The notes under the pieces were generated by a model. The model ran no database searches, was not told where the DNA came from, and saw nothing but the letters and a program-made list of their open reading frames with translations. From Candidatus Jettenia sp. (GTDB lineage: Bacteria > Planctomycetota > Brocadiia > Brocadiales > Brocadiaceae), in contig CP091278.1 of assembly GCA_021650895.1 (NCBI GenBank), forward strand, positions 2,013,659 to 2,077,658: a stretch of 64,000 nucleotides of DNA, written 5' to 3'. How positions within the stretch are numbered: the first letter of the stretch is position 1; each line of letters opens with the position of its first letter. The position numbers and the translations under genes are program-made. This document shows, one piece after another, positions 1-64,000 of this stretch.

Positions 1-2
1 CA

Positions 3-161
3 AACAAACGCTACCAACACTACAAAAAAGTCAATCCCGAAGAGTCAACTTTGGAGGTCTTAAAAAGACGCTATGCCAGAGGAGAAATTACCGATATGGA
101 ATTTGAAAAAATTAAGAATAAATTAAAAGATGATTTATGGAAGAAGGACATAGTTTCTTAA
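3..161 (+). CDS. SHOCT-domain protein, C-terminal part (5' end outside window)
   Basis: The open frame runs from the window edge to a TAA and encodes about 52 residues. They end in a SHOCT-type motif (LEVLKRRYARGEITDMEFEKI), which closely matches the tails of the next two genes. SHOCT is a short helical domain found at the C-terminus of many small membrane proteins and is thought to mediate oligomerisation. This is the third member of a tandem family here. The N-terminal membrane segment seen in the paralogues would lie upstream of the window. The function is unknown. Confidence 0.75.
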   Translation, partial: NKRYQHYKKVNPEESTLEVLKRRYARGEITDMEFEKIKNKLKDDLWKKDIVS

Positions 162-212
162 ATTTTAAGATGCTCTTTCATATATGTTTCATACTATGGA
201 AGGAGAAATGAT

Positions 213-437
213 ATGTTTGGGTTGTATGGACCTTTTAGTTGGTTACTTTTTTTTCTCGTAATTGGTCTGGTGGCCTATTTAGTTATCAAATACACACCTA
301 TTCTAACGAAAAGAGGTGCAAAAAAAAGCCTTATCGGTAGTGTCGGAGAATCGCCTTTAGAGATTTTGGAGAAACGTTTTGCCAGGGGGGAAATTACTGA
401 AGAGGAATTTGACAAGATTAAAAGAAAACTGGAATAA
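213..437 (+). CDS. small membrane protein with SHOCT domain
   Basis: A 74-residue protein. Residues about 5-27 (FSWLLFFLVIGLVAYLVIKY) form one membrane helix. Residues about 46-74 form a SHOCT domain with the usual LEKRFARGEITEEEFDKIK pattern. The start is well supported by a GGAAGGAG ribosome-binding site. It is a paralogue of the flanking partial gene and of the gene at 867, and the leader just upstream is also similar to the one at 867, so the family arose by tandem duplication. No function can be assigned. SHOCT tails are often linked to self-assembly. Confidence 0.85.
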   Translation: MFGLYGPFSWLLFFLVIGLVAYLVIKYTPILTKRGAKKSLIGSVGESPLEILEKRFARGEITEEEFDKIKRKLE

Positions 438-611
438 GCATAAGGATGAAAGATTTGCAAGAACAGAGAAATGCGCACTCCTTTGTAGGTATAGTAATCT
501 CAAAATAAGATGTCATATATAGCATCCAAGATTTGAAACAGAACAGAATATGGTGCAAGTTGAGTCTTTGGTTGTATACTGGTATAGGGAACGTTACGGA
601 ATTTCTAAAAA

Positions 612-691
612 TGTCATTGCGAGGGTTTTTTCCGAAGCAATCTCTTCTGAAACTTGTAAATGATTGCTTCGGACAAGACTCTTGCAATGAC
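612..691. repeat. dispersed palindromic repeat (CATTGCGAG...GAAGCAATC type)
   Basis: An imperfect inverted repeat lies inside the 429 bp gap between two SHOCT genes. One arm reads GTCATTGCGAGGGTTTTTTC CGAAGCAATC; the other is close to its reverse complement (GATTGCTTCGGACAAGACTC TTGCAATGAC). This CATTGCGAG/GAAGCAATC palindrome is a widespread REP-like sequence in bacterial genomes. The rest of the gap holds nothing I can identify. Confidence 0.75.
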
Positions 692-866
692 CAGTGAGGT
701 AGTCTTTTCTCTGTTGAGGATATGTTCGGTTTCATCATTGAAGTACCATAGTATAGCAAGTTTTCTCTGAAAATATCGAGCTTCTAAAGACCATAAAAGC
801 GACATTTTGTTTTACTATTACTTACTATAACTTCACTTCTACTTTATGTAAGGAAGGAGAAATGAG

Positions 867-1097
867 ATGTTTTGGTGGTTTAATCCGTTTACCTGGTTAA
901 TCTTTTTTTGCGTAATTGGTGTAGCAGTTTATTTAATTATAAAATACGAACTTGTGGTAACTAGCAAAGGTGTGAGAAAAAGATTTGAAACCGAAACCAA
1001 AGAATCAGCTTTGGAGATCTTAAAAAAGCGATTGGCCAGAGGAGAGATTACCGGAGAAGAGTTTGAAATAATTAAAAAAAAATTGGAAGAAACATAA
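867..1097 (+). CDS. small membrane protein with SHOCT domain
   Basis: A 76-residue paralogue of the gene at 213. It has a tryptophan-rich N-terminal membrane helix (WFNPFTWLIFFCVIGVAVYL, residues about 3-22) and a C-terminal SHOCT domain (LKKRLARGEITGEEFEIIKK). A strong GGAAGGAG ribosome-binding site precedes the ATG, in a leader nearly identical to that of its neighbour. This is the last member of the tandem family. The function is unknown. Confidence 0.85.
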   Translation: MFWWFNPFTWLIFFCVIGVAVYLIIKYELVVTSKGVRKRFETETKESALEILKKRLARGEITGEEFEIIKKKLEET

Positions 1098-1190
1098 GGG
1101 TGGAATACTTGTAAGAATAGAGAAGGATGTATTCCTGTATAAGAGCAAATCTTCGTTGCTGCTCATTTTAATGTATAGAAATTTCACGCA

Positions 1191-1208
1191 GGGCAAGGCT
1201 AAAGCCCA
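1191..1208. repeat. partial copy of the GGGCAAGGCTAAAGCC dispersed repeat
   Basis: The sequence GGGCAAGGCTAAAGCC is the core of a palindromic unit that recurs in this window at 1794-1815, 12802-12828, 13183-13205 and, as a perfect double copy, at 17573-17624. It lies only in intergenic DNA. Confidence 0.6.
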
Positions 1209-1795
1209 TATGCATCAAGTTAAACACAGCAACACGGACAAACGGAGTTTGTCCGTGCCACCCTGAAAACCGCATAAATAAAATGAAAATTCTTATACAA
1301 TCAAGCTAAAAAGTGTAAACGGTGAAGAATAACATAATCCCCCTTAATCCCCCTTTAAAAAAGGGGGAAATATATGGGTGTTTTAGAAAAGGGGGAAATC
1401 CCTCGTTCCCCCCTTTATGAAAGATTGATTTCTTTCCCCCCTTTTTAAACTTATCCTTACCCACAAGTTAGGTAGAGAGCGAAGGTAGAAGCAAGGTAAA
1501 CCACGAAGTACACGAAGAAAGAAGAACGTAGAGAAGCAAGATTCTGCGAAAGATGTAGAGACGCAAGATTTTGCGCTTTTACAATTGAGGTAGGGGTGTG
1601 TTGCTTCGCCTCAAGAAGGGATCGATCATAAAAAAAGAATTTATTGAGATTTGGAACTCTCCTATTCTTCGTGTACTTCGTGTTCTTTGTGGTATTAAAG
1701 ATGTGGGTAAGGACAAGCTTTTTAAAGGGGGATTAGAGGAGAACAGGAACACACGTTCTTTTTTATGGAACAATGCTCTTAGTTTGATGCATATA
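1207..1795. mobile_element. composite MITE-like region bounded by CATATGCATCAAGTTAA inverted ends
   Basis: The sequence CATATGCATCAAGTTAA at 1207-1223 is met by an imperfect inverted copy at 1779-1795. The same end sequence bounds a second element at 17651-17948. Inside are blocks of CCCCCTTAATCCCCC-type low-complexity hairpin sequence. A second, better-defined inverted-repeat element (1434-1732) is nested within. Short open frames across it look non-coding. No transposase is present, so if mobile it would depend on an enzyme from elsewhere. Confidence 0.5.
1434..1732. mobile_element. MITE-like repeat, copy 1
   Basis: About 299 bp with terminal inverted repeats of about 29 bp: CCCCCCTTTTTAAACTTATC at the left, and GTGGGTAAGGACAAGC through TTTAAAGGGGG at the right. 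A second internal inverted pair carries the CACGAAGTACACGAAGAA motif. The whole element recurs in opposite orientation at 16167-16507 with high identity, which shows that it is a discrete unit rather than chance palindromes. It has no coding capacity. Confidence 0.75.
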
Positions 1796-1815
1796 AGGCT
1801 AAAGCCCCTGCCCTA
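1794..1815. repeat. AAGGCTAAAGCCCCTGCCCTAC repeat copy
   Basis: A degenerate copy of the AAGGCTAAAGCCTTGCCCTAC dispersed unit, about 75 bp upstream of the aldolase gene. It abuts the right end of the MITE-like region. Confidence 0.5.
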
Positions 1816-1890
1816 CAATCTCCGTTTTTTTTTTCACGAGTCGCTACAAGGGCAGCTTATTTTAAAAAATGCGAACAAAAGAAAGCCAAT

Positions 1891-2943
1891 ATGATAGATA
1901 AGATTATTACTATCTTAGGAGATAATGCTAAATACCTTTTAGAGCATACATGTACTACCATTACGAAAGACAACTTGCATCTGCCAGGACCTGATTTTGT
2001 TGATAGAACTTTTACTCTGTCAGACAGGCCGAACAGGGTTTTAAGAACCTTACAGGAGATTTTTGATCAGGGAAGACTTGCGGGCACAGGATACCTTTCA
2101 ATACTGCCAGTGGATCAAGGTATAGAGCACTCAGCAGGTTCTGCCTTTGCACCGAATCCTCTCTATTTCGATCCGGAAAATATTGTAAAACTTGCTATTG
2201 AAGGCGGTTGTAACTCAGTTGCTTCAACGCTGGGGGTTTTAGGTGTTGTCTCGCGAAAATATGCTCATAAGATTCCCTTTATCCTGAAAATTAACCACAA
2301 TGAGCTTCTGAGCTATCCGAACTCTTATGATCAAACCCTGTTTGCATCTGTTGAACAGGCATTTGATATGGGAGCCGTAGGGATAGGAGCTACGGTGTAC
2401 TTTGGTTCAGAGGAATCACGCAGACAAATAGAAGAGATTCGTGATGCATTCGAATGCGCACATAACTTAGGCATGTTTACCGTACTCTGGTGTTACCTGC
2501 GGAATGAAAATTTTAAAAAGGATGGCATTAACTACGAGGAATCCGCAGATTTAACAGGACAGGCAAATCATCTGGGAGTTACCATAGAAGCAGACATTAT
2601 AAAACAGAAACAACCCATGAATAATGGTGGGTATACCGCGCTTAGGTTCGGTAAAACACATCCCCTTGTTTATAAGCAACTAACTTCTGATCATCCAATA
2701 GATTTGGTGCGATATCAAGTGGCAAACTGTTATATGGGAAGGATTGGCCTCATCAACTCTGGTGGACCTTCTGGTGAAAACGACCTACAGCAAGCGGTAA
2801 AGACGGCCGTGATAAACAAAAAAGCAGGTGGCATGGGACTTATTACGGGTAGAAAGGCATTTCAGAAATCGATGAAAGAAGGGGTTGAACTCTTGCATGC
2901 TGTGCAAGATGTCTATCTCGCGAAAGAAATAGACATAGCGTAG
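1891..2943 (+). CDS. fbaB: class I fructose-bisphosphate aldolase (FbaB/DhnA type)
   Basis: A 350-residue protein that matches E. coli FbaB along its whole length, so it is a full-length cytoplasmic glycolytic/gluconeogenic enzyme cleaving fructose-1,6-bisphosphate. Visible landmarks include [15 protein letters not shown] near residue 70, [10 protein letters not shown], the [14 protein letters not shown] block and the lysine-bearing ADIIKQKQ segment expected to form the Schiff base. The phosphate-binding INSGGPSG and [12 protein letters not shown] motifs lie near the C-terminus. The ribosome-binding site is weak and the gene follows a repeat-rich stretch. A decayed second copy of its 3' end lies at 4105-4292. 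Confidence 0.95.
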
Positions 2944-3122
2944 CAAGAGAAAAAATGGATTCTCGATATACTTTTTTCTTTGCCCTGTATCTTTCCTATT
3001 TATTGAGGTGCAAGTATTGCAGTAAAACTCTTATGTCTTTATAACAATTTACCGTGGGGAACTAAAGTGGATGGGTTTGTCAAGACCTTTTATTACTAAT
3101 TTTTAGATGCATTTGTTATAAC

Positions 3123-3626
3123 ATGTATTATTTTGAGATACTGGAAGGATTGTATAAGAGTAAGATTAGATATCTCATCGTGGGTGGATTGTCCGTCAAC
3201 CTCTATGGTGTTCCTCGGGTAACTCAGGACATTGATATCATTATCGCTATGAATAAAGAAAATATTCTCAAGGTAACATCTCTATTGAAGGAATCAGGTT
3301 ATGTCCCACGCCAGACTGTAAACCCTGACGACCTTGCAAATCCTGATAAAGTGAAAGACTGGATTGAAAATAAAAATCTTAAGGCATTCAGTTTTTATCA
3401 TAAAAAAGACAACTATAAGGTGGTCGATATTGTGCTTGTCCATCCATTGGATTTTGAAAAGTCCTTTATAAACAGAACCGTAAAAAGGGCAAAGGATATA
3501 GATATTTATTTGGCATCGGTAGATGATATAATAAAAATGAAAGAATTTAGTGGAAGAACTCAGGATTTAAGCGATATTGAAATGCTGAAAAAAGTCAGAA
3601 AATATATGGGAGAAAAGAATGGATAA
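3123..3626 (+). CDS. nucleotidyltransferase-fold protein (AbiEii/MNT-like)
   Basis: A 167-residue protein with the pattern of the DNA polymerase beta-like nucleotidyltransferase superfamily: the GG(L)S motif (LIVGGLSVNLYG, residues about 18-29) followed by DIDIII (about 36-41), which supplies the metal-binding aspartates. A further acidic site is likely at VVDIVL (about 100). Proteins of this kind are often the toxin-like half of AbiE-type or MNT systems. It overlaps the next gene by 8 bp, so the two are probably co-translated. The pair sits inside a segment flanked by duplicated fbaB/gvpK-end sequence, which suggests acquisition. Substrate unknown. Confidence 0.7.
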   Translation: MYYFEILEGLYKSKIRYLIVGGLSVNLYGVPRVTQDIDIIIAMNKENILKVTSLLKESGYVPRQTVNPDDLANPDKVKDWIENKNLKAFSFYHKKDNYKVVDIVLVHPLDFEKSFINRTVKRAKDIDIYLASVDDIIKMKEFSGRTQDLSDIEMLKKVRKYMGEKNG

Positions 3627-3789
3627 GGGATTTAGCTATACTCTTGAAGATGAGAAAATAATTGAATATATGAAATTATCCACAGAAGACAAATTAAAAT
3701 GGTTGGAAGAGATCAACGAATTCACCAATATGGTTTTAAATATCAGAGAAAAGGAGTTAAGGGAAAAATTGAGGACATGCGAAATATAA
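3619..3789 (+). CDS. small partner protein of the nucleotidyltransferase
   Basis: A 56-residue, highly charged, helical protein. It starts at an ATG inside the end of the preceding gene (8 bp overlap) and ends at TAA 3787-3789. The central LSTEDKLKWLEEINEFTNMV segment resembles small proteins commonly encoded next to nucleotidyltransferase-fold genes. By analogy it may be the antidote or binding partner. That role is inferred from pairing and size alone. Confidence 0.6.
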   Translation: MDKGFSYTLEDEKIIEYMKLSTEDKLKWLEEINEFTNMVLNIREKELREKLRTCEI

Positions 3790-3907
3790 TAGACGGGAAT
3801 AAATAATCATGGCAAATTGCCTTTCTCAAAATTTCTCATAAAGATTGGCTTCATGTATTATATCTGATATTCGAGAGGGTTTCTCTCTTAAGCAGAAGAA
3901 ATAGTTT

Positions 3908-4095
3908 TTAATGGTTGATAAATCGTTGCATCAGCATATATACCATAAGAGCTACCAGATAAACAAATCCTAAAACTGCAATTCTTTGTGGATCCCTCAG
4001 GAAAATAGGAGCCACTGCGGCAGGTTTCTTAGCCCATTTGAAGTTTGTTTCTACAGCAGATTGTCCCTTGTATGCCTTAACCCTCGAATTGCGAA
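3908..4095 (-). pseudogene. transposase C-terminal fragment (IS1634/IS4-like)
   Basis: Read on the minus strand, this stretch encodes KAYKGQSAVETNFKWAKKPA, then VAPIFLRDPQRIAVLGFVYL and VALMVYMLMQRFINH, before a stop. This is the typical end of IS1634-type transposases (the YKGQxxVE..FKW signature). Everything upstream of it is lost at the junction with the duplicated fbaB tail. It is a dead remnant, and probably marks the event that brought in the flanking material. Confidence 0.65.
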
Positions 4096-4104
4096 GGTCG
4101 GGTT

Positions 4105-4292
4105 AACTCCGGTGGACCTTCTGGTGAAAACGATCTACAGCAAGCGGTAAAGACGGCTGTGATAAACAAAAAACAGGTAGCATGGGACTTATTACGGATA
4201 GAAAGGCATTTCAGAAACCGATGAAAGAAGGGGTTGAACTCTTGCATGCTGTGCAAGATGTCTATCTCGTGAAAGAAATAGACATAGCGTAG
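4105..4292 (+). pseudogene. duplicated 3' end of fbaB
   Basis: Nearly identical to 2755-2943 of the intact aldolase gene but lacking the first ~290 codons. One base is missing in the run AACAAAAAA(G)CAGGT, so the frame is broken, and several further substitutions are present. The similarity continues past the stop codon to about 4407 (matching up to about 3060), including the last codons of the convergent gvpK. The duplicated unit is therefore the old fbaB-gvpK junction. Confidence 0.9.
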
Positions 4293-4385
4293 CAGGAAAA
4301 AAATGGATTCTCGATATACCTCTTTCTTTGCCCTGTATCTTCCCTATTATTGAGGTGCAAGTATTGTAGTAAACCTCTTATATCT

Positions 4386-4733
4386 TTATAGCAATTTACC
4401 GAGGGGACCAAGATCTACATTCAGGTCTTCCGTTTTTAAACCAAATTGAGATTTAAGTTCTTCCATTTTTTCTGCTAATTTCATAAAAGTAATACCCAGA
4501 TTATTTACCTCTTCCCTGCTCAATGTACCGCTATCAATACGTCTGATAGCCTGGCGTTCTAAAAGCTCGCGAAGTAATTCAATAACCACAAGCACTAATT
4601 TTGCAAGCCCCTTACTCACATCCTTCTGATCAATATTGATATGATTTGGTAAAATGTTTTTTTTCTCATCTGACATGATACAGCTAAATATATCCGGTGC
4701 ATTCGTTTCAATAGTAGGCATAAATACCTCCAA
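4386..4733 (-). CDS. gvpK: gas vesicle protein GvpK
   Basis: A 115-residue protein with the GvpK core: LVLVVIELLRELLERQAIRR followed by ID.G.LS.EEV..LG..FM.L...ME.L, ending in the DLNVDLGPLGKLL tail typical of the family. GvpK is needed for proper gas vesicle formation in many bacteria, but its exact biochemical role is unsettled. It is the last gene of the minus-strand gas-vesicle run. Its final codons lie in the duplicated block shared with 3037-3060. Confidence 0.92.
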   Translation of the reverse strand: MEVFMPTIETNAPDIFSCIMSDEKKNILPNHINIDQKDVSKGLAKLVLVVIELLRELLERQAIRRIDSGTLSREEVNNLGITFMKLAEKMEELKSQFGLKTEDLNVDLGPLGKLL

Positions 4734-4779
4734 GAGTGGTATGAGACTTCCTCAAAAAATACTTTTTCCGTATGGAGAA

Positions 4780-5019
4780 TCAGCTACTTTCAATCTTCAA
4801 TGTTGCGTCAAAATACTGTGTTTGCATCTTTTTCGATTGAAAAATCCCTTTATACAAACGCCTTGTCTTATCAATTTTATCAATTTCTTCGGCATATTCC
4901 TTTAAGAGCTTATCCAGGGTTCCTTTGTAAACGGTTCGAGCCATTTCAAGTTCTTTTTCGGTTGCATACACGCTATACCATAAAAGGAAATTTTGTTTTT
5001 CAAGCTCTTTACTGTCCAT
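4780..5019 (-). CDS. hypothetical gas-vesicle-cluster protein, helical
   Basis: A 79-residue charged, helix-rich protein with no membrane segment. Its middle (EKELEMARTVYKGTLDKLLK, then EYAEEIDKIDKTRRLY) has heptad-like spacing that suggests a coiled coil. I do not recognise the family. It lies 46 bp from gvpK and 17 bp from a gvpA/J-type gene on the same strand, so co-expression with gas vesicle genes is likely. A minor structural or chaperone role is possible but unsupported. Confidence 0.65.
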   Translation of the reverse strand: MDSKELEKQNFLLWYSVYATEKELEMARTVYKGTLDKLLKEYAEEIDKIDKTRRLYKGIFQSKKMQTQYFDATLKIESS

Positions 5020-5036
5020 TTTTTATTTCTCGTATC

Positions 5037-5339
5037 CTATTTCTTAGATTCGAGTATTTCTATGCGCTTTTTGAGTGCCTCTAACTCATCTGTGTTCTGC
5101 ACCGCAGTGCATTGAGAATTGAAATCCTTATTGGTAATCCACCAATCCATACCCATCTCTTTTGCCTTCTCCACAGAGGCAATCATAAGGCGTATCTGAA
5201 TGGTCAAGAGTTCAATATCAACAAGCTTAATCTTAATATCGCCCGCAATAACGAGTCCTTTATCTAAAATTCGCTCTAATACATCGGCAATCGTTGCAGA
5301 ATTCGTTGATTGGTTTATAACTCCATGCTGTTTGTCCAT
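5037..5339 (-). CDS. gvpJ: GvpA/GvpJ-family minor gas vesicle protein
   Basis: A 100-residue protein whose residues about 16-68 match the GvpA fold: helix-strand-strand-helix with LADVLERILDKG-like, KIKLVDIELLTIQIRL and MIASVEKAKEMG segments. Unlike the main GvpA it has a charged C-terminal tail (ELEALKKRIEILESKK). Such GvpJ/M/S-like paralogues are thought to form tips or nucleation points of the vesicle shell. Assignment to J rather than M or S is provisional. Confidence 0.85.
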   Translation of the reverse strand: MDKQHGVINQSTNSATIADVLERILDKGLVIAGDIKIKLVDIELLTIQIRLMIASVEKAKEMGMDWWITNKDFNSQCTAVQNTDELEALKKRIEILESKK

Positions 5340-5500
5340 ATTCGGCCTTTCCTATTTTAGATTATCTGTGGACTCTGTTTCTCCCAACCTAATCTCTTTA
5401 CCGGATGGGATAGCACAGATAGTCTATCTGTCCGTTCAACATTATTTACAGATCTCTGTTAGAGACGGCATCGGTTGACGATGGTTACTGTAAAGAGATT

Positions 5501-5974
5501 TCATTTGTATGTTTCCCGGTTAAATCGCTGGACGGATGATTCTGATTGTGCCTGTCTTGCAGTTTCCACGGAGGTTAACAAAGCCTTCAATCCTATGTAT
5601 ATCAGATCAATATTAGCCACGGAGATAGTAATATCACCGTGTATTACTACACCGGTGTTAAGAACACGATCCAGCGTCTCACAGAGGGAAAGATGCTGAT
5701 TTTCTAAGAATGAAGGGATTGTTAAATCTTCAGTTCTTTTTTCTATCAGTTCCTTTTCCTCCGCAGACAAATGGACCCGTGGCTGATTTTGTATCTGATC
5801 ATTTCCCTGTTGTAATTCACCCTCACCCATACCCTCCCCCTGAAAGGGAGAAGGATGGGGAGGAGGTAACTCAGAATCTGCAATAAGAAAGAAACGTTCC
5901 CTCAGCATTGAAAACACTTTATGAAATACCTTAAATAGGTTCTTCAAAATATCCATACCATCGTTACCATCCAA
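5501..5974 (-). CDS. GvpA/GvpJ-family protein with a repeat-derived insert
   Basis: A 157-residue protein. Residues about 85-147 carry a GvpA-type core (LCETLDRVLNTGVVIHGDIT, then ISVANIDLIYIGLKALLTSV). The N-terminal half is unlike other Gvp proteins. Residues about 36-55 (LPPPHPSPFQGEGMGEGE) are the translation of a dispersed CACCCTCACCCATACCCTCC-type repeat that has entered the gene without breaking the frame. No convincing ribosome-binding site precedes the ATG, and a second ATG lies six codons in. It is probably a minor shell or nucleation protein. Confidence 0.75.
   Translation of the reverse strand: MDGNDGMDILKNLFKVFHKVFSMLRERFFLIADSELPPPHPSPFQGEGMGEGELQQGNDQIQNQPRVHLSAEEKELIEKRTEDLTIPSFLENQHLSLCETLDRVLNTGVVIHGDITISVANIDLIYIGLKALLTSVETARQAQSESSVQRFNRETYK
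5812..5868. repeat. dispersed CCCTCACCCATACCCTC...GAGGGAGAAGGATGGGG repeat inside a gene
   Basis: A palindromic low-complexity sequence of a type commonly scattered in bacterial intergenic regions. Here it lies in frame within the GvpJ-like gene at 5501-5974 and adds about 20 residues rich in proline and glycine/glutamate. Confidence 0.65.
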
Positions 5975-6008
5975 TAAAATATTCTTTGATTGTACTTTCT
6001 TTCATACC

Positions 6009-8285
6009 TTAATTGAGGACATCTCCGTATAACTTCTTTCCTAATGATTGTAATGCTTTTATTCCTACAATCTCTCCCTCCTGTTTATGAATGATGCATA
6101 AGGAATCAACGGGAAACAACTTTTTGAAAACATAAAGCATCTTTTCTTCATATACAATCCTGTTTACACAAATAGGACATTCAGCACCGATGATGTCTTT
6201 TTTCGGATATGGATGTACCATATTTAAAATCCCTTGCTCAATGGGAATTTTTAGTCTCTTTACAGCATCTAAAAGATCTTTTGTTTCTTCGTAGGCCATT
6301 TCGGTTGGAATAGCAATGGGAATAAAGAGAGATTTTTCCTTATCGTGGAGTAAGGTTAAAAGTTTTTTTATCTTTTTTGATAAATCTACCAAAAAAGCCG
6401 AAATTTTCGGCATACGAACATTGTTTTTATATTTTAAAAAGAGATTAAAAAAAAATTTTAACCAATCAAGCGTTAGCTCCGGCATTTCTAAAAATCGTAT
6501 GAAATGTCCTGTTGGAGCTGTATCGAGAATAAAGATGTCGAAACTCCCTTTATCCATGTAATCAATAATTGAGGTGATAGCCATGACTTCGTCAATACCA
6601 GGTGGTGTTATCTCTATAAGAGATTCCATAATCTCCTTCTCGAACACTACGTGAACAGAAGCATCTCTTTTTGTGAAAACTGCCATAAAATCTCGGATCT
6701 CTTCTGAGTAAAGATGCTTTAGTTTTTGATACTCTTCTTCTGCGTTCATTTCCTGAATGGATAGATTATTAAGAGATAAACCATCGCCTCCGATCACTAC
6801 ATCCAAACAATCTGAAAGTGAATGAGCCGGATCTGTTGAAAAAAGTAATATACGCTTTTCCGGATAAGAATTTGACAATGACAGCGCCGTCGCACATGCT
6901 AAAGTTGTCTTACCAACACCTCCTTTACCACTAAACAGCAAAAATTCCAGGCTGGATTTTAGCGCAGGCAATCGCTTCATCCCATTCGAGAATACCTTCA
7001 TCCCTCCTGGCTCATTTTTATGAAGAGGAAATTCAGGGAAATCCCCTGCCTGTTTTAGAAGCAAGGAACTCAAGCGGGTATCACCAGGAAATTCTTCTAA
7101 ACTGCCATTTTGAACACCTTGATTATTATCTTGAGCCAGGCAAAAAGCTTTATCAGCATGCATAATATTTTGTTTTCTGAGGACAAAGCATCCATCTCCA
7201 TAACAATTATTTTGCATAGGATATGTACCCTTGATCTTATATTTTGCTGTAAAAACTTCTTTTTGCAGCGAATCATTTACCTCTCCTCTGGTTATTTCTT
7301 TTAAGGGAGGTACGGGAGAATGGATCATGAGGTTGCTCCTTTCCCTGGTATCATCTTGATGGAAAGAATTCACCATCGCTTGTGCAAACTTTAGCAATGA
7401 CTCTTTTCCCTGAATTTCAGCATTGCATAAAGGCATATGTAAGAGATTATATCCATGTAGGGAAGATTTTATCTCATCGATATACTTTGCTTGTCGTGAA
7501 TATTGTGTGCCGCAGAAATAACAATCACTTACAGGATAAACGCGATTAATAATAATCGTCTTTGCCGGAACTTTATATTTCTTTAAAACAGACAAAAAAC
7601 GCTGTGTTTCTTTCATACTCAAAATCTCTGGCAACATTACTGGCACAAACTCACATGACTTATCCTGCAGCATACGCTCAATCTTTTTTGCACCCTTTAT
7701 AAATGCTTCAATAAATGCATCAGCATCATCGGGTTGATAGCGCTTTACATACAGTTTTGATAAATATCGATGCTTCTCCATCATCAAGTTGAGAACATAG
7801 GTCCACCTCTTTACGAGATAAGGCATTTGCATGAATTTCATAGTATGCCCGGTTGGCGCAGTATCAAGTATAATACTATCGTAAGTATTACTCTCTGTTA
7901 AATTCGCCAATTCTATCATTCCCATTAATTCGTCTATTCCGGGTAACGAAATGGAAAGAAGATTAGAGATGTCAGTCTCATCAAGAAAACTACCCCTATT
8001 GATTATTTTCTTAAGTGCGCTACTATGCTTTTCGATAAATTTCTGGAAAGATATCCGTGCATCTATCTCCCATACCTTAAGATTATTGAAATCGTTTGTA
8101 TTCTTCAGGCTATCCATAAGAGAGTGTGCAGGGTCAAGAGAGGCTAGCAGGATGCGTTTTTGCGGATTTTTATCTGCAAGATAGAGCGCAGTTGCTACCG
8201 CTGATGTTGTTTTACCAACACCGCCTTTACCTCCAAAACAAATTAAGGATAATGTCGTATTTGTTAGAAATAAGGGAATCTGCAC
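6009..8285 (-). CDS. double-domain ArsA/Get3-like ATPase of the gas vesicle cluster
   Basis: A 758-residue protein made of two ArsA-type halves. Each has a deviant P-loop (GGKGGVGKTT near residues 18-27; SGKGGVGKTT near 447-456), a DPAHSL switch I and a DTAPTGH switch II. Each half also has a CxxC pair late in its domain (CYFCGT about 258; CPICVN about 702). The family couples ATP hydrolysis to moving arsenite (ArsA) or tail-anchored membrane proteins (Get3). No arsenic genes are nearby and it is embedded among gvp genes, so handling of hydrophobic vesicle proteins is the more attractive idea. The start is GTG, preceded by AGAGGAT. Confidence 0.85.
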   Translation of the reverse strand: MQIPLFLTNTTLSLICFGGKGGVGKTTSAVATALYLADKNPQKRILLASLDPAHSLMDSLKNTNDFNNLKVWEIDARISFQKFIEKHSSALKKIINRGSFLDETDISNLLSISLPGIDELMGMIELANLTESNTYDSIILDTAPTGHTMKFMQMPYLVKRWTYVLNLMMEKHRYLSKLYVKRYQPDDADAFIEAFIKGAKKIERMLQDKSCEFVPVMLPEILSMKETQRFLSVLKKYKVPAKTIIINRVYPVSDCYFCGTQYSRQAKYIDEIKSSLHGYNLLHMPLCNAEIQGKESLLKFAQAMVNSFHQDDTRERSNLMIHSPVPPLKEITRGEVNDSLQKEVFTAKYKIKGTYPMQNNCYGDGCFVLRKQNIMHADKAFCLAQDNNQGVQNGSLEEFPGDTRLSSLLLKQAGDFPEFPLHKNEPGGMKVFSNGMKRLPALKSSLEFLLFSGKGGVGKTTLACATALSLSNSYPEKRILLFSTDPAHSLSDCLDVVIGGDGLSLNNLSIQEMNAEEEYQKLKHLYSEEIRDFMAVFTKRDASVHVVFEKEIMESLIEITPPGIDEVMAITSIIDYMDKGSFDIFILDTAPTGHFIRFLEMPELTLDWLKFFFNLFLKYKNNVRMPKISAFLVDLSKKIKKLLTLLHDKEKSLFIPIAIPTEMAYEETKDLLDAVKRLKIPIEQGILNMVHPYPKKDIIGAECPICVNRIVYEEKMLYVFKKLFPVDSLCIIHKQEGEIVGIKALQSLGKKLYGDVLN

Positions 8286-8507
8286 ATATCCTCTTGAGTG
8301 TTAATAGTAAGAAAAATAAGAGTTGAATTCTCTCGTTATAGCAAAAAAAATCTATGTTTCGAAAAGTTTTTGGAGAATCCCTTGATTTTAAGCCCGATTC
8401 TGGCGCTTACATTTCTAAAATCATAGGTATTTGACTATAATTCAATCGCTTTCAATTGAACCAGGACATTTCGCATGCTTTTGCCTTGCAGCATGAGGCC
8501 AAATTCT

Positions 8508-8810
8508 TCAATCTTCTTCATCCTCTTCAATCTCACGGCTTTCATTACCTTCTTCCTGTTCTTCCGTTACTCCATACTGTTTCTTTTTATATTCTTCTAT
8601 CTGTTCTAGCCGATTTAAGAGTTCCGATTCTTTCTTATCAAACTCCTCTTCAGTAATCTTGCCCGTTTCAAGCATCATGTAAAGTTCGGATAGTTGTACG
8701 GTAATATCCTCTTCGTTTAAGAACTCATCCTCGGCAGCTTTATGAATCTGCTTGAATATATACGACAGGCCTTTTACTGGTGAAAACAAAATATCATCAA
8801 CTAACAACAT
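8508..8810 (-). CDS. gvpG: gas vesicle protein GvpG
   Basis: A 100-residue protein. MLLVDDILFSPVKGLSYIFK at the N-terminus is the hallmark of GvpG, followed by a helical acidic region and a Glu-rich tail. I chose the internal ATG at 8810 rather than the longer frame to 8936 because a strong AGGAGGAG site precedes it and because GvpG proteins begin here. The middle (LETGKITEEEFDKKESELLN) resembles the SHOCT pattern of the proteins at 213 and 867. GvpG is an accessory assembly protein. Confidence 0.92.
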   Translation of the reverse strand: MLLVDDILFSPVKGLSYIFKQIHKAAEDEFLNEEDITVQLSELYMMLETGKITEEEFDKKESELLNRLEQIEEYKKKQYGVTEEQEEGNESREIEEDEED

Positions 8811-9016
8811 AGTATAATCTCCTCCTGATAAACCAAAAAACCGGTAATTATTCAGTTGCCTGAAGTCTGGTTGCACAGAAATGAGAGAGGATATTTTTTC
8901 TCCCTTTGTTACTCTCCGTGGAATAAAAGATCTCACTTTTTCATAAGCGAAAGATTCTTTTCCCGTTCTGAATACCCATCAAACTTCACTTGACTAAACA
9001 ATTACACAACTGATAT

Positions 9017-9763
9017 TCATGCCATTTTCAGTTTTATCTCTACAAAATTATGGGGCGCCCATGGCCCGTGAAAATCAAAGGCATAATTGTCATCAAATAC
9101 CTTTGCTGCTTCAAAAATTCCCTTTTCAAATTGTTCCAGACTTGCCTTCTCCACAAGACATGCTAACTTCATCACTGTTTTTTCATCTTTGGGTTTATTT
9201 ACTTTTATCTCGCAACAATAACTTTTCAAAATACTTTGTACCGTTGCCGTATGTTTTTCACGTTCCTGGTTCATAATAGTCTCAAACATTCTTCCCAGTT
9301 CCATTTTTTCCTCTTGCGTTGCACCGGTAGGTTTTAGAAAAATATTATCCCGAAAGAGCTCAAGCGACCGATGTGTTCTCACCATAAATTCAAAGATATT
9401 CTCCACATCCCAAATAACTTTCAGGCCCATTTCAACCTTATCACCTAACCTCTTTAGTTGATTTACAAAGCTATTATGATTTAATTTTAAGATCTTTTTA
9501 ATGCCTGTTTCATTATCAGCCACAACACCAAAAGAAACAGGTAGAATCGAGGATGTCTTCATGACCTCTTTGATAACGCTATTATGGGCACTCAGATTCT
9601 TTCGCTCCGGTCGGAGTCTGCCTCCCGGACCATCACTTACCACAGCAGCAATGCCATTATCTGAAATGGTATACACCTGCTTACCATCAATGCCTGCAAG
9701 GCTGAGACCGAACCTCACATCGTTCCTCGTAAAGCCATAAATGTATTTTCCGTTATTAGCCAT
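9017..9763 (-). CDS. gas vesicle protein GvpF/GvpL (paralogue 1)
   Basis: A 248-residue GvpF/GvpL-family protein. The N-terminus (YIYGFTRNDV) and a later AHNSVIKEVMKTSSILPVSF block are typical, as is the C-terminal FHGPWAPHNFVEIKLKMA, where the GPW(P/A)P(Y/H)xF signature ends the family's second domain. GvpF-type proteins bind GvpA and are located at the gas-facing side of the shell in cyanobacteria. Two further, distinct family members lie at 15332 and 16576. Confidence 0.92.
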   Translation of the reverse strand: MANNGKYIYGFTRNDVRFGLSLAGIDGKQVYTISDNGIAAVVSDGPGGRLRPERKNLSAHNSVIKEVMKTSSILPVSFGVVADNETGIKKILKLNHNSFVNQLKRLGDKVEMGLKVIWDVENIFEFMVRTHRSLELFRDNIFLKPTGATQEEKMELGRMFETIMNQEREKHTATVQSILKSYCCEIKVNKPKDEKTVMKLACLVEKASLEQFEKGIFEAAKVFDDNYAFDFHGPWAPHNFVEIKLKMA

Positions 9764-9828
9764 AGTTAATCCCCTGTATATCTCGCGATACGTTTCCTGT
9801 ATACGTCAACAGGTATCCCATGTATAAC

Positions 9829-10146
9829 TTAATATCTGAGAAGTTGTCCTCTGTTATCTCTGGCGATGTCATCCGTTTTTATATTCGCTTTCGTATTCAC
9901 AGGAAAACTTTCGGTAGTTGCTTTAATACGATCTAATAGGATATTTTTTTCAATATCTATCTCTTTAATCCGGTCAGAAACAGTTTTTATGCGCTGACGT
10001 GCACTTTCCATTTCCCTGATACGATGTACCCGCTCCATTTCAAGGGTAGTAATTCTCATGTATGCCTCATGGGGCAAAAATCTTTTATTTACGATACCGG
10101 CATGTGTCTTTATATCTTTTACACTCTTCCTTTTTTGAATAGCCAT
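9829..10146 (-). CDS. hypothetical helical gas-vesicle-cluster protein
   Basis: A 105-residue, basic, helix-rich protein. Residues about 30-80 (LEMERVHRIREMESARQRIK, then TVSDRIKEIDIEKNILLDRI) have a strong coiled-coil appearance. No known domain was recognised. It lies between gvpF/L and gvpN with short gaps on the same strand and so is most likely part of the vesicle operon. Whether it is a scaffold or chaperone cannot be told from the sequence. Confidence 0.65.
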   Translation of the reverse strand: MAIQKRKSVKDIKTHAGIVNKRFLPHEAYMRITTLEMERVHRIREMESARQRIKTVSDRIKEIDIEKNILLDRIKATTESFPVNTKANIKTDDIARDNRGQLLRY

Positions 10147-10159
10147 TTTTATTGTACCT

Positions 10160-11197
10160 TTACTTTTTAGCGGTTAAACCACAGTATGCCATAGAAGAAA
10201 ATAATGATTCTTCATTATGTAAATTTTTCATATTACAAACCTTTTGTACAACCTCAGCAATCTTTTCCTGCATTATCAGTTTCCCGTCACGGGTAACCTT
10301 AATGGTGTTAGCGTTGAGCACATCCTGGCAGATCCGACGAAATATTGGATCCTCCCACGCTGCATGACCACCCCGGTGAGCAAGTATACGGGCAATCATG
10401 ATACCAGTTCTGATACTGGGACGATGATTATTAACACCCATACTTCTCAATTTTCTAATAATATTGACGATCGTTTCTGCATCTTCCCGTGAAATACCCG
10501 ATCTGGCTATTAAGATTTTAATTTCCGTTTCACAATCAAAATGATGAATTTGTATCGTTACGAGCCTGTCCATAAGCGCATCCTGTGTCTTATGAGTACC
10601 TGCATACTCCTCTGGATTCGAGGTAAAAATAGCGCGGAACTCCGGATGTACCTCTATATATCCACTTCTCTGCCCGCCACGTTTAGGAACGCCAAGAATT
10701 CCTTCCTGAAGGACACTCAGTAATACATTATTTGCTTCCGGTTTTGTACGATTGAATTCATCGTAGATAAGAACATTACCGTTTTTGCATGCATTGGTAA
10801 GAGGGTTATCTCTCCATATAGTTTGCATCACCTCTTCAGATCTCACTACCGAATGAATGAAATTATCATAGAGTTTTTTCTTACTGTAACCGCTATCCTT
10901 ACCAATAAGATCAGAAGTTCCGAACTCATCATCACCATGAATCAGTGTCACGTTCCTGCCAAGTTTTGCTGCCACATGGAAGGCCAGTGTTGTTTTTCCT
11001 GTTCCGGCAGGACCTGATAAGTGAACGGGGTAGCCGGCTTGAAGATATGCGAGAGCCGATTCAACCACTTCCTCTATACATGGAGTAACTACAAACCCAT
11101 TGCTTGGCTCTAAGCAAAGCCCTGCTTCTTCAAGTTGGGTATTTTCATTTACGATTGTATCCATATCTCTACTCCCATTATTGTCGTTTTCATTCAA
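10160..11197 (-). CDS. gvpN: gas vesicle protein GvpN, AAA+ ATPase
   Basis: A 345-residue MoxR-like AAA+ protein. Walker A is SGPAGTGKTTLA (about 60-71) and Walker B is VLIYDEFNR (about 142-150), followed by a sensor-like FTSNPEEYAGTHK segment and a C-terminal helical lid. The N-terminal 30 residues resemble the start of other GvpN proteins. GvpN is an ATPase needed for vesicles to enlarge to normal size. It is separated from the zinc-finger gene upstream by only 30 bp. Confidence 0.93.
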   Translation of the reverse strand: MNENDNNGSRDMDTIVNENTQLEEAGLCLEPSNGFVVTPCIEEVVESALAYLQAGYPVHLSGPAGTGKTTLAFHVAAKLGRNVTLIHGDDEFGTSDLIGKDSGYSKKKLYDNFIHSVVRSEEVMQTIWRDNPLTNACKNGNVLIYDEFNRTKPEANNVLLSVLQEGILGVPKRGGQRSGYIEVHPEFRAIFTSNPEEYAGTHKTQDALMDRLVTIQIHHFDCETEIKILIARSGISREDAETIVNIIRKLRSMGVNNHRPSIRTGIMIARILAHRGGHAAWEDPIFRRICQDVLNANTIKVTRDGKLIMQEKIAEVVQKVCNMKNLHNEESLFSSMAYCGLTAKK

Positions 11198-11227
11198 ATT
11201 TGATCATCATTCTTAATTTTTAACAAT

Positions 11228-11578
11228 TCATTCCACATTCATTATCTTTACAGAAACAACACCACTACCATGGCACTGCAAGCAATACATCGCTGAAGCT
11301 GACAGATCATCCCCGGAACCACGACAGACAGAACATACCTGTGGAGAAATAGCAGTGCTTGGCTGAACACCTTTTCCCATACAAGCAGTACAGGTTAATC
11401 TCTTAATAGCTCCTGTACCACTGCAATGAGCACATCGGATATAGGGTGACTGAACTGTTACGATACCTCTTCCACCACATACACAACAGGTAGAAATATA
11501 AGACATAATACCAAAAGGATCCTTTCCTCTCCCTCCACAGAATCTGCAAACAATACTTACGGTTTTTGTTGTAAGCAT
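11228..11578 (-). CDS. DnaJ-type zinc-finger protein without J domain
   Basis: A 116-residue protein consisting almost only of CxxCxGxG-type repeats: CRFCGGRG, CCVCGGRG, CAHCSGTG, CTACMGKG, CSVCRGSG and CLQCHGSG. That is six CxxC units, against four in the DnaJ cysteine-rich domain. There is no J domain and no C-terminal substrate-binding domain. In DnaJ this region binds zinc and helps hold unfolded proteins. Lying between gvpA and gvpN, it is a candidate chaperone for the very hydrophobic GvpA. Confidence 0.8.
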   Translation of the reverse strand: MLTTKTVSIVCRFCGGRGKDPFGIMSYISTCCVCGGRGIVTVQSPYIRCAHCSGTGAIKRLTCTACMGKGVQPSTAISPQVCSVCRGSGDDLSASAMYCLQCHGSGVVSVKIMNVE

Positions 11579-11665
11579 TTCAGAAGTCGATCCTTTCCCA
11601 ACAGAAACAAAATTTTTCCATTCCTTTGAGAATACAAAATAATCGGAGATTTCTTATATCGGATA

Positions 11666-11698
11666 TGGATGACCGTCATTATGGCTGACGGTCATCCA
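11666..11698 (-). terminator. stem-loop just downstream of gvpA
   Basis: Perfect 13-bp arms (TGGATGACCGTCA and its complement) with a 7-nt loop, starting 12 nt after the gvpA stop codon. There is no U-tract on the minus strand, so it is more likely an mRNA-stabilising or attenuating hairpin than a full terminator. Such a structure could keep gvpA message much more abundant than that of the downstream accessory genes. Confidence 0.7.
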
Positions 11699-11710
11699 CC
11701 CGTTCTATTT

Positions 11711-11929
11711 CTAGGCTGGCGCTGCGGCGGTTGCCGTCAAGCCAATTGATTCAGCATACTTTAAATATGTTTCAACAGATGCAATAACGACTCTAGCCTC
11801 TATTGAAAGTAACTCAATACCTACCAAAGATACCTTAACCCAGGCATCGACCACGATACCTTTATCAAGTATCCTATCGACAACTTCTGCCAAACTTGAT
11901 GAATCAGTAGACTTTTGTACTTTAGCCAT
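11711..11929 (-). CDS. gvpA: major gas vesicle structural protein GvpA, copy 2
   Basis: A 72-residue protein identical to that of the neighbouring copy. It has the GvpA pattern [20 protein letters not shown], then [20 protein letters not shown] and [15 protein letters not shown], with an alanine-rich end. GvpA polymerises into the ribbed protein wall that excludes water. I chose the ATG at 11929 because GAAAGGAG precedes it and because the protein then matches the family length. The 85 bp between the two copies hold no promoter that I can defend. Confidence 0.96.
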
Positions 11930-12014
11930 GTGCGTTACTCCTTTCAAAATTTTCAATTAAATAGATAACAAACACGTTATGAATTGCCCAGTAAGAGACG
12001 GCTGTTACTTACTT

Positions 12015-12233
12015 CTAGGCTGGCGCAGCGGCGGTTGCCGTCAAGCCAATTGATTCAGCATACTTTAAATATGTTTCAACAGATGCAATAACGACTCTGG
12101 CCTCTATTGAAAGTAACTCAATACCTACCAAAGATACCTTAACCCAGGCATCGACCACGATACCTTTATCAAGTATCCTATCAACAACTTCTGCCAAACT
12201 TGATGAATCAGTAGACTTTTGTACTTTAGCCAT
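12015..12233 (-). CDS. gvpA: major gas vesicle structural protein GvpA, copy 1
   Basis: A 72-residue GvpA, the first gene of the downstream gvp run. It is identical in protein sequence to copy 2 and differs in the DNA by only a few silent bases, so the duplication is recent or maintained by gene conversion. The ATG at 12233 follows GAGAGGGGGTGAT, a good ribosome-binding site. The longer frame to 12356 is not supported. Doubling the gene fits the need for large amounts of shell protein. Confidence 0.96.
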
Positions 12234-12801
12234 GTGTATCACCCCCTCTCGTTCATTAAAAAGATTAAAGGATAAATGTAAACCAGGTGTAATGGTAAGG
12301 AAGCGAAACCTATGCCTCGTATACCTGTCAAAAAAAGCTATTCTTAAATAAGTCATATCCTGTTGAAAATTAAAGGTGTAAAAAACTTACCTTTGAATAG
12401 ATAAAAATTTTCAGCATATGAGATATACCGTAAAGGAAAGGAATTCTATGGAACAATTGCAATAGGTATGTTATAAAGTCCATAGTATGGTGTCTTAAAA
12501 TCGAAGATAGAATATGCAATTACCCGCAAACAGGAGTTTATTTCTGCTCTATTAAAAATATCTTGATGTATAGGAATTTCAATTCCGATAGGGGTAATGG
12601 ATACTTCTGCCTTCCCTCCATCCGAACCGTACAGGCGGATCTCTGGCTGAATCGAGTTCGTTTTCCTATGGACTAGCAGTTCTCCTTCCCTTGCTCACCA
12701 CCTCACCTCACGGTGACACAGTTAGGGCCGGTTACAGGGCGGAAAGCACTTTCCCTAAAGAGGTCTCTCACCTCTCTGGCAGCGCACATTCTCAGGCGCA
12801 C

Positions 12802-12828
12802 TAGGGCAAGGCTAAAGCCTCGCCCTAC
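12802..12828. repeat. GGGCAAGGCTAAAGCCTCGCCCTA dispersed repeat copy
   Basis: One copy of the palindromic unit shared with 1191, 1794, 13183 and 17573, between the kinase/regulator pair and gvpA. Confidence 0.7.
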
Positions 12829-13182
12829 ATCGGTACATCGGCTCCGTTTTTTCATGAGAAGAGACAGTAAGATTTTACGTCTCTCCTGCCAAAGATAGCC
12901 CCATGTATGATCTCTGTAACTACAGAGTAAGAAAACAATAACCATAAGATACTGTAATCTTAGCCCGCAGGGATGAAATGATTGTAGAATCACATGAATG
13001 AAACTGAACACACCAGCATGTGTCAGAGCACAACGCATAGACGCAACATCTTGCATCTCTACCATTGTATACATGATAAAGATTGATCACGATACCGGAG
13101 AATGGAGAGTATGTGATTTATAAAACAATTCCCGGATAGCCTATTCAGGGTGCCATTCCCATGCATGTATTCAGGTGGGGAA

Positions 13183-13205
13183 GCAAGGCTAAAGCCTTGC
13201 CCTAC
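13183..13205. repeat. GCAAGGCTAAAGCCTTGCCCTAC dispersed repeat copy
   Basis: An exact match to one arm of the 52-bp palindrome at 17573-17624. It lies 17 bp beyond the stop codon of the receiver gene, where it could also act as a transcript-end hairpin. Confidence 0.75.
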
Positions 13206-13221
13206 GTATGGAAATTTTGTG

Positions 13222-13605
13222 TTATGAAGGGAAGGAGTTTTCTATAGTTAGGCGTATTTCTGAAATATTAAACGGTTTACCGATAAAATAATCAAAGAGA
13301 CCTTTGGCGAGCCCCTGTTGTACGGATAAAGTATCCCGGTAATAATACCCGGTAATAATAGCAATTTTTATTTCCGGATAATATTGCTTAATGACATTTG
13401 CCAACTTTAAGCCATCAATATCGGGTAGTTTGACATCAAGAAAGATTAATCGAACACTTGGATATAGCTGTTTGAGCAATTCAAGCCCTTCTTTTCCGCT
13501 GGTTACCGAATATGATTTATAACCTTTCGGTATTAAGATACTTTCCAGCGCCCAGCACATATCCACTTCATCATCTACAATAAGTATTTGTGGTTTTTCT
13601 GACAT
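13222..13605 (-). CDS. single-domain response regulator (CheY-like receiver)
   Basis: A 127-residue stand-alone receiver. The acidic pocket is VDDEVD (residues 10-15), the phospho-acceptor is Asp57 in FLDVKLPDIDG, the conserved Thr/Ser position is in IITGYYY, and the lysine is in IGKPF near residue 109. It has no output domain, so it must act by protein contact or as a phosphorelay step. It lies directly after the PAS kinase gene at 13695 (90 bp gap, same strand), its likely partner. Confidence 0.88.
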   Translation of the reverse strand: MSEKPQILIVDDEVDMCWALESILIPKGYKSYSVTSGKEGLELLKQLYPSVRLIFLDVKLPDIDGLKLANVIKQYYPEIKIAIITGYYYRDTLSVQQGLAKGLFDYFIGKPFNISEIRLTIENSFPS

Positions 13606-13694
13606 CTTCTTTTCCTTTTCATTGATAAGCTATAAAGTCATGGGATTATTATCGGAGACTCGGTGAATCTCTGCCTGGCACCTTTTGGCTTGCA

Positions 13695-15158
13695 TTATTT
13701 CTTCACCGGTAGTTGAATGGTAAAAGCAGAACCCTTTCCTACTGTGCTTTCTACCTGTATAGTTCCTTCGTGTTGTTTGATAATACTGTAGGTAATTGAT
13801 AACCCAAGACCAGTGCCCTTGCCTACCGGCATAGTAGTAAAGAATGGATCAAATATCTTATCAACATTCTCAATTGGTATACCACAACCCGTATCTTCAA
13901 AAACAATGACGATTCTATCATTCCGATTAATTGAAGTTGTTATCGTTAAGGTTCCTCCATCAGGCATAGCGTTGGCTGCATTGAGGATTATATTCAGAAA
14001 AGCTTGTTGTAATAAATTCTTCTCTGCTTTCATAATTGGAATATACGGATATAGATTTCTTTTAATCTCGATTCGCATTAATAGCAACTGTTTTTCAATG
14101 AGAGTAAAAGTTTCCATAATGGCATCATTGATATTCATCAGTTCAGAGCGCCCATCGGAAGGCCGTGCAAATTTGAGCAATTCTTCGATTATCAGGGAGG
14201 CACGTTTAATGCCCAAATAGATCTTTTCCGCACACTCTTTACGCAAACTTTCATTTTCCGGACATTCCAATAAAATCTGAGCGGCAGCAGAACTGATACC
14301 TAATGGATTTCGAATCTCATGCGCTATGCCACCAGCCATTACCCCCAGAGAAGCGAGCTTTGCAGAATGAAATAATTGTGCTTCTAATTCACGTCTCTCA
14401 GTAAGGTCTTGCCCTACACCTACAATACCTACCACGGTTTGTAAATCATCTTTCATCAGAGCAAAACTCCAGGAAATAGGAATTATCTTTCCGGTCTTTG
14501 TCTTAAGACCTAATTCTATATGTTTTACGGTTTCTCCCCGGGAAAGATTCTCTATAATAGAGGCCAATGTTGGCTTTTGTGCATCCGCACATATTGTTAT
14601 CAACGGTTTACCCACTAATTCTCTGTCTATATAACCAGAAATTTTCTCTGCTGCATTATTCCATGTGGTAATCATCCCTATAGAATCTAGCGAAGTAACA
14701 ATATCATTGGCGCTCTCGACCACTCCAGCGAGATGGCGCTCTGTTTGCCTGACTTTCTCGCGCAAACTTACCTGCTGCGTAATATCATCCATGATGAGCA
14801 GGACGTTTTCAACAATCCCTTGATCATCTTTGAGAGGAGTTAAGCTATAAAAATACACCCTGCTTTTCAAGCCAGGAGATCGATAATGCATCTCACGACC
14901 CCGATCTCCCACTCCTGTCTCAAATACCCTCCTTAGCCTTTCAGCAAGCCGCGTGTATTGCAGGATAACGCTCGGAAATATATCATCCACATGCTTCCCA
15001 ATAGTTTCTCTTTCTGTTCTCCGTGATTTCTCGAGAAAATTCTTGTTGGCAATCACTACCTTGAGTTTACGATCAAACATTAAGAGGGAGGATGGGATAC
15101 ATGAAAATATCATCATGCAAAGGCGCTCATATTTCCCCTGACAAATGTATCTTATCAA
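13695..15158 (-). CDS. PAS-domain sensor histidine kinase
   Basis: A 487-residue cytoplasmic kinase. Two PAS domains (about 15-130 and 145-255) precede a HisKA domain with the phospho-site in [12 protein letters not shown] (His about 277). The ATPase domain has the N-box [14 protein letters not shown], the G1 box DTGCGIP and the G2 box [10 protein letters not shown]. There is no membrane segment, so the signal is internal. The start could be the first ATG or one of the two ATGs at codons 15-16. Its place between gvp genes suggests that it controls vesicle expression through the receiver downstream. Confidence 0.88.
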
Positions 15159-15331
15159 GACCTGTACTATTCAAAATTTTCTCCGAAATCTAAAGTTTCT
15201 GTAACACTCTAGTTTTTTGAAAAAAATACCGTGAACAGCTCCATTGGGAGCGCTATGTTTGGTTTCATACAGAGGGTACTATAATCTCCTAAAAGAGAGT
15301 AACAGAAAGCACTCCTGTTGATATTTGTACA

Positions 15332-16099
15332 TTATCCTCTATTCCCCGAAACAAAATGATAAGGAGGCCATGGACCGGAATACAAAAACCGGAACTCTTT
15401 CAAGCTCGTCACGAGATCATAGAATCTGATCCTGAATTCAGATAAAAAATCCTTATGTATCAAATAATTGAGGGATATTCCCGGCAAAAAAGAAAGATTC
15501 TTATCCCACTGAGATTTGGTATAGATACCCTCAAATTGCGCATGACAGGTACTCACTATTTCCTGAACAGCAGTCTTGTTCTCATCCAGAACTGTATAAT
15601 AGGCGCGTTGCCGTTCTAAATATGCCGTACCTGAGCTTAAACTATTTTTTCCAAATCTATAGAATTGTGGCATATTTGTTTGATTTCTTTTCGATACATT
15701 CCCATTGATATCAGATTGAACAGACTGCGCATTCCTTACATCACTACCCATAATAATGCGTAGTCCCATTTCAAATGTATTGTGCAATTGCTCCAGGTCT
15801 GCAATAAACATTGCATATCGATTACTCAGAAATTCAAATACTTCTTTCCCACTCTCAAATACAGATGAAAATCGCATAGGAAGAATCGTTTGTTCTTTTT
15901 GCAAGATCTCAATTACCGATGCATGGCGTAATACATTTTCATTCGATATCGGTATCTTGGCCGTCGTAACCTCTGATATGAGAGCCGTTATTTCTCGATA
16001 TGGTAAAGCACAAACACGGATATTTTCAATACCAAGTATATCTTGAACCGGTCTGCGAAACGCCCTTGTGATACCGTATAAATATTGATACATTTGCAA
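15332..16099 (-). CDS. gas vesicle protein GvpF/GvpL (paralogue 2)
   Basis: A 255-residue GvpF/L-family protein: YQYLYGITRAF start, a SVIEILQKEQTILPMRFSSV core block and a C-terminal FLYSGPWPPYHFVSG, which is the family's closing signature. It is well diverged from paralogue 1 (9017) and paralogue 3 (16576). A central serine/glycine-rich stretch (about 130-160) is variable. It probably binds GvpA during shell assembly. Confidence 0.9.
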   Translation of the reverse strand: MQMYQYLYGITRAFRRPVQDILGIENIRVCALPYREITALISEVTTAKIPISNENVLRHASVIEILQKEQTILPMRFSSVFESGKEVFEFLSNRYAMFIADLEQLHNTFEMGLRIIMGSDVRNAQSVQSDINGNVSKRNQTNMPQFYRFGKNSLSSGTAYLERQRAYYTVLDENKTAVQEIVSTCHAQFEGIYTKSQWDKNLSFLPGISLNYLIHKDFLSEFRIRFYDLVTSLKEFRFLYSGPWPPYHFVSGNRG

Positions 16100-16166
16100 G
16101 CTCCATTCTCTTAAAGTTCAGTTTAAAATATAATGATTCTTTCTTTTCTATTTTCTTCTTTTATGT

Positions 16167-16507
16167 TTCCCCCTTTTCTAAACTTATCCTTACCCACATC
16201 TTTAAATACCACAAAGAGCACGAAGTACACGAAGAATAGGAGAGTTCCAAATCTCAATAAATTCTTTTTATGATCGATCCCTTCTTGAGGCGATGTGAGT
16301 GTGAGTGCGAAAACACTGACACTGACACTAAACGAAAAGCAACACACCCCTACCTCAATTGTAAAGGCGCAAAATCTTGCGTCTCTCCATCTTTCTCAAA
16401 ATCTTGCTTCTCTACGTTCTTCTTTCTTCGTGTACTTCGTGGTTTACCTTGCTTCTACCTTCGCTCCCTACCTAACTTGTGGGTAAGGATAAGTTTTCTA
16501 AAGGGGG
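16167..16507. mobile_element. MITE-like repeat, copy 2 (inverted relative to copy 1)
   Basis: A 341-bp element with terminal inverted repeats CCCCCTTTTCTAAACTTATC and its counterpart at the right end. It is the reverse complement of 1434-1732 over nearly its full length. It carries about 45 extra bp near 16301-16345 (GTGAGTGTGAGTGCGAAAAC and ACTGACACTGACAC), themselves an inverted repeat. It fills most of the gap between two gvpF/L genes. Confidence 0.8.
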
Positions 16508-16575
16508 ATTAACAACTCCGGTGTTTCTCTTTGGTAAAGATACAATTCCTTAAATCCCTTTGCTTTTGAAGTTTC

Positions 16576-17538
16576 TCATAATTCCGGACAAAAACTATAG
16601 GGAGGCCATGGGCCGGTAAGCTCAAACATAAGTCCCTCGTTCTTATATTTTTCTCCTTGTATATTCATGCTATCTCTAAATGATACAAGCATCTGTTGTT
16701 TTATGAGGAAGGCTGCATTCATAACCATATCGGATGATCTACCATGGATTTTCTTATCAAAACACCGCAAAAATCGGCAACCGTCAGCATACGGTAATAA
16801 TGTGGAATAAATGTCTTGTAAAATCTGTTGGATGTCTGCTCTTAATGCCTCTTCGCATATCTTGTGCTTTTTCTTTGCTAATAAATAACCCTCCCCGGGT
16901 AATAGTGATGCCTGATCTATTTTTATAGATTGCCCTTTTCTTTGACCATATCTATCTATAAAAACCTTTTTATCACAAAATATCTTCACTGACCATTCAG
17001 CCTTATCAGTAGTATAATTTAGAAAATTGATAATCTTCTCTTTGTGTGGCAGTATCGTTTGAAAGAGGGTCTCTTGATTCTTATAAATTGTACAAAACCG
17101 TAAGGGCACTACGGGAATAGAATAGTGTCCTGTTAAAACTCCTGTGCGTTGAGGATTTTCTCTCTCCTCATCTTCTCTCTTGCGAATTCCCACTGGTTCT
17201 TCTTTATTAAAGGTTGACTGAGAAAAACTATAGAGAGGTCCGCGGCAACCTTCTGAGGTATAAGTCATAACGAACTCGATTACCTCCTCATGTTTCTTTG
17301 CCTTTGATGCAATCCACACCATATCTGTCATTTTTTTATCAAGGGCATCTTCGCTAAATTCCTTTAAAGATAGAGTGCTCACTATTGCAAAAAGGCCATT
17401 TCGTTCAATAGTATACACTTCATGCTCATCGTCAATACCCATAAGAGTATGGGAAAACGATACTGGCGTTTGAGTAAAACAGTAGGCATAAATCCCAAGG
17501 GGGATATCCAGGGTATTCCTATGTATCTGACTCGGCAT
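16576..17538 (-). CDS. gas vesicle protein GvpF/GvpL (paralogue 3, extended)
   Basis: A 320-residue member, 65-70 residues longer than its two paralogues. The IYAYCFTQTPVSFSH opening and the terminal ELTGPWPPYSFCPEL mark the family. Extra sequence lies in the middle (about 115-150, GIRKREDEERENPQRTGVLT), where the two domains of GvpF meet, so it may be a flexible linker. The core VPLRFCTIYKNQETLFQTIL block is conserved. A distinct role from the other two is likely but unknown. Confidence 0.88.
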   Translation of the reverse strand: MPSQIHRNTLDIPLGIYAYCFTQTPVSFSHTLMGIDDEHEVYTIERNGLFAIVSTLSLKEFSEDALDKKMTDMVWIASKAKKHEEVIEFVMTYTSEGCRGPLYSFSQSTFNKEEPVGIRKREDEERENPQRTGVLTGHYSIPVVPLRFCTIYKNQETLFQTILPHKEKIINFLNYTTDKAEWSVKIFCDKKVFIDRYGQRKGQSIKIDQASLLPGEGYLLAKKKHKICEEALRADIQQILQDIYSTLLPYADGCRFLRCFDKKIHGRSSDMVMNAAFLIKQQMLVSFRDSMNIQGEKYKNEGLMFELTGPWPPYSFCPEL

Positions 17539-17572
17539 AATTCTTCCTCATCACTAACTGATTTACAAAAAA

Positions 17573-17624
17573 GTAGGGCAAGGCTTTAGCCTTGCGCTTG
17601 TGCAAGGCTAAAGCCTTGCCCTAC
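17573..17624. repeat. 52-bp perfect palindrome built from the AAGGCTAAAGCC unit
   Basis: Two 23-bp arms, GTAGGGCAAGGCTTTAGCCT TGC and its exact reverse complement, are separated by 6 bp (GCTTGT). Each arm is itself partly palindromic (GCAAGGCT/AGCCTTGC). It lies just upstream of paralogue 3 of gvpF/L. Confidence 0.9.
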
Positions 17625-17650
17625 GTAAGGGCGAACACAAGGTTTTCCCC

Positions 17651-17948
17651 CATACGCATCAAGCTAAGAATAGTGTTCCATGGAAAAGGAGGTATCCCCC
17701 TGGAGAAGGAGCAATGTGTGTCCATGTTTCCCTCTAATCCCCCCTAGCCCCCCTTTAAAAAAGGAGGGAAAGAAGGAAGGATTTTTTCTTGAGAAAAGTT
17801 TGCCTGATCAAACATATCAAACTTTTCCCCCTTTTCTAAAGCTGATCAAAAATATCAAATATTTCCCCTTTTTCTAAAGGGGGACTAAGGGGGATTATGG
17901 GTGATTTGTTATTCTTTACCGTTTCCATATTTTAGCTTGATGCGTATG
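17651..17948. mobile_element. MITE-like element with 17-bp perfect inverted ends
   Basis: CATACGCATCAAGCTAA at 17651-17667 is exactly repeated in reverse at 17932-17948, giving a 298-bp non-coding unit. The inside is rich in CCCCC/GGGGG runs and a duplicated TGATCAAA.ATATCAAA block. The ends match those of the composite region at 1207-1795, and its last 50 bp align with 1303-1340 in reverse, so this is a second repeat family of the window. Confidence 0.65.
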
Positions 17949-17984
17949 AGGTTCTCCCCTACAGATTCAATTCATTTCAAGGGT

Positions 17985-20900
17985 TTATACTTCCAATACC
18001 TCTCGTACTTTCCTTAAAAGCTCGTTTGGTAAAATAGGCTTTGGAATAAAATGTAACCCTTCTTTAAGAATATCTTTTTTATTTATAACTTCCTCACTAT
18101 ATCCGCTGATAAAAAGGGCTTTAATATCTGGCGCTATTTGCCTTATCACATCATAGGCAGCTTTACCATCCTTAATTGGCATTATTACATCTACTATAAG
18201 ACAATGAATCTTATTTTTATTGTCAATAAATTTTCTTATTATATCATCGCCATCTACTGCTTCTATGATTTTATAACCAGCCTTTTGAAGTACTATCTTG
18301 ATAAGGATCCTAACCTCTTTCTCATCCTCTGCTAATAATATCGTCTCCTTACCACCTTTAGTGATAAGCATTTCTGATTCTATCTCATCAACTACCATTT
18401 CAATTACCGGTATGTACATCTTGAATATCGAACCTTTGCCTAGTTCACTATCAACATTTATGTAGCCCTGATGCTGCTTAACGATTCCATACACTATCGA
18501 TAGCCCAAGACCTGTGCCTTTTCCAACCTCTTTCGTTGTAAAGAACGGTTCAAAAATCCTTTTTTTCGTTTCATCATCCATACCTATACCCGTATCTGAG
18601 ACAGAGACAAGAACATACTTCCCAACCATACCGTAACCATGAATCTTTATAAATTCACTATCTAATTCCACAACTTCCGTAATTATTGTTAAAGAGCCTC
18701 CATTTGGCATGGCATCCCTTGCATTGGTTACAAGGTTCATTAAGACTTGTTCTATCTGGTTACTATCGGCCATAACAATACAGTTTTTATCTATAAATAT
18801 AGTCTTGAGCTGAATATCTTCGCCAATGAGTCTTACCAGCAAGCTTTCGACCCTTTTTATAACCTCATTCAAATTTACTGGTTTTGGGTTGTTTTTCTGT
18901 TTTCTGCTAAAGGTAAGAAGGCCTTTCGTTAAATTAGCAGCTCTTTCTGTTGATGCAAGTATCTTTTGAATATAGACCATCAATGAATTATCTTTCTCCA
19001 GCTCATTCTGCAGCAGGTTTCCATATCCCATTATTATTGCAAGGATATTATTAAAATCATGAGCAATGCCTCCTGCAAGGGTACCGATAGACTCTAATTT
19101 CTGAACATGATACAACTGTTCTTTCAGTTTTGATTCTGATTCCTCCGCTCTTTTAATATTGGTAATATCCTCTGCAATCTCAATGAAATGAGTAATGATA
19201 CCCTCTTTATTTTTTACTGGTGAAATATTTGCAATTTCCCAATAAAGATCACCGTTCTTTTTCTTATTCAGAAACTCCCCGCGCCATTTACCTCCGGAAG
19301 AGATGGTACTCCATAATCGTTTATATTCTTCTCTTGATGTTTTGCCAGACTTTAAGATGCATGGATTTTTCCCGATAACTTCTTCTGTGCTATACCCTGT
19401 TAGTTCTGTAAATTTTGGATTAACATATTGAATATTGCCAGTAGTATCAGTAATAATAATCATGTTTGAGCTTTGTTCTATAGCACATGATAATTTTTGA
19501 AGCTGCCCTTCCATATGCTTACGCTCGGTAATATCCTGGATCGTCCCAATCATTCGGGCAGTTTTTCCTGCCTCATCAAACTCAACCTCACCCATTACAT
19601 GAACAAAACGCTCTGCGGCATCATGGGAAATAATACGGAAGCCGAAGTTGCAGGATCCTTTTTTGTTTAATGCCTCATCAATAGACTTCCTGGCAAATTC
19701 TCTATCATCAGGATGAATATAATGTAAGAATTTCTCAAAAGTAATATTACACTCCTGAGGAATTAAACCAAAGATACGATAAGCCTCATCAGACCAGCAT
19801 GCTTCATTCTTCGTAATATCCCATTCCCAATTGCCTAAACGGGCAATCCATTGAGCTTTGGCAAGACTAGATTCACTCTTCGCAAGTGCGCTGGTTCTCA
19901 TCTTAATACTATGGGCCATATTATTAAACGATTCGCACAGCAGTCCGATCTCATCATCCGTTTGAACAGGAATAGCAACATCAGGAGCGCCACAGGCAAT
20001 ATACCTCGCAGCATTGGAGATGATACGAAGAGGCTTCACTACTTTTTTAATGAAACCAATAAACAGACAGATAACCAGAACAATGACAACCACAGCAGTT
20101 ATAAGCACACCGATGAGCATTTTTTTTACGGGAACAAACACCTCATCTTTATTGATCTCAACCAGTAAGATCCATTTCATGGATGGGAAGTATATCGATG
20201 CACCCATAACTTCTCTACCCCGGTAATCCTTATAGACCCCACTTATTTCTTTATTTTCTGTTAAACACATGTTAACTGGCAACGTATCGACCATGCGCTT
20301 CAATATGGTATCTTTCATGAATAAGAATTCGGCAATCACACGCTTATCTCTGTTAACCAGATAAACCTCCATAGTCTTCCAGCTTTTTCTCTTCTGTGTG
20401 GTTGCCTCTGCTTTCGCAACAGATTCTCCAGATAAAATCTTATTAAGCCCTGAAATTTGGATAAAACCAACAATCACTCCTATACATTTGTCTGTATCTT
20501 TATCAAAAATGGGGGAAGAAATTATCAGATCTGGTAACTCATTGTATCCACTTACATGCTCTTCGAGGGAAACGGCGTCTTTCCCTTTTATAAAAAAGGC
20601 TTCACAGGATACATCTCTTCCAATTTCAGAATTGTTTGTTGAAGCTATAACATGCCCATCAGAGGATAAGATATAAATAACTTTTATATCTTTGTAAAGG
20701 GGAAGTTTGTTCTTCACGAGGTGTTTACTAAGGGTATCCACAGAAAGCCTCTTTCCCTGTATCTTCATGAGGAGTTGATTTTTTACAAAACCATCATTGG
20801 CAATATTCTGAATATGGAGTTTGGCCGCTTCCAGAAACTGATACATATGACTTTCGTAAAATTCCGCGAGAATAGTTATGTCATCAAGGATATGTTTTTT

Positions 20901-21014
20901 TAGATGTGCTTTATTTTGTTTATAGATCAAGAAGAATGTAATAAAAATAGGAAGAAGGATAACGGAAATTCCGAACAATACTTTTACTGAAAGCGATCTT
21001 GTACATTTCTTCAT
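17985..21014 (-). CDS. membrane hybrid sensor histidine kinase
   Basis: A 1009-residue protein. Membrane helices lie at about 8-30 and 305-327 and enclose a dCache-like sensing region outside the inner membrane. A HAMP domain (about 328-380), two PAS/PAC domains (about 390-505 and 510-630), HisKA with [10 protein letters not shown] (His about 651), an ATPase domain ending DTGIGMD...[10 protein letters not shown], and a C-terminal receiver (Asp about 942 in [12 protein letters not shown]) follow. Its start codon abuts the stop of the AAA ATPase gene, so they share a transcript. Confidence 0.9.
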
Positions 21015-23135
21015 CTACAGACTCACTCTTTGCTTCACCTCTTTCACCGCATTATCAAAATCACCTGCTGTTATTATAAATCCCTCATTGCTTTCCTTAT
21101 GTTGAGCAATAGCATTCCGAATAGCCATTAATACAGCTCGCTTGCAAATCAATTCTATATCCGCACCTGTCATATCTTCGGTTTCCCATGCATATTTTTT
21201 CAGATCTATCCCTTTTTCTATCGGTTTATCCTGGGTATGCACCTGAAATATTTTTAAACGGGTCTCTGCGTCGGGGATGGGAATTTCAATAAGATAATCG
21301 AATCGTCCTGCACGAAGCAGAGCCGGGTCTATCTGCTCCATACGATTTGTAGCTGCAAGCACCAGAACTCCCTTCAACTCTTCAATACCATCCATTTCTG
21401 TAAGAAATTGACCAATGACACGTTCTGTCACATGCGAATCACCTCCTTCTCCACGTTTCGGAACAATAACATCTAACTCATCGAAGAAGATAATGCACGG
21501 AGCTGCCTGTTTCGCCTTCTTAAATATATCCCTGATACCTCGTTCCGATTCGCCAACGTATTTCGAAATGAGGGCAGGCCCTTTGATCGATATAAAATTA
21601 ACCTTTGTTTCATTGGCTACGGCCTTAGCTATGAGCGTCTTTCCCGTTCCCGGAGGGCCGTAAAGCAATATCCCCTTGGGTGAACTAATCTTTGCATAGG
21701 TAAATAAATCGGTATATTTCAACGGCCATTCTACAGCCTCCCGAATCTGTTGTTTTATTGTCTCAAGTCCTCCGACATCGTCCCATCCTACATCCGGAAT
21801 CTCTACAAACACTTCGCGCAAGGCGGAAGGCTCTACTTCTTTCAGCGCATCGATAAAATGTTCCATACATACTTTCATATTCATCAGGGTCTCATAAGGT
21901 ATATTGGATGCATCAAAATCAATTTCCGGAATAACCTTTCTTAAACAGAGCATTGCAGCTTCCCGACAGAGCGATTGAAGATCTGCCCCTACAAAACCGT
22001 GAGTAATTTCAGCAAGCTTATCGAGACTCACATCTTCAGACAATGGCATGCCCCGGCTGTGTATCTCGAGGATTGAAAATCGTGCTTTCTTATCAGGAAT
22101 AGGAATGGAAATTTCCCGGTCAAAACGTCCTGGCCGTCTCAACGCCGGATCCAAAGCACCTGGAATATTGGTAGCGGCAATGACAATAACGTGACCACGG
22201 CTGTCGAGTCCATCCATAAGGGCCAGGAGTTGAGCTACCACCCTTTTTTCAACATCCCCTACCACATGTTCTCGTTTCGGCGCTATAGCATCAATCTCAT
22301 CGAGAAAAATAATGCTCGGTGCGTGCTTTTTTGCATCCTCGAAGATCTCCCGAAGCCGTGCCTCGCTTTCCCCATAAAATTTATGAATAATTTCAGGGCC
22401 ATTAATGGTAATGAAATATGCTTCAGTCTCATTGGCTACCGCACGGGCAATAAGCGTTTTTCCACATCCTGGAGGACCATAGAGCAATACACCCTTGGGG
22501 GCATCAATCCCTAAACGCTCGAACACCTCGGGATGTTTTAATGGAAGTTCAATCATCTCCCGTATTCGTTGTATTTCATGACTAAGGCCGCCTATATCCT
22601 CATACGAGAATTTGATGCGATCACCCGATCCCGATTTCTTCTCATCGATTTTTAATATTGTCGTGGGATTGATAATTACAATCCCTTTCGGAGTTGTGCT
22701 TTCAACGATAAAATCGGAAAACCGACTGCCAAAGAGTGTGGCACGGATCCGGTCACCCGCAATAACAGGAAGCCCATCGAGTAAACTTCCTATATACTTA
22801 CTATCCCGATCGAGATTCGTTGCATTCACAGGAACGAGAACAACATTGTTTGCAGGATTCCACGATATCTTCCTTACCAGAATCTTCTCATCTAAACTTA
22901 TCTGGGCATTGCCACGGGTTAAACCGTCGATTTGGATCTTACTCATTCCTCTCTCTTCTTTAAAAGCAGGCATTATCTTTGCGACGGTACTTCTCTTACC
23001 TACGATTTCTACAATATCTCCAACCGTAGCATGCAACTTTTCAATATCAGCGGGATCGATTCGCGCTAACCCTCTTCCCACATCTTTTCTTACTGCTTCC
23101 GCAACCTTTAAAGATATTTCACTATTGTCTTTCAT
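21015..23135 (-). CDS. CDC48/p97-type double AAA+ ATPase
   Basis: About 706 residues. The N-terminal substrate-binding region (LKVAEAVRKDVGRGLARIDP) resembles the double-psi barrel of VAT/CDC48. Two AAA modules follow: Walker A GPPGCGKTLIARA (about 223) with IIFLDEIDAIAPKR (about 279), and GPPGTGKTLIAKA (about 498) with IIFFDELDVIVPKR (about 551). Such hexameric unfoldases extract or dismantle proteins. They are universal in archaea but sporadic in bacteria. I prefer the ATG at 23135 (GGGGAG upstream) to the longer frame to 23171. In this locus it may remodel vesicle proteins. Confidence 0.88.
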   Translation of the reverse strand: MKDNSEISLKVAEAVRKDVGRGLARIDPADIEKLHATVGDIVEIVGKRSTVAKIMPAFKEERGMSKIQIDGLTRGNAQISLDEKILVRKISWNPANNVVLVPVNATNLDRDSKYIGSLLDGLPVIAGDRIRATLFGSRFSDFIVESTTPKGIVIINPTTILKIDEKKSGSGDRIKFSYEDIGGLSHEIQRIREMIELPLKHPEVFERLGIDAPKGVLLYGPPGCGKTLIARAVANETEAYFITINGPEIIHKFYGESEARLREIFEDAKKHAPSIIFLDEIDAIAPKREHVVGDVEKRVVAQLLALMDGLDSRGHVIVIAATNIPGALDPALRRPGRFDREISIPIPDKKARFSILEIHSRGMPLSEDVSLDKLAEITHGFVGADLQSLCREAAMLCLRKVIPEIDFDASNIPYETLMNMKVCMEHFIDALKEVEPSALREVFVEIPDVGWDDVGGLETIKQQIREAVEWPLKYTDLFTYAKISSPKGILLYGPPGTGKTLIAKAVANETKVNFISIKGPALISKYVGESERGIRDIFKKAKQAAPCIIFFDELDVIVPKRGEGGDSHVTERVIGQFLTEMDGIEELKGVLVLAATNRMEQIDPALLRAGRFDYLIEIPIPDAETRLKIFQVHTQDKPIEKGIDLKKYAWETEDMTGADIELICKRAVLMAIRNAIAQHKESNEGFIITAGDFDNAVKEVKQRVSL

Positions 23136-23215
23136 CCTAAAAATGCTCCCCGTCTTCCCTATAAAAAACATAAAATTTTAAAAGAAACGCATATTTTTCC
23201 TGTTAGCCTGAATAC

Positions 23216-23737
23216 TTATCTTGCTAGTTTTATTTCCAGTACCCCATTCTTATAGGTATGTATCATGGTATCTTTGGTAAAGCTTTCTTTCAGAAGAATC
23301 TCCTTATAATATTTCTTCTGTTGAGTTTCGGCTGAAATTTCTAATATATCATCTTTTATGCTTACCTGAATATCCTTCTCATCTACTCCGGGCATTTCGG
23401 CGATGATTTGAATATGATGTGCCTCCTCAAAGATATCTACTAAAGGCTCTCGCACCTCATCTACACCAACATCGCCTTTTTTGTCCTTGCGTATATTACC
23501 AAAGGGTTCAACCTTTACCTTATCAGTACCAAAACCACCTACCTTTATAGAAAAGCCATATACACCACTCAAATTTTTGTTCAGACCTTTGATCTCACCC
23601 GTTTTCTGAAATTCCTTCCCTTTTTCCGTAAGATCTGATAGCTTGTCCACAAGATCACCCAAACCCTTAAAGATACCGCCTAATCCTATGTCAAAACTGC
23701 CCTCTGATTCTCTTTTTTCGCCTTTTTTGGATGCCAT
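23216..23737 (-). CDS. Hsp20-like protein of the gas vesicle cluster (GvpH-like)
   Basis: A 173-residue protein. The N-terminal ~95 residues are glycine- and lysine-rich (GLGGIFKGLGDLVDKLSDLT). The C-terminal ~75 form an alpha-crystallin domain (REPLVDIFEEAHHIQIIAEM, PGVDEKDIQVSIKDDILEI, ending YKNGVLEIKLAR). This layout is like GvpH, the small heat-shock-like Gvp of haloarchaea that keeps Gvp proteins soluble. It is clearly different from the two ordinary Hsp20 genes at 46-47 kb. Lies 45 bp from the AAA gene. Confidence 0.82.
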   Translation of the reverse strand: MASKKGEKRESEGSFDIGLGGIFKGLGDLVDKLSDLTEKGKEFQKTGEIKGLNKNLSGVYGFSIKVGGFGTDKVKVEPFGNIRKDKKGDVGVDEVREPLVDIFEEAHHIQIIAEMPGVDEKDIQVSIKDDILEISAETQQKKYYKEILLKESFTKDTMIHTYKNGVLEIKLAR

Positions 23738-23789
23738 AACATTCTTCCTTTCTTAAAAAGATAATAGTTTTTGTAAGGAAAGCTGTACG

Positions 23790-25307
23790 TCAGACTAAAT
23801 TTTGCACATTGCGGTTAATCTCAGGTGTAGTTTGTATTGTAATTCCGTACTTCTTGACTTTATAATGCATGGTTTTGTAATCAACTTTGAGAATCTTGGC
23901 TGCCTGGCTTTTATTTCCTCTGGTTCTTTTTAGCACCTCCTCAATTAACCTTTTTTCTGCGTCTTCAATACATTTAGCTACGGTATCATGAAGGGAAAGT
24001 TCTTTACCATTATTAATATCTAAATTTGAAGAAGTTGTACAATCGGTCGCCTGAATTTGGTGTCTTATACCAGACGCCTGATCTTCCCCATGATACTGTT
24101 GTTGTTTTGTTTCCAGCATATTTACAACAAGATGTTTAGGCTCAATAATTTCTCCTGATAATAATACTGCCCGACGGATAACATTTTTTAATTCTCTTAC
24201 ATTACCCGGCCAATGATATTCGAGTAATATCTCGAGAGCCTCTTTTGTAATTCCCCGAATATTCTTGTTTAATTCCTTATTGGTAATATCCAGAAATCTC
24301 TTACAAAGAAAGACAATATCATCCTTCCGTCTCCTTAACGGCGGTATCTCAATGCAGAATTCGTTCAATCGCTGATACAGGTCCATTCTAAAAGATCCTA
24401 ATTCTACGAGAGATTCCAGCCGCTCATTTCCTGCTGCAACAACACGCACATCAATCTCTACTTCTTTATTGCTCCCCAAACGCCGAATCCTTCGTTCCTG
24501 AAGGACTCGTAATAGCTTACCTTGCATAGATTTCGGTAAATTTCCAATCTCATCAAGAAATAGTGTACCTCCGGATGCTATTTCAAATTGTCCTATTTTC
24601 TTCTGTTCTGCGCCGGTAAAAGCACCTTTCTCAAACCCAAAGAGTTCACTCTCAATCAAAGTTTCCGGAATTGAACCACAATCCACTACGATAAATGCTT
24701 TATCCTTTCTGGAACTTCGGCTGTGAATACTCCGTGCTACTAATTCTTTACCAGAACCAGTTTCCCCATAAATAAGAACTGTAAAATTGGTCGGAGCAAC
24801 ACACCCTAACAGCTCATTTATCTTCATAATCTCGGCACTGGACCCCATTTGTTCGAAGAGCGGCATAGCAAGACCAAATTGCGTTTTCAGTTTATAAATT
24901 TCCTGCCGCATAGATCTTTCTTCGATAGCTCTTTTTACGGTTAGTTCTAACTCTTCATTATCAAAGGGCTTTGTAATATAATCATATGCGCCAATTTTAA
25001 TAGCCTCGACTGCCGATCGTATTTCCCCATAAGCAGTAATTATGATTACAGGAATTTCATTGTTAATACTTCTAATTTGCCGTAATATCTCTATCCCATG
25101 CATGCCTGGCATACGAAGATCGAGAATAACAACGCTGGGAAATTCCTTGTTAAAAATCTCCATCCCTGTATTGCCATCGCTTGCCCTGTAAGTTATATAT
25201 CCTGATTTGCTTAAAATATGTGAGATCATATCACACAAGTCCACTTCATCATCTATAATGAGGACTCTAGCATTGTTGTCTGTTATCATAGGCTCTTTTA
25301 GTATCAA
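23790..25307 (-). CDS. NtrC-family sigma-54-dependent response regulator
   Basis: A 505-residue three-domain activator. The receiver has DDEVDLC and phospho-Asp near residue 59 (VVILDLRMPG). The AAA+ domain has Walker A GETGSGKE (about 173) and the sigma-54 contact loop GAFTGA (about 225). The C-terminal Fis-type helix-turn-helix is KSQAAKILKVDYKTMHYKVK. The GAFTGA motif predicts activation of sigma-54 promoters. The most likely phosphate donor is the hybrid kinase at 17985. Its targets are probably gvp genes, but no clear -24/-12 element was seen in front of gvpA. Confidence 0.92.
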   Translation of the reverse strand: MILKEPMITDNNARVLIIDDEVDLCDMISHILSKSGYITYRASDGNTGMEIFNKEFPSVVILDLRMPGMHGIEILRQIRSINNEIPVIIITAYGEIRSAVEAIKIGAYDYITKPFDNEELELTVKRAIEERSMRQEIYKLKTQFGLAMPLFEQMGSSAEIMKINELLGCVAPTNFTVLIYGETGSGKELVARSIHSRSSRKDKAFIVVDCGSIPETLIESELFGFEKGAFTGAEQKKIGQFEIASGGTLFLDEIGNLPKSMQGKLLRVLQERRIRRLGSNKEVEIDVRVVAAGNERLESLVELGSFRMDLYQRLNEFCIEIPPLRRRKDDIVFLCKRFLDITNKELNKNIRGITKEALEILLEYHWPGNVRELKNVIRRAVLLSGEIIEPKHLVVNMLETKQQQYHGEDQASGIRHQIQATDCTTSSNLDINNGKELSLHDTVAKCIEDAEKRLIEEVLKRTRGNKSQAAKILKVDYKTMHYKVKKYGITIQTTPEINRNVQNLV

Positions 25308-25485
25308 AAAATTTCAATGTATACGTGTATAGTAAGAAACGCCGAGATGAATTGAGAACAACTCTGAACATAAAAATATTACTTTATTGAGAGATAAATG
25401 AGCATACTATCATCTTATAGGTTGAGATGATGTTCGTGATACCAAATCCTGCGCTAAGCGTGCTTTGGCATGAAGATTTTTCCTA

Positions 25486-26073
25486 TTAATCGAACTTTTG
25501 AATGGCAGATGGTATAGTTAAATACTCAACAACGATATCGGATGGTAGTATTTCAACTACCTTATGGAGCATCCCCAGAAAAAGGATGCCTGTTTCACGA
25601 TCTTTCAGAGTCTCGTGGATTCTGCTGGCAATAAACATATCTCTTTCGGCCATATAATTCTGCCTGATGGTACCCTTTTCAACAGGTTTCCCCATGGTTG
25701 TACTTTTGATCAGATGATATTCCTTCATTAACAATGCTGCATCTTCAGTCCCTATCAAGGTAGCCCCTTTACTTATAAGTTTTAGCAGTAATTGATGATT
25801 TCTCCCACCTCTCTGTGCAATGTCTTGTACAATTTGTAATTCATTACCGCATACCGGTAAACCATCCTGATAGATCTTAACCTGACTATAGCAAAGGTGT
25901 TTTTGATTTAAACACTCCTCAATACTTATCCATAGGTCATTTATTCTCTTGAGATGTTGATGCCATTTGTATATACCGTATTTTTGCATATATTCTTTTT
26001 TTAATGACCCCGCCATTGAGCCCATATCGACTTCAGTATGAATAATCGGTATATAAATAAGTTGTCTTCCCAT
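25486..26073 (-). CDS. uncharacterised protein, possible TraB/TIKI-superfamily member
   Basis: A 195-residue soluble protein. It has an N-terminal strand with histidine (YIPIIHTEVDMGS), a central acidic position (LIGTEDAALLM) and a late RDMFIASRIHETL...ILFLGMLHKV block. The spacing of H...E...R...G(x)xH is reminiscent of the TraB/TIKI/EreA superfamily of metal-dependent hydrolases. Overall similarity is too low to be sure. It is the first gene of the minus-strand run, 178 bp before the NtrC-type gene, and could be co-regulated. Confidence 0.55.
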   Translation of the reverse strand: MGRQLIYIPIIHTEVDMGSMAGSLKKEYMQKYGIYKWHQHLKRINDLWISIEECLNQKHLCYSQVKIYQDGLPVCGNELQIVQDIAQRGGRNHQLLLKLISKGATLIGTEDAALLMKEYHLIKSTTMGKPVEKGTIRQNYMAERDMFIASRIHETLKDRETGILFLGMLHKVVEILPSDIVVEYLTIPSAIQKFD

Positions 26074-26835
26074 CGTTTATGCACTACAAATTTTTAATAC
26101 TAGAAGAAAAAGGCAAGTTTTATTCCTACTTCAAGTTTACAAGATCTAAAAATCTTGGAAATATACTTATCCATATATCAATTAAATATATAGAATGAAT
26201 AAAAATTGTCTTTTTTGAACGAGAATGGCATAAAAGGACACACTATTATGGTTTTAATTCCATAAATAGTATGGTACGTTTTCTATACAATTATGGCATG
26301 CACACCATACTTTAATCTGTTAAAATAATGCGGGAAAATGATACTTACCACGTAAAGGGAACTGGTTATAATTTTGAGATACTGTTTTTTATGATCTTTT
26401 AGGATAAGATAAACTACTACTGTTCTCATCACTGTTGTTTGTTGTAATAAGCCTTAACAAGGCATATTTTGCTTATAGATAAAAAAAGGGAGGTAAAAAT
26501 TACAAAAGATATGAAGATGGAAAGAGAAAAAGGGGAATTTTTTAGTACTTTTAAAATATCAGATAGTAACATAACAACATCTTCATATAAAACTTGGCCG
26601 CACAAACGCAATGGCCTATATGAAGTATTGTATTCTTCCGGCAACCCTGCTACCACATCCTCAACAAAGATTTAGACCAGAGGCTTTGCGCCCTATCCTT
26701 TCGAATGGTTTACCCTTTTCGGCTTCTAAAAATGAACCTTATGCTAAATTTTAGGCTATCTTATGATAATATTTTAAAAATATCAATAAGTTTATTCTAG
26801 CTCCTATTATCAGAATATCTTATGATTATTTTACA
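26074..26835. other. AT-rich intergenic region, nothing recognised
   Basis: About 760 bp between murA and the 195-residue gene. Two short opposing frames (68 and 75 codons) overlap here, but neither has family features or a good ribosome-binding site. A TCTTATGATTATT-like sequence recurs near 26758-26826. It should hold the promoter for the minus-strand gvp regulator run. Confidence 0.5.
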
Positions 26836-28110
26836 CTAATCATGAATACGTTTTATAACTGCCCCAAGATCAGCTAACCGTTTTTCAAGCCGTTCATAAC
26901 CCCGATCTAAATGATAGATACGATGGACATGCGTAGTTCCTTGCGCTACTAAACCTGCAAGTACAAGCCCTGCGCCGGCACGCAGATCCGAAACCATCAC
27001 ATTGGTACCAGATAAGAAAGGTGTTCCACTCACAATTGCGCATGACCCTTCTACACGGATATCAGCTCCCATTCTCTGTAATTCCGGAGAGTGAATAAAT
27101 CTATCAGGAAACACCTTCTCGGTAATAACACTTTTTCCTTCTACGGTACACAGCAGGGCCATAAACTGTGCCTGCATATCGGTAGGCATGCCCGGATAGG
27201 GTAATGTTGTTAAATCAACAGGGTGATAGAAACTATTGCCCTTTACCCGGACACTGTTTCCCACAGGAGTTACTTCCACACCAATTTCTCTTAATTTATC
27301 AATTACTGCAGAGAGATGCTCTACTTTAACATTTTCTAATGCAATATCGCCTCTTGTAATAGCGCCAGCAATCATAAATGTTCCTGCTTCAATTCGATCG
27401 GGAATGATCTCATAATCAACTCCATGTAATTCCTGAACTCCTTCTATCGTTAAACGACTTTCACCAATTCCGGTGATTTTTGCGCCCGCCTTATTTAAGA
27501 AATTGGCAAGATCCTGCACTTCTGGTTCACAAGCTGCATGTTCAATTATCGTTGTACCTTCAGCCAATACTGCCGCAGTCATTACATTACAAGTTCCGAG
27601 TACGGTTATACCGTATTGTCCCATCAAAGAAATCTCTGCACCTTTTAATCTTTCCACCGAAGCAGTTATATAACCTTCCGTTGTCTCAATCTGAGCGCCT
27701 AATGCTTTAAGACCTTTTATATGGAGGTCAATAGGACGTTGGCCAATAATACATCCTCCGGGATAGGAAACCTTTGCCTTGTGTCTCTTACTCAGTAATG
27801 GACCTAAGACACATATAGAAGCCCGCATTTTACTGACAAGTTCATATGGTGCAGTAAATTTATCCTCATTTTCTCCATCCCGGAATCCTATCTCAAGGGT
27901 GCCATCTTCGTGCCTCTTTATTTCTCCACCAAGATTTTTTAATATTTCCGATTGCGTCTCGATATCAACAATATTTGGTACGCCTCTTATTCGGGATGGT
28001 CCATGTAATAATAAACAGGCAGCCATAATAGGTAGAGCAGCATTCTTTGCCCCATTTATTCTCGTACTTCCCTCTAAACGACGTCCTCCCTCAATAACAA
28101 TTTTGTCCAC
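26836..28110 (-). CDS. murA: UDP-N-acetylglucosamine 1-carboxyvinyltransferase (MurA)
   Basis: A 424-residue protein of normal MurA length. It adds enolpyruvate to UDP-GlcNAc, the first committed step of peptidoglycan synthesis, in the cytoplasm. The N-terminal GGRRLEGSTRINGAKNAALP motif and the active-site cysteine in YPGGCIIGQRPIDLH (about 119) are intact, so it should be fosfomycin-sensitive in principle. The C-terminus carries RAGAGLVLAGLVAQG and HRIYHLDRGYERLEKRL. With murB at 45035 it supports a peptidoglycan-making organism. Confidence 0.96.
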   Translation of the reverse strand: MDKIVIEGGRRLEGSTRINGAKNAALPIMAACLLLHGPSRIRGVPNIVDIETQSEILKNLGGEIKRHEDGTLEIGFRDGENEDKFTAPYELVSKMRASICVLGPLLSKRHKAKVSYPGGCIIGQRPIDLHIKGLKALGAQIETTEGYITASVERLKGAEISLMGQYGITVLGTCNVMTAAVLAEGTTIIEHAACEPEVQDLANFLNKAGAKITGIGESRLTIEGVQELHGVDYEIIPDRIEAGTFMIAGAITRGDIALENVKVEHLSAVIDKLREIGVEVTPVGNSVRVKGNSFYHPVDLTTLPYPGMPTDMQAQFMALLCTVEGKSVITEKVFPDRFIHSPELQRMGADIRVEGSCAIVSGTPFLSGTNVMVSDLRAGAGLVLAGLVAQGTTHVHRIYHLDRGYERLEKRLADLGAVIKRIHD

Positions 28111-28213
28111 AACTCCCTCCAGTATTGCTTAAATGTAATCACAGGGCAAAGAAGTGCCTTCAGCTTTCTCTTTTTCCTGCGATTCCTCTTTTCCCTGATT
28201 TTTCAGATAGTTT

Positions 28214-29149
28214 TTACCATCGCCTTTGTGCGGCAACGATGCGATATATATGTTGGTAATCTCTTATTAACTCTGGTCTTTTAAAATATCCTGTATCCTC
28301 TAACAACCGTGCTACTTCCTGCGCTTGTCTCTCCCCGACCTCAAAGATAATAAATCCCTCGGGTTTGAGCCATGTAATTGCATCTGCGATCACACGTTTG
28401 AACATGTGTAAACCATCCTGACCACTGACTAATGCCTGATACGGCTCAAAACTTACCTCCTTTTGTAATACCGGGAACTCATCATCTGCCACGTAGGGTG
28501 GGTTCGATACGATAAAATCTACGTTTAATTTTAGCCCGTATCGTTCAAGAGGTTTATATATATCACCCTGTAAGAATGTTATCCTATCGGAAACCTGATG
28601 CCTTTGAGCGTTAATTTTAGCAACCGCTAAAGCATCAGGCGATATATCTATTGCAAATATCTTTGCGTTATCTATTTTTGCTGCTAAGGTTATCGCAATG
28701 TTACCACTGCCAACTCCGATATCTACAATCACCAACTCATGTTTTTTTGCCAAGATTTGTGACTTCTTTATGATAGCCTCTACGAGTAATTCCGTTTCAG
28801 GACGTGGTATCAATACCCGTTCGTCTACATAAAAATCCATAGACATAAACTCTGCATGATTTGTAATATATTGTACGGGGATACGCTGTGCGCGCCTTTG
28901 GATATCTTTTTTGTAGTTTATTGCTATGGCATTATCTACAGATTTGTCAGGATGTGCATAAAGATTAACACGGCTGCAACCCAGAAGATGCGATAAAATA
29001 ACCTCTGCATCCAGGCGTGGAGAATCGATACTATACTTTTGCAATACACTGCTCGCCCAATAAACAAGATTGGATATAGTATGACAGTCTGGAAATGTAT
29101 TTGTATACTTTTCAATACTATTGTTAGCTGAAAAACTAGAATCCGACAT
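28214..29149 (-). CDS. prmC: peptide chain release factor N5-glutamine methyltransferase (PrmC/HemK)
   Basis: A 311-residue protein. It methylates the glutamine of the GGQ loop of release factors. The N-terminal helical domain (LDAEVILSHLLGCSRVNLYA) is followed by the SAM-binding motif VDIGVGSGNIAITLA (about 143) and the catalytic SNPPYVADDEF (about 215). The gene lies directly downstream of prfA, its substrate's gene, on the same strand, a conserved arrangement. Confidence 0.95.
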   Translation of the reverse strand: MSDSSFSANNSIEKYTNTFPDCHTISNLVYWASSVLQKYSIDSPRLDAEVILSHLLGCSRVNLYAHPDKSVDNAIAINYKKDIQRRAQRIPVQYITNHAEFMSMDFYVDERVLIPRPETELLVEAIIKKSQILAKKHELVIVDIGVGSGNIAITLAAKIDNAKIFAIDISPDALAVAKINAQRHQVSDRITFLQGDIYKPLERYGLKLNVDFIVSNPPYVADDEFPVLQKEVSFEPYQALVSGQDGLHMFKRVIADAITWLKPEGFIIFEVGERQAQEVARLLEDTGYFKRPELIRDYQHIYRIVAAQRRW

Positions 29150-29439
29150 AAGAACAATTTAATAAATAAGTAATACGTATGGCTTATTCATCCATGCTCT
29201 GGCACCTTTATCTGGGATAAAGGGCGGTTTTACAACATGCTTTTCATTACACACCAGATATATACACAAATGAACACAGATAAACAAGCTTATTCGTATT
29301 ATTCTTATGGGGCAATGGGAGATGTTGTGTATTTCTCTTGTATTTTGATCCCGTTGAGATGTGTTTTGTTTGCTTTTTGGATGATGCTTGGTCTAACCAT
29401 ACATAGAGCAAAAAAGTGCCGAACTCTAATACAATCCAC

Positions 29440-30531
29440 CTATATGCTTGCAGCTAGTTCTTTTAACCGCTCTTCTTTGTAATACGCCGCTAAAGCATCT
29501 ATAAGCTCTTCTAAATGTCCCAGCATGACTTGATCCAGATTATATACTGAAAAATTTATTCGATGATCGGTAACTCGATTTTGTGAATAGTTATACGTAC
29601 GAATTTTTTCACTACGGTCACCCGTTCCTATTTGATCGCGGCGGATTTGATCCCGCTCATTCCGTTTCTGCCCTTCATACAATTCGTATAACCGGCTTCT
29701 TAAGATACGCATAGCTTTTGCACGATTTTTATGCTGGGATTTTTCATCAAGGCATTTTACAACTAATCCGGAAGGAACGTGGGTGATCCTGACAGCGGAG
29801 CTTGTTTTATTAACCTTTTGCCCTCCCGGGCCAGAGGCACGAAAGGTATCTACTACTATATCGTTCGGATTTATATCAATCTCAACCTCTTCGATTTCTG
29901 GCAGGATAGCTACTGTGGCTGTCGAGGTATGGACCCTGCCACTCGTTTCTGTTTGGGGTACCCTCTGAACACGGTGTGTGCCACTTTCAAAGCGTAATTT
30001 CTCGTATACATTCTTTCCTTCAATAGAAAAAGTTACTTCCCGAAACCCCCCAAGATCTGTTCCACTGCAATCAAAAAGTTCTACCTTCCATCCCTGATTT
30101 TCCGCATATTTTGTGTACATACGGAACAAATCAGCAGCAAAAATAGCCGCTTCGTCACCTCCCGTTCCTGCTCGTATTTCGGCTATTACATTTTTGCTGG
30201 AAGTTCTGTCATCTGATATAAACAAGTTTTTGATCTCGTCGAACAGAAACTCTTCTTGTTTCTCTAATTCTCCTAACTCATCCTTAGCCATCTCGGCAAA
30301 TTCCTTATCTATACCTTCTTGATTCAGGAGACTTTCGGCATCTCTTTTCCTCGTGCGAGTTTCTATCAATTGGGTATATTTATTCACCATCTTGGAGTAA
30401 CTTCCATGTTCCTTTAAATATGTTGTATAACGATTGGAATCTGAAATTACCTCTGGATCCGATAAGAGCTTCTCTAATTCACTATATCTTTCGTATATTT
30501 TTTCTAATTTTTTTAATAAATTATCATTCAT
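29440..30531 (-). CDS. prfA: peptide chain release factor 1
   Basis: A 363-residue class I release factor. The GGQ tripeptide that triggers peptidyl-tRNA hydrolysis is in [19 protein letters not shown] (about 236). The stop-codon recognition region reads [20 protein letters not shown], where the RF1-type PxT tripeptide is PQT, which indicates UAA/UAG reading. The ATG overlaps the end of rpmE by 4 bp. The gap to prmC is about 290 bp. Confidence 0.96.
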
Positions 30532-30758
30532 TTTTTCTTTACGGTTTCTTCAGGAGTATGAGCCTTTTGAAGCCTTTTCTGAAACCTTTCTATTTGGCCC
30601 GCACTATCGAGAAATTTTTGTTTACCTGTATAAAATGGATGGCACTTTGAACATACTTCCACAAACATTTTCGGTTTCGCCGATCTTGTCTTAAAACTTT
30701 CTCCACATCCACATGTCACAATAGTTTCCATATATTCCGGATGAATTCCTTGTTTCAT
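30528..30758 (-). CDS. rpmE: 50S ribosomal protein L31
   Basis: A 76-residue zinc-binding (C+) form of L31: [20 protein letters not shown] with the CxC pair, then [15 protein letters not shown] with the CxxC pair. I chose the internal ATG at 30758 because L31 proteins begin with MKxxIHP and because GGGGGAA/AAGGA precede it. The upstream frame to 30818 adds sequence unlike the family. Confidence 0.95.
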
Positions 30759-30896
30759 TCCTTCATTTCCCCCTAAAATAAACAATGCGTTCTGTGAACG
30801 CATAATAAAATAAGACAATTATTTATCGCTAAATACCTTCGAAATTTTAACAAACCAGAAAGTGTTCTGCAATAGAAATTTTATTATAAAATTCGT

Positions 30897-30924
30897 TTGA
30901 ATATTTATGTGAATTGTATATAAT
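30897..30924 (+). promoter_or_regulatory. candidate sigma-70-type promoter for the ffh operon
   Basis: TTGAAT, a 16-bp spacer and TATAAT, about 125 nt upstream of the ffh ATG in a very AT-rich stretch. The -10 is a perfect consensus match. It lies in the divergent gap between rpmE and ffh. Confidence 0.55.
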
Positions 30925-31048
30925 GATTAATTTAGTTTCTCATGTATTTATATTTTTACATAATCTACAGTTTTTGTTAAAATAACTTCTAACGAAAATG
31001 GTATAGTTGTAGTATCTTATAACTCTTATTTGTTTGGTTTTATATATT

Positions 31049-32401
31049 ATGTTTGAAGCAATTACAAGTAGTTTAGAAGGTGTTTTTAGCAAACTCAGGG
31101 GAAAGGGACGTCTCACAGAGGCCAATATTAAAGATGGACTACACGAGGTACGTTTAGCGCTTCTTGAAGCGGACGTTAATTACAAAGTCGTTAAGGACTT
31201 CATCCAACATGTTACTGAACGCGCTGTTGGCGAAGAGGTAATAAAGAGCGTTGCGCCTGGACAGCAGATTATAAAGATTGTTCACGATGAATTAGTCAGG
31301 TTAATGGGAGAATCGGACACAACGATTCCCTTTAGAGAAAACGAACAAACATTGATTATGTTGGTTGGATTACAAGGTAGTGGAAAGACTACCACAGCAG
31401 GAAAACTCGCTAAGACCATAGCTTCTAAAGGAAAAAAACCACTCCTGGTAGCCGCAGATGTACAACGACCCGCTGCAATTGAACAATTAAAGGTGTTAGG
31501 TCAACAACTTGATATGCCGGTATACTTTGAGCATAACTCGCAACCGGTAAAAATATGTAAAAATTCTCTTCAGCATGCCAAAGAGAGAATGAACGATGTT
31601 ATTATTTTCGATACCGCTGGAAGACTACATATTGATGATGAACTGATGTCGGAATTACAGGAAATCAAAGAAAAATTAAAACCACACCAAATTTACTTTG
31701 TTTGCGATTCCATGACAGGTCAGGATGCCGTTAATAGTGCAAAGGAATTTGATACCCAACTAGGATTCGACGGTGTAATTTTAACAAAACTGGATGGCGA
31801 TACCAGAGGTGGAGCTGCCTTATCAATACGGGCAGTTACCGGAAAGCCCATTAAATTTGTGGGTATTGGTGAGAAGTTAGATCGTTTGGAAGAATTTCAC
31901 CCGGACCGTATGGCTTCGAGAATACTCGGGATGGGAGATGTTGTATCCCTTGTAGAACGTGCTCAGCAAGCTATTGACATGGAAGAAGCTCAAAAACTTA
32001 GCAGAAAAATAAAAGACGATACCCTCAGCCTGGATGATTTCCTTATGCAGCTCCAACAGATCAGGAAGATGGGACCGCTGAAAGAAGTTTTGGGAATGAT
32101 TCCTGGTATGGGAAATAAGGTCGATGGTTTAAATATAGATGAAAAACAGCTCCAAAAGGTCGAAGCAATTATTAAATCTATGACACGCAGTGAGCGGTCA
32201 AATCCAGATATAGTCAACGGAAGCCGGAGACAGCGGGTAGCTACAGGAAGCGGGACAACAATCCAGGATGTAAATCAGTTATTAAAGCAATTCAAATCGA
32301 TGAAAAAACTGATGAAACATTTTAAAGGAAATGAAAAAAATTTAAAGAAGATGGGATTATTATCAAACAAATTGCCTTTTGGTAAAGGTATGATACGATA
32401 A
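31049..32401 (+). CDS. ffh: signal recognition particle GTPase Ffh
   Basis: About 450 residues. The N domain (MFEAITSSLEGVFSKLRGKG) is followed by the G domain with P-loop GLQGSGKTTTAGKLA (about 107), FDTAGRLHIDDELM and LTKLDGDTRGGAALS. A methionine-rich C-terminal M domain (RKMGPLKEVLGMIPGMGNKV) binds 4.5S RNA and signal peptides. The likely start is this ATG, five codons inside the longest frame. First gene of a translation-related operon. Confidence 0.95.
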   Translation: MFEAITSSLEGVFSKLRGKGRLTEANIKDGLHEVRLALLEADVNYKVVKDFIQHVTERAVGEEVIKSVAPGQQIIKIVHDELVRLMGESDTTIPFRENEQTLIMLVGLQGSGKTTTAGKLAKTIASKGKKPLLVAADVQRPAAIEQLKVLGQQLDMPVYFEHNSQPVKICKNSLQHAKERMNDVIIFDTAGRLHIDDELMSELQEIKEKLKPHQIYFVCDSMTGQDAVNSAKEFDTQLGFDGVILTKLDGDTRGGAALSIRAVTGKPIKFVGIGEKLDRLEEFHPDRMASRILGMGDVVSLVERAQQAIDMEEAQKLSRKIKDDTLSLDDFLMQLQQIRKMGPLKEVLGMIPGMGNKVDGLNIDEKQLQKVEAIIKSMTRSERSNPDIVNGSRRQRVATGSGTTIQDVNQLLKQFKSMKKLMKHFKGNEKNLKKMGLLSNKLPFGKGMIR

Positions 32402-32454
32402 TTCAGGTAATAACATAACTATTAGTTACACATTTATACTGGTAAGGAGAAAAA

Positions 32455-32709
32455 ATGGTAAGACTGAGAATGATGAGAATGGGTCGTAAAAATAGACCTT
32501 ATTATAGGATTGGCGCCTTTGATGCCCATGAGGAGAGGGATGGAAAAATTATTGAAAATCTGGGGACATATGATCCTATGGAATCGAATAATGAAAAACA
32601 AGTCACTTTAAAAAAAGAACGGGTAGAATATTGGTTAGGAGTAGGTGCAAAGCCAACAGAATCAGTCGCTAGTGTACTGAAAAAATTCGGTATTGCATTA
32701 AAAAAATAA
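32455..32709 (+). CDS. rpsP: 30S ribosomal protein S16
   Basis: An 84-residue protein with the classic MVRLRMMRMGRKNRPYYRIG start and the IENLGTYDP motif. A strong AAGGAG site precedes the ATG. It sits between ffh and trmD, a conserved bacterial order. Confidence 0.97.
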   Translation: MVRLRMMRMGRKNRPYYRIGAFDAHEERDGKIIENLGTYDPMESNNEKQVTLKKERVEYWLGVGAKPTESVASVLKKFGIALKK

Positions 32710-32712
32710 ATC

Positions 32713-33393
32713 ATGCGGATCGATATTTTAACATTATTCCCGGAAATGTTTGAGAATGTACTGGGAAATAGCATTTTAAAGATTGCCCGGGAAAAGGAAC
32801 TTGTTCACTATAATCTTTTCAATATTCGGGAGTATGCTGAAAATAAGCGATGTGTTGACGATCGGCCATACGGCGGAGGCCCCGGCATGGTGATGAAACC
32901 AGAACCTATCTTTAATTCGGTTGAATTTATAGAACAACAGGCACATGCTTGTTCAAAAAAGATATTGTTAACACCACAGGGGCGCCAATTTTCCCAATCA
33001 GTTGCCATGGAATTATCGAAAGAACCTTATGTAATGCTCATATGCGGTCATTATGAGGGTTTCGATGAGAGGGTTCGGATGGGATTGGATGTGCTTGAGC
33101 TATCTATCGGCGACTATATCCTTTCTGGTGGAGAAATACCTGCAATGGTAATTATCGATGCTGTGGTTCGTTTGATACCAGGGGTATTAGGCGACATGGA
33201 CTCGGCAGTGAATGAATCCTTTCATAATGGTTTATTAGAATACCCGCAATATACCCGGCCGGCAGAGTATAGAGGCATGCGAGTGCCAGAGGTACTAATG
33301 TCTGGCCATCATCAGAAAATAAAAGAATGGCAAAAAAACCATGCAGTAAAAAAAACTCTGGAAAAAAGACCGGATCTTTTACAGAAAATATAA
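32713..33393 (+). CDS. trmD: tRNA (guanine37-N1)-methyltransferase
   Basis: A 226-residue SPOUT-class enzyme that makes m1G37 to prevent frameshifting. Visible motifs are MRIDILTLFPEMF at the start, DDRPYGGGPGMVMKPEP, CGHYEGFDERVR and the knot segment LSIGDYILSGGEIPAM. It begins 3 bp after rpsP ends, with the expected order rpsP-trmD-rplS. The rimM gene that often lies between rpsP and trmD is absent here. Confidence 0.97.
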   Translation: MRIDILTLFPEMFENVLGNSILKIAREKELVHYNLFNIREYAENKRCVDDRPYGGGPGMVMKPEPIFNSVEFIEQQAHACSKKILLTPQGRQFSQSVAMELSKEPYVMLICGHYEGFDERVRMGLDVLELSIGDYILSGGEIPAMVIIDAVVRLIPGVLGDMDSAVNESFHNGLLEYPQYTRPAEYRGMRVPEVLMSGHHQKIKEWQKNHAVKKTLEKRPDLLQKI

Positions 33394-33429
33394 TCTATAG
33401 TATATGTTGTAATAATCTAAAATGAGGAG

Positions 33430-33783
33430 ATGATGACTGTGAATATTATTGATATCCTTGAAAAAGAACAGATGAAAAAGACAATCCCCCAATTTTCAAT
33501 AGGAGATCAGGTAGATGTATCAGTAAAAATTATTGAGGGTGATAAAGAACGTATTCAGGTTTTCAGTGGTATTGTAATTGCCAAAAATGGCGGAAGCCTT
33601 CAGGAAACGTTTACGGTAAGACGCATTGTCCAGGGTGAGGGTGTTGAGCGTGTATTCCCGGTTCATTCACCAAAAATTGCTGATATTAAAGTTATAAAAT
33701 CGGGTAAGGTTAGGCGCGCAAAGCTCTATTACATGCGTACCAGAACAGGCAAAGGTACAAGGTTGCAGGAGAAATTTGAATAA
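33430..33783 (+). CDS. rplS: 50S ribosomal protein L19
   Basis: A 117-residue protein with NIIDILEKEQMKK...FSIGDQVDVSVKI and the SPKIADIKVIKSGKVRRAKL end. The GAGGAG site abuts the first ATG (33430), so the true start is probably the next ATG (33433) or, with ideal 9-nt spacing, the GTG at 33439, which would give the family-like N-terminus M/VNIID. It closes the ribosomal part of the operon. Confidence 0.96.
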   Translation: MMTVNIIDILEKEQMKKTIPQFSIGDQVDVSVKIIEGDKERIQVFSGIVIAKNGGSLQETFTVRRIVQGEGVERVFPVHSPKIADIKVIKSGKVRRAKLYYMRTRTGKGTRLQEKFE

Positions 33784-33902
33784 AAGCCAGGAGAAATATA
33801 GCGCCTCAGGTAAAAAGGGAAACTTAAGATTACTGCATTAGGAAGGAATAGAGTATTAACAGAAGTTTGATCTAAAGGTAGCTTTATAGCACAGCATAAC
33901 TT

Positions 33903-34412
33903 ATGGATAATCCTTATAAGTATTTAAATCCCTGGATTCAAATTTTTATAAGAACCTTGCAATTACTCTCTGTTAAATATATCACCTCAAACATATATTT
34001 GTTCAAAGTTAAGATTCAGAAGTTACCACATGCACAAGCTGTAGGTACACAGGGAGAACAAAAAGCGGTAAAATTTCTGAAAAAGAACGGATATAAGATA
34101 CTGCAGCGAAATTACCGATGGAAAGGCGGAGAAATAGATATTATCTGTTACGATCGTGGTACGATTGTATTTGTGGAAGTCAAAACACGACACTCAGATA
34201 CATACGGACCACCGGAACTCTCTGTTACCGAAGCAAAAAAGAAGCAAATCTTAAAGGTTGCCCGGCATTATATTACAGAAAAACGGATAGAAGGCATAGA
34301 CTTGCGCTTTGATGTAGTTTCCATTTCCCACACGCCTATTCAAAAATATCCAGCAATAACACTTTTTAAAAATGCCTTCACTAAAAACGACTTGACTACC
34401 GCAAGGATATAA
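33903..34412 (+). CDS. YraN-family (UPF0102) nuclease-fold protein
   Basis: A 169-residue protein. From about residue 45 it matches YraN: GTQGEQKAVKFLKKNGYKIL, then NYRWKGGEIDIICYDRGTIV and FVEVKTRHSDTYG. The E..D...(E/V)VK pattern is the restriction-endonuclease-like active site. The first ~45 residues are not typical and lack a ribosome-binding site, so the real start may be further in. YraN proteins may work with DNA repair or uptake; the role is not established. rnhB, its frequent neighbour, is missing. Confidence 0.85.
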   Translation: MDNPYKYLNPWIQIFIRTLQLLSVKYITSNIYLFKVKIQKLPHAQAVGTQGEQKAVKFLKKNGYKILQRNYRWKGGEIDIICYDRGTIVFVEVKTRHSDTYGPPELSVTEAKKKQILKVARHYITEKRIEGIDLRFDVVSISHTPIQKYPAITLFKNAFTKNDLTTARI

Positions 34413-34424
34413 GCTCAAAAAAAT

Positions 34425-35795
34425 ATGATTATTGATACCCACGCACATCTTGATTTTCCCGAGTATAAATCAGACTTGGAATCCATTTTGTCTCGCGCAA
34501 AAGAGGCTGGTGTTGGATGTATTATCAATGTAGGTACGAGCCTTACTTCGAGTGAGAAAAGCGTTGTTTTAGCGAACCGATTTAACACTATATATGCCAG
34601 CATAGGAATCCACCCCCATGATGCTTCAAAGGTTTCTGAGCAAAACTGGCAAACATTAGAATCTCTTATAGAAAAACCGAAGGTCATAGCCATTGGAGAA
34701 ACAGGGCTTGACTACTACCGTGATCGTAGTCCTCACGAGGACCAGCAACGTATGTTCCATAAACATCTGGCTTTGGCAAAAGCCCATAGTCTGCCGGTAA
34801 TTATTCATTGCCGCGATGCGAGCGATGATTGCCTAAAAATATTAAATGAGCATAAAAATGGTATACTAAATGGAGTTGTGCATTGTTTCAGCGGGACAAA
34901 AGAAGCCGCAAAGAAGTTTATAGAATTAGGCTTATACATCTCTTTTGCAGGGTCGATTACCTTTTCGAATGCAAACACCTTGCGAGAGGTTGCTAAATCG
35001 GTTCCTGTTGAAAGACTTCTTTTAGAAACCGATTCCCCTTTTTTAGCTCCGCAACCGAAGAGGGGTGAACGCAATGAACCATCATATTTGTCCTTCATTA
35101 TCCCCGTATTGGCGAATATCTACGGTCTATCCGTACACGATATTGAGCGGATTACCAGCTTTAATGCATATAAACTATTCGGAATAGGCGAGCCGGAGCG
35201 AGAAGGAAAGATTGCTTATGCTATACGAAATTCATTATACATAAACCTCACGAATCGATGTTCAAATGTATGCACTTTTTGCATGAGGGAAATTTACCCT
35301 ATCGTCAAAGGCCATCATCTAAGATTACAGCAGGAACCAACTGCGGAGGAAGTATTACATGCAATTGGCGACCCCAGCAAATACGATGAGGTAGTGTTTT
35401 GCGGCTATGGTGAACCGACCGAGCGATTAGATGTATTGATACCTGTTGCAAAGTTTCTAAAATCAAAGAACAAACGTATCCGGTTGGACACCAATGGACA
35501 TGGAGATTTAATCAATGGAAGGTCTATTGTTCAGGAATTAAAAGGGTTGATCGATACTATTTGTATTAGTTTAAATGCCGATACTGCAGAAAAGTATGAG
35601 GAAATCTGTAAGCCTGTTTTTGGGAAAAAGGCCTATCCTGCACTTATCCAATTTATTAAAGATGCGAAAGAGGCAATACCGAACGTACAGATTTCTATTG
35701 TAGAGATACCGGGTGTTAATGGAGAAAAGTGTAAACAGATAGCGAAAGAATTGGGCGTCGATTTCAGAGTAAGAGAATATAATGTACTAGGTTAG
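34425..35795 (+). CDS. TatD nuclease fused to radical-SAM domain
   Basis: A 456-residue fusion. Residues 1 to about 258 are a complete TatD metal-dependent DNase (MIIDTHAHLDFPEY; GIHPHDA; IGETGLDYYRD; IIHCRDA; LLLETDSPFL). Residues about 270-456 are a radical-SAM domain with the cluster motif CSNVCTFC (about 278-285), the glycine-rich FCGYGEPTERLDVL, and RLDTNGHGDLI. These radical-SAM proteins are known as TatD-linked partners, usually as a separate adjacent gene. Here the two are one chain with no stop between them. The radical reaction is unknown. Confidence 0.93.
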   Translation: MIIDTHAHLDFPEYKSDLESILSRAKEAGVGCIINVGTSLTSSEKSVVLANRFNTIYASIGIHPHDASKVSEQNWQTLESLIEKPKVIAIGETGLDYYRDRSPHEDQQRMFHKHLALAKAHSLPVIIHCRDASDDCLKILNEHKNGILNGVVHCFSGTKEAAKKFIELGLYISFAGSITFSNANTLREVAKSVPVERLLLETDSPFLAPQPKRGERNEPSYLSFIIPVLANIYGLSVHDIERITSFNAYKLFGIGEPEREGKIAYAIRNSLYINLTNRCSNVCTFCMREIYPIVKGHHLRLQQEPTAEEVLHAIGDPSKYDEVVFCGYGEPTERLDVLIPVAKFLKSKNKRIRLDTNGHGDLINGRSIVQELKGLIDTICISLNADTAEKYEEICKPVFGKKAYPALIQFIKDAKEAIPNVQISIVEIPGVNGEKCKQIAKELGVDFRVREYNVLG

Positions 35796-35924
35796 TATTA
35801 TAGTTCACCTCTGAGTACATAAAGAGCGCAAAGAAATAATTTTCCGATTTTGATGTCTGATTTAAATTATCCACGTATTTTCTCAAAGTCTCTGCGGTGA
35901 GAAATTTTTATAGAATTTTTACCC

Positions 35925-36386
35925 ATGTTACGAAAAGCAACCATAGAAGATATTGAAAAGATTTATAAACTCATAAACGAATTTGCATCAAAGAACGTCA
36001 TGCTGCCACGATCTCTTAGTGAGCTTTACGAAAATATCAGGGATTTTTTCGTGTTTATTCAGCATGATAAAGTGGTTGGCTGCGCAGCCTTGCACATTTT
36101 TTGGAAAGATCTTGCGGAAATAAAATCGGTTGCCGTATTGGAATCTCATCAACGCGAAGGAATTGGGAAAAAACTGGTAATGGCCTGTAAGCGTGAGGCG
36201 AGTAAATTACATATTGCAAAGATATTTGCCCTTACCTACGTACCAGAATTCTTTGAAAAATGCGGATTTATCAGGGTAGAAAAGGAAAGCCTCCCTCACA
36301 AGATATGGTCTGAATGCGTCAAATGCCACAAATTCCCGGATTGTGGAGAAATTCCGGTGATTTATGAATTACAGAAAACTATCTAA
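35925..36386 (+). CDS. GNAT acetyltransferase, N-acetylglutamate synthase type
   Basis: A 153-residue GNAT protein. The acetyl-CoA pyrophosphate loop is SHQREGIGKKL (about 83-93), preceded by the AEIKSVAVLE strand. The C-terminus has SECVKCHKFPDCGE, a cysteine cluster typical of short ArgA-like N-acetylglutamate synthases. This would make the first step of arginine synthesis, but no other arg gene is nearby, so the substrate is not certain. Confidence 0.8.
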   Translation: MLRKATIEDIEKIYKLINEFASKNVMLPRSLSELYENIRDFFVFIQHDKVVGCAALHIFWKDLAEIKSVAVLESHQREGIGKKLVMACKREASKLHIAKIFALTYVPEFFEKCGFIRVEKESLPHKIWSECVKCHKFPDCGEIPVIYELQKTI

Positions 36387-36488
36387 TCTGAGATATTATT
36401 ACTTTCAGGCTTGATGTTTCCTTGATATTTTGGCAAAATGGCTTCTTAAATAGTTATCTGAACTTTTACCGTTTTACGGTCAAAAAAT

Positions 36489-37538
36489 ATGTGGAAAGAA
36501 AAAGAAATAACAGGATTTCACGGGGGTTTTAACTTCCTCGATACCTATTTGTTAAAATTTTGCAATATTATAGAGGAAGTTTCTTCTGGCAGCACGCCGG
36601 AGACATTTAAATACAATATTCCTGACCAAGAAGTAAAATATGTTATTGTGAACCTCTGTCCTACAGAGCCGTGGGAATTACCGAACTGGGCAATCCTGGA
36701 AAACAAGACCCTGGCATTCCTTGATAAGCTGGAAGAAATAAAAGTACGTTACTTTCCAAAAGCACACTTTTCTATTGCCATCAATAAAAAAGAAGACAGA
36801 ACCATTGCGGAGGCAATGAACTATGCAAGTAACGCCGATAACGCCGAGTGGATGAAGATTTTTGCCTTAGACCCAAAATATCCGCAGAACGACCCTGTTT
36901 TGTTAGCAAAAGTTATTTTAGGTATAGATATTAATTTTGGTCAGGATACCATGGATCTGGGTATCTTAATCCTCGATGCCCAAACGGTATCGGCTATCTA
37001 CGAAAGCTGCATTCTGGGGAATAAGGTTAATTCACGACTCATAGCTATTTCTGGCACAGGTCTGAAAGAAAACGAGATTATCAATGTACAACTGGGAACA
37101 TCTGTAGACAAGGTACTCCATTACAGGACTGTTGAAGCGGGTGGCTATCGGGTTTTTATAAACGGTCCCTTGCGTGGCAAAGAAATATCTGACTTATCAC
37201 AGAAGATAGATTGGTCTACCAATAACATCGTAGTTTTAAAAGAACAGGATAGTAAGGTTATGTTTCCCATGCTCAAGTCTGGTGAATTAACATTTACTAC
37301 TAATACACACGGAGAATTACGGCAGTGTATTTATTGTAATTTTTGTGATAGTATTTGCCCTGTAGATTTAGAACCTGCCCTCTACTACCATAGTTATATC
37401 CGGGGAGAAAAGCACAAGGCACGCCTCTATAATTTAGAAAAATGTATCGAATGTGGGTTGTGCAGCTTCATATGCCCCTCAAAGCTGGAACTCTTGAGGA
37501 TTAACAGGGAATGCAAGACTCTGGGTAAAAAATTATGA
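36489..37538 (+). CDS. nqrA: NqrA-like subunit with two 4Fe-4S motifs
   Basis: A 349-residue protein. The C-terminal region aligns with NqrA (PVDLEPALYYHSY versus the PLDMEPTLLL of Vibrio) but keeps CIYCNFCDSICP (about 277-288) and CIECGLCSFICP (about 317-328), two full 4Fe-4S motifs as in RnfC. NqrA normally lacks these cysteines and is about 100 residues longer at the N-terminus. It is the first gene of a complete nqr locus and overlaps nqrB by 4 bp. It probably passes electrons to or from quinone. No clear ribosome-binding site precedes the ATG. Confidence 0.88.
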   Translation: MWKEKEITGFHGGFNFLDTYLLKFCNIIEEVSSGSTPETFKYNIPDQEVKYVIVNLCPTEPWELPNWAILENKTLAFLDKLEEIKVRYFPKAHFSIAINKKEDRTIAEAMNYASNADNAEWMKIFALDPKYPQNDPVLLAKVILGIDINFGQDTMDLGILILDAQTVSAIYESCILGNKVNSRLIAISGTGLKENEIINVQLGTSVDKVLHYRTVEAGGYRVFINGPLRGKEISDLSQKIDWSTNNIVVLKEQDSKVMFPMLKSGELTFTTNTHGELRQCIYCNFCDSICPVDLEPALYYHSYIRGEKHKARLYNLEKCIECGLCSFICPSKLELLRINRECKTLGKKL

Positions 37539-38638
37539 GAAAATCGCTTAAACCAATAGAAGATATTCTGAGTAAGAATCTTGACCGTGCAGAATCATTT
37601 ATCCATACCCATCCAAAAATCAACTTCCTGTTTGGGAGTCTTTTTGAAGCCTTTGATAGTCTTATTCGTAGTACAAGAGAAACGGCACAAATACAACCCT
37701 TTATCCGAAATAATTATGATGTAAAACGATTTATGGGGGCTGTACTCGTGGCATTAACTTTCGGATGGGTTTTCCCATCCATTTATTTTTATGGCTGGCA
37801 GTGTGTAATACCCAAGCTTATGGTTTCATTTATTGTAGGTGTATTCATCGTTGATGTAAGTTGGGCTATTATTGCACGGGAAGGTCATATCAGCGAAGGC
37901 GGATTCGTATCATGCATGTTCATCCCTGCCATATTGCCTCCACAATCACCGCTTTGGCTAACCGGTTTAGGCGCAGCATTGGCTATTCTCTTCAGGAATA
38001 TACTGGGTGGTGTCGGTAATAATCTTGTAAACCCCGCCCTTTTCAGCCGTTTGTTTTTGACAATATGCTTTCCAGCGCTTCTAGTCACCGGTTATCAAAT
38101 ACCCTTTGTAGGTATCCCGGATCTCCATACTCTCCGCTATGGATTAGATACTATTACCCATGCTACACCATTAACGGCATTCAAGGTTAACGGGGAACTA
38201 CCTTCTTACCTTTCTTTACTTCTGGGAACTGCAAGTGGTTCTTTGGGTGAAACGTGTCGATTGGCACTGATATTATCGGCTTTATGGTTAATCAAAATAA
38301 AGGTTGCGAATTGGAGAATACCCGTATCCTATCTTGGAAGCGTGTTTATCTTTTCCCTGTTTTTTTCATTGATTTTAGGCAAAGCTGTAGCCCCACCCTT
38401 GTTTCAACTTCTCAGTGGCGGTTTAATTCTGGGGGCATTTTTTATGGCTACAGATCCGATAACAGCAACGTACAACCAAACAGCAAAATGGGTCTTTGGC
38501 ACAGGGTGTGGATTTATCACGGTACTGATAAGAGATTTTACCACATTACCTGAAGGGGTTATGTATGCAATCCTGCTTATGAATCTCCTGGCGATACCAA
38601 TCCAGTCTTTAGCAGTAAAGATGAGATATCGCATATGA
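37535..38638 (+). CDS. nqrB: Na+-NQR subunit B
   Basis: A 367-residue integral membrane protein of about nine to ten helices. It has the family segments FPSIYFYGWQ, EGGFVSCMFIPAILPPQSP, NILGGVGNNLVNPALFSRLF, GSLGETCRLALIL (the region of the covalently bound FMN threonine in NqrB/RnfD) and FFMATDPITATYNQTAKWVF. NqrB forms the main sodium and quinone path of the pump. The start overlaps nqrA by ATGA. Confidence 0.94.
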   Translation: MRKSLKPIEDILSKNLDRAESFIHTHPKINFLFGSLFEAFDSLIRSTRETAQIQPFIRNNYDVKRFMGAVLVALTFGWVFPSIYFYGWQCVIPKLMVSFIVGVFIVDVSWAIIAREGHISEGGFVSCMFIPAILPPQSPLWLTGLGAALAILFRNILGGVGNNLVNPALFSRLFLTICFPALLVTGYQIPFVGIPDLHTLRYGLDTITHATPLTAFKVNGELPSYLSLLLGTASGSLGETCRLALILSALWLIKIKVANWRIPVSYLGSVFIFSLFFSLILGKAVAPPLFQLLSGGLILGAFFMATDPITATYNQTAKWVFGTGCGFITVLIRDFTTLPEGVMYAILLMNLLAIPIQSLAVKMRYRI

Positions 38639-38687
38639 GGAAAGACTTTCTTTCATTGATAAAACTTATAGTTTTCCGAACAGCATA

Positions 38688-39410
38688 ATGGACGAATTAA
38701 AAAAAATTATATCTCGTATTATTTCAATTCTCCTGATTACTTTTTTACCCTGCGCAGGGCTTCTTGTAGTATACTTCTTCACAGCTCCAAGAATCGCTGA
38801 ATACTACGATATAAAGGAAAAACGCGCTGTTTTGGACATTTTTCGTATTCCCTATCGTACGGTAGAAAAGAAATTTATGGGATTTCATTTTACAGTGTAT
38901 GATAAAAAGGATATTCAAGAAGTTTTTCGTAAAAATATAACCGTAGAAACACCTTCCTTATCCTGGGAAATTCAACCCACAGGTCGAGAGTCTTCTGAAG
39001 AAAGACAAAAGGATACGAGTGGAAAAAGGATATTCAAATACGTGAAAGAAGGAAGTCTTCAAGGTGTTGGATTTGTGGAATCAAAAATGGGATATGGTTA
39101 CAATAAATCAAGCACTATGTCTCTCTTTATTTGTCTGGAACCTGATGGGGAAACCTTAAAGGGTATAGAAGTATTAGACCATAGTGAAACACCAGGTTTA
39201 GGCGGTAGAATTACTGAAGATCAATTTAAAAAACAATTTATCGGAAAAAAGTTAAAGCCGAAGATAATAATGGTCAAGGAAAGAAAAGCTGAAGGCGCAA
39301 ATGAATTTGATGCAATTACCGGTGCTACCAACACCAGCAAAGGAATAGCAGCCTTTATCAACGATGCTGTAAAAGAATTTTGGGAAGGGCAAAGGGAGAT
39401 AACATGGTAG
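38688..39410 (+). CDS. nqrC: Na+-NQR subunit C, FMN-binding
   Basis: A 240-residue protein. One N-terminal membrane helix (about 10-32) is followed by a periplasm-side FMN domain. DAITGATNTSKGIAAF (about 207-222) is the S/T-G-A-T-x-T flavinylation motif whose final threonine carries FMN by a phosphoester bond. The ETPGLGGRI motif is also present. An ApbE flavin transferase would be needed and is not in the window. Confidence 0.94.
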   Translation: MDELKKIISRIISILLITFLPCAGLLVVYFFTAPRIAEYYDIKEKRAVLDIFRIPYRTVEKKFMGFHFTVYDKKDIQEVFRKNITVETPSLSWEIQPTGRESSEERQKDTSGKRIFKYVKEGSLQGVGFVESKMGYGYNKSSTMSLFICLEPDGETLKGIEVLDHSETPGLGGRITEDQFKKQFIGKKLKPKIIMVKERKAEGANEFDAITGATNTSKGIAAFINDAVKEFWEGQREITW

Positions 39411-40819
39411 GGTTAAAGCGAAATATACGAAAAACCTCTAAATTCCTCATGAGGGATAATCTGATCCTGACTGCTGGCGCTGGACTTGGATTTTGCTCTT
39501 CATTGGCTGTAACAAACAAACTTGAAAATTCTCTAACCATGGGACTCGGAGTAACATTTGTAACCGCCGGGAGTTTTTGTCTGGTCTATCCCTTTAAAAG
39601 GCTTATATCAACCGCAGGTACACACCATAAGATTTCTCTCTTGATGATTATCGTATCTGTCTTTGTAGCTATATTCGGATTTTTTGCACAATCATTTGTC
39701 CCTGAGATAGCAGCAAATATAAAAGCATACATTGACCTAATTACCACAAATTGTATAGTGCTGGCTGTAATCTCTGAGGGGTTAACCGTAAACTTTTGGG
39801 AAGCGCAAAGGAAGATATTTAAAGCGTGCTTAGGATATTCCCTTGCCTTAGTTCTGCTTGCATTTTTAAGAGAACCTCTGGGTTTTGGGACCGTTATGGG
39901 TTTCTCCGTGCTTCCAGATACCTTTCCACGGGTCATCCTTATGATTACCCCTGTGGGTGGATTCTTTGCACTGGCAGGATTTAGGCTTTTATTGCGTCCG
40001 ATTCTTATTAAGGCAGGAATTGTATATCCGGAAGCTCCTAGTTCCGGCCTAGTAACAGCAACAGACGGTGGAGAACCTGTACCGGTTACTCAACCAAAGC
40101 GAAGAGTATCTAAAACATCTTTCATTGCTATAGGATTAGGGGTTTGTCTGTTTCTTAGCATTATAATACATATAAAAACAATACCTGGTCTTCATCAGCA
40201 ATTCAGCATTCTCTTCCCTGTCCTTCTGAGCGCCCTTTTCTTTGATGGAATTGTATTAAGCAAACTTCTAGGAATATGTCCCTTACTAAATAAATCACGC
40301 CAAATTGACGCAGCGTGGAAGATGGGTGTGGCGGTAATTATTGTAACAACATTATCCACTGCATTAAACTGGTTGGTATATCACCATATCTTGGTTAAGT
40401 GTAGTGACTTCTTATCCCGATATTCGCCTTTGCCATTACGATTAGAAAACATCTTTTATCTAACGGTTTTTATTGTTACTATCGCTGTATTTGTACAAGT
40501 CTTAAGTGTATTATTAAGAAAATTTGCAAAAAATGTATATGAGCAAATGGGACAGTTTCTGGAGCTTATTACCGTTAACTGTATTGTCCTTGCCAGCGCC
40601 ACATTTACCATTCCTACAGGAGCAAAGTTTCTTGTTACAACAGTGACAGCGCTTGGATATGGTCTTCACTGGATGATGGTAGTTATATGGCTTGCCCTGT
40701 TAAGGCGTCAACGTCTGGTTGTTCCTACTACGGTATGGGATGAAGATACTATTGCTATTCTGCTCTTGGGTATCATGGCGGCTATATTTACCGGTATTGG
40801 AATGATACAAATTTTTTAA
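39404..40819 (+). CDS. nqrDE: fused Na+-NQR subunits D and E
   Basis: A 471-residue membrane protein that is two related subunits in one chain. The first half matches NqrD (GFCSSLAVTNKLENSLTMGL; TTNCIVLAVISEG; REPLGFGTVMG). The second, from about 255, matches NqrE (LSALFFDGIVLSKLLGICPL; TVNCIVLASATFTI; LALLRRQRL). All four cysteine positions of the inter-subunit iron-sulfur site are visible. A soluble linker of about 35 residues (PEAPSSGLVTATDGGEPVPV) joins them. The ATG at 39404 follows AGGGAG and overlaps the nqrC stop. Confidence 0.92.
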   Translation: MVGLKRNIRKTSKFLMRDNLILTAGAGLGFCSSLAVTNKLENSLTMGLGVTFVTAGSFCLVYPFKRLISTAGTHHKISLLMIIVSVFVAIFGFFAQSFVPEIAANIKAYIDLITTNCIVLAVISEGLTVNFWEAQRKIFKACLGYSLALVLLAFLREPLGFGTVMGFSVLPDTFPRVILMITPVGGFFALAGFRLLLRPILIKAGIVYPEAPSSGLVTATDGGEPVPVTQPKRRVSKTSFIAIGLGVCLFLSIIIHIKTIPGLHQQFSILFPVLLSALFFDGIVLSKLLGICPLLNKSRQIDAAWKMGVAVIIVTTLSTALNWLVYHHILVKCSDFLSRYSPLPLRLENIFYLTVFIVTIAVFVQVLSVLLRKFAKNVYEQMGQFLELITVNCIVLASATFTIPTGAKFLVTTVTALGYGLHWMMVVIWLALLRRQRLVVPTTVWDEDTIAILLLGIMAAIFTGIGMIQIF

Positions 40820-40921
40820 ATTGTAGCGCATAAACTGTAAAACTTTGGCTGATAAAAATGTACAGCACATTTCACCTGGCTTTTTATCAAAAGAGAATTT
40901 AAAGGAATTGAGGAGTAAATA

Positions 40922-42550
40922 ATGGTTACCCCCTTAGTAATAGGAGCTGGTATCCTTGCCTTACTGGTATTGTTACTGAGCTTATTCAGCGAAATCATCT
41001 ATCAATTCTTCGGTCGGGGTGAGAAACGAAAACTCACTATTTTGAGTGATGATGATTACCGGAAGGAACTAACTATTGAGGGAGGGGAAAAACTCCTGCC
41101 TTTGCTTCAGAGCAGAGGGTTTAACGTTCCTGCTGCTTGCGGGGGTATGGCCACCTGCGGCCAATGCAAGGTAAAGCTTTACACAAATGTAGGCCCATAT
41201 ACAGCTGCTGAAACTCCTCATTTTGATATGAAAACAAGGGAAACATCCCGGAAATTTTTAGAGCAAGGCACCGGAGATGGTTATGTACGATTGGCATGCC
41301 AGGTCCGGGTAGAGAAGGATGTGGACCTGTATCTGCCTAAAGATACACTATCAGTAAAAAAATATACGGCACGATTGGTTAAGAAAAAAGCGCTTACCAG
41401 CGATAAGACAGAGATATGGTTACAACCATCAAAGCCTATTCAATATAGACCTGGTCAATATATCCAATTGGCTATTCCTGAAGATTTCGTAGAAGAACAT
41501 TATAAAAAATACGACACATTTATCAAAGAAGCTTGTAAGAATTTAGGGAAAGAGTTTATTCCTTACACCCCCGGTACAACTCTATACAGAGGCTATTCCC
41601 TTGCCTCTACAGAACCAGACCTTTTGAAACTTATCATCCGTATGGCCCCTGTTGACCCAAGTAGGGCTACTGAGAAGGGAGGGGCTCCTTGTATAGGACC
41701 AAGTTGGGCACACCACTATATCCTTGAGAAAAATCTGTGGAATTTCTTCCGGGGAGAAAAAATATATTTCACCGGACCATACGGACATTTTACTTTAAGG
41801 GAACAACCACACACCGCAGTATTTGTAGCAGGCGGTGCAGGTTTAGCGCCTATCATTGCCCTCCTTGAGCAATGGTTCAAGGAAGGCCGAAAGGATAAGG
41901 CTATCTTCTTCCTCGGAGAACGAAGATTTCAGGATATTCCAACATCTTATTTACCCAGGTGGTTAAGCTGGCAACAAAAAAATCACAATTTTAAATTGGT
42001 GCCGGTACTTTCCGGAGCGTTTCGCGGTGATAATCCTGCCGAATTAAACGATGTAGATAAAAAATGTTACCATTGTCTTTCTGTTGATGGTAAACAGATT
42101 ATCAAAGAACAAGGTCTGATAGATGACCAGGAAACTCACTGGAAGGGAGAAGTGGGATTCATCGGGCCTCTTCTCAGAACATATCTTTCACCTGATCAGA
42201 ATATTGTATTTTACTTTTGCGGACCAGCTCCTATGACAGTTACCGTAATCGATGCGGCAGCAAACGTATTGAACTTGAAAAAAGAAAACGCCTTATTTGA
42301 TGACTTTACGGGTACTTTAACTCCATCGGTAGATCTGCTGTATCAGAAACTTGAAATCAAAGAAAAGATCTATGCTTTAAATATACCAAACGCAGATAAG
42401 CTTATTGAAAAGATCAGTCACATCCTCATTATCCAGTTGATATTAAAAGACAAAATTGATGAAAGTTACCGTTTTCTTGAACAAGTAAAAGAGGTAATTG
42501 ACAAATCCGGGCAAGAACTGGAACGCATGCTTCTTTCATATAAGAGTTAA
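40922..42550 (+). CDS. nqrF: Na+-NQR subunit F, NADH-oxidising
   Basis: A 542-residue protein. An N-terminal membrane helix (about 3-28) is followed by a 2Fe-2S ferredoxin domain (CGGMATCGQCKV plus LACQVRV). The reductase part has the FAD motif RGYSLAST (about 222) and a nucleotide loop VAGGAGLAPIIALLEQW, ending YFCGPAPM. It has about 80 extra C-terminal residues, helical and charged, beyond the usual 407-residue NqrF, and an insert near 365-395. It starts the electron path from NADH. GAGGAG precedes the ATG. Confidence 0.94.
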   Translation: MVTPLVIGAGILALLVLLLSLFSEIIYQFFGRGEKRKLTILSDDDYRKELTIEGGEKLLPLLQSRGFNVPAACGGMATCGQCKVKLYTNVGPYTAAETPHFDMKTRETSRKFLEQGTGDGYVRLACQVRVEKDVDLYLPKDTLSVKKYTARLVKKKALTSDKTEIWLQPSKPIQYRPGQYIQLAIPEDFVEEHYKKYDTFIKEACKNLGKEFIPYTPGTTLYRGYSLASTEPDLLKLIIRMAPVDPSRATEKGGAPCIGPSWAHHYILEKNLWNFFRGEKIYFTGPYGHFTLREQPHTAVFVAGGAGLAPIIALLEQWFKEGRKDKAIFFLGERRFQDIPTSYLPRWLSWQQKNHNFKLVPVLSGAFRGDNPAELNDVDKKCYHCLSVDGKQIIKEQGLIDDQETHWKGEVGFIGPLLRTYLSPDQNIVFYFCGPAPMTVTVIDAAANVLNLKKENALFDDFTGTLTPSVDLLYQKLEIKEKIYALNIPNADKLIEKISHILIIQLILKDKIDESYRFLEQVKEVIDKSGQELERMLLSYKS

Positions 42551-42716
42551 AGCATACCTCAAATTCGCTTGGAACCTGCTCGTGAAGCAAGAGAAAGATA
42601 AGCCTATGGTTTAGACTAACGAGCCTTTGTATAATAATGGTCTTGTTAGTTTCAATGTTTTAGGTACAGACAGAAAGACTTACTCCATTCTTTCCTTAAG
42701 GCAATAGGAAATAGTA

Positions 42717-42983
42717 TTATTTTACAGATGAATTGGACTGAGATTTACTCTGTTTGAGTATCAGAAAAAGTTCATCCTTTAGGGCAAGCCGCCTTTTCTT
42801 AAGAATTTCCATTGCCATGTCTGATCTGGGTTCAATATTGTTCTCTACCCGATACACCTCTCGGTCGAGTTTGTGGTATTCATCAAATAGATTTTTAAAG
42901 TGCTCATTCGTCATTTTCAAATTATGAATTTCTTGACTATATTCAGGAAATTCGTGAATAAGACTATGATGTTCATTGTGCAT
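42717..42983 (-). CDS. DUF465/YdcH-like small protein
   Basis: An 88-residue helical protein: FPEYSQEIHNLKMTNEHFKN, then LFDEYHKLDREVYRVENNIE and LKKRRLALKDELFLILKQ. This is the pattern of the short DUF465 (YdcH) family, whose function is unknown. It is transcribed away from the nqr genes and stands alone. Confidence 0.8.
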   Translation of the reverse strand: MHNEHHSLIHEFPEYSQEIHNLKMTNEHFKNLFDEYHKLDREVYRVENNIEPRSDMAMEILKKRRLALKDELFLILKQSKSQSNSSVK

Positions 42984-43399
42984 ACTATTTTTCCTTTCTC
43001 AATACATGTGATTTTTGGATATTCAGTCGACTATCAGAAGAAAAAAAGAATTTGGGAATATATGGTAAACACATAACTATACAAGATCAAAGAAATATGT
43101 TGCTCCATAAGTTAGTTTTCCTTACCTTGCAAATATATACCAAAGCAGGTAATTTTGTCAACGGGGATATAATAATAATACGAAGGATAAGTTTATTACA
43201 GGAAATTGCCCGATCAATTCTGTACCATAATTTGGAGAAGCACCTTGCTTACCGGAACATCTCTGATTTTGCAAGCATTCTCCATGAGAAGGATTTCTTG
43301 CGAAATATACCTAATCAATGTATATTGTGTAAAAAATATACCTTTTATTTTTTCATAGTTCAGAAGATTGTATAATCAGATTCCAAATCTGGAGCAATT

Positions 43400-44935
43400 A
43401 TGATTTTAGAAACTTTTATCAGTACGGCAAAAAATAATTTCAAGAAAACAGTAATCAGGGACTCCTTAGGTACGACATTGAATTTTGGACAAACACTTAC
43501 CGCTGGTATCCTTTTATCGAAACATATCCGTACTTTCGAGGGAGAAAACATCGCTATTTTATTCCCTGCTTCAGTGGGGGGAGCATTAGCATATATTGCA
43601 ACAATTTTTGCCGGCAAAATTCCTGTTGGTTTGAATTTTCTGGCAAGTAAAGAAGATCAGGATCATGCCCTCAGGATTTGTAACGTTAAAACAATTTTCA
43701 CTTCTAAAATCTTTATAAAAAAAGCGGGAATACCAGAAGACCCGAGAATGGTTTTTATTGAGGACGTAAAAGAGAGGACATCAAAGCTCCAAAAGATAGT
43801 AACCTATGTATCCTGCAAATGGAGATCAAAACGTTCGCTTATTCGGAAATTTAAAAAGTACGACGCACCTGATAAGGTAGCCATCATACTCTTTACCTCT
43901 GGTTCAGAATCAACTCCCAAAGGGGTTTCTTTAACACATCACAATATATATGCAAGTATTCAAAATTTTGGCACGGCATTTAACCCTATCGGGGAAGATG
44001 TCATTTTAGGCACATTGCCATTCTTTCACGTTTTCGGTTTTACTGTTTGTTTATGGCTTCCTTTAACGATGGGGATAGGGGTTGTTTTTCATCCAAACCC
44101 GACAGAATACGAGCGGATTGGCAGGGTTATTGAGGATTATCGTGTAACCATGCTTTTAGGAACCAGCACCCTTTACCGTGGTTTTATGAAAAGGTGGAAC
44201 CAGGAACAGACTAAGAGTGTACGCATAGCATTTGCTGGAGCTGAAAAATTACATGAGCATATAAGGAAAAAATTTCATGAGAAATTTGGGATACCTATAT
44301 TTGAGGGATACGGACTTACAGAAAGTAGTTCCTGTGTAAGCGTTAATCATCCAGGCGATTTCAGACATGGAAGTGTGGGTAAGGTTTTCCCAAATATTGC
44401 CTGCCGGATTGTAAATCCAGAAACATACGAAGAGGTCGCACCAGGAAAAGAAGGACTGATACTTATACAAGGTCCAAATATCATGAAAGAGTATTATAGG
44501 TCGCCAGACCTTACCAAACAGGCATTTTATAATGACTTCTATGTAACCGGTGATATAGGAAAAATAGAAAATGGATTTCTCTTTATTACTGATCGCTTAA
44601 AAAGATTTGCAAAAATTGGTGGAGAAATGGTTCCTCTTACCTTAGTTGAGAACAAATTATCGAGCATATTAGATAAACATACAGATCAGGAAAAAAGGAA
44701 TTGTGCTGTTATAAACATCCCCCATACGCGCAAGGGAGAACAAATCATTGCATTCGTTGTTCACAACAATCCTGATAAATTCCTGTTGAATGCTGAGCTT
44801 GATGAGCTGTGCGTTACAAAACTCTCACAACCAGATCATTATATTCCTATAGATACTATTCCCATCCTTCCATCAGGAAAAGTAGACTATAAAAGGTTAA
44901 AACATATTGCGTTAGAACAACTTGCAGAGGTCTAA
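43400..44935 (+). CDS. AMP-dependent acyl-activating enzyme
   Basis: A 511-residue adenylate-forming enzyme. The ATP loop is LFTSGSESTPKGVSLTHHN (about 170-188); the later FEGYGLTESSSC, YVTGDIGKI and FITDRLKRFAKIGGEMVP blocks complete the family. It most resembles the acyl-ACP/acyl-CoA synthetase half of Aas-type proteins, but no acyltransferase half is present. It likely activates a fatty acid; the chain length is unknown. Lies 99 bp before murB. Confidence 0.85.
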   Translation: MILETFISTAKNNFKKTVIRDSLGTTLNFGQTLTAGILLSKHIRTFEGENIAILFPASVGGALAYIATIFAGKIPVGLNFLASKEDQDHALRICNVKTIFTSKIFIKKAGIPEDPRMVFIEDVKERTSKLQKIVTYVSCKWRSKRSLIRKFKKYDAPDKVAIILFTSGSESTPKGVSLTHHNIYASIQNFGTAFNPIGEDVILGTLPFFHVFGFTVCLWLPLTMGIGVVFHPNPTEYERIGRVIEDYRVTMLLGTSTLYRGFMKRWNQEQTKSVRIAFAGAEKLHEHIRKKFHEKFGIPIFEGYGLTESSSCVSVNHPGDFRHGSVGKVFPNIACRIVNPETYEEVAPGKEGLILIQGPNIMKEYYRSPDLTKQAFYNDFYVTGDIGKIENGFLFITDRLKRFAKIGGEMVPLTLVENKLSSILDKHTDQEKRNCAVINIPHTRKGEQIIAFVVHNNPDKFLLNAELDELCVTKLSQPDHYIPIDTIPILPSGKVDYKRLKHIALEQLAEV

Positions 44936-45034
44936 CAACACCTGTATTTCCTTCGTAAAATTGGCATGGTTGGTCATGAGATAATAAACAATAAGTTTAA
45001 CCTTTACTATTTTTGATTACATCTCCATTGCATT

Positions 45035-45949
45035 ATGTCAACTCTATCATTGAATATTCCAAACCTGGAAAGAAATAAACCACTTGCACCTTTTACAACA
45101 TATCAAATCGGTGGACCGGCGGATTTATTTGTAGAGGTATATACCATTGATGAACTGACACACGCTTTATTGGAGGCTCGACGAAAGGATATCCCTTTTT
45201 TCTTGCTTGGTTGTGGAGCTAACATTCTCGTTACTGATAAAGGATTTCGAGGACTAATCATCCGGAATTTAGCAAATAAAGTTACCTTCTTAGATAATAG
45301 CAGAGTGTTAGCAGAAAGTGGCACAACCGTCGCCCATCTTATAGAACATTGCAGGGATCGAGAGTTATCCGGCTTTGAGCATTTTATTGGCATTCCCAGT
45401 ACTATAGGTGGAGCCCTGTGGCAAAATTTACATTTTCTATCAGCAGATAGACAACGTACGCTATTTATAGAAGAGATAGTTCTGTCTAGCCATATCTTAA
45501 CAGAAGAGGGACAACACCGTACAGTTCAAGTCGATTACTTTCAATTTGGTTACGATCAGAGTATTTTACAGAAATGTCAGGATATTGTGCTCGATGTTAC
45601 CTTTCAACTTACTGCGAAAAGAAAAGAAGAAATCCAGATAGTAATGGATGAAAATATGGCCTGGCGTAACGCTAAACAGCCGCAATTATCAGAATACCCA
45701 AGTTGCGGCTCTGTATTTAAAAAAATTAAAGGTATTGGGGCTGGAAGGTTGATAGAGCAGGCAGGACTTAAGGGCACACGTATCGGCAATGCAGAAGTAT
45801 CGAAGAAACATGCAAACTTTATTATCAACACGGGCAATGCCCAAGCTGCTGATATTTTACAATTAATTAGGTATGTACAAGAGGAGGTAAAACGAAAATT
45901 GGGATACACCCTGGAAACAGAGATTACGATAATCGGAGAACAGGAATGA
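45035..45949 (+). CDS. murB: UDP-N-acetylenolpyruvoylglucosamine reductase (MurB)
   Basis: A 304-residue FAD enzyme for the second step of UDP-MurNAc synthesis. It has APFTTYQIGGPADLFVEV, LGCGANILVTDKGFRGL and GIPSTIGGALWQN (the usual form is GIPGxIGGA.xxN). YPSCGSVFKK holds the proton-donating serine, and GTRIGNAEVSKKHANFIINT follows near the end. It pairs functionally with murA at 26836 although the two are 17 kb apart. Confidence 0.93.
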   Translation: MSTLSLNIPNLERNKPLAPFTTYQIGGPADLFVEVYTIDELTHALLEARRKDIPFFLLGCGANILVTDKGFRGLIIRNLANKVTFLDNSRVLAESGTTVAHLIEHCRDRELSGFEHFIGIPSTIGGALWQNLHFLSADRQRTLFIEEIVLSSHILTEEGQHRTVQVDYFQFGYDQSILQKCQDIVLDVTFQLTAKRKEEIQIVMDENMAWRNAKQPQLSEYPSCGSVFKKIKGIGAGRLIEQAGLKGTRIGNAEVSKKHANFIINTGNAQAADILQLIRYVQEEVKRKLGYTLETEITIIGEQE

Positions 45950-46206
45950 ATATTCCAGAATAAACTGACAAATACTCTAACTCAAATATTGAAAAAGCCC
46001 TTAAGACCATAGAAACAGAAAGTTGAAAGATTGGAAAAACGGAGAAGATAAGAGGATGAGAAATTGAAAATATGGATATCTTATACTCTCACCCTCATAT
46101 CTTCTTCACTTCTAAATCACTATACCTCTGCAACCTCTATTGAACCTAATATATATTATGAACCAGTTTTTCTCTGATAGGCTTAGAAATATCCGTATAC
46201 CTCTCT

Positions 46207-46662
46207 CTAGCCAACTTTTACAGAGATCTGCTTTGGTTTTACCTCTTCTTTCTTTTGCAAGGTAATCTCGAGCACACCATTTTTGTACTCTGCCGTTACT
46301 TTGTTTGAGTCTACAGACGGAGGAAGAGGAATAGAACGGGAAAAACTCCCATAACGCCTCTCCATACGATAGAAGCTTTTATTCTTTTCTTCTTTTTCCT
46401 CCTTCTTTTCACCTTTTACTAAAAGAGTATTTTCCTGTATCGAAATGTCTATATCCTTTGGGTCAATTCCTGGAATTTCAGCTTTTACCGTAACCTTTTC
46501 GTTGGTTTCTGACAAATCAATAGGGGGTATCCAGCCACCTGTTTCCATACCAAACTCTGATAAATCAGATCCTTTAAAAAACCGGTCAAACATTCGGTTC
46601 ATTTCATTTTGTAGAGAAGAAATGGTTGGTAATTGCGACCACTTTATTAGCTCTCTGGCCAT
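46207..46662 (-). CDS. Hsp20 small heat-shock protein, copy 2
   Basis: A 151-residue alpha-crystallin protein: WIPPIDLSETNEKVTVKAEI, PGIDPKDIDISIQENTLLVK, then AEYKNGVLEITLQKKEE and the IxI-like tail KQISVKVG. It holds partly unfolded proteins in the cytoplasm. It is a close tandem paralogue of 46759. Confidence 0.95.
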   Translation of the reverse strand: MARELIKWSQLPTISSLQNEMNRMFDRFFKGSDLSEFGMETGGWIPPIDLSETNEKVTVKAEIPGIDPKDIDISIQENTLLVKGEKKEEKEEKNKSFYRMERRYGSFSRSIPLPPSVDSNKVTAEYKNGVLEITLQKKEEVKPKQISVKVG

Positions 46663-46758
46663 ACTATATCTCCTTTAAAACAGAAAATGAAAGATAATAG
46701 ATACAATTTTTATACATCTCAATATAACTGTCACATCGGCGGCAAGATTAAAAGGTTA

Positions 46759-47202
46759 TTAGCTAACCTTTATAGAAATTTGTTTCGGCTTCACCTCTTC
46801 CTTCTTTTGCAAGGTAATCTCTAATACACCGTTTTTACACTCCGCTGTTATCTTATCTGTATCAACAGTAGCAGGCAGAACAACAGAACGGGAGAAACTT
46901 CCATATTGTCTTTCTACACGATAGTAGTTTTTTCCCTTTTCCTCTTTTTCTTCCCTCTTTTCACCTTTCAGGAAAAGGGTGTTCTCCTGTATTGAGATGT
47001 CTATATCCTTCGAGTCAATACCTGGGATCTCAGCCTTTACTGTAATTTTGTCATTTGTTTCTGATAAGTCAATAGGTGGTAGCCACATACCCGTTTCAGT
47101 CAAATTTCCTTCTCTAAAAATCCTATCCATCATCCTATTCATTTCATTCTGTAATGAAGAAATAGTTGGCAAATACGACCACTTGGTAAGCTCTCTTGCC
47201 AT
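46759..47202 (-). CDS. Hsp20 small heat-shock protein, copy 1
   Basis: A 147-residue paralogue of the next gene, about 70-80% identical by eye: WLPPIDLSETNDKITVKAEI, PGIDSKDIDISIQENTLFLK and AECKNGVLEITLQKKEEV. It differs mainly in a shorter N-terminal arm. Both genes have good ribosome-binding sites and lie 96 bp apart, so they are likely to be induced together. Confidence 0.95.
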   Translation of the reverse strand: MARELTKWSYLPTISSLQNEMNRMMDRIFREGNLTETGMWLPPIDLSETNDKITVKAEIPGIDSKDIDISIQENTLFLKGEKREEKEEKGKNYYRVERQYGSFSRSVVLPATVDTDKITAECKNGVLEITLQKKEEVKPKQISIKVS

Positions 47203-47361
47203 AACAGGCTCCTTTCAAAAATTAAATTAATAAATGATAAAGTATTTGTTCTGTTTATGGAGCAAAAATAATACCTAAAAATAATTTTTTATATATAATT
47301 TAATTAATATGCCGCAAATTAATGATTTATGGCTTAGTAATATTATTCGCCACATGAATAA

Positions 47362-47382
47362 GTACTGCCATATTGACAGTAC
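47362..47382. promoter_or_regulatory. GTACTG-N9-CAGTAC inverted repeat upstream of nnrS
   Basis: Perfect 6-bp arms separated by 9 bp, about 95 bp upstream of the nnrS-like ATG. Its symmetry suggests a binding site for a dimeric regulator, but it does not match a known NO-regulator consensus closely. Confidence 0.35.
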
Positions 47383-47476
47383 AGTATTGAATAAATGCCA
47401 CTAAGTTAGTACCGTTATGTAAAAGTAATTTTTAATTTTCTTGAAAGGTTTAATAAAATTTGTTTTATTTATTCTC

Positions 47477-49222
47477 ATGGAAATAAATAGAAACACTATA
47501 ATTAAAGATCTTATCGAATTTCACCCGGAAACTCTTGCTGTATTTAAAAAATACAATCTCGTCATCGCTGGTGGTGTCCGTGGACCTAATGAACCTATTG
47601 CCTTCTTTGCAAAGGCACATGAGGTTGATTATGATACCCTTGTTAAAGAGTTAAATGAAGCTATTGAAAAGGGTGGTGGAGAGCACATAGAAATACCGAA
47701 GCTTGAAGAAGACAAGATTTATGAAAAATTTGCTAAAACAGCTATTATTCTGACGCTTACGGCAGGTGTAACTTTTGGCGCTATTATCCTGAGTTATATT
47801 GCTATGAGGGCAAATTTTAATTCGATTTACTATGCGCTCATTCAGGCACATGGCCACGCACAACTTTATGGATGGGTTGGACTTTTCATCATGGGCTTTG
47901 CTTTGTATATCGTACCAAGGGTAAAAAATACTCCTCTTCAAAACAAAGGCTTGGTAAATACCTGTTATGGACTTATTGTTACTAGCATTTTACTGAGAGC
48001 AATCATACAACCCTTACCTTTTCATGCTATTAGATTTTTACTCCCGGTATCCGGTATTCTTGGAATCCTTTCAATTTGCCTATTTATCTTTATTATTCTC
48101 AGGACTATTTTCTCAAGTAAAGAAAAGATTGCTGTCTTTGATAAGTTTTTCAAGATGGGAATTATTTGGTTTATCATAGCTGCATGTATTGATTTAGGAA
48201 TGGTAATCTATTTATATGCCCATTCCTCCTATGAGATTCCCAGATCTATTTTCAGCCCTTATGTTCATCTTTATCTCTTTGGCTTTGTATGTATGTTTAT
48301 TTTCGCTGTAAACATAAGGACTGTATATGCATTTCTTGATATCAAGCCTGTCAGGGAAGATGCTGTCAATTCGACCTTTTGGATTTTAAATATATCGATC
48401 CCAATTTATTTCATTGCACATATATTTGCAGATAAAAGCGTCCTGGCGCTTCGCTGTTCACAGATCATTGTATTCCCTATGGCATTTGCTATTTTCGCAT
48501 TTATCTATGGTTTACGTGTCTTTGAAAGGTCTACAAAAGAACTCCATGATGTAATTATGGATAGGAGCTATGCCAAGACGATTCGTACTGCGTATGTTTG
48601 GCTTATCGTCAGCACTATTATATTACTTGTAATACCGTTTTTAGGGCATGGAACACACGTGCAGAAATTATTCCACGGCTCACTGAATCACGCCCTCACC
48701 GTTGGATTCATAACGATGATAATTATTGGCTATGCATCTAAAATGGTCCCAACCTTTAAAGGGATTGATATGTATAGTCTGAAGTTGTCGAATATCACCT
48801 TTGTCTTGTTGAATATTGGCTGTTTTATCAGAGTATTCTCCCAAATGTTAGTAGGTATAAGTGGAGGAAAATCGGTATTTTATGCAGCAGTGGGCACATC
48901 TGGCTGGTTTGAGTTGGCGGCGCTAGGTATTTTTGGATACAATCTATGGAAGACTATGGATACTACTATCCAAGAATCTAAGCCTTCGCTCCCTAAAAAA
49001 TTAACTAAAGTTACAAAAGATACAAAGGTATTTGATATTGTAGATCAATACCCGGAAACACTTCAAATATTCCTGGATTTTGGATTTGCTCAAATGGCAA
49101 ATCCAGTTATGAGAAATACTATGGGGCGAGTCGCAAGCATAGAGATGGCAACAAAGATGCACAACGTAGATCTGGATAAGTTCCTTAATGCCCTTAATAA
49201 TAAGATTGCAGAAAAAAAATAA
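47477..49222 (+). CDS. NnrS-like haem-copper membrane protein with DUF1858 domains at both ends
   Basis: About 581 residues. The N-terminal domain (NTIIKDLIEFHPETLAVFKK) and C-terminal domain (VFDIVDQYPETLQIFLDFGF) are both DUF1858. Between them lie about twelve membrane helices with histidines typical of NnrS (QAHGHAQLYGWVGLFIMGFA; YVHLYLFGFVCMF; GSLNHALTVGFITMIIIGYA). NnrS is tied to nitric-oxide tolerance in denitrifiers. A TTG start at 47441 is also possible. The next two genes fit the same role. Confidence 0.85.
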   Translation: MEINRNTIIKDLIEFHPETLAVFKKYNLVIAGGVRGPNEPIAFFAKAHEVDYDTLVKELNEAIEKGGGEHIEIPKLEEDKIYEKFAKTAIILTLTAGVTFGAIILSYIAMRANFNSIYYALIQAHGHAQLYGWVGLFIMGFALYIVPRVKNTPLQNKGLVNTCYGLIVTSILLRAIIQPLPFHAIRFLLPVSGILGILSICLFIFIILRTIFSSKEKIAVFDKFFKMGIIWFIIAACIDLGMVIYLYAHSSYEIPRSIFSPYVHLYLFGFVCMFIFAVNIRTVYAFLDIKPVREDAVNSTFWILNISIPIYFIAHIFADKSVLALRCSQIIVFPMAFAIFAFIYGLRVFERSTKELHDVIMDRSYAKTIRTAYVWLIVSTIILLVIPFLGHGTHVQKLFHGSLNHALTVGFITMIIIGYASKMVPTFKGIDMYSLKLSNITFVLLNIGCFIRVFSQMLVGISGGKSVFYAAVGTSGWFELAALGIFGYNLWKTMDTTIQESKPSLPKKLTKVTKDTKVFDIVDQYPETLQIFLDFGFAQMANPVMRNTMGRVASIEMATKMHNVDLDKFLNALNNKIAEKK

Positions 49223-49344
49223 ACTATTACGATCTCATATCAATATTCTCCAGTCTTTTCCACTCACCATAGATTTTTCCATTTCAAATTACTTCTTAAA
49301 AAGTAGTTTTCCCATTCTTTTTTGTCTAAACAAGGAAATAACAA

Positions 49345-49378
49345 AAATGTGCCATGCCACATGACACATGGCACATTT
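49345..49378. repeat. AAATGTGCCATG inverted repeat
   Basis: Perfect 12-bp arms with a 10-bp spacer, in the 427-bp gap between the nnrS-like gene and the cytochrome gene. It has no U-tract, so it is a weak terminator candidate. It may instead be an operator. Confidence 0.55.
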
Positions 49379-49504
49379 CCGTGACATGACACACTTATAG
49401 TGTCTTACCTAAATAACTAATTCTATATGTTTACATTCTATAACAGATTAGCCTTATTGATCTTATTTAAATAAAAATATACTTAAATTATTTTTTCCTA
49501 ATTA

Positions 49505-49520
49505 TGGCACATTTTTTGTT
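49505..49520 (+). promoter_or_regulatory. candidate sigma-54 promoter of the cytochrome gene
   Basis: TGGCACATTTTTTGTT has GG and G(T) exactly 10 bp apart and matches the TGGCAC-N5-TTGC consensus apart from T for C at the -12 element. It lies 130 bp upstream of the ATG. The NtrC-type activator at 23790 shows that sigma-54 control exists in this organism. Confidence 0.5.
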
Positions 49521-49649
49521 AACAGAGATTTATATTCATAATTTCAAATTGTTGTACATCTTATCAAGATGCTCCATTTAGTAACAAATTAATAATAACA
49601 ACGTCACACGATTCGCATAACAAGTCCAATTTAAGAAAGGAGATGGATA

Positions 49650-50195
49650 ATGAAAAAACGTTTTATGTTAATTTGTCTATTTACCCTAGCCGCAGGAGCT
49701 ATATCCTATCCCTATACATGGAATATTGGTACGACTCTGAGTAATAATATCGAATCTTATCATAAGGAAAAACCTTCTCCAACCCGTGAACTCATGCGCA
49801 TGATTAGCTCCCATATGTCTAAGATATTCGATGCTATAATGGCGGGGGATCATAATACCGTATCTAAGGAATCCAATGCAGTAGCTGAAACTAGTAAAAG
49901 TATCATGAGAAATTTCTTTCCGGAGGATGGAAAAATTGGAGAGTGGTTCAAAGAAACGGGCAAAGACCCAAACAATCCCGAAGAAGTAACTACAGTAAAA
50001 AAGGACTTTGAACAATATTCAAAAAGCATTGTCGATGCTGCAATGAATATTGCTGAAAATGTAAAAAAACAAAATATTGTTGAAACATATAAAAATTTTG
50101 ACACAATGTTAAAAAATGCATGTTTCGCTTGTCATGAAACTTCCCGTCCGAAATGGCCAGAATGGCCGGAATGGATGCAGATAACCGGAGGTTAA
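49650..50195 (+). CDS. class II (c'/c556-type) cytochrome c
   Basis: A 181-residue exported protein. A signal peptide (MKKRFMLICLFTLAAGAISY) precedes a four-helix-bundle-like domain. The single haem site CFACH lies near the C-terminus (about 157-161), which marks class II cytochromes. Cytochromes c' bind nitric oxide at an open haem position, and the neighbouring NnrS and rubredoxin-MBL genes point to that role here. The AAGGAGATG leader supports the start. Confidence 0.88.
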   Translation: MKKRFMLICLFTLAAGAISYPYTWNIGTTLSNNIESYHKEKPSPTRELMRMISSHMSKIFDAIMAGDHNTVSKESNAVAETSKSIMRNFFPEDGKIGEWFKETGKDPNNPEEVTTVKKDFEQYSKSIVDAAMNIAENVKKQNIVETYKNFDTMLKNACFACHETSRPKWPEWPEWMQITGG

Positions 50196-50318
50196 TTTAT
50201 ATAAGATATAGAAATGCTATCTTCTTATACCACCATTCTATATCTCAATCGTCCTCAAATTGTTTCTCTATTGAGATTTTTATGGCACGAAACAAAATAG
50301 AAATAACAAAGAGGTGTT

Positions 50319-51029
50319 ATGCAAAAGGAACAATATGTCTGCATCGTATGTGGTTACAATATGGTAAATTACCATCCAGACTTTTGCCCCTTCTGCGGAG
50401 CACCGAAAAAAAAGTTTATCACCTCAGAAGAATGCTCTACAAGGTTTAAAGTGGAAGGTACTCCGATAAATGAAAAAGTGACACGCTTAAACTCCGTGCC
50501 ACCTCTCGGACTAGAACACGCCGCTTATCGTATCGAGACAGGTGGGAAGGTCTTCTGGGTGGATTGTCCTTCGTGCTTCGACAGGAGTCTCAAAACGGCA
50601 GACGTCATTACATTTACCCACCATCACTTTCTTGGTGCAAGTAATCAATACCGCAATTTTTTCCATTCCCAGGTATGGATCCATACGCTTGATTCCTCTC
50701 ATAATATCTGTCGAGGATTCACTTTTGATACAACCTTTAAAGAAAATTTTGTTCAATCCTATATTGAGGCATTCCATATCGGAGGCCACACTCCAGGCTT
50801 CACCTTATATTTTTTTGAGGATGTTTTATTCATTTGTGATTATGTCTTTTTTAAAAAAACTGATATGCAATTTAACCCTTTTGGCCCACAAGAAGAAACT
50901 AAACAATGTGCAGCTACAATCAATAACGTATTAGAGGGCAGAAAAATAAATAATGTTTGCGGGTTTAATTATGTAGCCGAGTACGGGGATTGGAGAGAAA
51001 GATTTGACCGTTTATTAAGCAAGGGCTAA
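50319..51029 (+). CDS. rubredoxin fused to a metallo-beta-lactamase-like domain
   Basis: A 236-residue protein. Residues 1-33 are a rubredoxin-type iron site (Cys8, Cys11, Cys23 and Cys26). From about 50 on it resembles a metallo-beta-lactamase fold with THHHFLGASNQY in place of the usual HxHxDH, then HIGGHTPGFTLYFF (about 160) and FICDYVFF. Flavodiiron proteins, which reduce NO or O2, share a beta-lactamase core and a rubredoxin partner, but a flavodoxin is absent here. Activity is uncertain; NO or peroxide chemistry is plausible. Confidence 0.8.
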   Translation: MQKEQYVCIVCGYNMVNYHPDFCPFCGAPKKKFITSEECSTRFKVEGTPINEKVTRLNSVPPLGLEHAAYRIETGGKVFWVDCPSCFDRSLKTADVITFTHHHFLGASNQYRNFFHSQVWIHTLDSSHNICRGFTFDTTFKENFVQSYIEAFHIGGHTPGFTLYFFEDVLFICDYVFFKKTDMQFNPFGPQEETKQCAATINNVLEGRKINNVCGFNYVAEYGDWRERFDRLLSKG

Positions 51030-51075
51030 GTATCAATCGATTGAATTCATCCTGTTTTGTTAACTAAAAAATATT

Positions 51076-51103
51076 TGACAATATAATAAATAATTTTATA
51101 AAA
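51076..51103 (+). promoter_or_regulatory. candidate sigma-70 promoter separated from its gene by the insertion sequence
   Basis: TTGACA, a 16-bp spacer and TATAAA in a strongly AT-rich stretch. Downstream there is only about 160 bp of leader before the insertion sequence begins. The next plus-strand gene beyond the element is the repeat protein at 53325. Confidence 0.5.
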
Positions 51104-51260
51104 TGTTGAATTAGTTTTTTCGCTTGATAATCTCTACACGTCAGATTTATTCTCGAGAAATCAAGTTTCTTTCGTAAATATGTTGCTGTAGTTAAAACGT
51201 AACTACCCCAGTAGCTATGCTGAGAGTGTTCTCAGAAGCGCGGGATGTTTTTTTCCTGAT

Positions 51261-53312
51261 CTAGCGTGACTTTACTAAAGTAAAGGCAATACAAAGTCAT
51301 AAAGTATTGACAGATAAGGAGAAAGCGATTGTTTTGTGTGTATACACTGATATATAGGGTAAGAGGCGAAAAAGGATGGAGTAGAGAAGTGGATTGGAAT
51401 TAGGCGTATACATGCGATATTTACTGATAAAATAAGAAATATCCTTCTCAAGAGACAGGGAAAAATACTTGACTAAAATACTGTGAAAGTGGTAATGTAT
51501 ACACAACCTATGGCAACCATACAAAAACGAGTATCACGGGGACGTACCTACTGGAGTATTGTTGAATCACGCAGGGTTAATGGCAAACCAAGACCTGTTA
51601 TCCTGGAATATCTCGGTACTGCTGAAGCACTTCTCAAAAGGCTCCAGCAGGACGGTGTTTCCAGGAAAGTACGCAGCTATAGTCATGGCAGTGTTTCTCT
51701 TGTTCTGAGGATAGCAGAGGAACTCCACATTGTGCAGGCCATAAATAGACAGATAAAAGGGAAACAAATCCGTGATGGGTTTACCGTTGGTGGTTCATTA
51801 CTGCTGGCAGCAATGGGAAGGATATGTCAGCCTACCAGTAAAAGAGGGTGGTATGAGGGATGGGCAAGGCATACGAGTCTTTCTTACCTGATAGGGATGT
51901 CACTGAAGAAGCTTGATAGCCAACATTTTTGGAACCAGATGGATACTCTTGACCAAGAGGCAATACCGTCAATCGAAGAAGAGGTAATCAAGATGCTCAT
52001 CGAGAAGCAGAACATAACCCTTGATACCTTGCTGTGTGATACGAGTAATTTTTTTACGTACCTTGATTCTGCCAATGAGCAGTGCCGTGTTGCTCAAAGA
52101 GGATATAATAAACAAAAGAGAATGGACTTGAAACAGTTTGGATTATTTCTTGTAGTTTCTCGCCAGGATCAGATACCTCTTTTGCACAAGGTCTATCAAG
52201 GCAATCTCTCGGATAAGACCATTTTTCAGGAACAATTCAAAGATGTCGTAAAGAGATTGAAAGCTCTTTGTGGGTCGGTAGAGGACATGACAGTAGTGTT
52301 TGACCAGGGAAATAACTCCAAAAAGATAGTCCAGGAGGTAAACAACACGGTGAGCTTTATCGGCTCTGTGTCTCCGTATCAGCAGAGACCCCTTCTGGAG
52401 GAGGCAAATAGATCGATGAGCACCATAACGCTGAAGGGTCGCAGGGTTGATTGTTATCGAGTAAGAACCCTTCTGTGGCAGATGGATCTCACCCTGATCG
52501 TGTATATTTCAGAGAAACTGCGTCAGGGACAATCCCGAGGACTTGAACAGAGCATAAAAAAACTCTTTGGCAAACTCAGCAAACTCCAAGAGAACATCAG
52601 AGTACCGACCCAAAGGGGCAAGAAAAGAACGCCTGAGGAGTTAGAAAAGAAGATCACCACACTGATCGCATCGAGTGTACCCGAAGGTCTTATTGGCTGG
52701 CAGATACACAGCAGGGGGGGAAAGGTGATGCGTTTGAGCTGAACTATTGGATCAATCACCAGCAGTTAGAGTTTTTGAAAGACCAGTGGTTTGGACGCCG
52801 TATCTTAATGACGAATCGTCATCAGTGGAGTACCGAGGAGATTATCCTGGCGTATTGGGGACAGCATAAGGTGGAATATATCTTTAAAAATCTCAAAAAC
52901 CCATTTCACTTAAGCCTCCGGCCTCAGTATCACTGGACGGATCACAAGATTGAAGTCCATGGATTTCTCTGTGTCCTTGCCTTTCTTCTGGGTATGGTTG
53001 CTTATAAAAGAGCACAAGAACAAGCTCATTTTCGGGGCTCAGTTCATACCTTATTGGAACACCTCTCATCAATACGACTTGCAACACTGATTGAAAATCC
53101 TTCAGAGAAAACGAAAGGAACCTATAAGGCGACCTACTGTCTTGAGCACATGGATGAAGACCTTCAAGCCCTTGCAGACGCTTTAGGAATATCCCATAAA
53201 AGAGATAAAATTACCATCCCCTTCAGTGTATACACGTAAAAAATTCTCTTTCTTTACTATTGCCAATGTCTTATGACTTATTTTGGCCTTTACTTTAGTA
53301 AACTCACGCTAG
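51261..53312 (+). mobile_element. IS1634-like insertion sequence
   Basis: A 2.05-kb element with terminal inverted repeats CTAGCGTGACTTTACTAAAG TAAAGGC (left) and a near-identical inverted copy at the right end. It contains one transposase gene split by a frameshift. No target-site duplication is evident (CCTGAT at left, GAGGAG at right). A remnant of another IS1634-type transposase lies at 3908. Confidence 0.88.
51483..53239 (+). pseudogene. IS1634-family transposase, frameshifted
   Basis: Frame one runs from 51483 to 52742 (419 codons). Frame two continues to 53239 with YWGQHKVEYIFKNLKNPFHL, the Y.GQ..VE..F.... signature of IS4/IS1634 transposases. The break is at a run of seven G (GCAGGGGGGGAAAGG, about 52712-52724); eight G would join the frames. 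It may be an inactivating change, a sequencing slip in the homopolymer, or programmed -1 slippage. Catalytic DDE residues lie mainly in the first part (LLCDTSNFFTYLD; VVFDQGNNSKKI). Confidence 0.85.
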
Positions 53313-53324
53313 GAGGAGAAGGAA

Positions 53325-53669
53325 ATGTTGAAAAAGTTGGGTCTTAGTGTTGCTTTCGCTGGTGCGTTAGCCTATAGTGGTGTATTAAATACGGTATTTG
53401 TAAGCTCTGTTACAGCAGAGGAGAAGAAAGAGGAAAAGAAGAAGGAAGGTGGGCACCTCATACAATTAGTAACAGAAGAGAAAAAAGAAGAAAAAAAGAA
53501 AGAAGGCCACCTCATACAAGTAACAACAGAAGAGAAGAAAGAGGAGAAGAAAAAAGAGGGTCACTTAATACAGATGGCAACAGAGAAGAAGGAAGAAGAG
53601 AAAAAGAAAGAAGGACATCTCGTACAGATGACAACAGAAGAAAAGAAAGAGGGACATTTAGTACAATAA
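53325..53669 (+). CDS. secreted Lys/Glu-rich tandem-repeat protein
   Basis: A 114-residue protein. A signal peptide ends near VSSVTAEE (about 31). The mature part is five tandem units of 11-19 residues with the form TEEKKEEKKKEGHLIQVT. Each has a charged Lys/Glu stretch followed by GHLIQ or GHLVQ. The DNA repeats are about 54 bp and vary mainly at silent positions. I do not recognise a family. The strong AGGAGGAG ribosome-binding site lies directly beside the right end of the insertion sequence. A perfect terminator follows. Confidence 0.8.
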   Translation: MLKKLGLSVAFAGALAYSGVLNTVFVSSVTAEEKKEEKKKEGGHLIQLVTEEKKEEKKKEGHLIQVTTEEKKEEKKKEGHLIQMATEKKEEEKKKEGHLVQMTTEEKKEGHLVQ

Positions 53670-53711
53670 GCAAGAATTGCTTAACGTAATAATGTATTCC
53701 TTAAAAATAAC

Positions 53712-53743
53712 AAAAAAGGCAACTCTTTTGAGTTGCCTTTTTT
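53712..53743. terminator. bidirectional rho-independent terminator
   Basis: 14-bp perfect arms (AAAAAAGGCAACTC and complement) with a TTTT loop, and A/T tracts on both sides. It lies between two convergent genes and can serve both. Confidence 0.9.
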
Positions 53744-53804
53744 GTTACCATTATCGTAAATTTTATCATTGTAATTTTTAGTACCTATAGTAATTCTTTC
53801 TTTG

Positions 53805-54893
53805 TTATGATGCTTTCAGAAGGAAAGCATGTGCACAGAGCCCGGCACCAAAAGCTACCATGATGCACCAGTCACCAGGTGCTATTCCTTTCTCCAAAAT
53901 CTCCTGCAACACAAACCATACAGTAGGCGAAGACATATTACCATACTGGGCTAAAATATCACGGGTTGCTTTCAAATGTGTTTCGGAAAGTCCAAGTTCA
54001 TTTCTGATTGCATTGATTACCTTTTCCCCTCCCGGATGAAAAACCCAATGCTGTACATCTTCAATCCGTAATCCTCTTGATTTCAAAAGATCCATCACTA
54101 CCCTCGCAACCGTTTTACTTGCTATTTCTGGTATGAGAACAGAAATTTGATTATGAAGTTGACCATTCCTATAGATATAACGTATATCATTACGATATTG
54201 AGGGTCGTAAAGGCTTGCTGAACCGACTAAAGCCAATCCTTTTGAATGCTGGCACAATATGGTTGCAGACGCACCGTCTGCAAAGATTGCATTCGAAACT
54301 ATCAAACTCAAGTCATCAGACATTTGAAATGTGGCACTGCAAATCTCTACCGAAACACTTACAATCACACTATCAATTGATCCGCTAACCAGTCCCTTGC
54401 ATATTTGCAAATTTGGAATTGCCCCTCCACAACCACTGCCAACCAAATCATAAGCTTGTACTTGACGAGACAATCCTAATCTTTCTATAAGATAGGTTGA
54501 TATGCCAGGGCAAATATAGCCGGTACACGTGTTAACCACAAGTCCTGACACATTATCTACAGTTAATCCTGCCTGGATAAGGGCCTTCGTAATCGCCTGA
54601 GAGGAAAGACCAACCGCCCAATTGGTAAAACGTGCAATACGGTCATCAGGGTTTTCGTTCACAAGACATTCGATATCTTCGACAGCAAGATATCGGTTCG
54701 ATACACTTGGATGAGCAAAAACTCTCCGCATAATCGATAAGCTTCTTTGACTCAGTTTATCTGAGTAATATTTCATAAGAAATGCTTCGGCCTGGGCCTG
54801 GCTTATATGAAAAGGTGGCGTAGCAACTGCTATTGATGCTATGGAAACATCTTCCTTTAAGAAGTTTGAAGCCGTTATCTTATCACAGGTCAT
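53805..54893 (-). CDS. type III polyketide synthase
   Basis: About 362 residues with the chalcone-synthase-like fold and full catalytic triad: Cys in GSGCGGAIPNL (about 152), His in WVFHPGGEKV (about 284) and Asn in YGNMSSPTVWF (about 317). These homodimers extend an acyl starter with malonyl-CoA. Alkylresorcinol or alkylpyrone products are common in bacteria; the starter here is unknown. The ATG at 54893 lies just after the radical-SAM gene's stop; the longer frame to 54953 would overlap it by 58 bp. Confidence 0.9.
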   Translation of the reverse strand: MTCDKITASNFLKEDVSIASIAVATPPFHISQAQAEAFLMKYYSDKLSQRSLSIMRRVFAHPSVSNRYLAVEDIECLVNENPDDRIARFTNWAVGLSSQAITKALIQAGLTVDNVSGLVVNTCTGYICPGISTYLIERLGLSRQVQAYDLVGSGCGGAIPNLQICKGLVSGSIDSVIVSVSVEICSATFQMSDDLSLIVSNAIFADGASATILCQHSKGLALVGSASLYDPQYRNDIRYIYRNGQLHNQISVLIPEIASKTVARVVMDLLKSRGLRIEDVQHWVFHPGGEKVINAIRNELGLSETHLKATRDILAQYGNMSSPTVWFVLQEILEKGIAPGDWCIMVAFGAGLCAHAFLLKAS

Positions 54894-54895
54894 CT

Positions 54896-56323
54896 TTATG
54901 TATCTATTCTTAAAAATCTCAGTACACGCCGAATAGAACGTGTGTATCTCCACAGGGGAGTCTTAACTCCTAATCTGTATCCCAAACGATTAATTGCTGG
55001 TAGAATCGATAAACCAATAGAATTCGAGTCGATATAGTTCATGTGCGTGGCCAGAGTGTGATGCATCTTATCTATAAGCCAATCCTGATCAAGGGTAGGG
55101 GAAACATAAAACACCGGATCAAGCATTTCCGATGAAGAAAGTGCCAAGACTCCCTCTTTTCGAGCAATATGTTCAAGTTCGGTTCCGGGATATATCCGAA
55201 TTCCTATATTGAAAAATGCGATATCTCTCGGATGTATACATTGCTCTGCAAAACGTAAGGTTTCCTGAACTGTTTCTTCTGTTTCGCATGGACCACCGAG
55301 CATAAAAATCCAAAGGCATGGCAACCGGTGACGTTGGATAATTTGGGCTGCATTATAGACGTCTTTCACGGTAAAACCCTTGCTAAGTCCCTCAAGGACA
55401 ACACCAGATGCACTTTCAACAGTAATCCCAATACCAACAAAACCAGCCCGCTCCATTACCATAAGAAGATCATCATCGATAAAGAGTGGATTCAACTCCA
55501 GGCTTTGGAGACGAACATCAAGCCGAACACGGGCGAGGTCTTCACATACCTTTACAGCATGATCATAAGGAGAATTAAACACATTGTCAACAAATTCGAT
55601 ATCCCGCAATCCTTGGGAGGTGAGGTGTTTAATAGCACGAACGATAGCTTTGGGGTCACATAAACGATAGTCATGCCCTTCAATTTTTCTATAGGTACAG
55701 TATACACATTTGAAATGACATCCAAGTTTAGTTTGAATGGGAACGGTAGATAATCTGGACAGGTAGGCATGCACATTAATCCACCGATGAAAATCAGGAA
55801 CGAGATAACCATCTAAAAAGCGGGCTACGTATCCGGTATTTTTTTTGAAACTATTATCCTCAAGGTATGCTATACCGGGTATCTTATTCGGCACCTCACC
55901 TTTTGAAAGAGTCCCTAATAGCTGAGGAAAGACAATCTCTCCATCTCCTAACACTGCCCAATCCGCCTTTGTATAGCGAAGCAATTCTTCAGGCATTACA
56001 GCAACTGCAGAGCCTCCCAGGATAACGGTTGCTTTTGTCTTGCTACGAATACTATTTACAAGGGGTTCTAAATCCTTGAAAAATGCTACCGGATTTTGCA
56101 TATCATTATTGTCGATATTTCGAATGGAAAGGCCAACAATGTCTGGTTTTACCTTAATCAATTCTAATTCCAGAGTATGGAGTGGGTCTGATTCAAACAT
56201 CAAGTCCAAAACATTGACTATATGACTAGCACGCTCTGTGGCCTCTGCAACCAAGCACGCACCAATAGGCATAACTGGTACAGGGCCGCTATAGCGATTT
56301 GTGACAACAATGAGAATATTCAC
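54896..56323 (-). CDS. cobalamin-binding radical-SAM enzyme
   Basis: A 475-residue class B-type protein. The N-terminal Rossmann-like cobalamin domain (MNILIVVTNRYSGPVPVMPI; VKPDIVGLSIRNIDNND) is followed by a radical-SAM core with KLGCHFKCVYCTY (CxxxCxxC, about 206-213). This class often methylates carbons or rearranges rings. It lies directly upstream of the polyketide synthase on the same strand with a 2-bp gap, so it probably modifies that product or its starter. Confidence 0.9.
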   Translation of the reverse strand: MNILIVVTNRYSGPVPVMPIGACLVAEATERASHIVNVLDLMFESDPLHTLELELIKVKPDIVGLSIRNIDNNDMQNPVAFFKDLEPLVNSIRSKTKATVILGGSAVAVMPEELLRYTKADWAVLGDGEIVFPQLLGTLSKGEVPNKIPGIAYLEDNSFKKNTGYVARFLDGYLVPDFHRWINVHAYLSRLSTVPIQTKLGCHFKCVYCTYRKIEGHDYRLCDPKAIVRAIKHLTSQGLRDIEFVDNVFNSPYDHAVKVCEDLARVRLDVRLQSLELNPLFIDDDLLMVMERAGFVGIGITVESASGVVLEGLSKGFTVKDVYNAAQIIQRHRLPCLWIFMLGGPCETEETVQETLRFAEQCIHPRDIAFFNIGIRIYPGTELEHIARKEGVLALSSSEMLDPVFYVSPTLDQDWLIDKMHHTLATHMNYIDSNSIGLSILPAINRLGYRLGVKTPLWRYTRSIRRVLRFLRIDT

Positions 56324-56342
56324 ATTCTTTACCCTTTTCTCA

Positions 56343-56714
56343 TCACTCTACAATAAGTTTTCCGTTCATTCCAAAATGTCCAACACCGCAAAAGTGGGCA
56401 CATTTAAAAGGATATGTCCCGGGTTCCTGAGCATAAAATTCAACGGTGGTTTTTGTTTTTGCAGGAATGGTCACATTAATTCCATACTGAGTAAGCTTAA
56501 AGCCATGAGTAACATCAAGGCTCTCTATCTCCAAAATAACATGAGTGCCCTGTTCGACATGAATTATATCGGGTGTAAATTCAAATTGCCGCGCAGTCAT
56601 ATAAATCTCTTGTACCGGAGCATCAGGAGGTAAATATTCTAACGCCTTCTTTTTCTCTCCAGAAGCGCATCCAGAAAGAACAATAAAAACGAGTAAAAGA
56701 ATTGTGTATTTCAT
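56343..56714 (-). CDS. CuA-type cupredoxin lipoprotein
   Basis: A 123-residue protein. A lipoprotein signal ends VLSGC (Cys16). The cupredoxin domain carries CAHFCGVGHFGM (about 104-115), the C-x3-C-x3-H-x2-M set of a binuclear CuA centre, plus the upstream histidine in DVTHGFKL. CuA domains occur in cytochrome oxidase subunit II and N2O reductase. Here the domain stands alone on a lipid anchor with no oxidase gene nearby. An electron carrier or copper delivery role is possible. Confidence 0.88.
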   Translation of the reverse strand: MKYTILLLVFIVLSGCASGEKKKALEYLPPDAPVQEIYMTARQFEFTPDIIHVEQGTHVILEIESLDVTHGFKLTQYGINVTIPAKTKTTVEFYAQEPGTYPFKCAHFCGVGHFGMNGKLIVE

Positions 56715-56763
56715 TCTATAATTCCTCCTTTTAATGATTGCTCCCTATTCTATTCAAACACAG

Positions 56764-56802
56764 TAAATAAAAAACCCCAATATCCTCAACAGATATTGGG
56801 GT
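56764..56802 (-). terminator. rho-independent terminator of the cold-shock gene
   Basis: Hairpin ACCCCAATATC/GATATTGGGGT with a 7-nt loop, followed on the minus strand by a T-rich tract. About 110 bp beyond the stop codon of the gene at 56914 and before the cupredoxin gene. Confidence 0.85.
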
Positions 56803-56913
56803 CTTGGCATCGTAATTATAATTATAATTTAAGTGACAACTCCATATTTTTAAACACCAAGACTATTGCAATTGATTATACTGTGAAATATAAGAGTGCG
56901 CTTTTCAATAAAT

Positions 56914-57114
56914 TTATAATTTGACGACTTTTGCGGCCTTGTAGCCTTTTTGGTCTTTTACGATTTCAAATTCTACTTTATCTCCCTCTGCAAGGGTCCT
57001 GAACCCCTCAGATTGAATCGAGGTTTGATGCACAAAAACATCTTCTCCATTTTCCTGAGAAATAAAACCGAATCCTTTCTTATCGTTAAACCATTTTACT
57101 GTTCCAGTTGCCAT
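56914..57114 (-). CDS. csp: cold-shock domain protein
   Basis: A 66-residue CspA-like RNA-binding protein: [20 protein letters not shown] contains both RNP motifs (KGFGFI and DVFVHQT). The ATG at 57114 follows AAAGGGGGTGAA; seven extra codons in the longer frame are not needed. A terminator-like hairpin lies in its leader. Confidence 0.96.
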
Positions 57115-57158
57115 GCTAAATTCACCCCCTTTCATTATTTTTAAAATTTAAAAACAAA

Positions 57159-57187
57159 AAGGCTACGAGGTTTCAGCCTGTAGCCTT
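57159..57187 (-). promoter_or_regulatory. terminator-like hairpin in the cold-shock leader
   Basis: Arms AAGGCTAC/GTAGCCTT with a 13-nt loop, followed on the minus strand by TTTTTGTTTTT, about 45 nt upstream of the csp ATG. A TTGCAT...TATTCT pair slightly further up could be its promoter. It may act as an attenuator, or as the end of a transcript from the operon at 57739. Confidence 0.55.
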
Positions 57188-57738
57188 AATTATCACTAAT
57201 CATATAGAATATGAGAATATGTTTTTTACCATGCAACCAAACCACCTTTAATAATTTATCAAACACTATCTATAAAAGCAAGAAAAAATACTGATAAATT
57301 TTGTATCTTCGTATTTCTCATAAAAAATAAAATATCAGTATTATTGACATTCAAGAGGTTTTCTCACGAGTATCGAGAGATGGTGATTGATTTTTAAGGA
57401 GGTTACAAGAATCTTTCCAGGAAAAACCTTCGGAAAGAAAAAGGTATGCGGGGAGTAATGCTTTTGAAATGCTTGCTACCAGGGGACGGGATTATCTGAG
57501 GGAAGCGGTTTTTGAGGCGGCAGGGCAATGTCATTAAGCATTTTTATTACGGGGATGGTAAAAATGCTAAGAGGTTGTCTGCAAAGTTCATATTCATGCT
57601 TAGAATTTATCCCTTTGGTGGATTCGCTTCGCTTACCCCTCCTACTCACTCCTTAATCATTTAGAAATAATTCTTCTGCTCATCTTAAAAGAAAACCTCT
57701 CGAATATCAGTTATAAAAATCATTAAAACAAATTCACA
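57188..57738. other. intergenic region, nothing recognised
   Basis: About 550 bp between the EPS operon end and the csp leader. No gene, repeat or hairpin I can defend, apart from possible csp promoter elements at its left edge. Frames here are short and lack family features. Confidence 0.45.
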
Positions 57739-59421
57739 TTATAGGTTAGTCTTTATTTCTTCTATTTCTCTCTTTATTTCCTCAGCGTCAGGGGCATTTG
57801 GGTTGAGCTTCAGGTAGGCTAAGTAATCCCTTAAAGCATTTTTCATCTCTCCTAATTTTTTAAAAGTATTCCCACGGTGGAGGTAGGCAAGAGGATTGTA
57901 GGGAAAGAGTTCCAGTGAAGTGTTAAAATCCATAAGTGCCTCATGGGGTTTTTCTAATTGGTTTTTGATTTGACCTCGTTCGTAATATACACCAGCCATT
58001 CTAGGATTTAATTCTATCACCCTGTCATAATCCGCCATTGAATTTTCAATTTCTCCCTTCCCACGATATGCCTTGGCCCGGATATAATAGGCAAACACAT
58101 TATTTGGCACACATTGAATAAAGACCGTTAAATCTTTAATAGCATCATCAAAGTGCTGCAGGTCAGCATGCAGGATACCTCTTTTCATATACGTTTCGGC
58201 ATGGTTAGGGTCGATTTCTAACGCCTTATTGAAATCCGCCATGGCTTTTTCTGATTCACCTGATTCAGCATATGCCAGACCACGATGAGCATATGCGGCT
58301 ACAAATGTATGATCTAAAGAAATGACTTTGCTCAGGTCTTCGATACTCAAATCAACCCTGCCAACCATTTTAAAGGCAATGCCCCGGTTATAGTATGATA
58401 GAATTGAATTGGGGTCTAAAGACACTGCCATACTATAGTCTATAATAGCCTTTTCAAGCTTTTCCATGGATGCATAAAGAGAACCTCGATTGTAGTAAGC
58501 TGGCGCATAATCGGGATTCAAATCAATAGACTTATTATAATCATATATAGCATGTTCAACATTGCCTGTCTTTTCATAAATAACACCGCGATTGCAATAG
58601 GCAACCGCATCGTTCCTGTGCAATTCGATGGCACGGTTTACATCTTTCAATGCATTTTCTATATTACCTTTTTCTTTTTGTATTATCGAACGATTCAGAT
58701 AAATATTGGCTATAACCTCGTCCATAGTTAGATTTTTCAGATAATATCCCTTTTTGATACTCATCTGTGAGATGCGTTTGCCGGGCATATTTACATAGTA
58801 GCTGTCAGGAGTAGCCATACCCTCATAACCTATTTCAATGTTTTTACGAAAATCTCCATCATCATACCGCACAAATATATGCTCAGGGACACTTACCCCG
58901 TAAATAGGAAGGTGTAATTCTTCTGCTATGCAGAGATAAAGAATGGATAGGCCCTCACAATTACCAATCCTTGTATCCAACACCTTATGTAAGGATATAT
59001 ATTCAAGACCACCCGCCTGGACATATTGAAATTTCAATTCCTTAAAGAGGACACTATTAATGGTTTTAATAATCTTTTCTGGCTCTCTTTCATCATTGAG
59101 AATTGTTTTAATATTTTTAATAATAGTATTTAGCTTTTCAATATACTGTTCTATATCTATTTCCGGGTAAGATTCTTGAGCAATTTTAAGGACAATTCTT
59201 GCAAGGCTTGTTTCCTGAGTATTCATTTCCCAAATTGGTTTTGCTTCTAAATCATCTGCAAGCAAATCTGATGAAGTAAAACCCAGGCTAGTAAAAAAAC
59301 ATTTGAAACCACAGATTACACAGATTACACAGATACATAGATTTTTCACTAAGAGAATAAAGAAATTATTTACATTTTTTATCTGTGCAATCTGTGATTG
59401 TCTTTTCATTTTAATATGCAT
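57739..59421 (-). CDS. SirB1/transglutaminase-like protein with TPR repeats
   Basis: A 560-residue protein. After a hydrophobic N-terminus, residues about 75-230 match the SirB1/transglutaminase-like domain (RIGNCEGLSILYLCIAEELH, then PEHIFVRYDDGD). About nine tetratricopeptide repeats fill the rest (YCNRGVIYEKTGNVEHAIYD and so on). Part of the N-terminus is translated from an ACAGATTACACAGATTACAC dispersed repeat, and the ATG at 59409 is an alternative start. It overlaps the upstream gene by 11 bp, so it belongs to the polysaccharide operon, perhaps as an assembly scaffold. Confidence 0.85.
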   Translation of the reverse strand: MHIKMKRQSQIAQIKNVNNFFILLVKNLCICVICVICGFKCFFTSLGFTSSDLLADDLEAKPIWEMNTQETSLARIVLKIAQESYPEIDIEQYIEKLNTIIKNIKTILNDEREPEKIIKTINSVLFKELKFQYVQAGGLEYISLHKVLDTRIGNCEGLSILYLCIAEELHLPIYGVSVPEHIFVRYDDGDFRKNIEIGYEGMATPDSYYVNMPGKRISQMSIKKGYYLKNLTMDEVIANIYLNRSIIQKEKGNIENALKDVNRAIELHRNDAVAYCNRGVIYEKTGNVEHAIYDYNKSIDLNPDYAPAYYNRGSLYASMEKLEKAIIDYSMAVSLDPNSILSYYNRGIAFKMVGRVDLSIEDLSKVISLDHTFVAAYAHRGLAYAESGESEKAMADFNKALEIDPNHAETYMKRGILHADLQHFDDAIKDLTVFIQCVPNNVFAYYIRAKAYRGKGEIENSMADYDRVIELNPRMAGVYYERGQIKNQLEKPHEALMDFNTSLELFPYNPLAYLHRGNTFKKLGEMKNALRDYLAYLKLNPNAPDAEEIKREIEEIKTNL

Positions 59422-60814
59422 GCTTGTCTATAAATCCATTCAACAAGGTAAGCCAGATTATCTTTAAATCAAAATTTAGCGACCAATTTTCGATATAATA
59501 GAGATCGTATTCTATTCGTTTTTCCAACGATGTATTGCCACGTAAACCACTAACCTGAGCCCAACCGGTAATTCCAGCCTTCATCTTGTGTCTTAACATA
59601 TATTTTGGAATGGTACCCTTAAAACTTTCTATAAAAACAGGTCGTTCAGGTCGTGGACCAACAATACTCATGTCTCCTTTTAACACATTAAAAAACTGTG
59701 GCAGTTCATCCAGGCTTGTCATTCTCAGGAGTTTACCTATTCTCGTACGCCTCGGATCATCTTCTTTTGTCCAAACAGGTCCCGTTACCTGTTCCGCATT
59801 TATGAGCATCGTTCTGAATTTAAGCATATGGAATGTCTTTCCGTCCATCCCCATTCTTTCCTGCTTAAATAAGACAGGACCTTCGGAAGTTAATTTGATC
59901 ATTACTGCAATAATAAACATGAGAGGACTTGCAAACGTTAAGACAAGAGAAGCAAAAATAATATCTAAAAGCCTCTTCACAATAATATTCCATCCGTAAA
60001 GAGGTGTATCGCGCAGGCTAATAAGCGGCATACCCTCAAATTCACTCACGCTACCACGTAAAGTAACGAAATCGGAGATATCGGGCAAGACCATAATACT
60101 AACCATCTCATCACCGATCCAATCCAAAACTTCCTTTAATTGATGATGTACAGAGAAAGGTAAGGCGACAAAAACAATATCAATCTTATGCTTGCTTATT
60201 AAGGCGCGAACATCTGAATACTTTCCCAAAACAGGTATTCCTTGTATTTTATTTCCAACACTACCCACATCATGGGTTAGAAATCCGGATATACGAATCC
60301 CAAGTTCGAGATGTTTCTTTAATTTGTTTACAAGATCTTGACCCAACTTTTCCGTACTGATAATTAAAGCATATCGTAAATTATACCCTTGCTTCCGTAA
60401 AAAACGAAGGAATTCCCGAAACATGATACGCGTCAAACTAAGGAATATCGTATTAATAAGCCAAAAGTAAAAAAACGTCAACCGGGAAAATTCATATTGG
60501 CGAAAGAGAAATGTCAGTGAAATGACGATCAATGTGGCAAAAGTAGAAGCTTTACTGATATCAATTACCTCAGAAATTTTCGTGGAAATTCTCCGTGGGC
60601 GATATAAGCCAAACATCTTAAAGACCATACCCCACAGGGGAATCATAAAAATAAGGAGAGTGAGATAGCTTTTAAGGGGTGGAATTCCTTTATAAACCGG
60701 TACAATCCCGGAATAAAAACGTAAATAATATGAAAGTATCCATGAAATGGAAATAATAAGCCAATCCAAAAGCAGTAATAATGACTCGAAAAATTTGCTA
60801 TGTTTTTTTAGCAT
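59411..60814 (-). CDS. polyprenyl-phosphate sugar transferase (WcaJ/WbaP family)
   Basis: A 467-residue membrane protein that puts the first sugar phosphate on undecaprenyl phosphate to begin polysaccharide synthesis. About four N-terminal helices and a CoA-binding-like middle part precede the C-terminal transferase domain with KRLLDIIFASLVL, KFRTM, VGPRPERP and MKAGITGWAQVSGLRGNTSL. It overlaps the glycosyltransferase upstream by 7 bp. Confidence 0.94.
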   Translation of the reverse strand: MLKKHSKFFESLLLLLDWLIISISWILSYYLRFYSGIVPVYKGIPPLKSYLTLLIFMIPLWGMVFKMFGLYRPRRISTKISEVIDISKASTFATLIVISLTFLFRQYEFSRLTFFYFWLINTIFLSLTRIMFREFLRFLRKQGYNLRYALIISTEKLGQDLVNKLKKHLELGIRISGFLTHDVGSVGNKIQGIPVLGKYSDVRALISKHKIDIVFVALPFSVHHQLKEVLDWIGDEMVSIMVLPDISDFVTLRGSVSEFEGMPLISLRDTPLYGWNIIVKRLLDIIFASLVLTFASPLMFIIAVMIKLTSEGPVLFKQERMGMDGKTFHMLKFRTMLINAEQVTGPVWTKEDDPRRTRIGKLLRMTSLDELPQFFNVLKGDMSIVGPRPERPVFIESFKGTIPKYMLRHKMKAGITGWAQVSGLRGNTSLEKRIEYDLYYIENWSLNFDLKIIWLTLLNGFIDKHAY

Positions 60815-61956
60815 AGGAATCTTTCCATATATTGTTTCATTTTTTCTTTACATATCAGACGATCAAAACCCTCAGCATGCTTCCTAATAGATAAAGGATC
60901 AAATAGAGATTTGTGCTTTTCAAAAAATCTTACAGCCTCTATCAAAGATTCCGTCGTTTGTTCTTTAAAAAATACCCCTGTTAGCGCTTTGGGCTGTTTT
61001 CGTATCATATCTCCTGGAAATTCAGGATAAGGATATATTCCCTCCACAGTCTCAAGCGCTCCACCTCTGGCAAAGGCAATTACCGGCTTACCACACGCTT
61101 GTGCCTCCAAGGGAACGATGCCAAAATCTTCTTCACCGGGAAAAACCAATGCCTTACAATTCCTGTAATATTTCTTCAATGATTCGTCCGATTGCCATCC
61201 TAAACATTGTACGTATTTTTTTGCCATATTCCTGATCAGGTTATCTTCTTGCCCGCATCCAATAATAATCAAAGGTAAACGGAGTTTCTCAAATACGTCT
61301 ACAGCAATATCAATTCTTTTATACGGGGCAAAAGCCGATACGATAAGGTAGTAATCTCCTTCTCCTTGAACATCTGGAGGTGTATAAAAAGAACAATCTA
61401 CAGGCGGATGAATAACCTTTGCCGGTCTTTTATAATATTTTTTTATCCGATGGGCAACATTATGGGAGTTCGCCACAAAGTAATCCACCCGATTACTGGA
61501 GGTAACATCCCACATCCTTAAATAATGAGCTACGGCAGGTATCAAAAGCCTTGAGATCAACCCTTTCTTATCGTTACTAAAATAGGTATGGTAATAATCC
61601 CATACATAGCGTATTGGGGTATGGCAGTAACATATATGAATTGTAGATGGAGAGGTTATAATCCCTTTAGCCACACAGTGACTGCTAGACAAAACGATAT
61701 CATAATTTCTCATATCGAAATTTTCGATTGCCAGAGGGAATAAGGGAAGGAATGAGCGATAGCGGCTCTTAGAAAAAGGTATTCTTTGAAGAAAGGAAGT
61801 GTGTATCTTTTTGCTTTCTATAGTTTTCGAGACAGAACCATAGATGTGAATCAGGGTAAAGATTTCCGATTCCGGAAAAATCTCACAGAGGATCTCCAAA
61901 ACCTTCTCTCCACCTCTCATCCCTGTAAGCCAGTCGTGAACTATTGCTACACGCAC
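60808..61956 (-). CDS. glycosyltransferase family 4 protein
   Basis: A 382-residue GT-B enzyme. MRVAIVHDWLTGMRGGEKVL opens the first Rossmann domain; the C-terminal donor-binding domain has the EX7E motif in FPGEEDFGIVPLEAQACGKP. It belongs with the priming transferase and TPR gene downstream. The donor sugar is unknown. Confidence 0.94.
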   Translation of the reverse strand: MRVAIVHDWLTGMRGGEKVLEILCEIFPESEIFTLIHIYGSVSKTIESKKIHTSFLQRIPFSKSRYRSFLPLFPLAIENFDMRNYDIVLSSSHCVAKGIITSPSTIHICYCHTPIRYVWDYYHTYFSNDKKGLISRLLIPAVAHYLRMWDVTSSNRVDYFVANSHNVAHRIKKYYKRPAKVIHPPVDCSFYTPPDVQGEGDYYLIVSAFAPYKRIDIAVDVFEKLRLPLIIIGCGQEDNLIRNMAKKYVQCLGWQSDESLKKYYRNCKALVFPGEEDFGIVPLEAQACGKPVIAFARGGALETVEGIYPYPEFPGDMIRKQPKALTGVFFKEQTTESLIEAVRFFEKHKSLFDPLSIRKHAEGFDRLICKEKMKQYMERFLC

Positions 61957-62181
61957 GATGTGCTCTCTTATTAGGTATTGTTTAGAAATACGGATACTTA
62001 TATTAGCAAAAATTTACGTAAATAATAAGAGAAAGTCAAGGGTAAAGTACTATAATTATAGCCGTTACTATCGGGGAGAAACAGGCGAGAAATAGATTAT
62101 TAACGAATATAATAACTCCTGCACCATTGGATTCAGGAGAATATTATTGCATTCTCAATAATAAACCTTTACATTGAGAGT

Positions 62182-62868
62182 ATGATAAACCAAATTACCC
62201 GAAACCTAAAAATATTCTTAGTTTTTACCATAATCTTATACCTGTGTAGTAATACGTATGCCGGGGAAGGGAGAAAGTGTGAGCGCCCTGGTCATCTTTT
62301 TAGCCCTTTAAAAATACCATTACTTGAAGACGCTGAGCGGGATACATGGCAAAAACCGGAAAAGATATTACATGCCCTGGAAATTGAAAAAGGACAGGTC
62401 GTTGCAGATGTCGGCGCCGGTTCAGGGTATCTTACGGTAAGATTATCTGAACGTGTGGGAATAACAGGAACTGTTTATGCTGTTGACATACAACAAGAGA
62501 TGCTTAATTATATAAGCAAGCGATTACGGGGTACAGGACTAAAAAATATAATTACCATACTGAGTGACATGAATGATCCAAAACTACCTGCTAAAGCTTT
62601 GGATATTGCTATTTTATTAAGCACTTATCATGAAATAGCACAACCAATTGATTTTATGAAAAAAATTAAACCAGCCTTAAAGCCTAATGGGAAATTGGCT
62701 ATCCTTGAATTTACTGAGGAAAGTCCCATTGGTCCTCCTTTGCAATTTCGTTTACCTGAAGATATCGTCATACACGAAGTAATGCAAGCCGGTTTTACCT
62801 TATCAGAAAAACATACATTTCTTCTTCCTTATCAATACTTTTTGATTTTTACTCCATCCCATGAATAA
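62182..62868 (+). CDS. exported SAM-dependent methyltransferase
   Basis: A 228-residue protein. A signal peptide-like N-terminus (IFLVFTIILYLCSNTYAGEG) precedes a class I methyltransferase fold with VADVGAGSGYLTVRL (about 73-87), VYAVDIQQEML and LSTYHEIAQPIDFMKK. SAM is cytoplasmic, so export is odd unless the segment is a membrane anchor or the cofactor is supplied in an inner compartment. It overlaps the next gene by 8 bp. Confidence 0.86.
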   Translation: MINQITRNLKIFLVFTIILYLCSNTYAGEGRKCERPGHLFSPLKIPLLEDAERDTWQKPEKILHALEIEKGQVVADVGAGSGYLTVRLSERVGITGTVYAVDIQQEMLNYISKRLRGTGLKNIITILSDMNDPKLPAKALDIAILLSTYHEIAQPIDFMKKIKPALKPNGKLAILEFTEESPIGPPLQFRLPEDIVIHEVMQAGFTLSEKHTFLLPYQYFLIFTPSHE

Positions 62869-63256
62869 GTTACACCAAAGGTTATGTAAGCAAAAGGTCT
62901 TATTCCTTTCTCTAGCTTGTCTTTGTATCATCCTCACAAACTCCTGCACACAACTTCCCCGTTACAGGGAAGAACTAAATATTATTGTCAGCCCTCACAA
63001 ACTCAGTGTCTATTCAGGCTCTGAAGACACCGTATTCGTTACCCTGTTAAACAGGCAGGGAGAACCACTTACTGGTATAAAAATCGAGGCTATAAGCACC
63101 TCTCCGACTGTGGCAACTGTTACGCCAGAGGCGTTAACTGATACAGCAGGTAAAGCAATATTTAGCGTAAAAGGTATTTCTCCGGGTACCACCAAAATTA
63201 TCATTTCTGTCAATGGATACAAGGCTGATATGGAAGTCGTTTTTATAGAACACTGA
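62861..63256 (+). CDS. lipoprotein with a bacterial Ig-like domain
   Basis: A 131-residue protein. The lipobox ends LTNSC (Cys about 29). The rest is one Big-type immunoglobulin-like domain (VFVTLLNRQGEPLTGIKIEA and LTDTAGKAIFSVKGISPGTT). It overlaps the methyltransferase gene and is followed by a terminator. Probably an envelope or adhesion protein. Confidence 0.82.
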   Translation: MNKLHQRLCKQKVLFLSLACLCIILTNSCTQLPRYREELNIIVSPHKLSVYSGSEDTVFVTLLNRQGEPLTGIKIEAISTSPTVATVTPEALTDTAGKAIFSVKGISPGTTKIIISVNGYKADMEVVFIEH

Positions 63257-63310
63257 AGAAAAACGGTACGAGGGACTTCTCAAATCAAGGTTATAGGGCT
63301 TCTAAAGAGA

Positions 63311-63340
63311 ACCATCTTGTAATCACAGGATGGCTTTTTT
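63311..63340 (+). terminator. rho-independent terminator
   Basis: Stem CCATC(T)TGT/ACA(G)GATGG with an AATC loop and a CTTTTTT tail, about 55 bp after the Ig-like lipoprotein gene. Confidence 0.85.
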
Positions 63341-63526
63341 CGTTAGTAAGGGGTTTGAAATAGGGTACGCTAATTAGAAGCCCAATTTTTTTAAAAGGCT
63401 AAAAATATCTTTGGAATATTAGTAACGAACAACTTCTTTTTTATATATGTATTCTCTATTTTATTATTTCCATGCATCTCAAATTTATTTACTATAGAGC
63501 AATAACTGTACTTTACTACGAGGTTC

Positions 63527-63735
63527 TTAATACCATAAATCTTGTTTTACTTTAGTATTCCCACGCTCCTCAATCGTCTTAATCAGCTTTTCTTTGGTAG
63601 TCCATCCATGATAAAAAACAACTTTTATGGTACTCGTATTGACATCTACGTCGGAATTACACACTCCAAAAACTCCTAAGAGGTATGTCCGTACATCGGA
63701 GTCTCCACTTCAACCATACCTTCTGTTTCAAAGGT
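63527..63735 (-). pseudogene. broken heavy-metal-associated (HMA) domain protein
   Basis: Read on the minus strand, TFETEGMVEVETPMYGHTS is followed by a stop. Joining the next frame gives LGVFGVCNSDVDVNTSTIKV and VFYHGWTTKEKLIKTIEERG. Together these follow the HMA pattern (VEGM...T...V...L..L.GV..V.VD....V.V.y...T.E.LI..IEE.G). The metal-binding cysteines are lost and the frame is broken, so it is not functional. Confidence 0.45.
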
Positions 63736-63799
63736 AATCGTATCCGTAGGAATATATGCATTAAATCCATTTAAAAATATATTTTGAAAACCTTCAGAG

Positions 63800-63835
63800 A
63801 AAACGAATGGCCCGCTAGAACGGGCCATTCGTTTT
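63800..63835 (-). terminator. rho-independent terminator of the cytochrome gene
   Basis: 15-bp perfect arms AAAACGAATGGCCCG/CGGGCCATTCGTTTT with a 6-nt loop, 7 bp beyond the stop codon of the partial gene at 63842. Confidence 0.9.
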
Positions 63836-63841
63836 AAAACA

Positions 63842-64000
63842 TTATAAAGCCTTCATGAATTCGACTAAATCTTCCAACTCCTGTTGACTCAGATGCGACG
63901 TTCTGCCGTGCATATCCTTCTCATTTACGCTATTGTTGATCGTATCCATCAACGTCCTTGCACTTCCATCATGGAAATAAGTCCCTGATGCATAGATGTC
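63842..64000 (-). CDS. cytochrome c (di-haem peroxidase-like), C-terminal part
   Basis: The last 52 codons of a gene that continues past the window edge. YFHDGSARTLMDTINNSVNE, then KDMHGRTSHLSQQELEDLVE and FMKAL, is the typical end of MauG/CcpA-like or related di-haem c-type cytochromes (YFHDGSA motif). No haem motif lies within the visible part. Confidence 0.75.
   Translation of the reverse strand, partial: DIYASGTYFHDGSARTLMDTINNSVNEKDMHGRTSHLSQQELEDLVEFMKAL

What the first reader, a model, noticed from the sequence alone, without database searches (positions are those of the whole stretch)
36489..37538. NqrA that kept RnfC-type iron-sulfur clusters
Two complete CxxCxxCxxxCP motifs lie where ordinary NqrA has lost its cysteines, while the rest aligns with NqrA and the locus has nqrF rather than rnfB. 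The N-terminal ~100 residues are missing. It looks like an evolutionary intermediate or an Nqr with an extra electron entry, for example ferredoxin or another carrier.
Basis: partly seen in the sequence, partly recalled or inferred. Interest (0 to 1): 0.75.

Follow-up and report, generated by a model that had tools for sequence, protein, structure and literature searches.

The report
NqrA that kept its iron-sulfur clusters
Anammox bacteria and some other planctomycetes carry a respiratory complex of the NQR ion-pump type whose NqrA subunit still has both iron-sulfur cluster sites of its RNF ancestor, so they look like surviving steps in the origin of a pump that is central to many bacteria.

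Summary
ORF 36489-37538 (349 aa, Jettenia-like anammox genome) heads an nqrA-B-C-[D-E fused]-F operon and has two complete CxxCxxCxxxCP motifs, intact in every relative examined. The missing N-terminus is no assembly error: the short form is in 21 of 24 genomes of its family and 7 of 7 of a second. It is an internal ~100-residue deletion (barrel domain plus FMN loop); the Gly-Gly arm remains. Full-length Fe-S-bearing NqrA occurs in other planctomycetes, five in complete A-to-F operons with NqrF and no RnfB, with the NqrA-specific membrane loop. In B+D+E trees the Fe-S-bearing operons form a stepwise grade between RNF and canonical NQR (one-clade alternative rejected, p-AU 0.007); paralogue rooting puts RNF at the base. 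So NqrF recruitment and flavin-site decay preceded Fe-S loss. Function is inferred: NADH enters at NqrF, conserved carriers lead to riboflavin, and the two clusters give a cytoplasmic port to a non-NAD carrier. In the anammox form, transmembrane acids linked to Na+ pumping (NqrE-E95, NqrB-D397) are lost, so ion coupling is uncertain.

The parts
36489..37538 (+). Short Fe-S-bearing NqrA (349 aa); RnfC/NqrA homologue with internal deletion of the barrel domain and FMN loop
36516..36527 (+). Retained N-terminal F-x-G-G arm (FHGG), shared with RnfC and full-length Fe-S NqrA
   Evidence: alignment: the two glycines in 16/20 and 20/20 of short forms
37326..37361 (+). First 4Fe-4S motif CIYCNFCDSICP
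   Evidence: cysteines 20/20 in short, 8/8 in full-length Fe-S forms, lost in 23 canonical NqrA
37443..37478 (+). Second 4Fe-4S motif CIECGLCSFICP
   Evidence: all four cysteines 20/20 in short and 8/8 in full-length Fe-S NqrA; canonical NqrA keeps only the last two, in part
37535..38638 (+). nqrB (367 aa) with NQR-type N-terminal extension and covalent-FMN threonine motif
38688..39410 (+). nqrC (240 aa), FMN_bind domain, TGAT flavinylation motif
39380..40819 (+). Fused nqrD-nqrE (about 471-479 aa; start uncertain) with all four [2Fe-2S] cysteines and an extra hydrophobic segment between the halves
40922..42550 (+). nqrF (542 aa): TM anchor, 2Fe-2S, FAD/NAD domains, plus lineage-specific insert and C-terminal extension

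Best explanation
The gene encodes NqrA of a stem-lineage NQR complex. It descends from an RNF-like complex that had already replaced RnfB with NqrF but had not yet lost the two [4Fe-4S] clusters of RnfC. Shown by sequence: operon make-up, intact cluster motifs, loss of the RnfC FMN/NAD signature, conserved electron-carrier sites in B-F, and a tree position between RNF and canonical NQR. Inferred: NADH is oxidised at NqrF (FAD, 2Fe-2S); electrons cross to the D/E [2Fe-2S], FMN-C, FMN-B and riboflavin-B, then reach either menaquinone or the two clusters of NqrA. Because the FMN/NAD pocket is gone, the clusters would hand electrons to, or take them from, a cytoplasmic carrier that is not NAD(H), such as a ferredoxin. 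In the anammox branch NqrA then lost its barrel domain, D and E fused, and NqrF gained extra sequence. The confidence given is for the identity and evolutionary placement; for the electron-port function alone I would say 0.45.
For: Cluster cysteines 20/20 in short and 8/8 in full-length Fe-S forms. FMN signatures GLGGAGFPTH, NGAECEPY and N-V-G/A-T are invariant or nearly so in 22 RnfC and lost or degenerate in Fe-S NqrA. NqrA membrane loop length 65-67 in full-length Fe-S forms, 66-73 in NqrA, 30-36 in RnfC, 49 in the short form. Complete Fe-S-NqrA A-F operons in five other planctomycete genomes, no polyferredoxin gene near them. Trees; AU test; paralogue rooting. Profile scores drift from rnfC to nqrA along the same order. 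FMN threonine of NqrB, D/E cysteines and the NqrB-D346 equivalent kept. ApbE present in the genome. RNF geometry (riboflavin to RnfC cluster 11.7 A): PMC9588780.
Against: No biochemical evidence of cluster occupancy, acceptor or activity. The structure prediction was too poor to use (pLDDT 43.8). The short-form membrane subunits sit on a very long branch (2.1-2.9 changes per site), so their exact place is less sure than that of the full-length forms. NqrF monophyly against monooxygenase reductases was weak (74/90). Only Planctomycetota were sampled for Fe-S NqrA; other phyla came in only as plasmid-collection references.
Confidence: 0.8

Rival explanations
1. A degraded or altered RNF operon: a true RnfC that lost its N-terminus, with an unrelated NqrF-like reductase nearby.
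For: Profiles score rnfC (130 bits) above nqrA (58) for the A subunit and rnfA above nqrE for half of the fusion.
Against: Trees exclude it from RNF for A, B+D+E and paralogue-rooted D and E. NqrB has the NQR-type N-terminal extension that RnfD lacks. The genome has separate rnfC, D, G, E, A genes. Operon conserved over two families.
Confidence: 0.06
2. The clusters are present but structural or a dead-end electron store: NqrA has the same scaffold role as in canonical NQR and quinone reduction at NqrB is the only output.
For: The FMN/NAD signature is lost or degenerate in all Fe-S NqrA, so the RNF output path has no known end station; canonical NqrA has no cofactor and no assigned direct function (PMC12174285).
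Against: All eight cysteines are kept over long branches in every member examined while the rest of the protein diverged; the cluster domain is among the best-conserved parts of the short form.
Confidence: 0.3
3. Fe-S clusters were regained: NqrA picked up a ferredoxin domain or recombined with RnfC secondarily.
For: RnfC and Fe-S NqrA occur in the same genomes.
Against: The full-length forms have the NqrA-specific loop directly before the clusters; the motif context (CGLCS in Fe-S NqrA, mostly CGCC or CGSC in RnfC) differs; Fe-S forms are a grade, which would need several independent regains.
Confidence: 0.06
4. In the anammox branch the complex no longer pumps Na+ (it pumps H+, or is uncoupled and used for reverse or bypass electron transfer). 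This is compatible with the best explanation.
For: The NqrE-E95 equivalent is S/G/T in 14/14, the NqrD-D88 position is G/N/A/S in 14/14 and the NqrB-D397 position is Q in 13/13 readable short forms, while E95 and D397 are kept in all five full-length Fe-S operons. Mutated E95 abolishes Na+ pumping in Vibrio (PMC10643135).
Against: Other acids (NqrD-D133 position as D/E, NqrB-D346) are kept; alignment of the diverged D half is uncertain around the GRAE motif. Residue correspondence was inferred by aligning to an Enterobacter NQR, not to Vibrio itself.
Confidence: 0.4

Closest known systems
Canonical Na+-NQR (NqrABCDEF), e.g. Vibrio cholerae
   Same: Gene order A-F, NqrF input, NqrB N-terminal extension, covalent FMN sites, D/E [2Fe-2S] cysteines; full-length relatives have the NqrA membrane loop
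   Different: NqrA keeps two 4Fe-4S motifs; the anammox form lacks the barrel domain and has a D-E fusion, a larger NqrF and altered transmembrane acids
RNF (RnfCDGEAB), RnfC subunit
   Same: Two CxxCxxCxxxCP motifs in the same place, homologous sequence, same gene order for the five shared subunits
   Different: No RnfB; FMN and NAD signature lost; has NqrF; tree position on the NQR side
Complex I NuoF/Nqo1 51 kDa domain
   Same: Match to the Nuo51 FMN-binding domain model (38 bits), as expected for RnfC/NqrA relatives
   Different: FMN loop deleted; different complex
Predicted RNF-to-NQR intermediate (Reyes-Prieto et al. 2014, PMC4014512)
   Same: That model proposes loss of RnfB, gain of NqrF, and decay of RnfC cofactors into NqrA; these operons fit a stage of it
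   Different: The paper places the origin in the Chlorobi/Bacteroidetes ancestor, and in the passages read describes no Fe-S-bearing NqrA; here the stem grade is seen in Planctomycetota

Membership tests
NQR complex | NqrF-type NADH dehydrogenase subunit in the operon instead of RnfB | tested here: met
   nqrF is the best model, 150 bits but below its 295 cut-off; 2Fe-2S and NAD domains, N-terminal TM; no polyferredoxin nearby
NQR complex | B, D, E subunits branch with canonical NQR rather than RNF | tested here: met
   D 99/99 and E 97/99 paralogue-rooted; RNF separate 100/100 in B+D+E
NQR complex | NqrB N-terminal extension that binds NqrA | tested here: met
   present in window NqrB and Fe-S relatives, absent in RnfD; role from PMC9325719
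canonical NqrA subunit | No redox cofactor; cluster cysteines lost | tested here: not met
   eight cysteines intact
canonical NqrA subunit | Scores above the nqrA model cut-off (321 bits) | tested here: not met
   58.5 bits; full-length Fe-S relatives 93-128 bits
RnfC | FMN/NAD-binding Gly-rich loop and NGAECEP motif | tested here: not met
   loop degenerate, NGAECEP is NLCPTEP
RnfC | Two 4Fe-4S motifs | tested here: met
RnfC | Scores above the rnfC cut-off (246 bits) and groups with RnfC in trees | tested here: not met
   130 bits; excluded from the RnfC clade
Na+ pump | Na+-coupled NADH:quinone activity | not testable with these tools
   key acids altered in the anammox form
4Fe-4S protein | Clusters actually bound | not testable with these tools
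   only motifs seen

The most novel reading that the evidence does not exclude
A redox complex not described in the papers searched: an NQR-type pump with an extra cytoplasmic 4Fe-4S port, joining NADH, quinone and a ferredoxin-like carrier at one membrane complex, with a paraphyletic series of living intermediates that fixes the order of events in NQR evolution and puts its stem in Planctomycetota.
Probability: 0.35. Interest if true: 0.88.

Novelty: new variant of a known kind. Interest (0 to 1): 0.74.

Why it matters
NQR is a main respiratory pump in many bacteria, and its origin from RNF was only a model: the A/C subunits were judged too diverged for trees (PMC4014512), and I found no intermediates in the papers I could search. 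The Fe-S-bearing operons give living steps, show that NqrF was in place and the flavin site decaying before the clusters were lost, and make the model testable by biochemistry. For anammox bacteria, whose NADH and ferredoxin supply is unsettled, it points to a complex annotated simply as Na+-NQR that may do something else.

Tried and rejected
Assembly error or pseudogene: rejected. Missing N-terminal domain encoded upstream: the three forward frames upstream show only the acetyltransferase gene, and the genome's only RnfC_N match over cut-off is the true RnfC. Structure prediction of the short form from ten relatives: too poor for fold comparison, so no fold search was run. G026 (L081) has an Fe-S NqrA with a shortened N-terminus but no nqr genes beside it, so it was not counted as an operon. 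Papers describing Fe-S-bearing NqrA: none seen in the lists of five searches. Promoter scan of the operon: no more sites than in shuffles.

Full report
Check of the observation. The ORF at 36489-37538 is open from ATG to stop, 349 aa, and overlaps the next gene by four bases. It contains two full 4Fe-4S motifs and matches several 4Fe-4S dicluster models above cut-off, plus the Nuo51 FMN-binding domain model. The downstream genes are nqrB/rnfD-like, nqrC/rnfG-like, a fused nqrD-nqrE and nqrF. The genome is a Jettenia-like anammox bacterium: Candidatus Jettenia ecosi has the gene at 94% identity. [quoted passage not shown] the passages that name Nqr or Rnf, the only ones I read, do not mention clusters in NqrA (PMC6828613).

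Not an artefact. The short form is present in 21 of 24 genomes of the window's family and 7 of 7 of another family of the same order, and was found in 0 of 4 of a third (counting strong matches; operons read). dN/dS against close relatives is 0.11-0.20. The four-cysteine motifs are intact in all.

Nature of the 'missing N-terminus'. In the alignment the N-terminal arm with its Gly-Gly is kept, but the distance from it to the NGAECEP column is 42-43 residues instead of 141-161 in nearly all RnfC and NqrA. The deleted part holds the barrel/ubiquitin-like domain and the Gly-rich FMN loop. In V. cholerae NQR, charged residues between 40 and 85 of NqrA form the docking patch for NqrF (PMC9325719). 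The anammox NqrF is correspondingly larger (542-563 aa against 360-432 in most relatives), which may replace that contact (inference).

Relatives. Planctomycete genomes outside the short-form families encode full-length NqrA homologues with both cluster motifs. Five sit in complete A-B-C-D-E-F operons, D and E unfused, with NqrF: L078, L079, L082, L163, L164. L163 comes from the same order as the window. None has a polyferredoxin gene nearby. They have the roughly 66-residue loop before the clusters that is specific to NqrA, where it intertwines with the NqrB N-terminus; RnfC has 30-36 residues there and the short form 49.

Trees. NqrA/RnfC: RnfC, canonical NqrA and the short form are each one side of a fully supported branch (100/100), and the full-length Fe-S forms lie on the path between (joins along that path are supported at 84-91). 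B+D+E concatenation: RNF, then the short form and L163, then L078 and L082 (100/99), then L079+L164 (100/98), then canonical NQR (100/100), with canonical NQR drawn from Planctomycetota, Bacteroidota and Pseudomonadota. Leaving out the long-branched short form keeps the order. Holding all Fe-S-bearing operons as one clade is rejected (p-AU 0.007; the group was named after the first tree was seen, so the p-value is a guide). Because D and E are paralogues they root each other: the NQR-like set, Fe-S forms included, is monophyletic in D (99/99) and E (97/99), and in the D half it lies within RNF. Family-model scores drift the same way (rnfC/nqrA bits): own RnfC 501/36, L163 242/128, L078 258/128, L082 148/93, L164 127/116, L079 103/123, canonical 49/597. 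L078 would be named RnfC by that model.

Order of events. All complete Fe-S-bearing operons already have NqrF and lack a nearby RnfB; all have lost the RnfC FMN/NAD signature to a greater or lesser degree, the Gly-rich loop surviving in part in some. So RnfB-to-NqrF replacement and decay of the flavin site came before loss of the clusters. This agrees with the sequence proposed by Reyes-Prieto et al. (PMC4014512) but not obviously with an origin in the Chlorobi/Bacteroidetes ancestor. Sampling here is limited to Planctomycetota for the Fe-S forms. That NqrF was recruited once is likely but only weakly tested.

How it may work. Shown: sites for FAD/NADH and 2Fe-2S in F, covalent FMN in B and C, [2Fe-2S] cysteines in D/E and the riboflavin aspartate of NqrB are kept; ApbE is in the genome. 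Known: in RNF the path runs from riboflavin of RnfD to the two RnfC clusters, FMN and NAD (PMC9588780), and in NQR it ends at quinone at the rim of NqrB (PMC10643135). Inferred: here electrons from NADH reach riboflavin, then quinone or the two clusters, which would serve a non-NAD carrier. Direction and carrier are unknown. In the anammox form the positions of E95 of NqrE, D88 of NqrD and D397 of NqrB carry other residues; E95 is needed for Na+ pumping in Vibrio, so ion coupling there is uncertain. Quinone-site residues differ as well (read by eye in the alignment), which is inconclusive.

Novelty. In five full-text searches of open-access papers on NqrA, RnfC and anammox I saw no report of an Fe-S-bearing NqrA among the papers listed, most of which I did not open; the reviews and structure papers of which I read passages state that NqrA has no cofactor. 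Subscription papers, including the anammox complexome study, could not be read. I rate it a new variant of a known kind.

Noticed in passing
window 39380-40819: The fused nqrD-nqrE carries an additional hydrophobic segment (SFIAIGLGVCLFLSIIIHI) between the halves; if D and E have opposite topologies, as in known NQR, a fusion would need such a linker helix. The fusion is in all short-form operons read in full and in no full-length Fe-S operon.
   Followed up: partly
L112/L115, G000:C1:813305-814546: The host's rnfE reads in two frames in this assembly (frameshift or sequencing error); rnfE-rnfA lie apart from rnfC-rnfD-rnfG at C1:840 kb, and no RnfB-type gene is adjacent to either group.
   Followed up: partly
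L132 4144-7996, Ilyobacter polytropus plasmid pILYOP01: An nqrB-C-D-E-F set with no nqrA found upstream; in the B+D+E tree it falls near the Fe-S-bearing full-length operons.
   Followed up: partly
L081 1631-2905 (G026): A lone Fe-S NqrA gene with a separately shortened N-terminus and no other nqr genes beside it.
   Followed up: partly
window 37535-40819 and short-form relatives: Membrane subunits of the anammox operon sit on a very long branch and have lost transmembrane acids mostly conserved in both RNF and NQR (NqrE-E95, NqrD-D88, NqrB-D397 positions).
   Followed up: partly
L078 6583-8061: An Fe-S NqrA that scores above the rnfC model cut-off (258 against 246 bits), so automatic annotation would call it RnfC.
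   Followed up: yes
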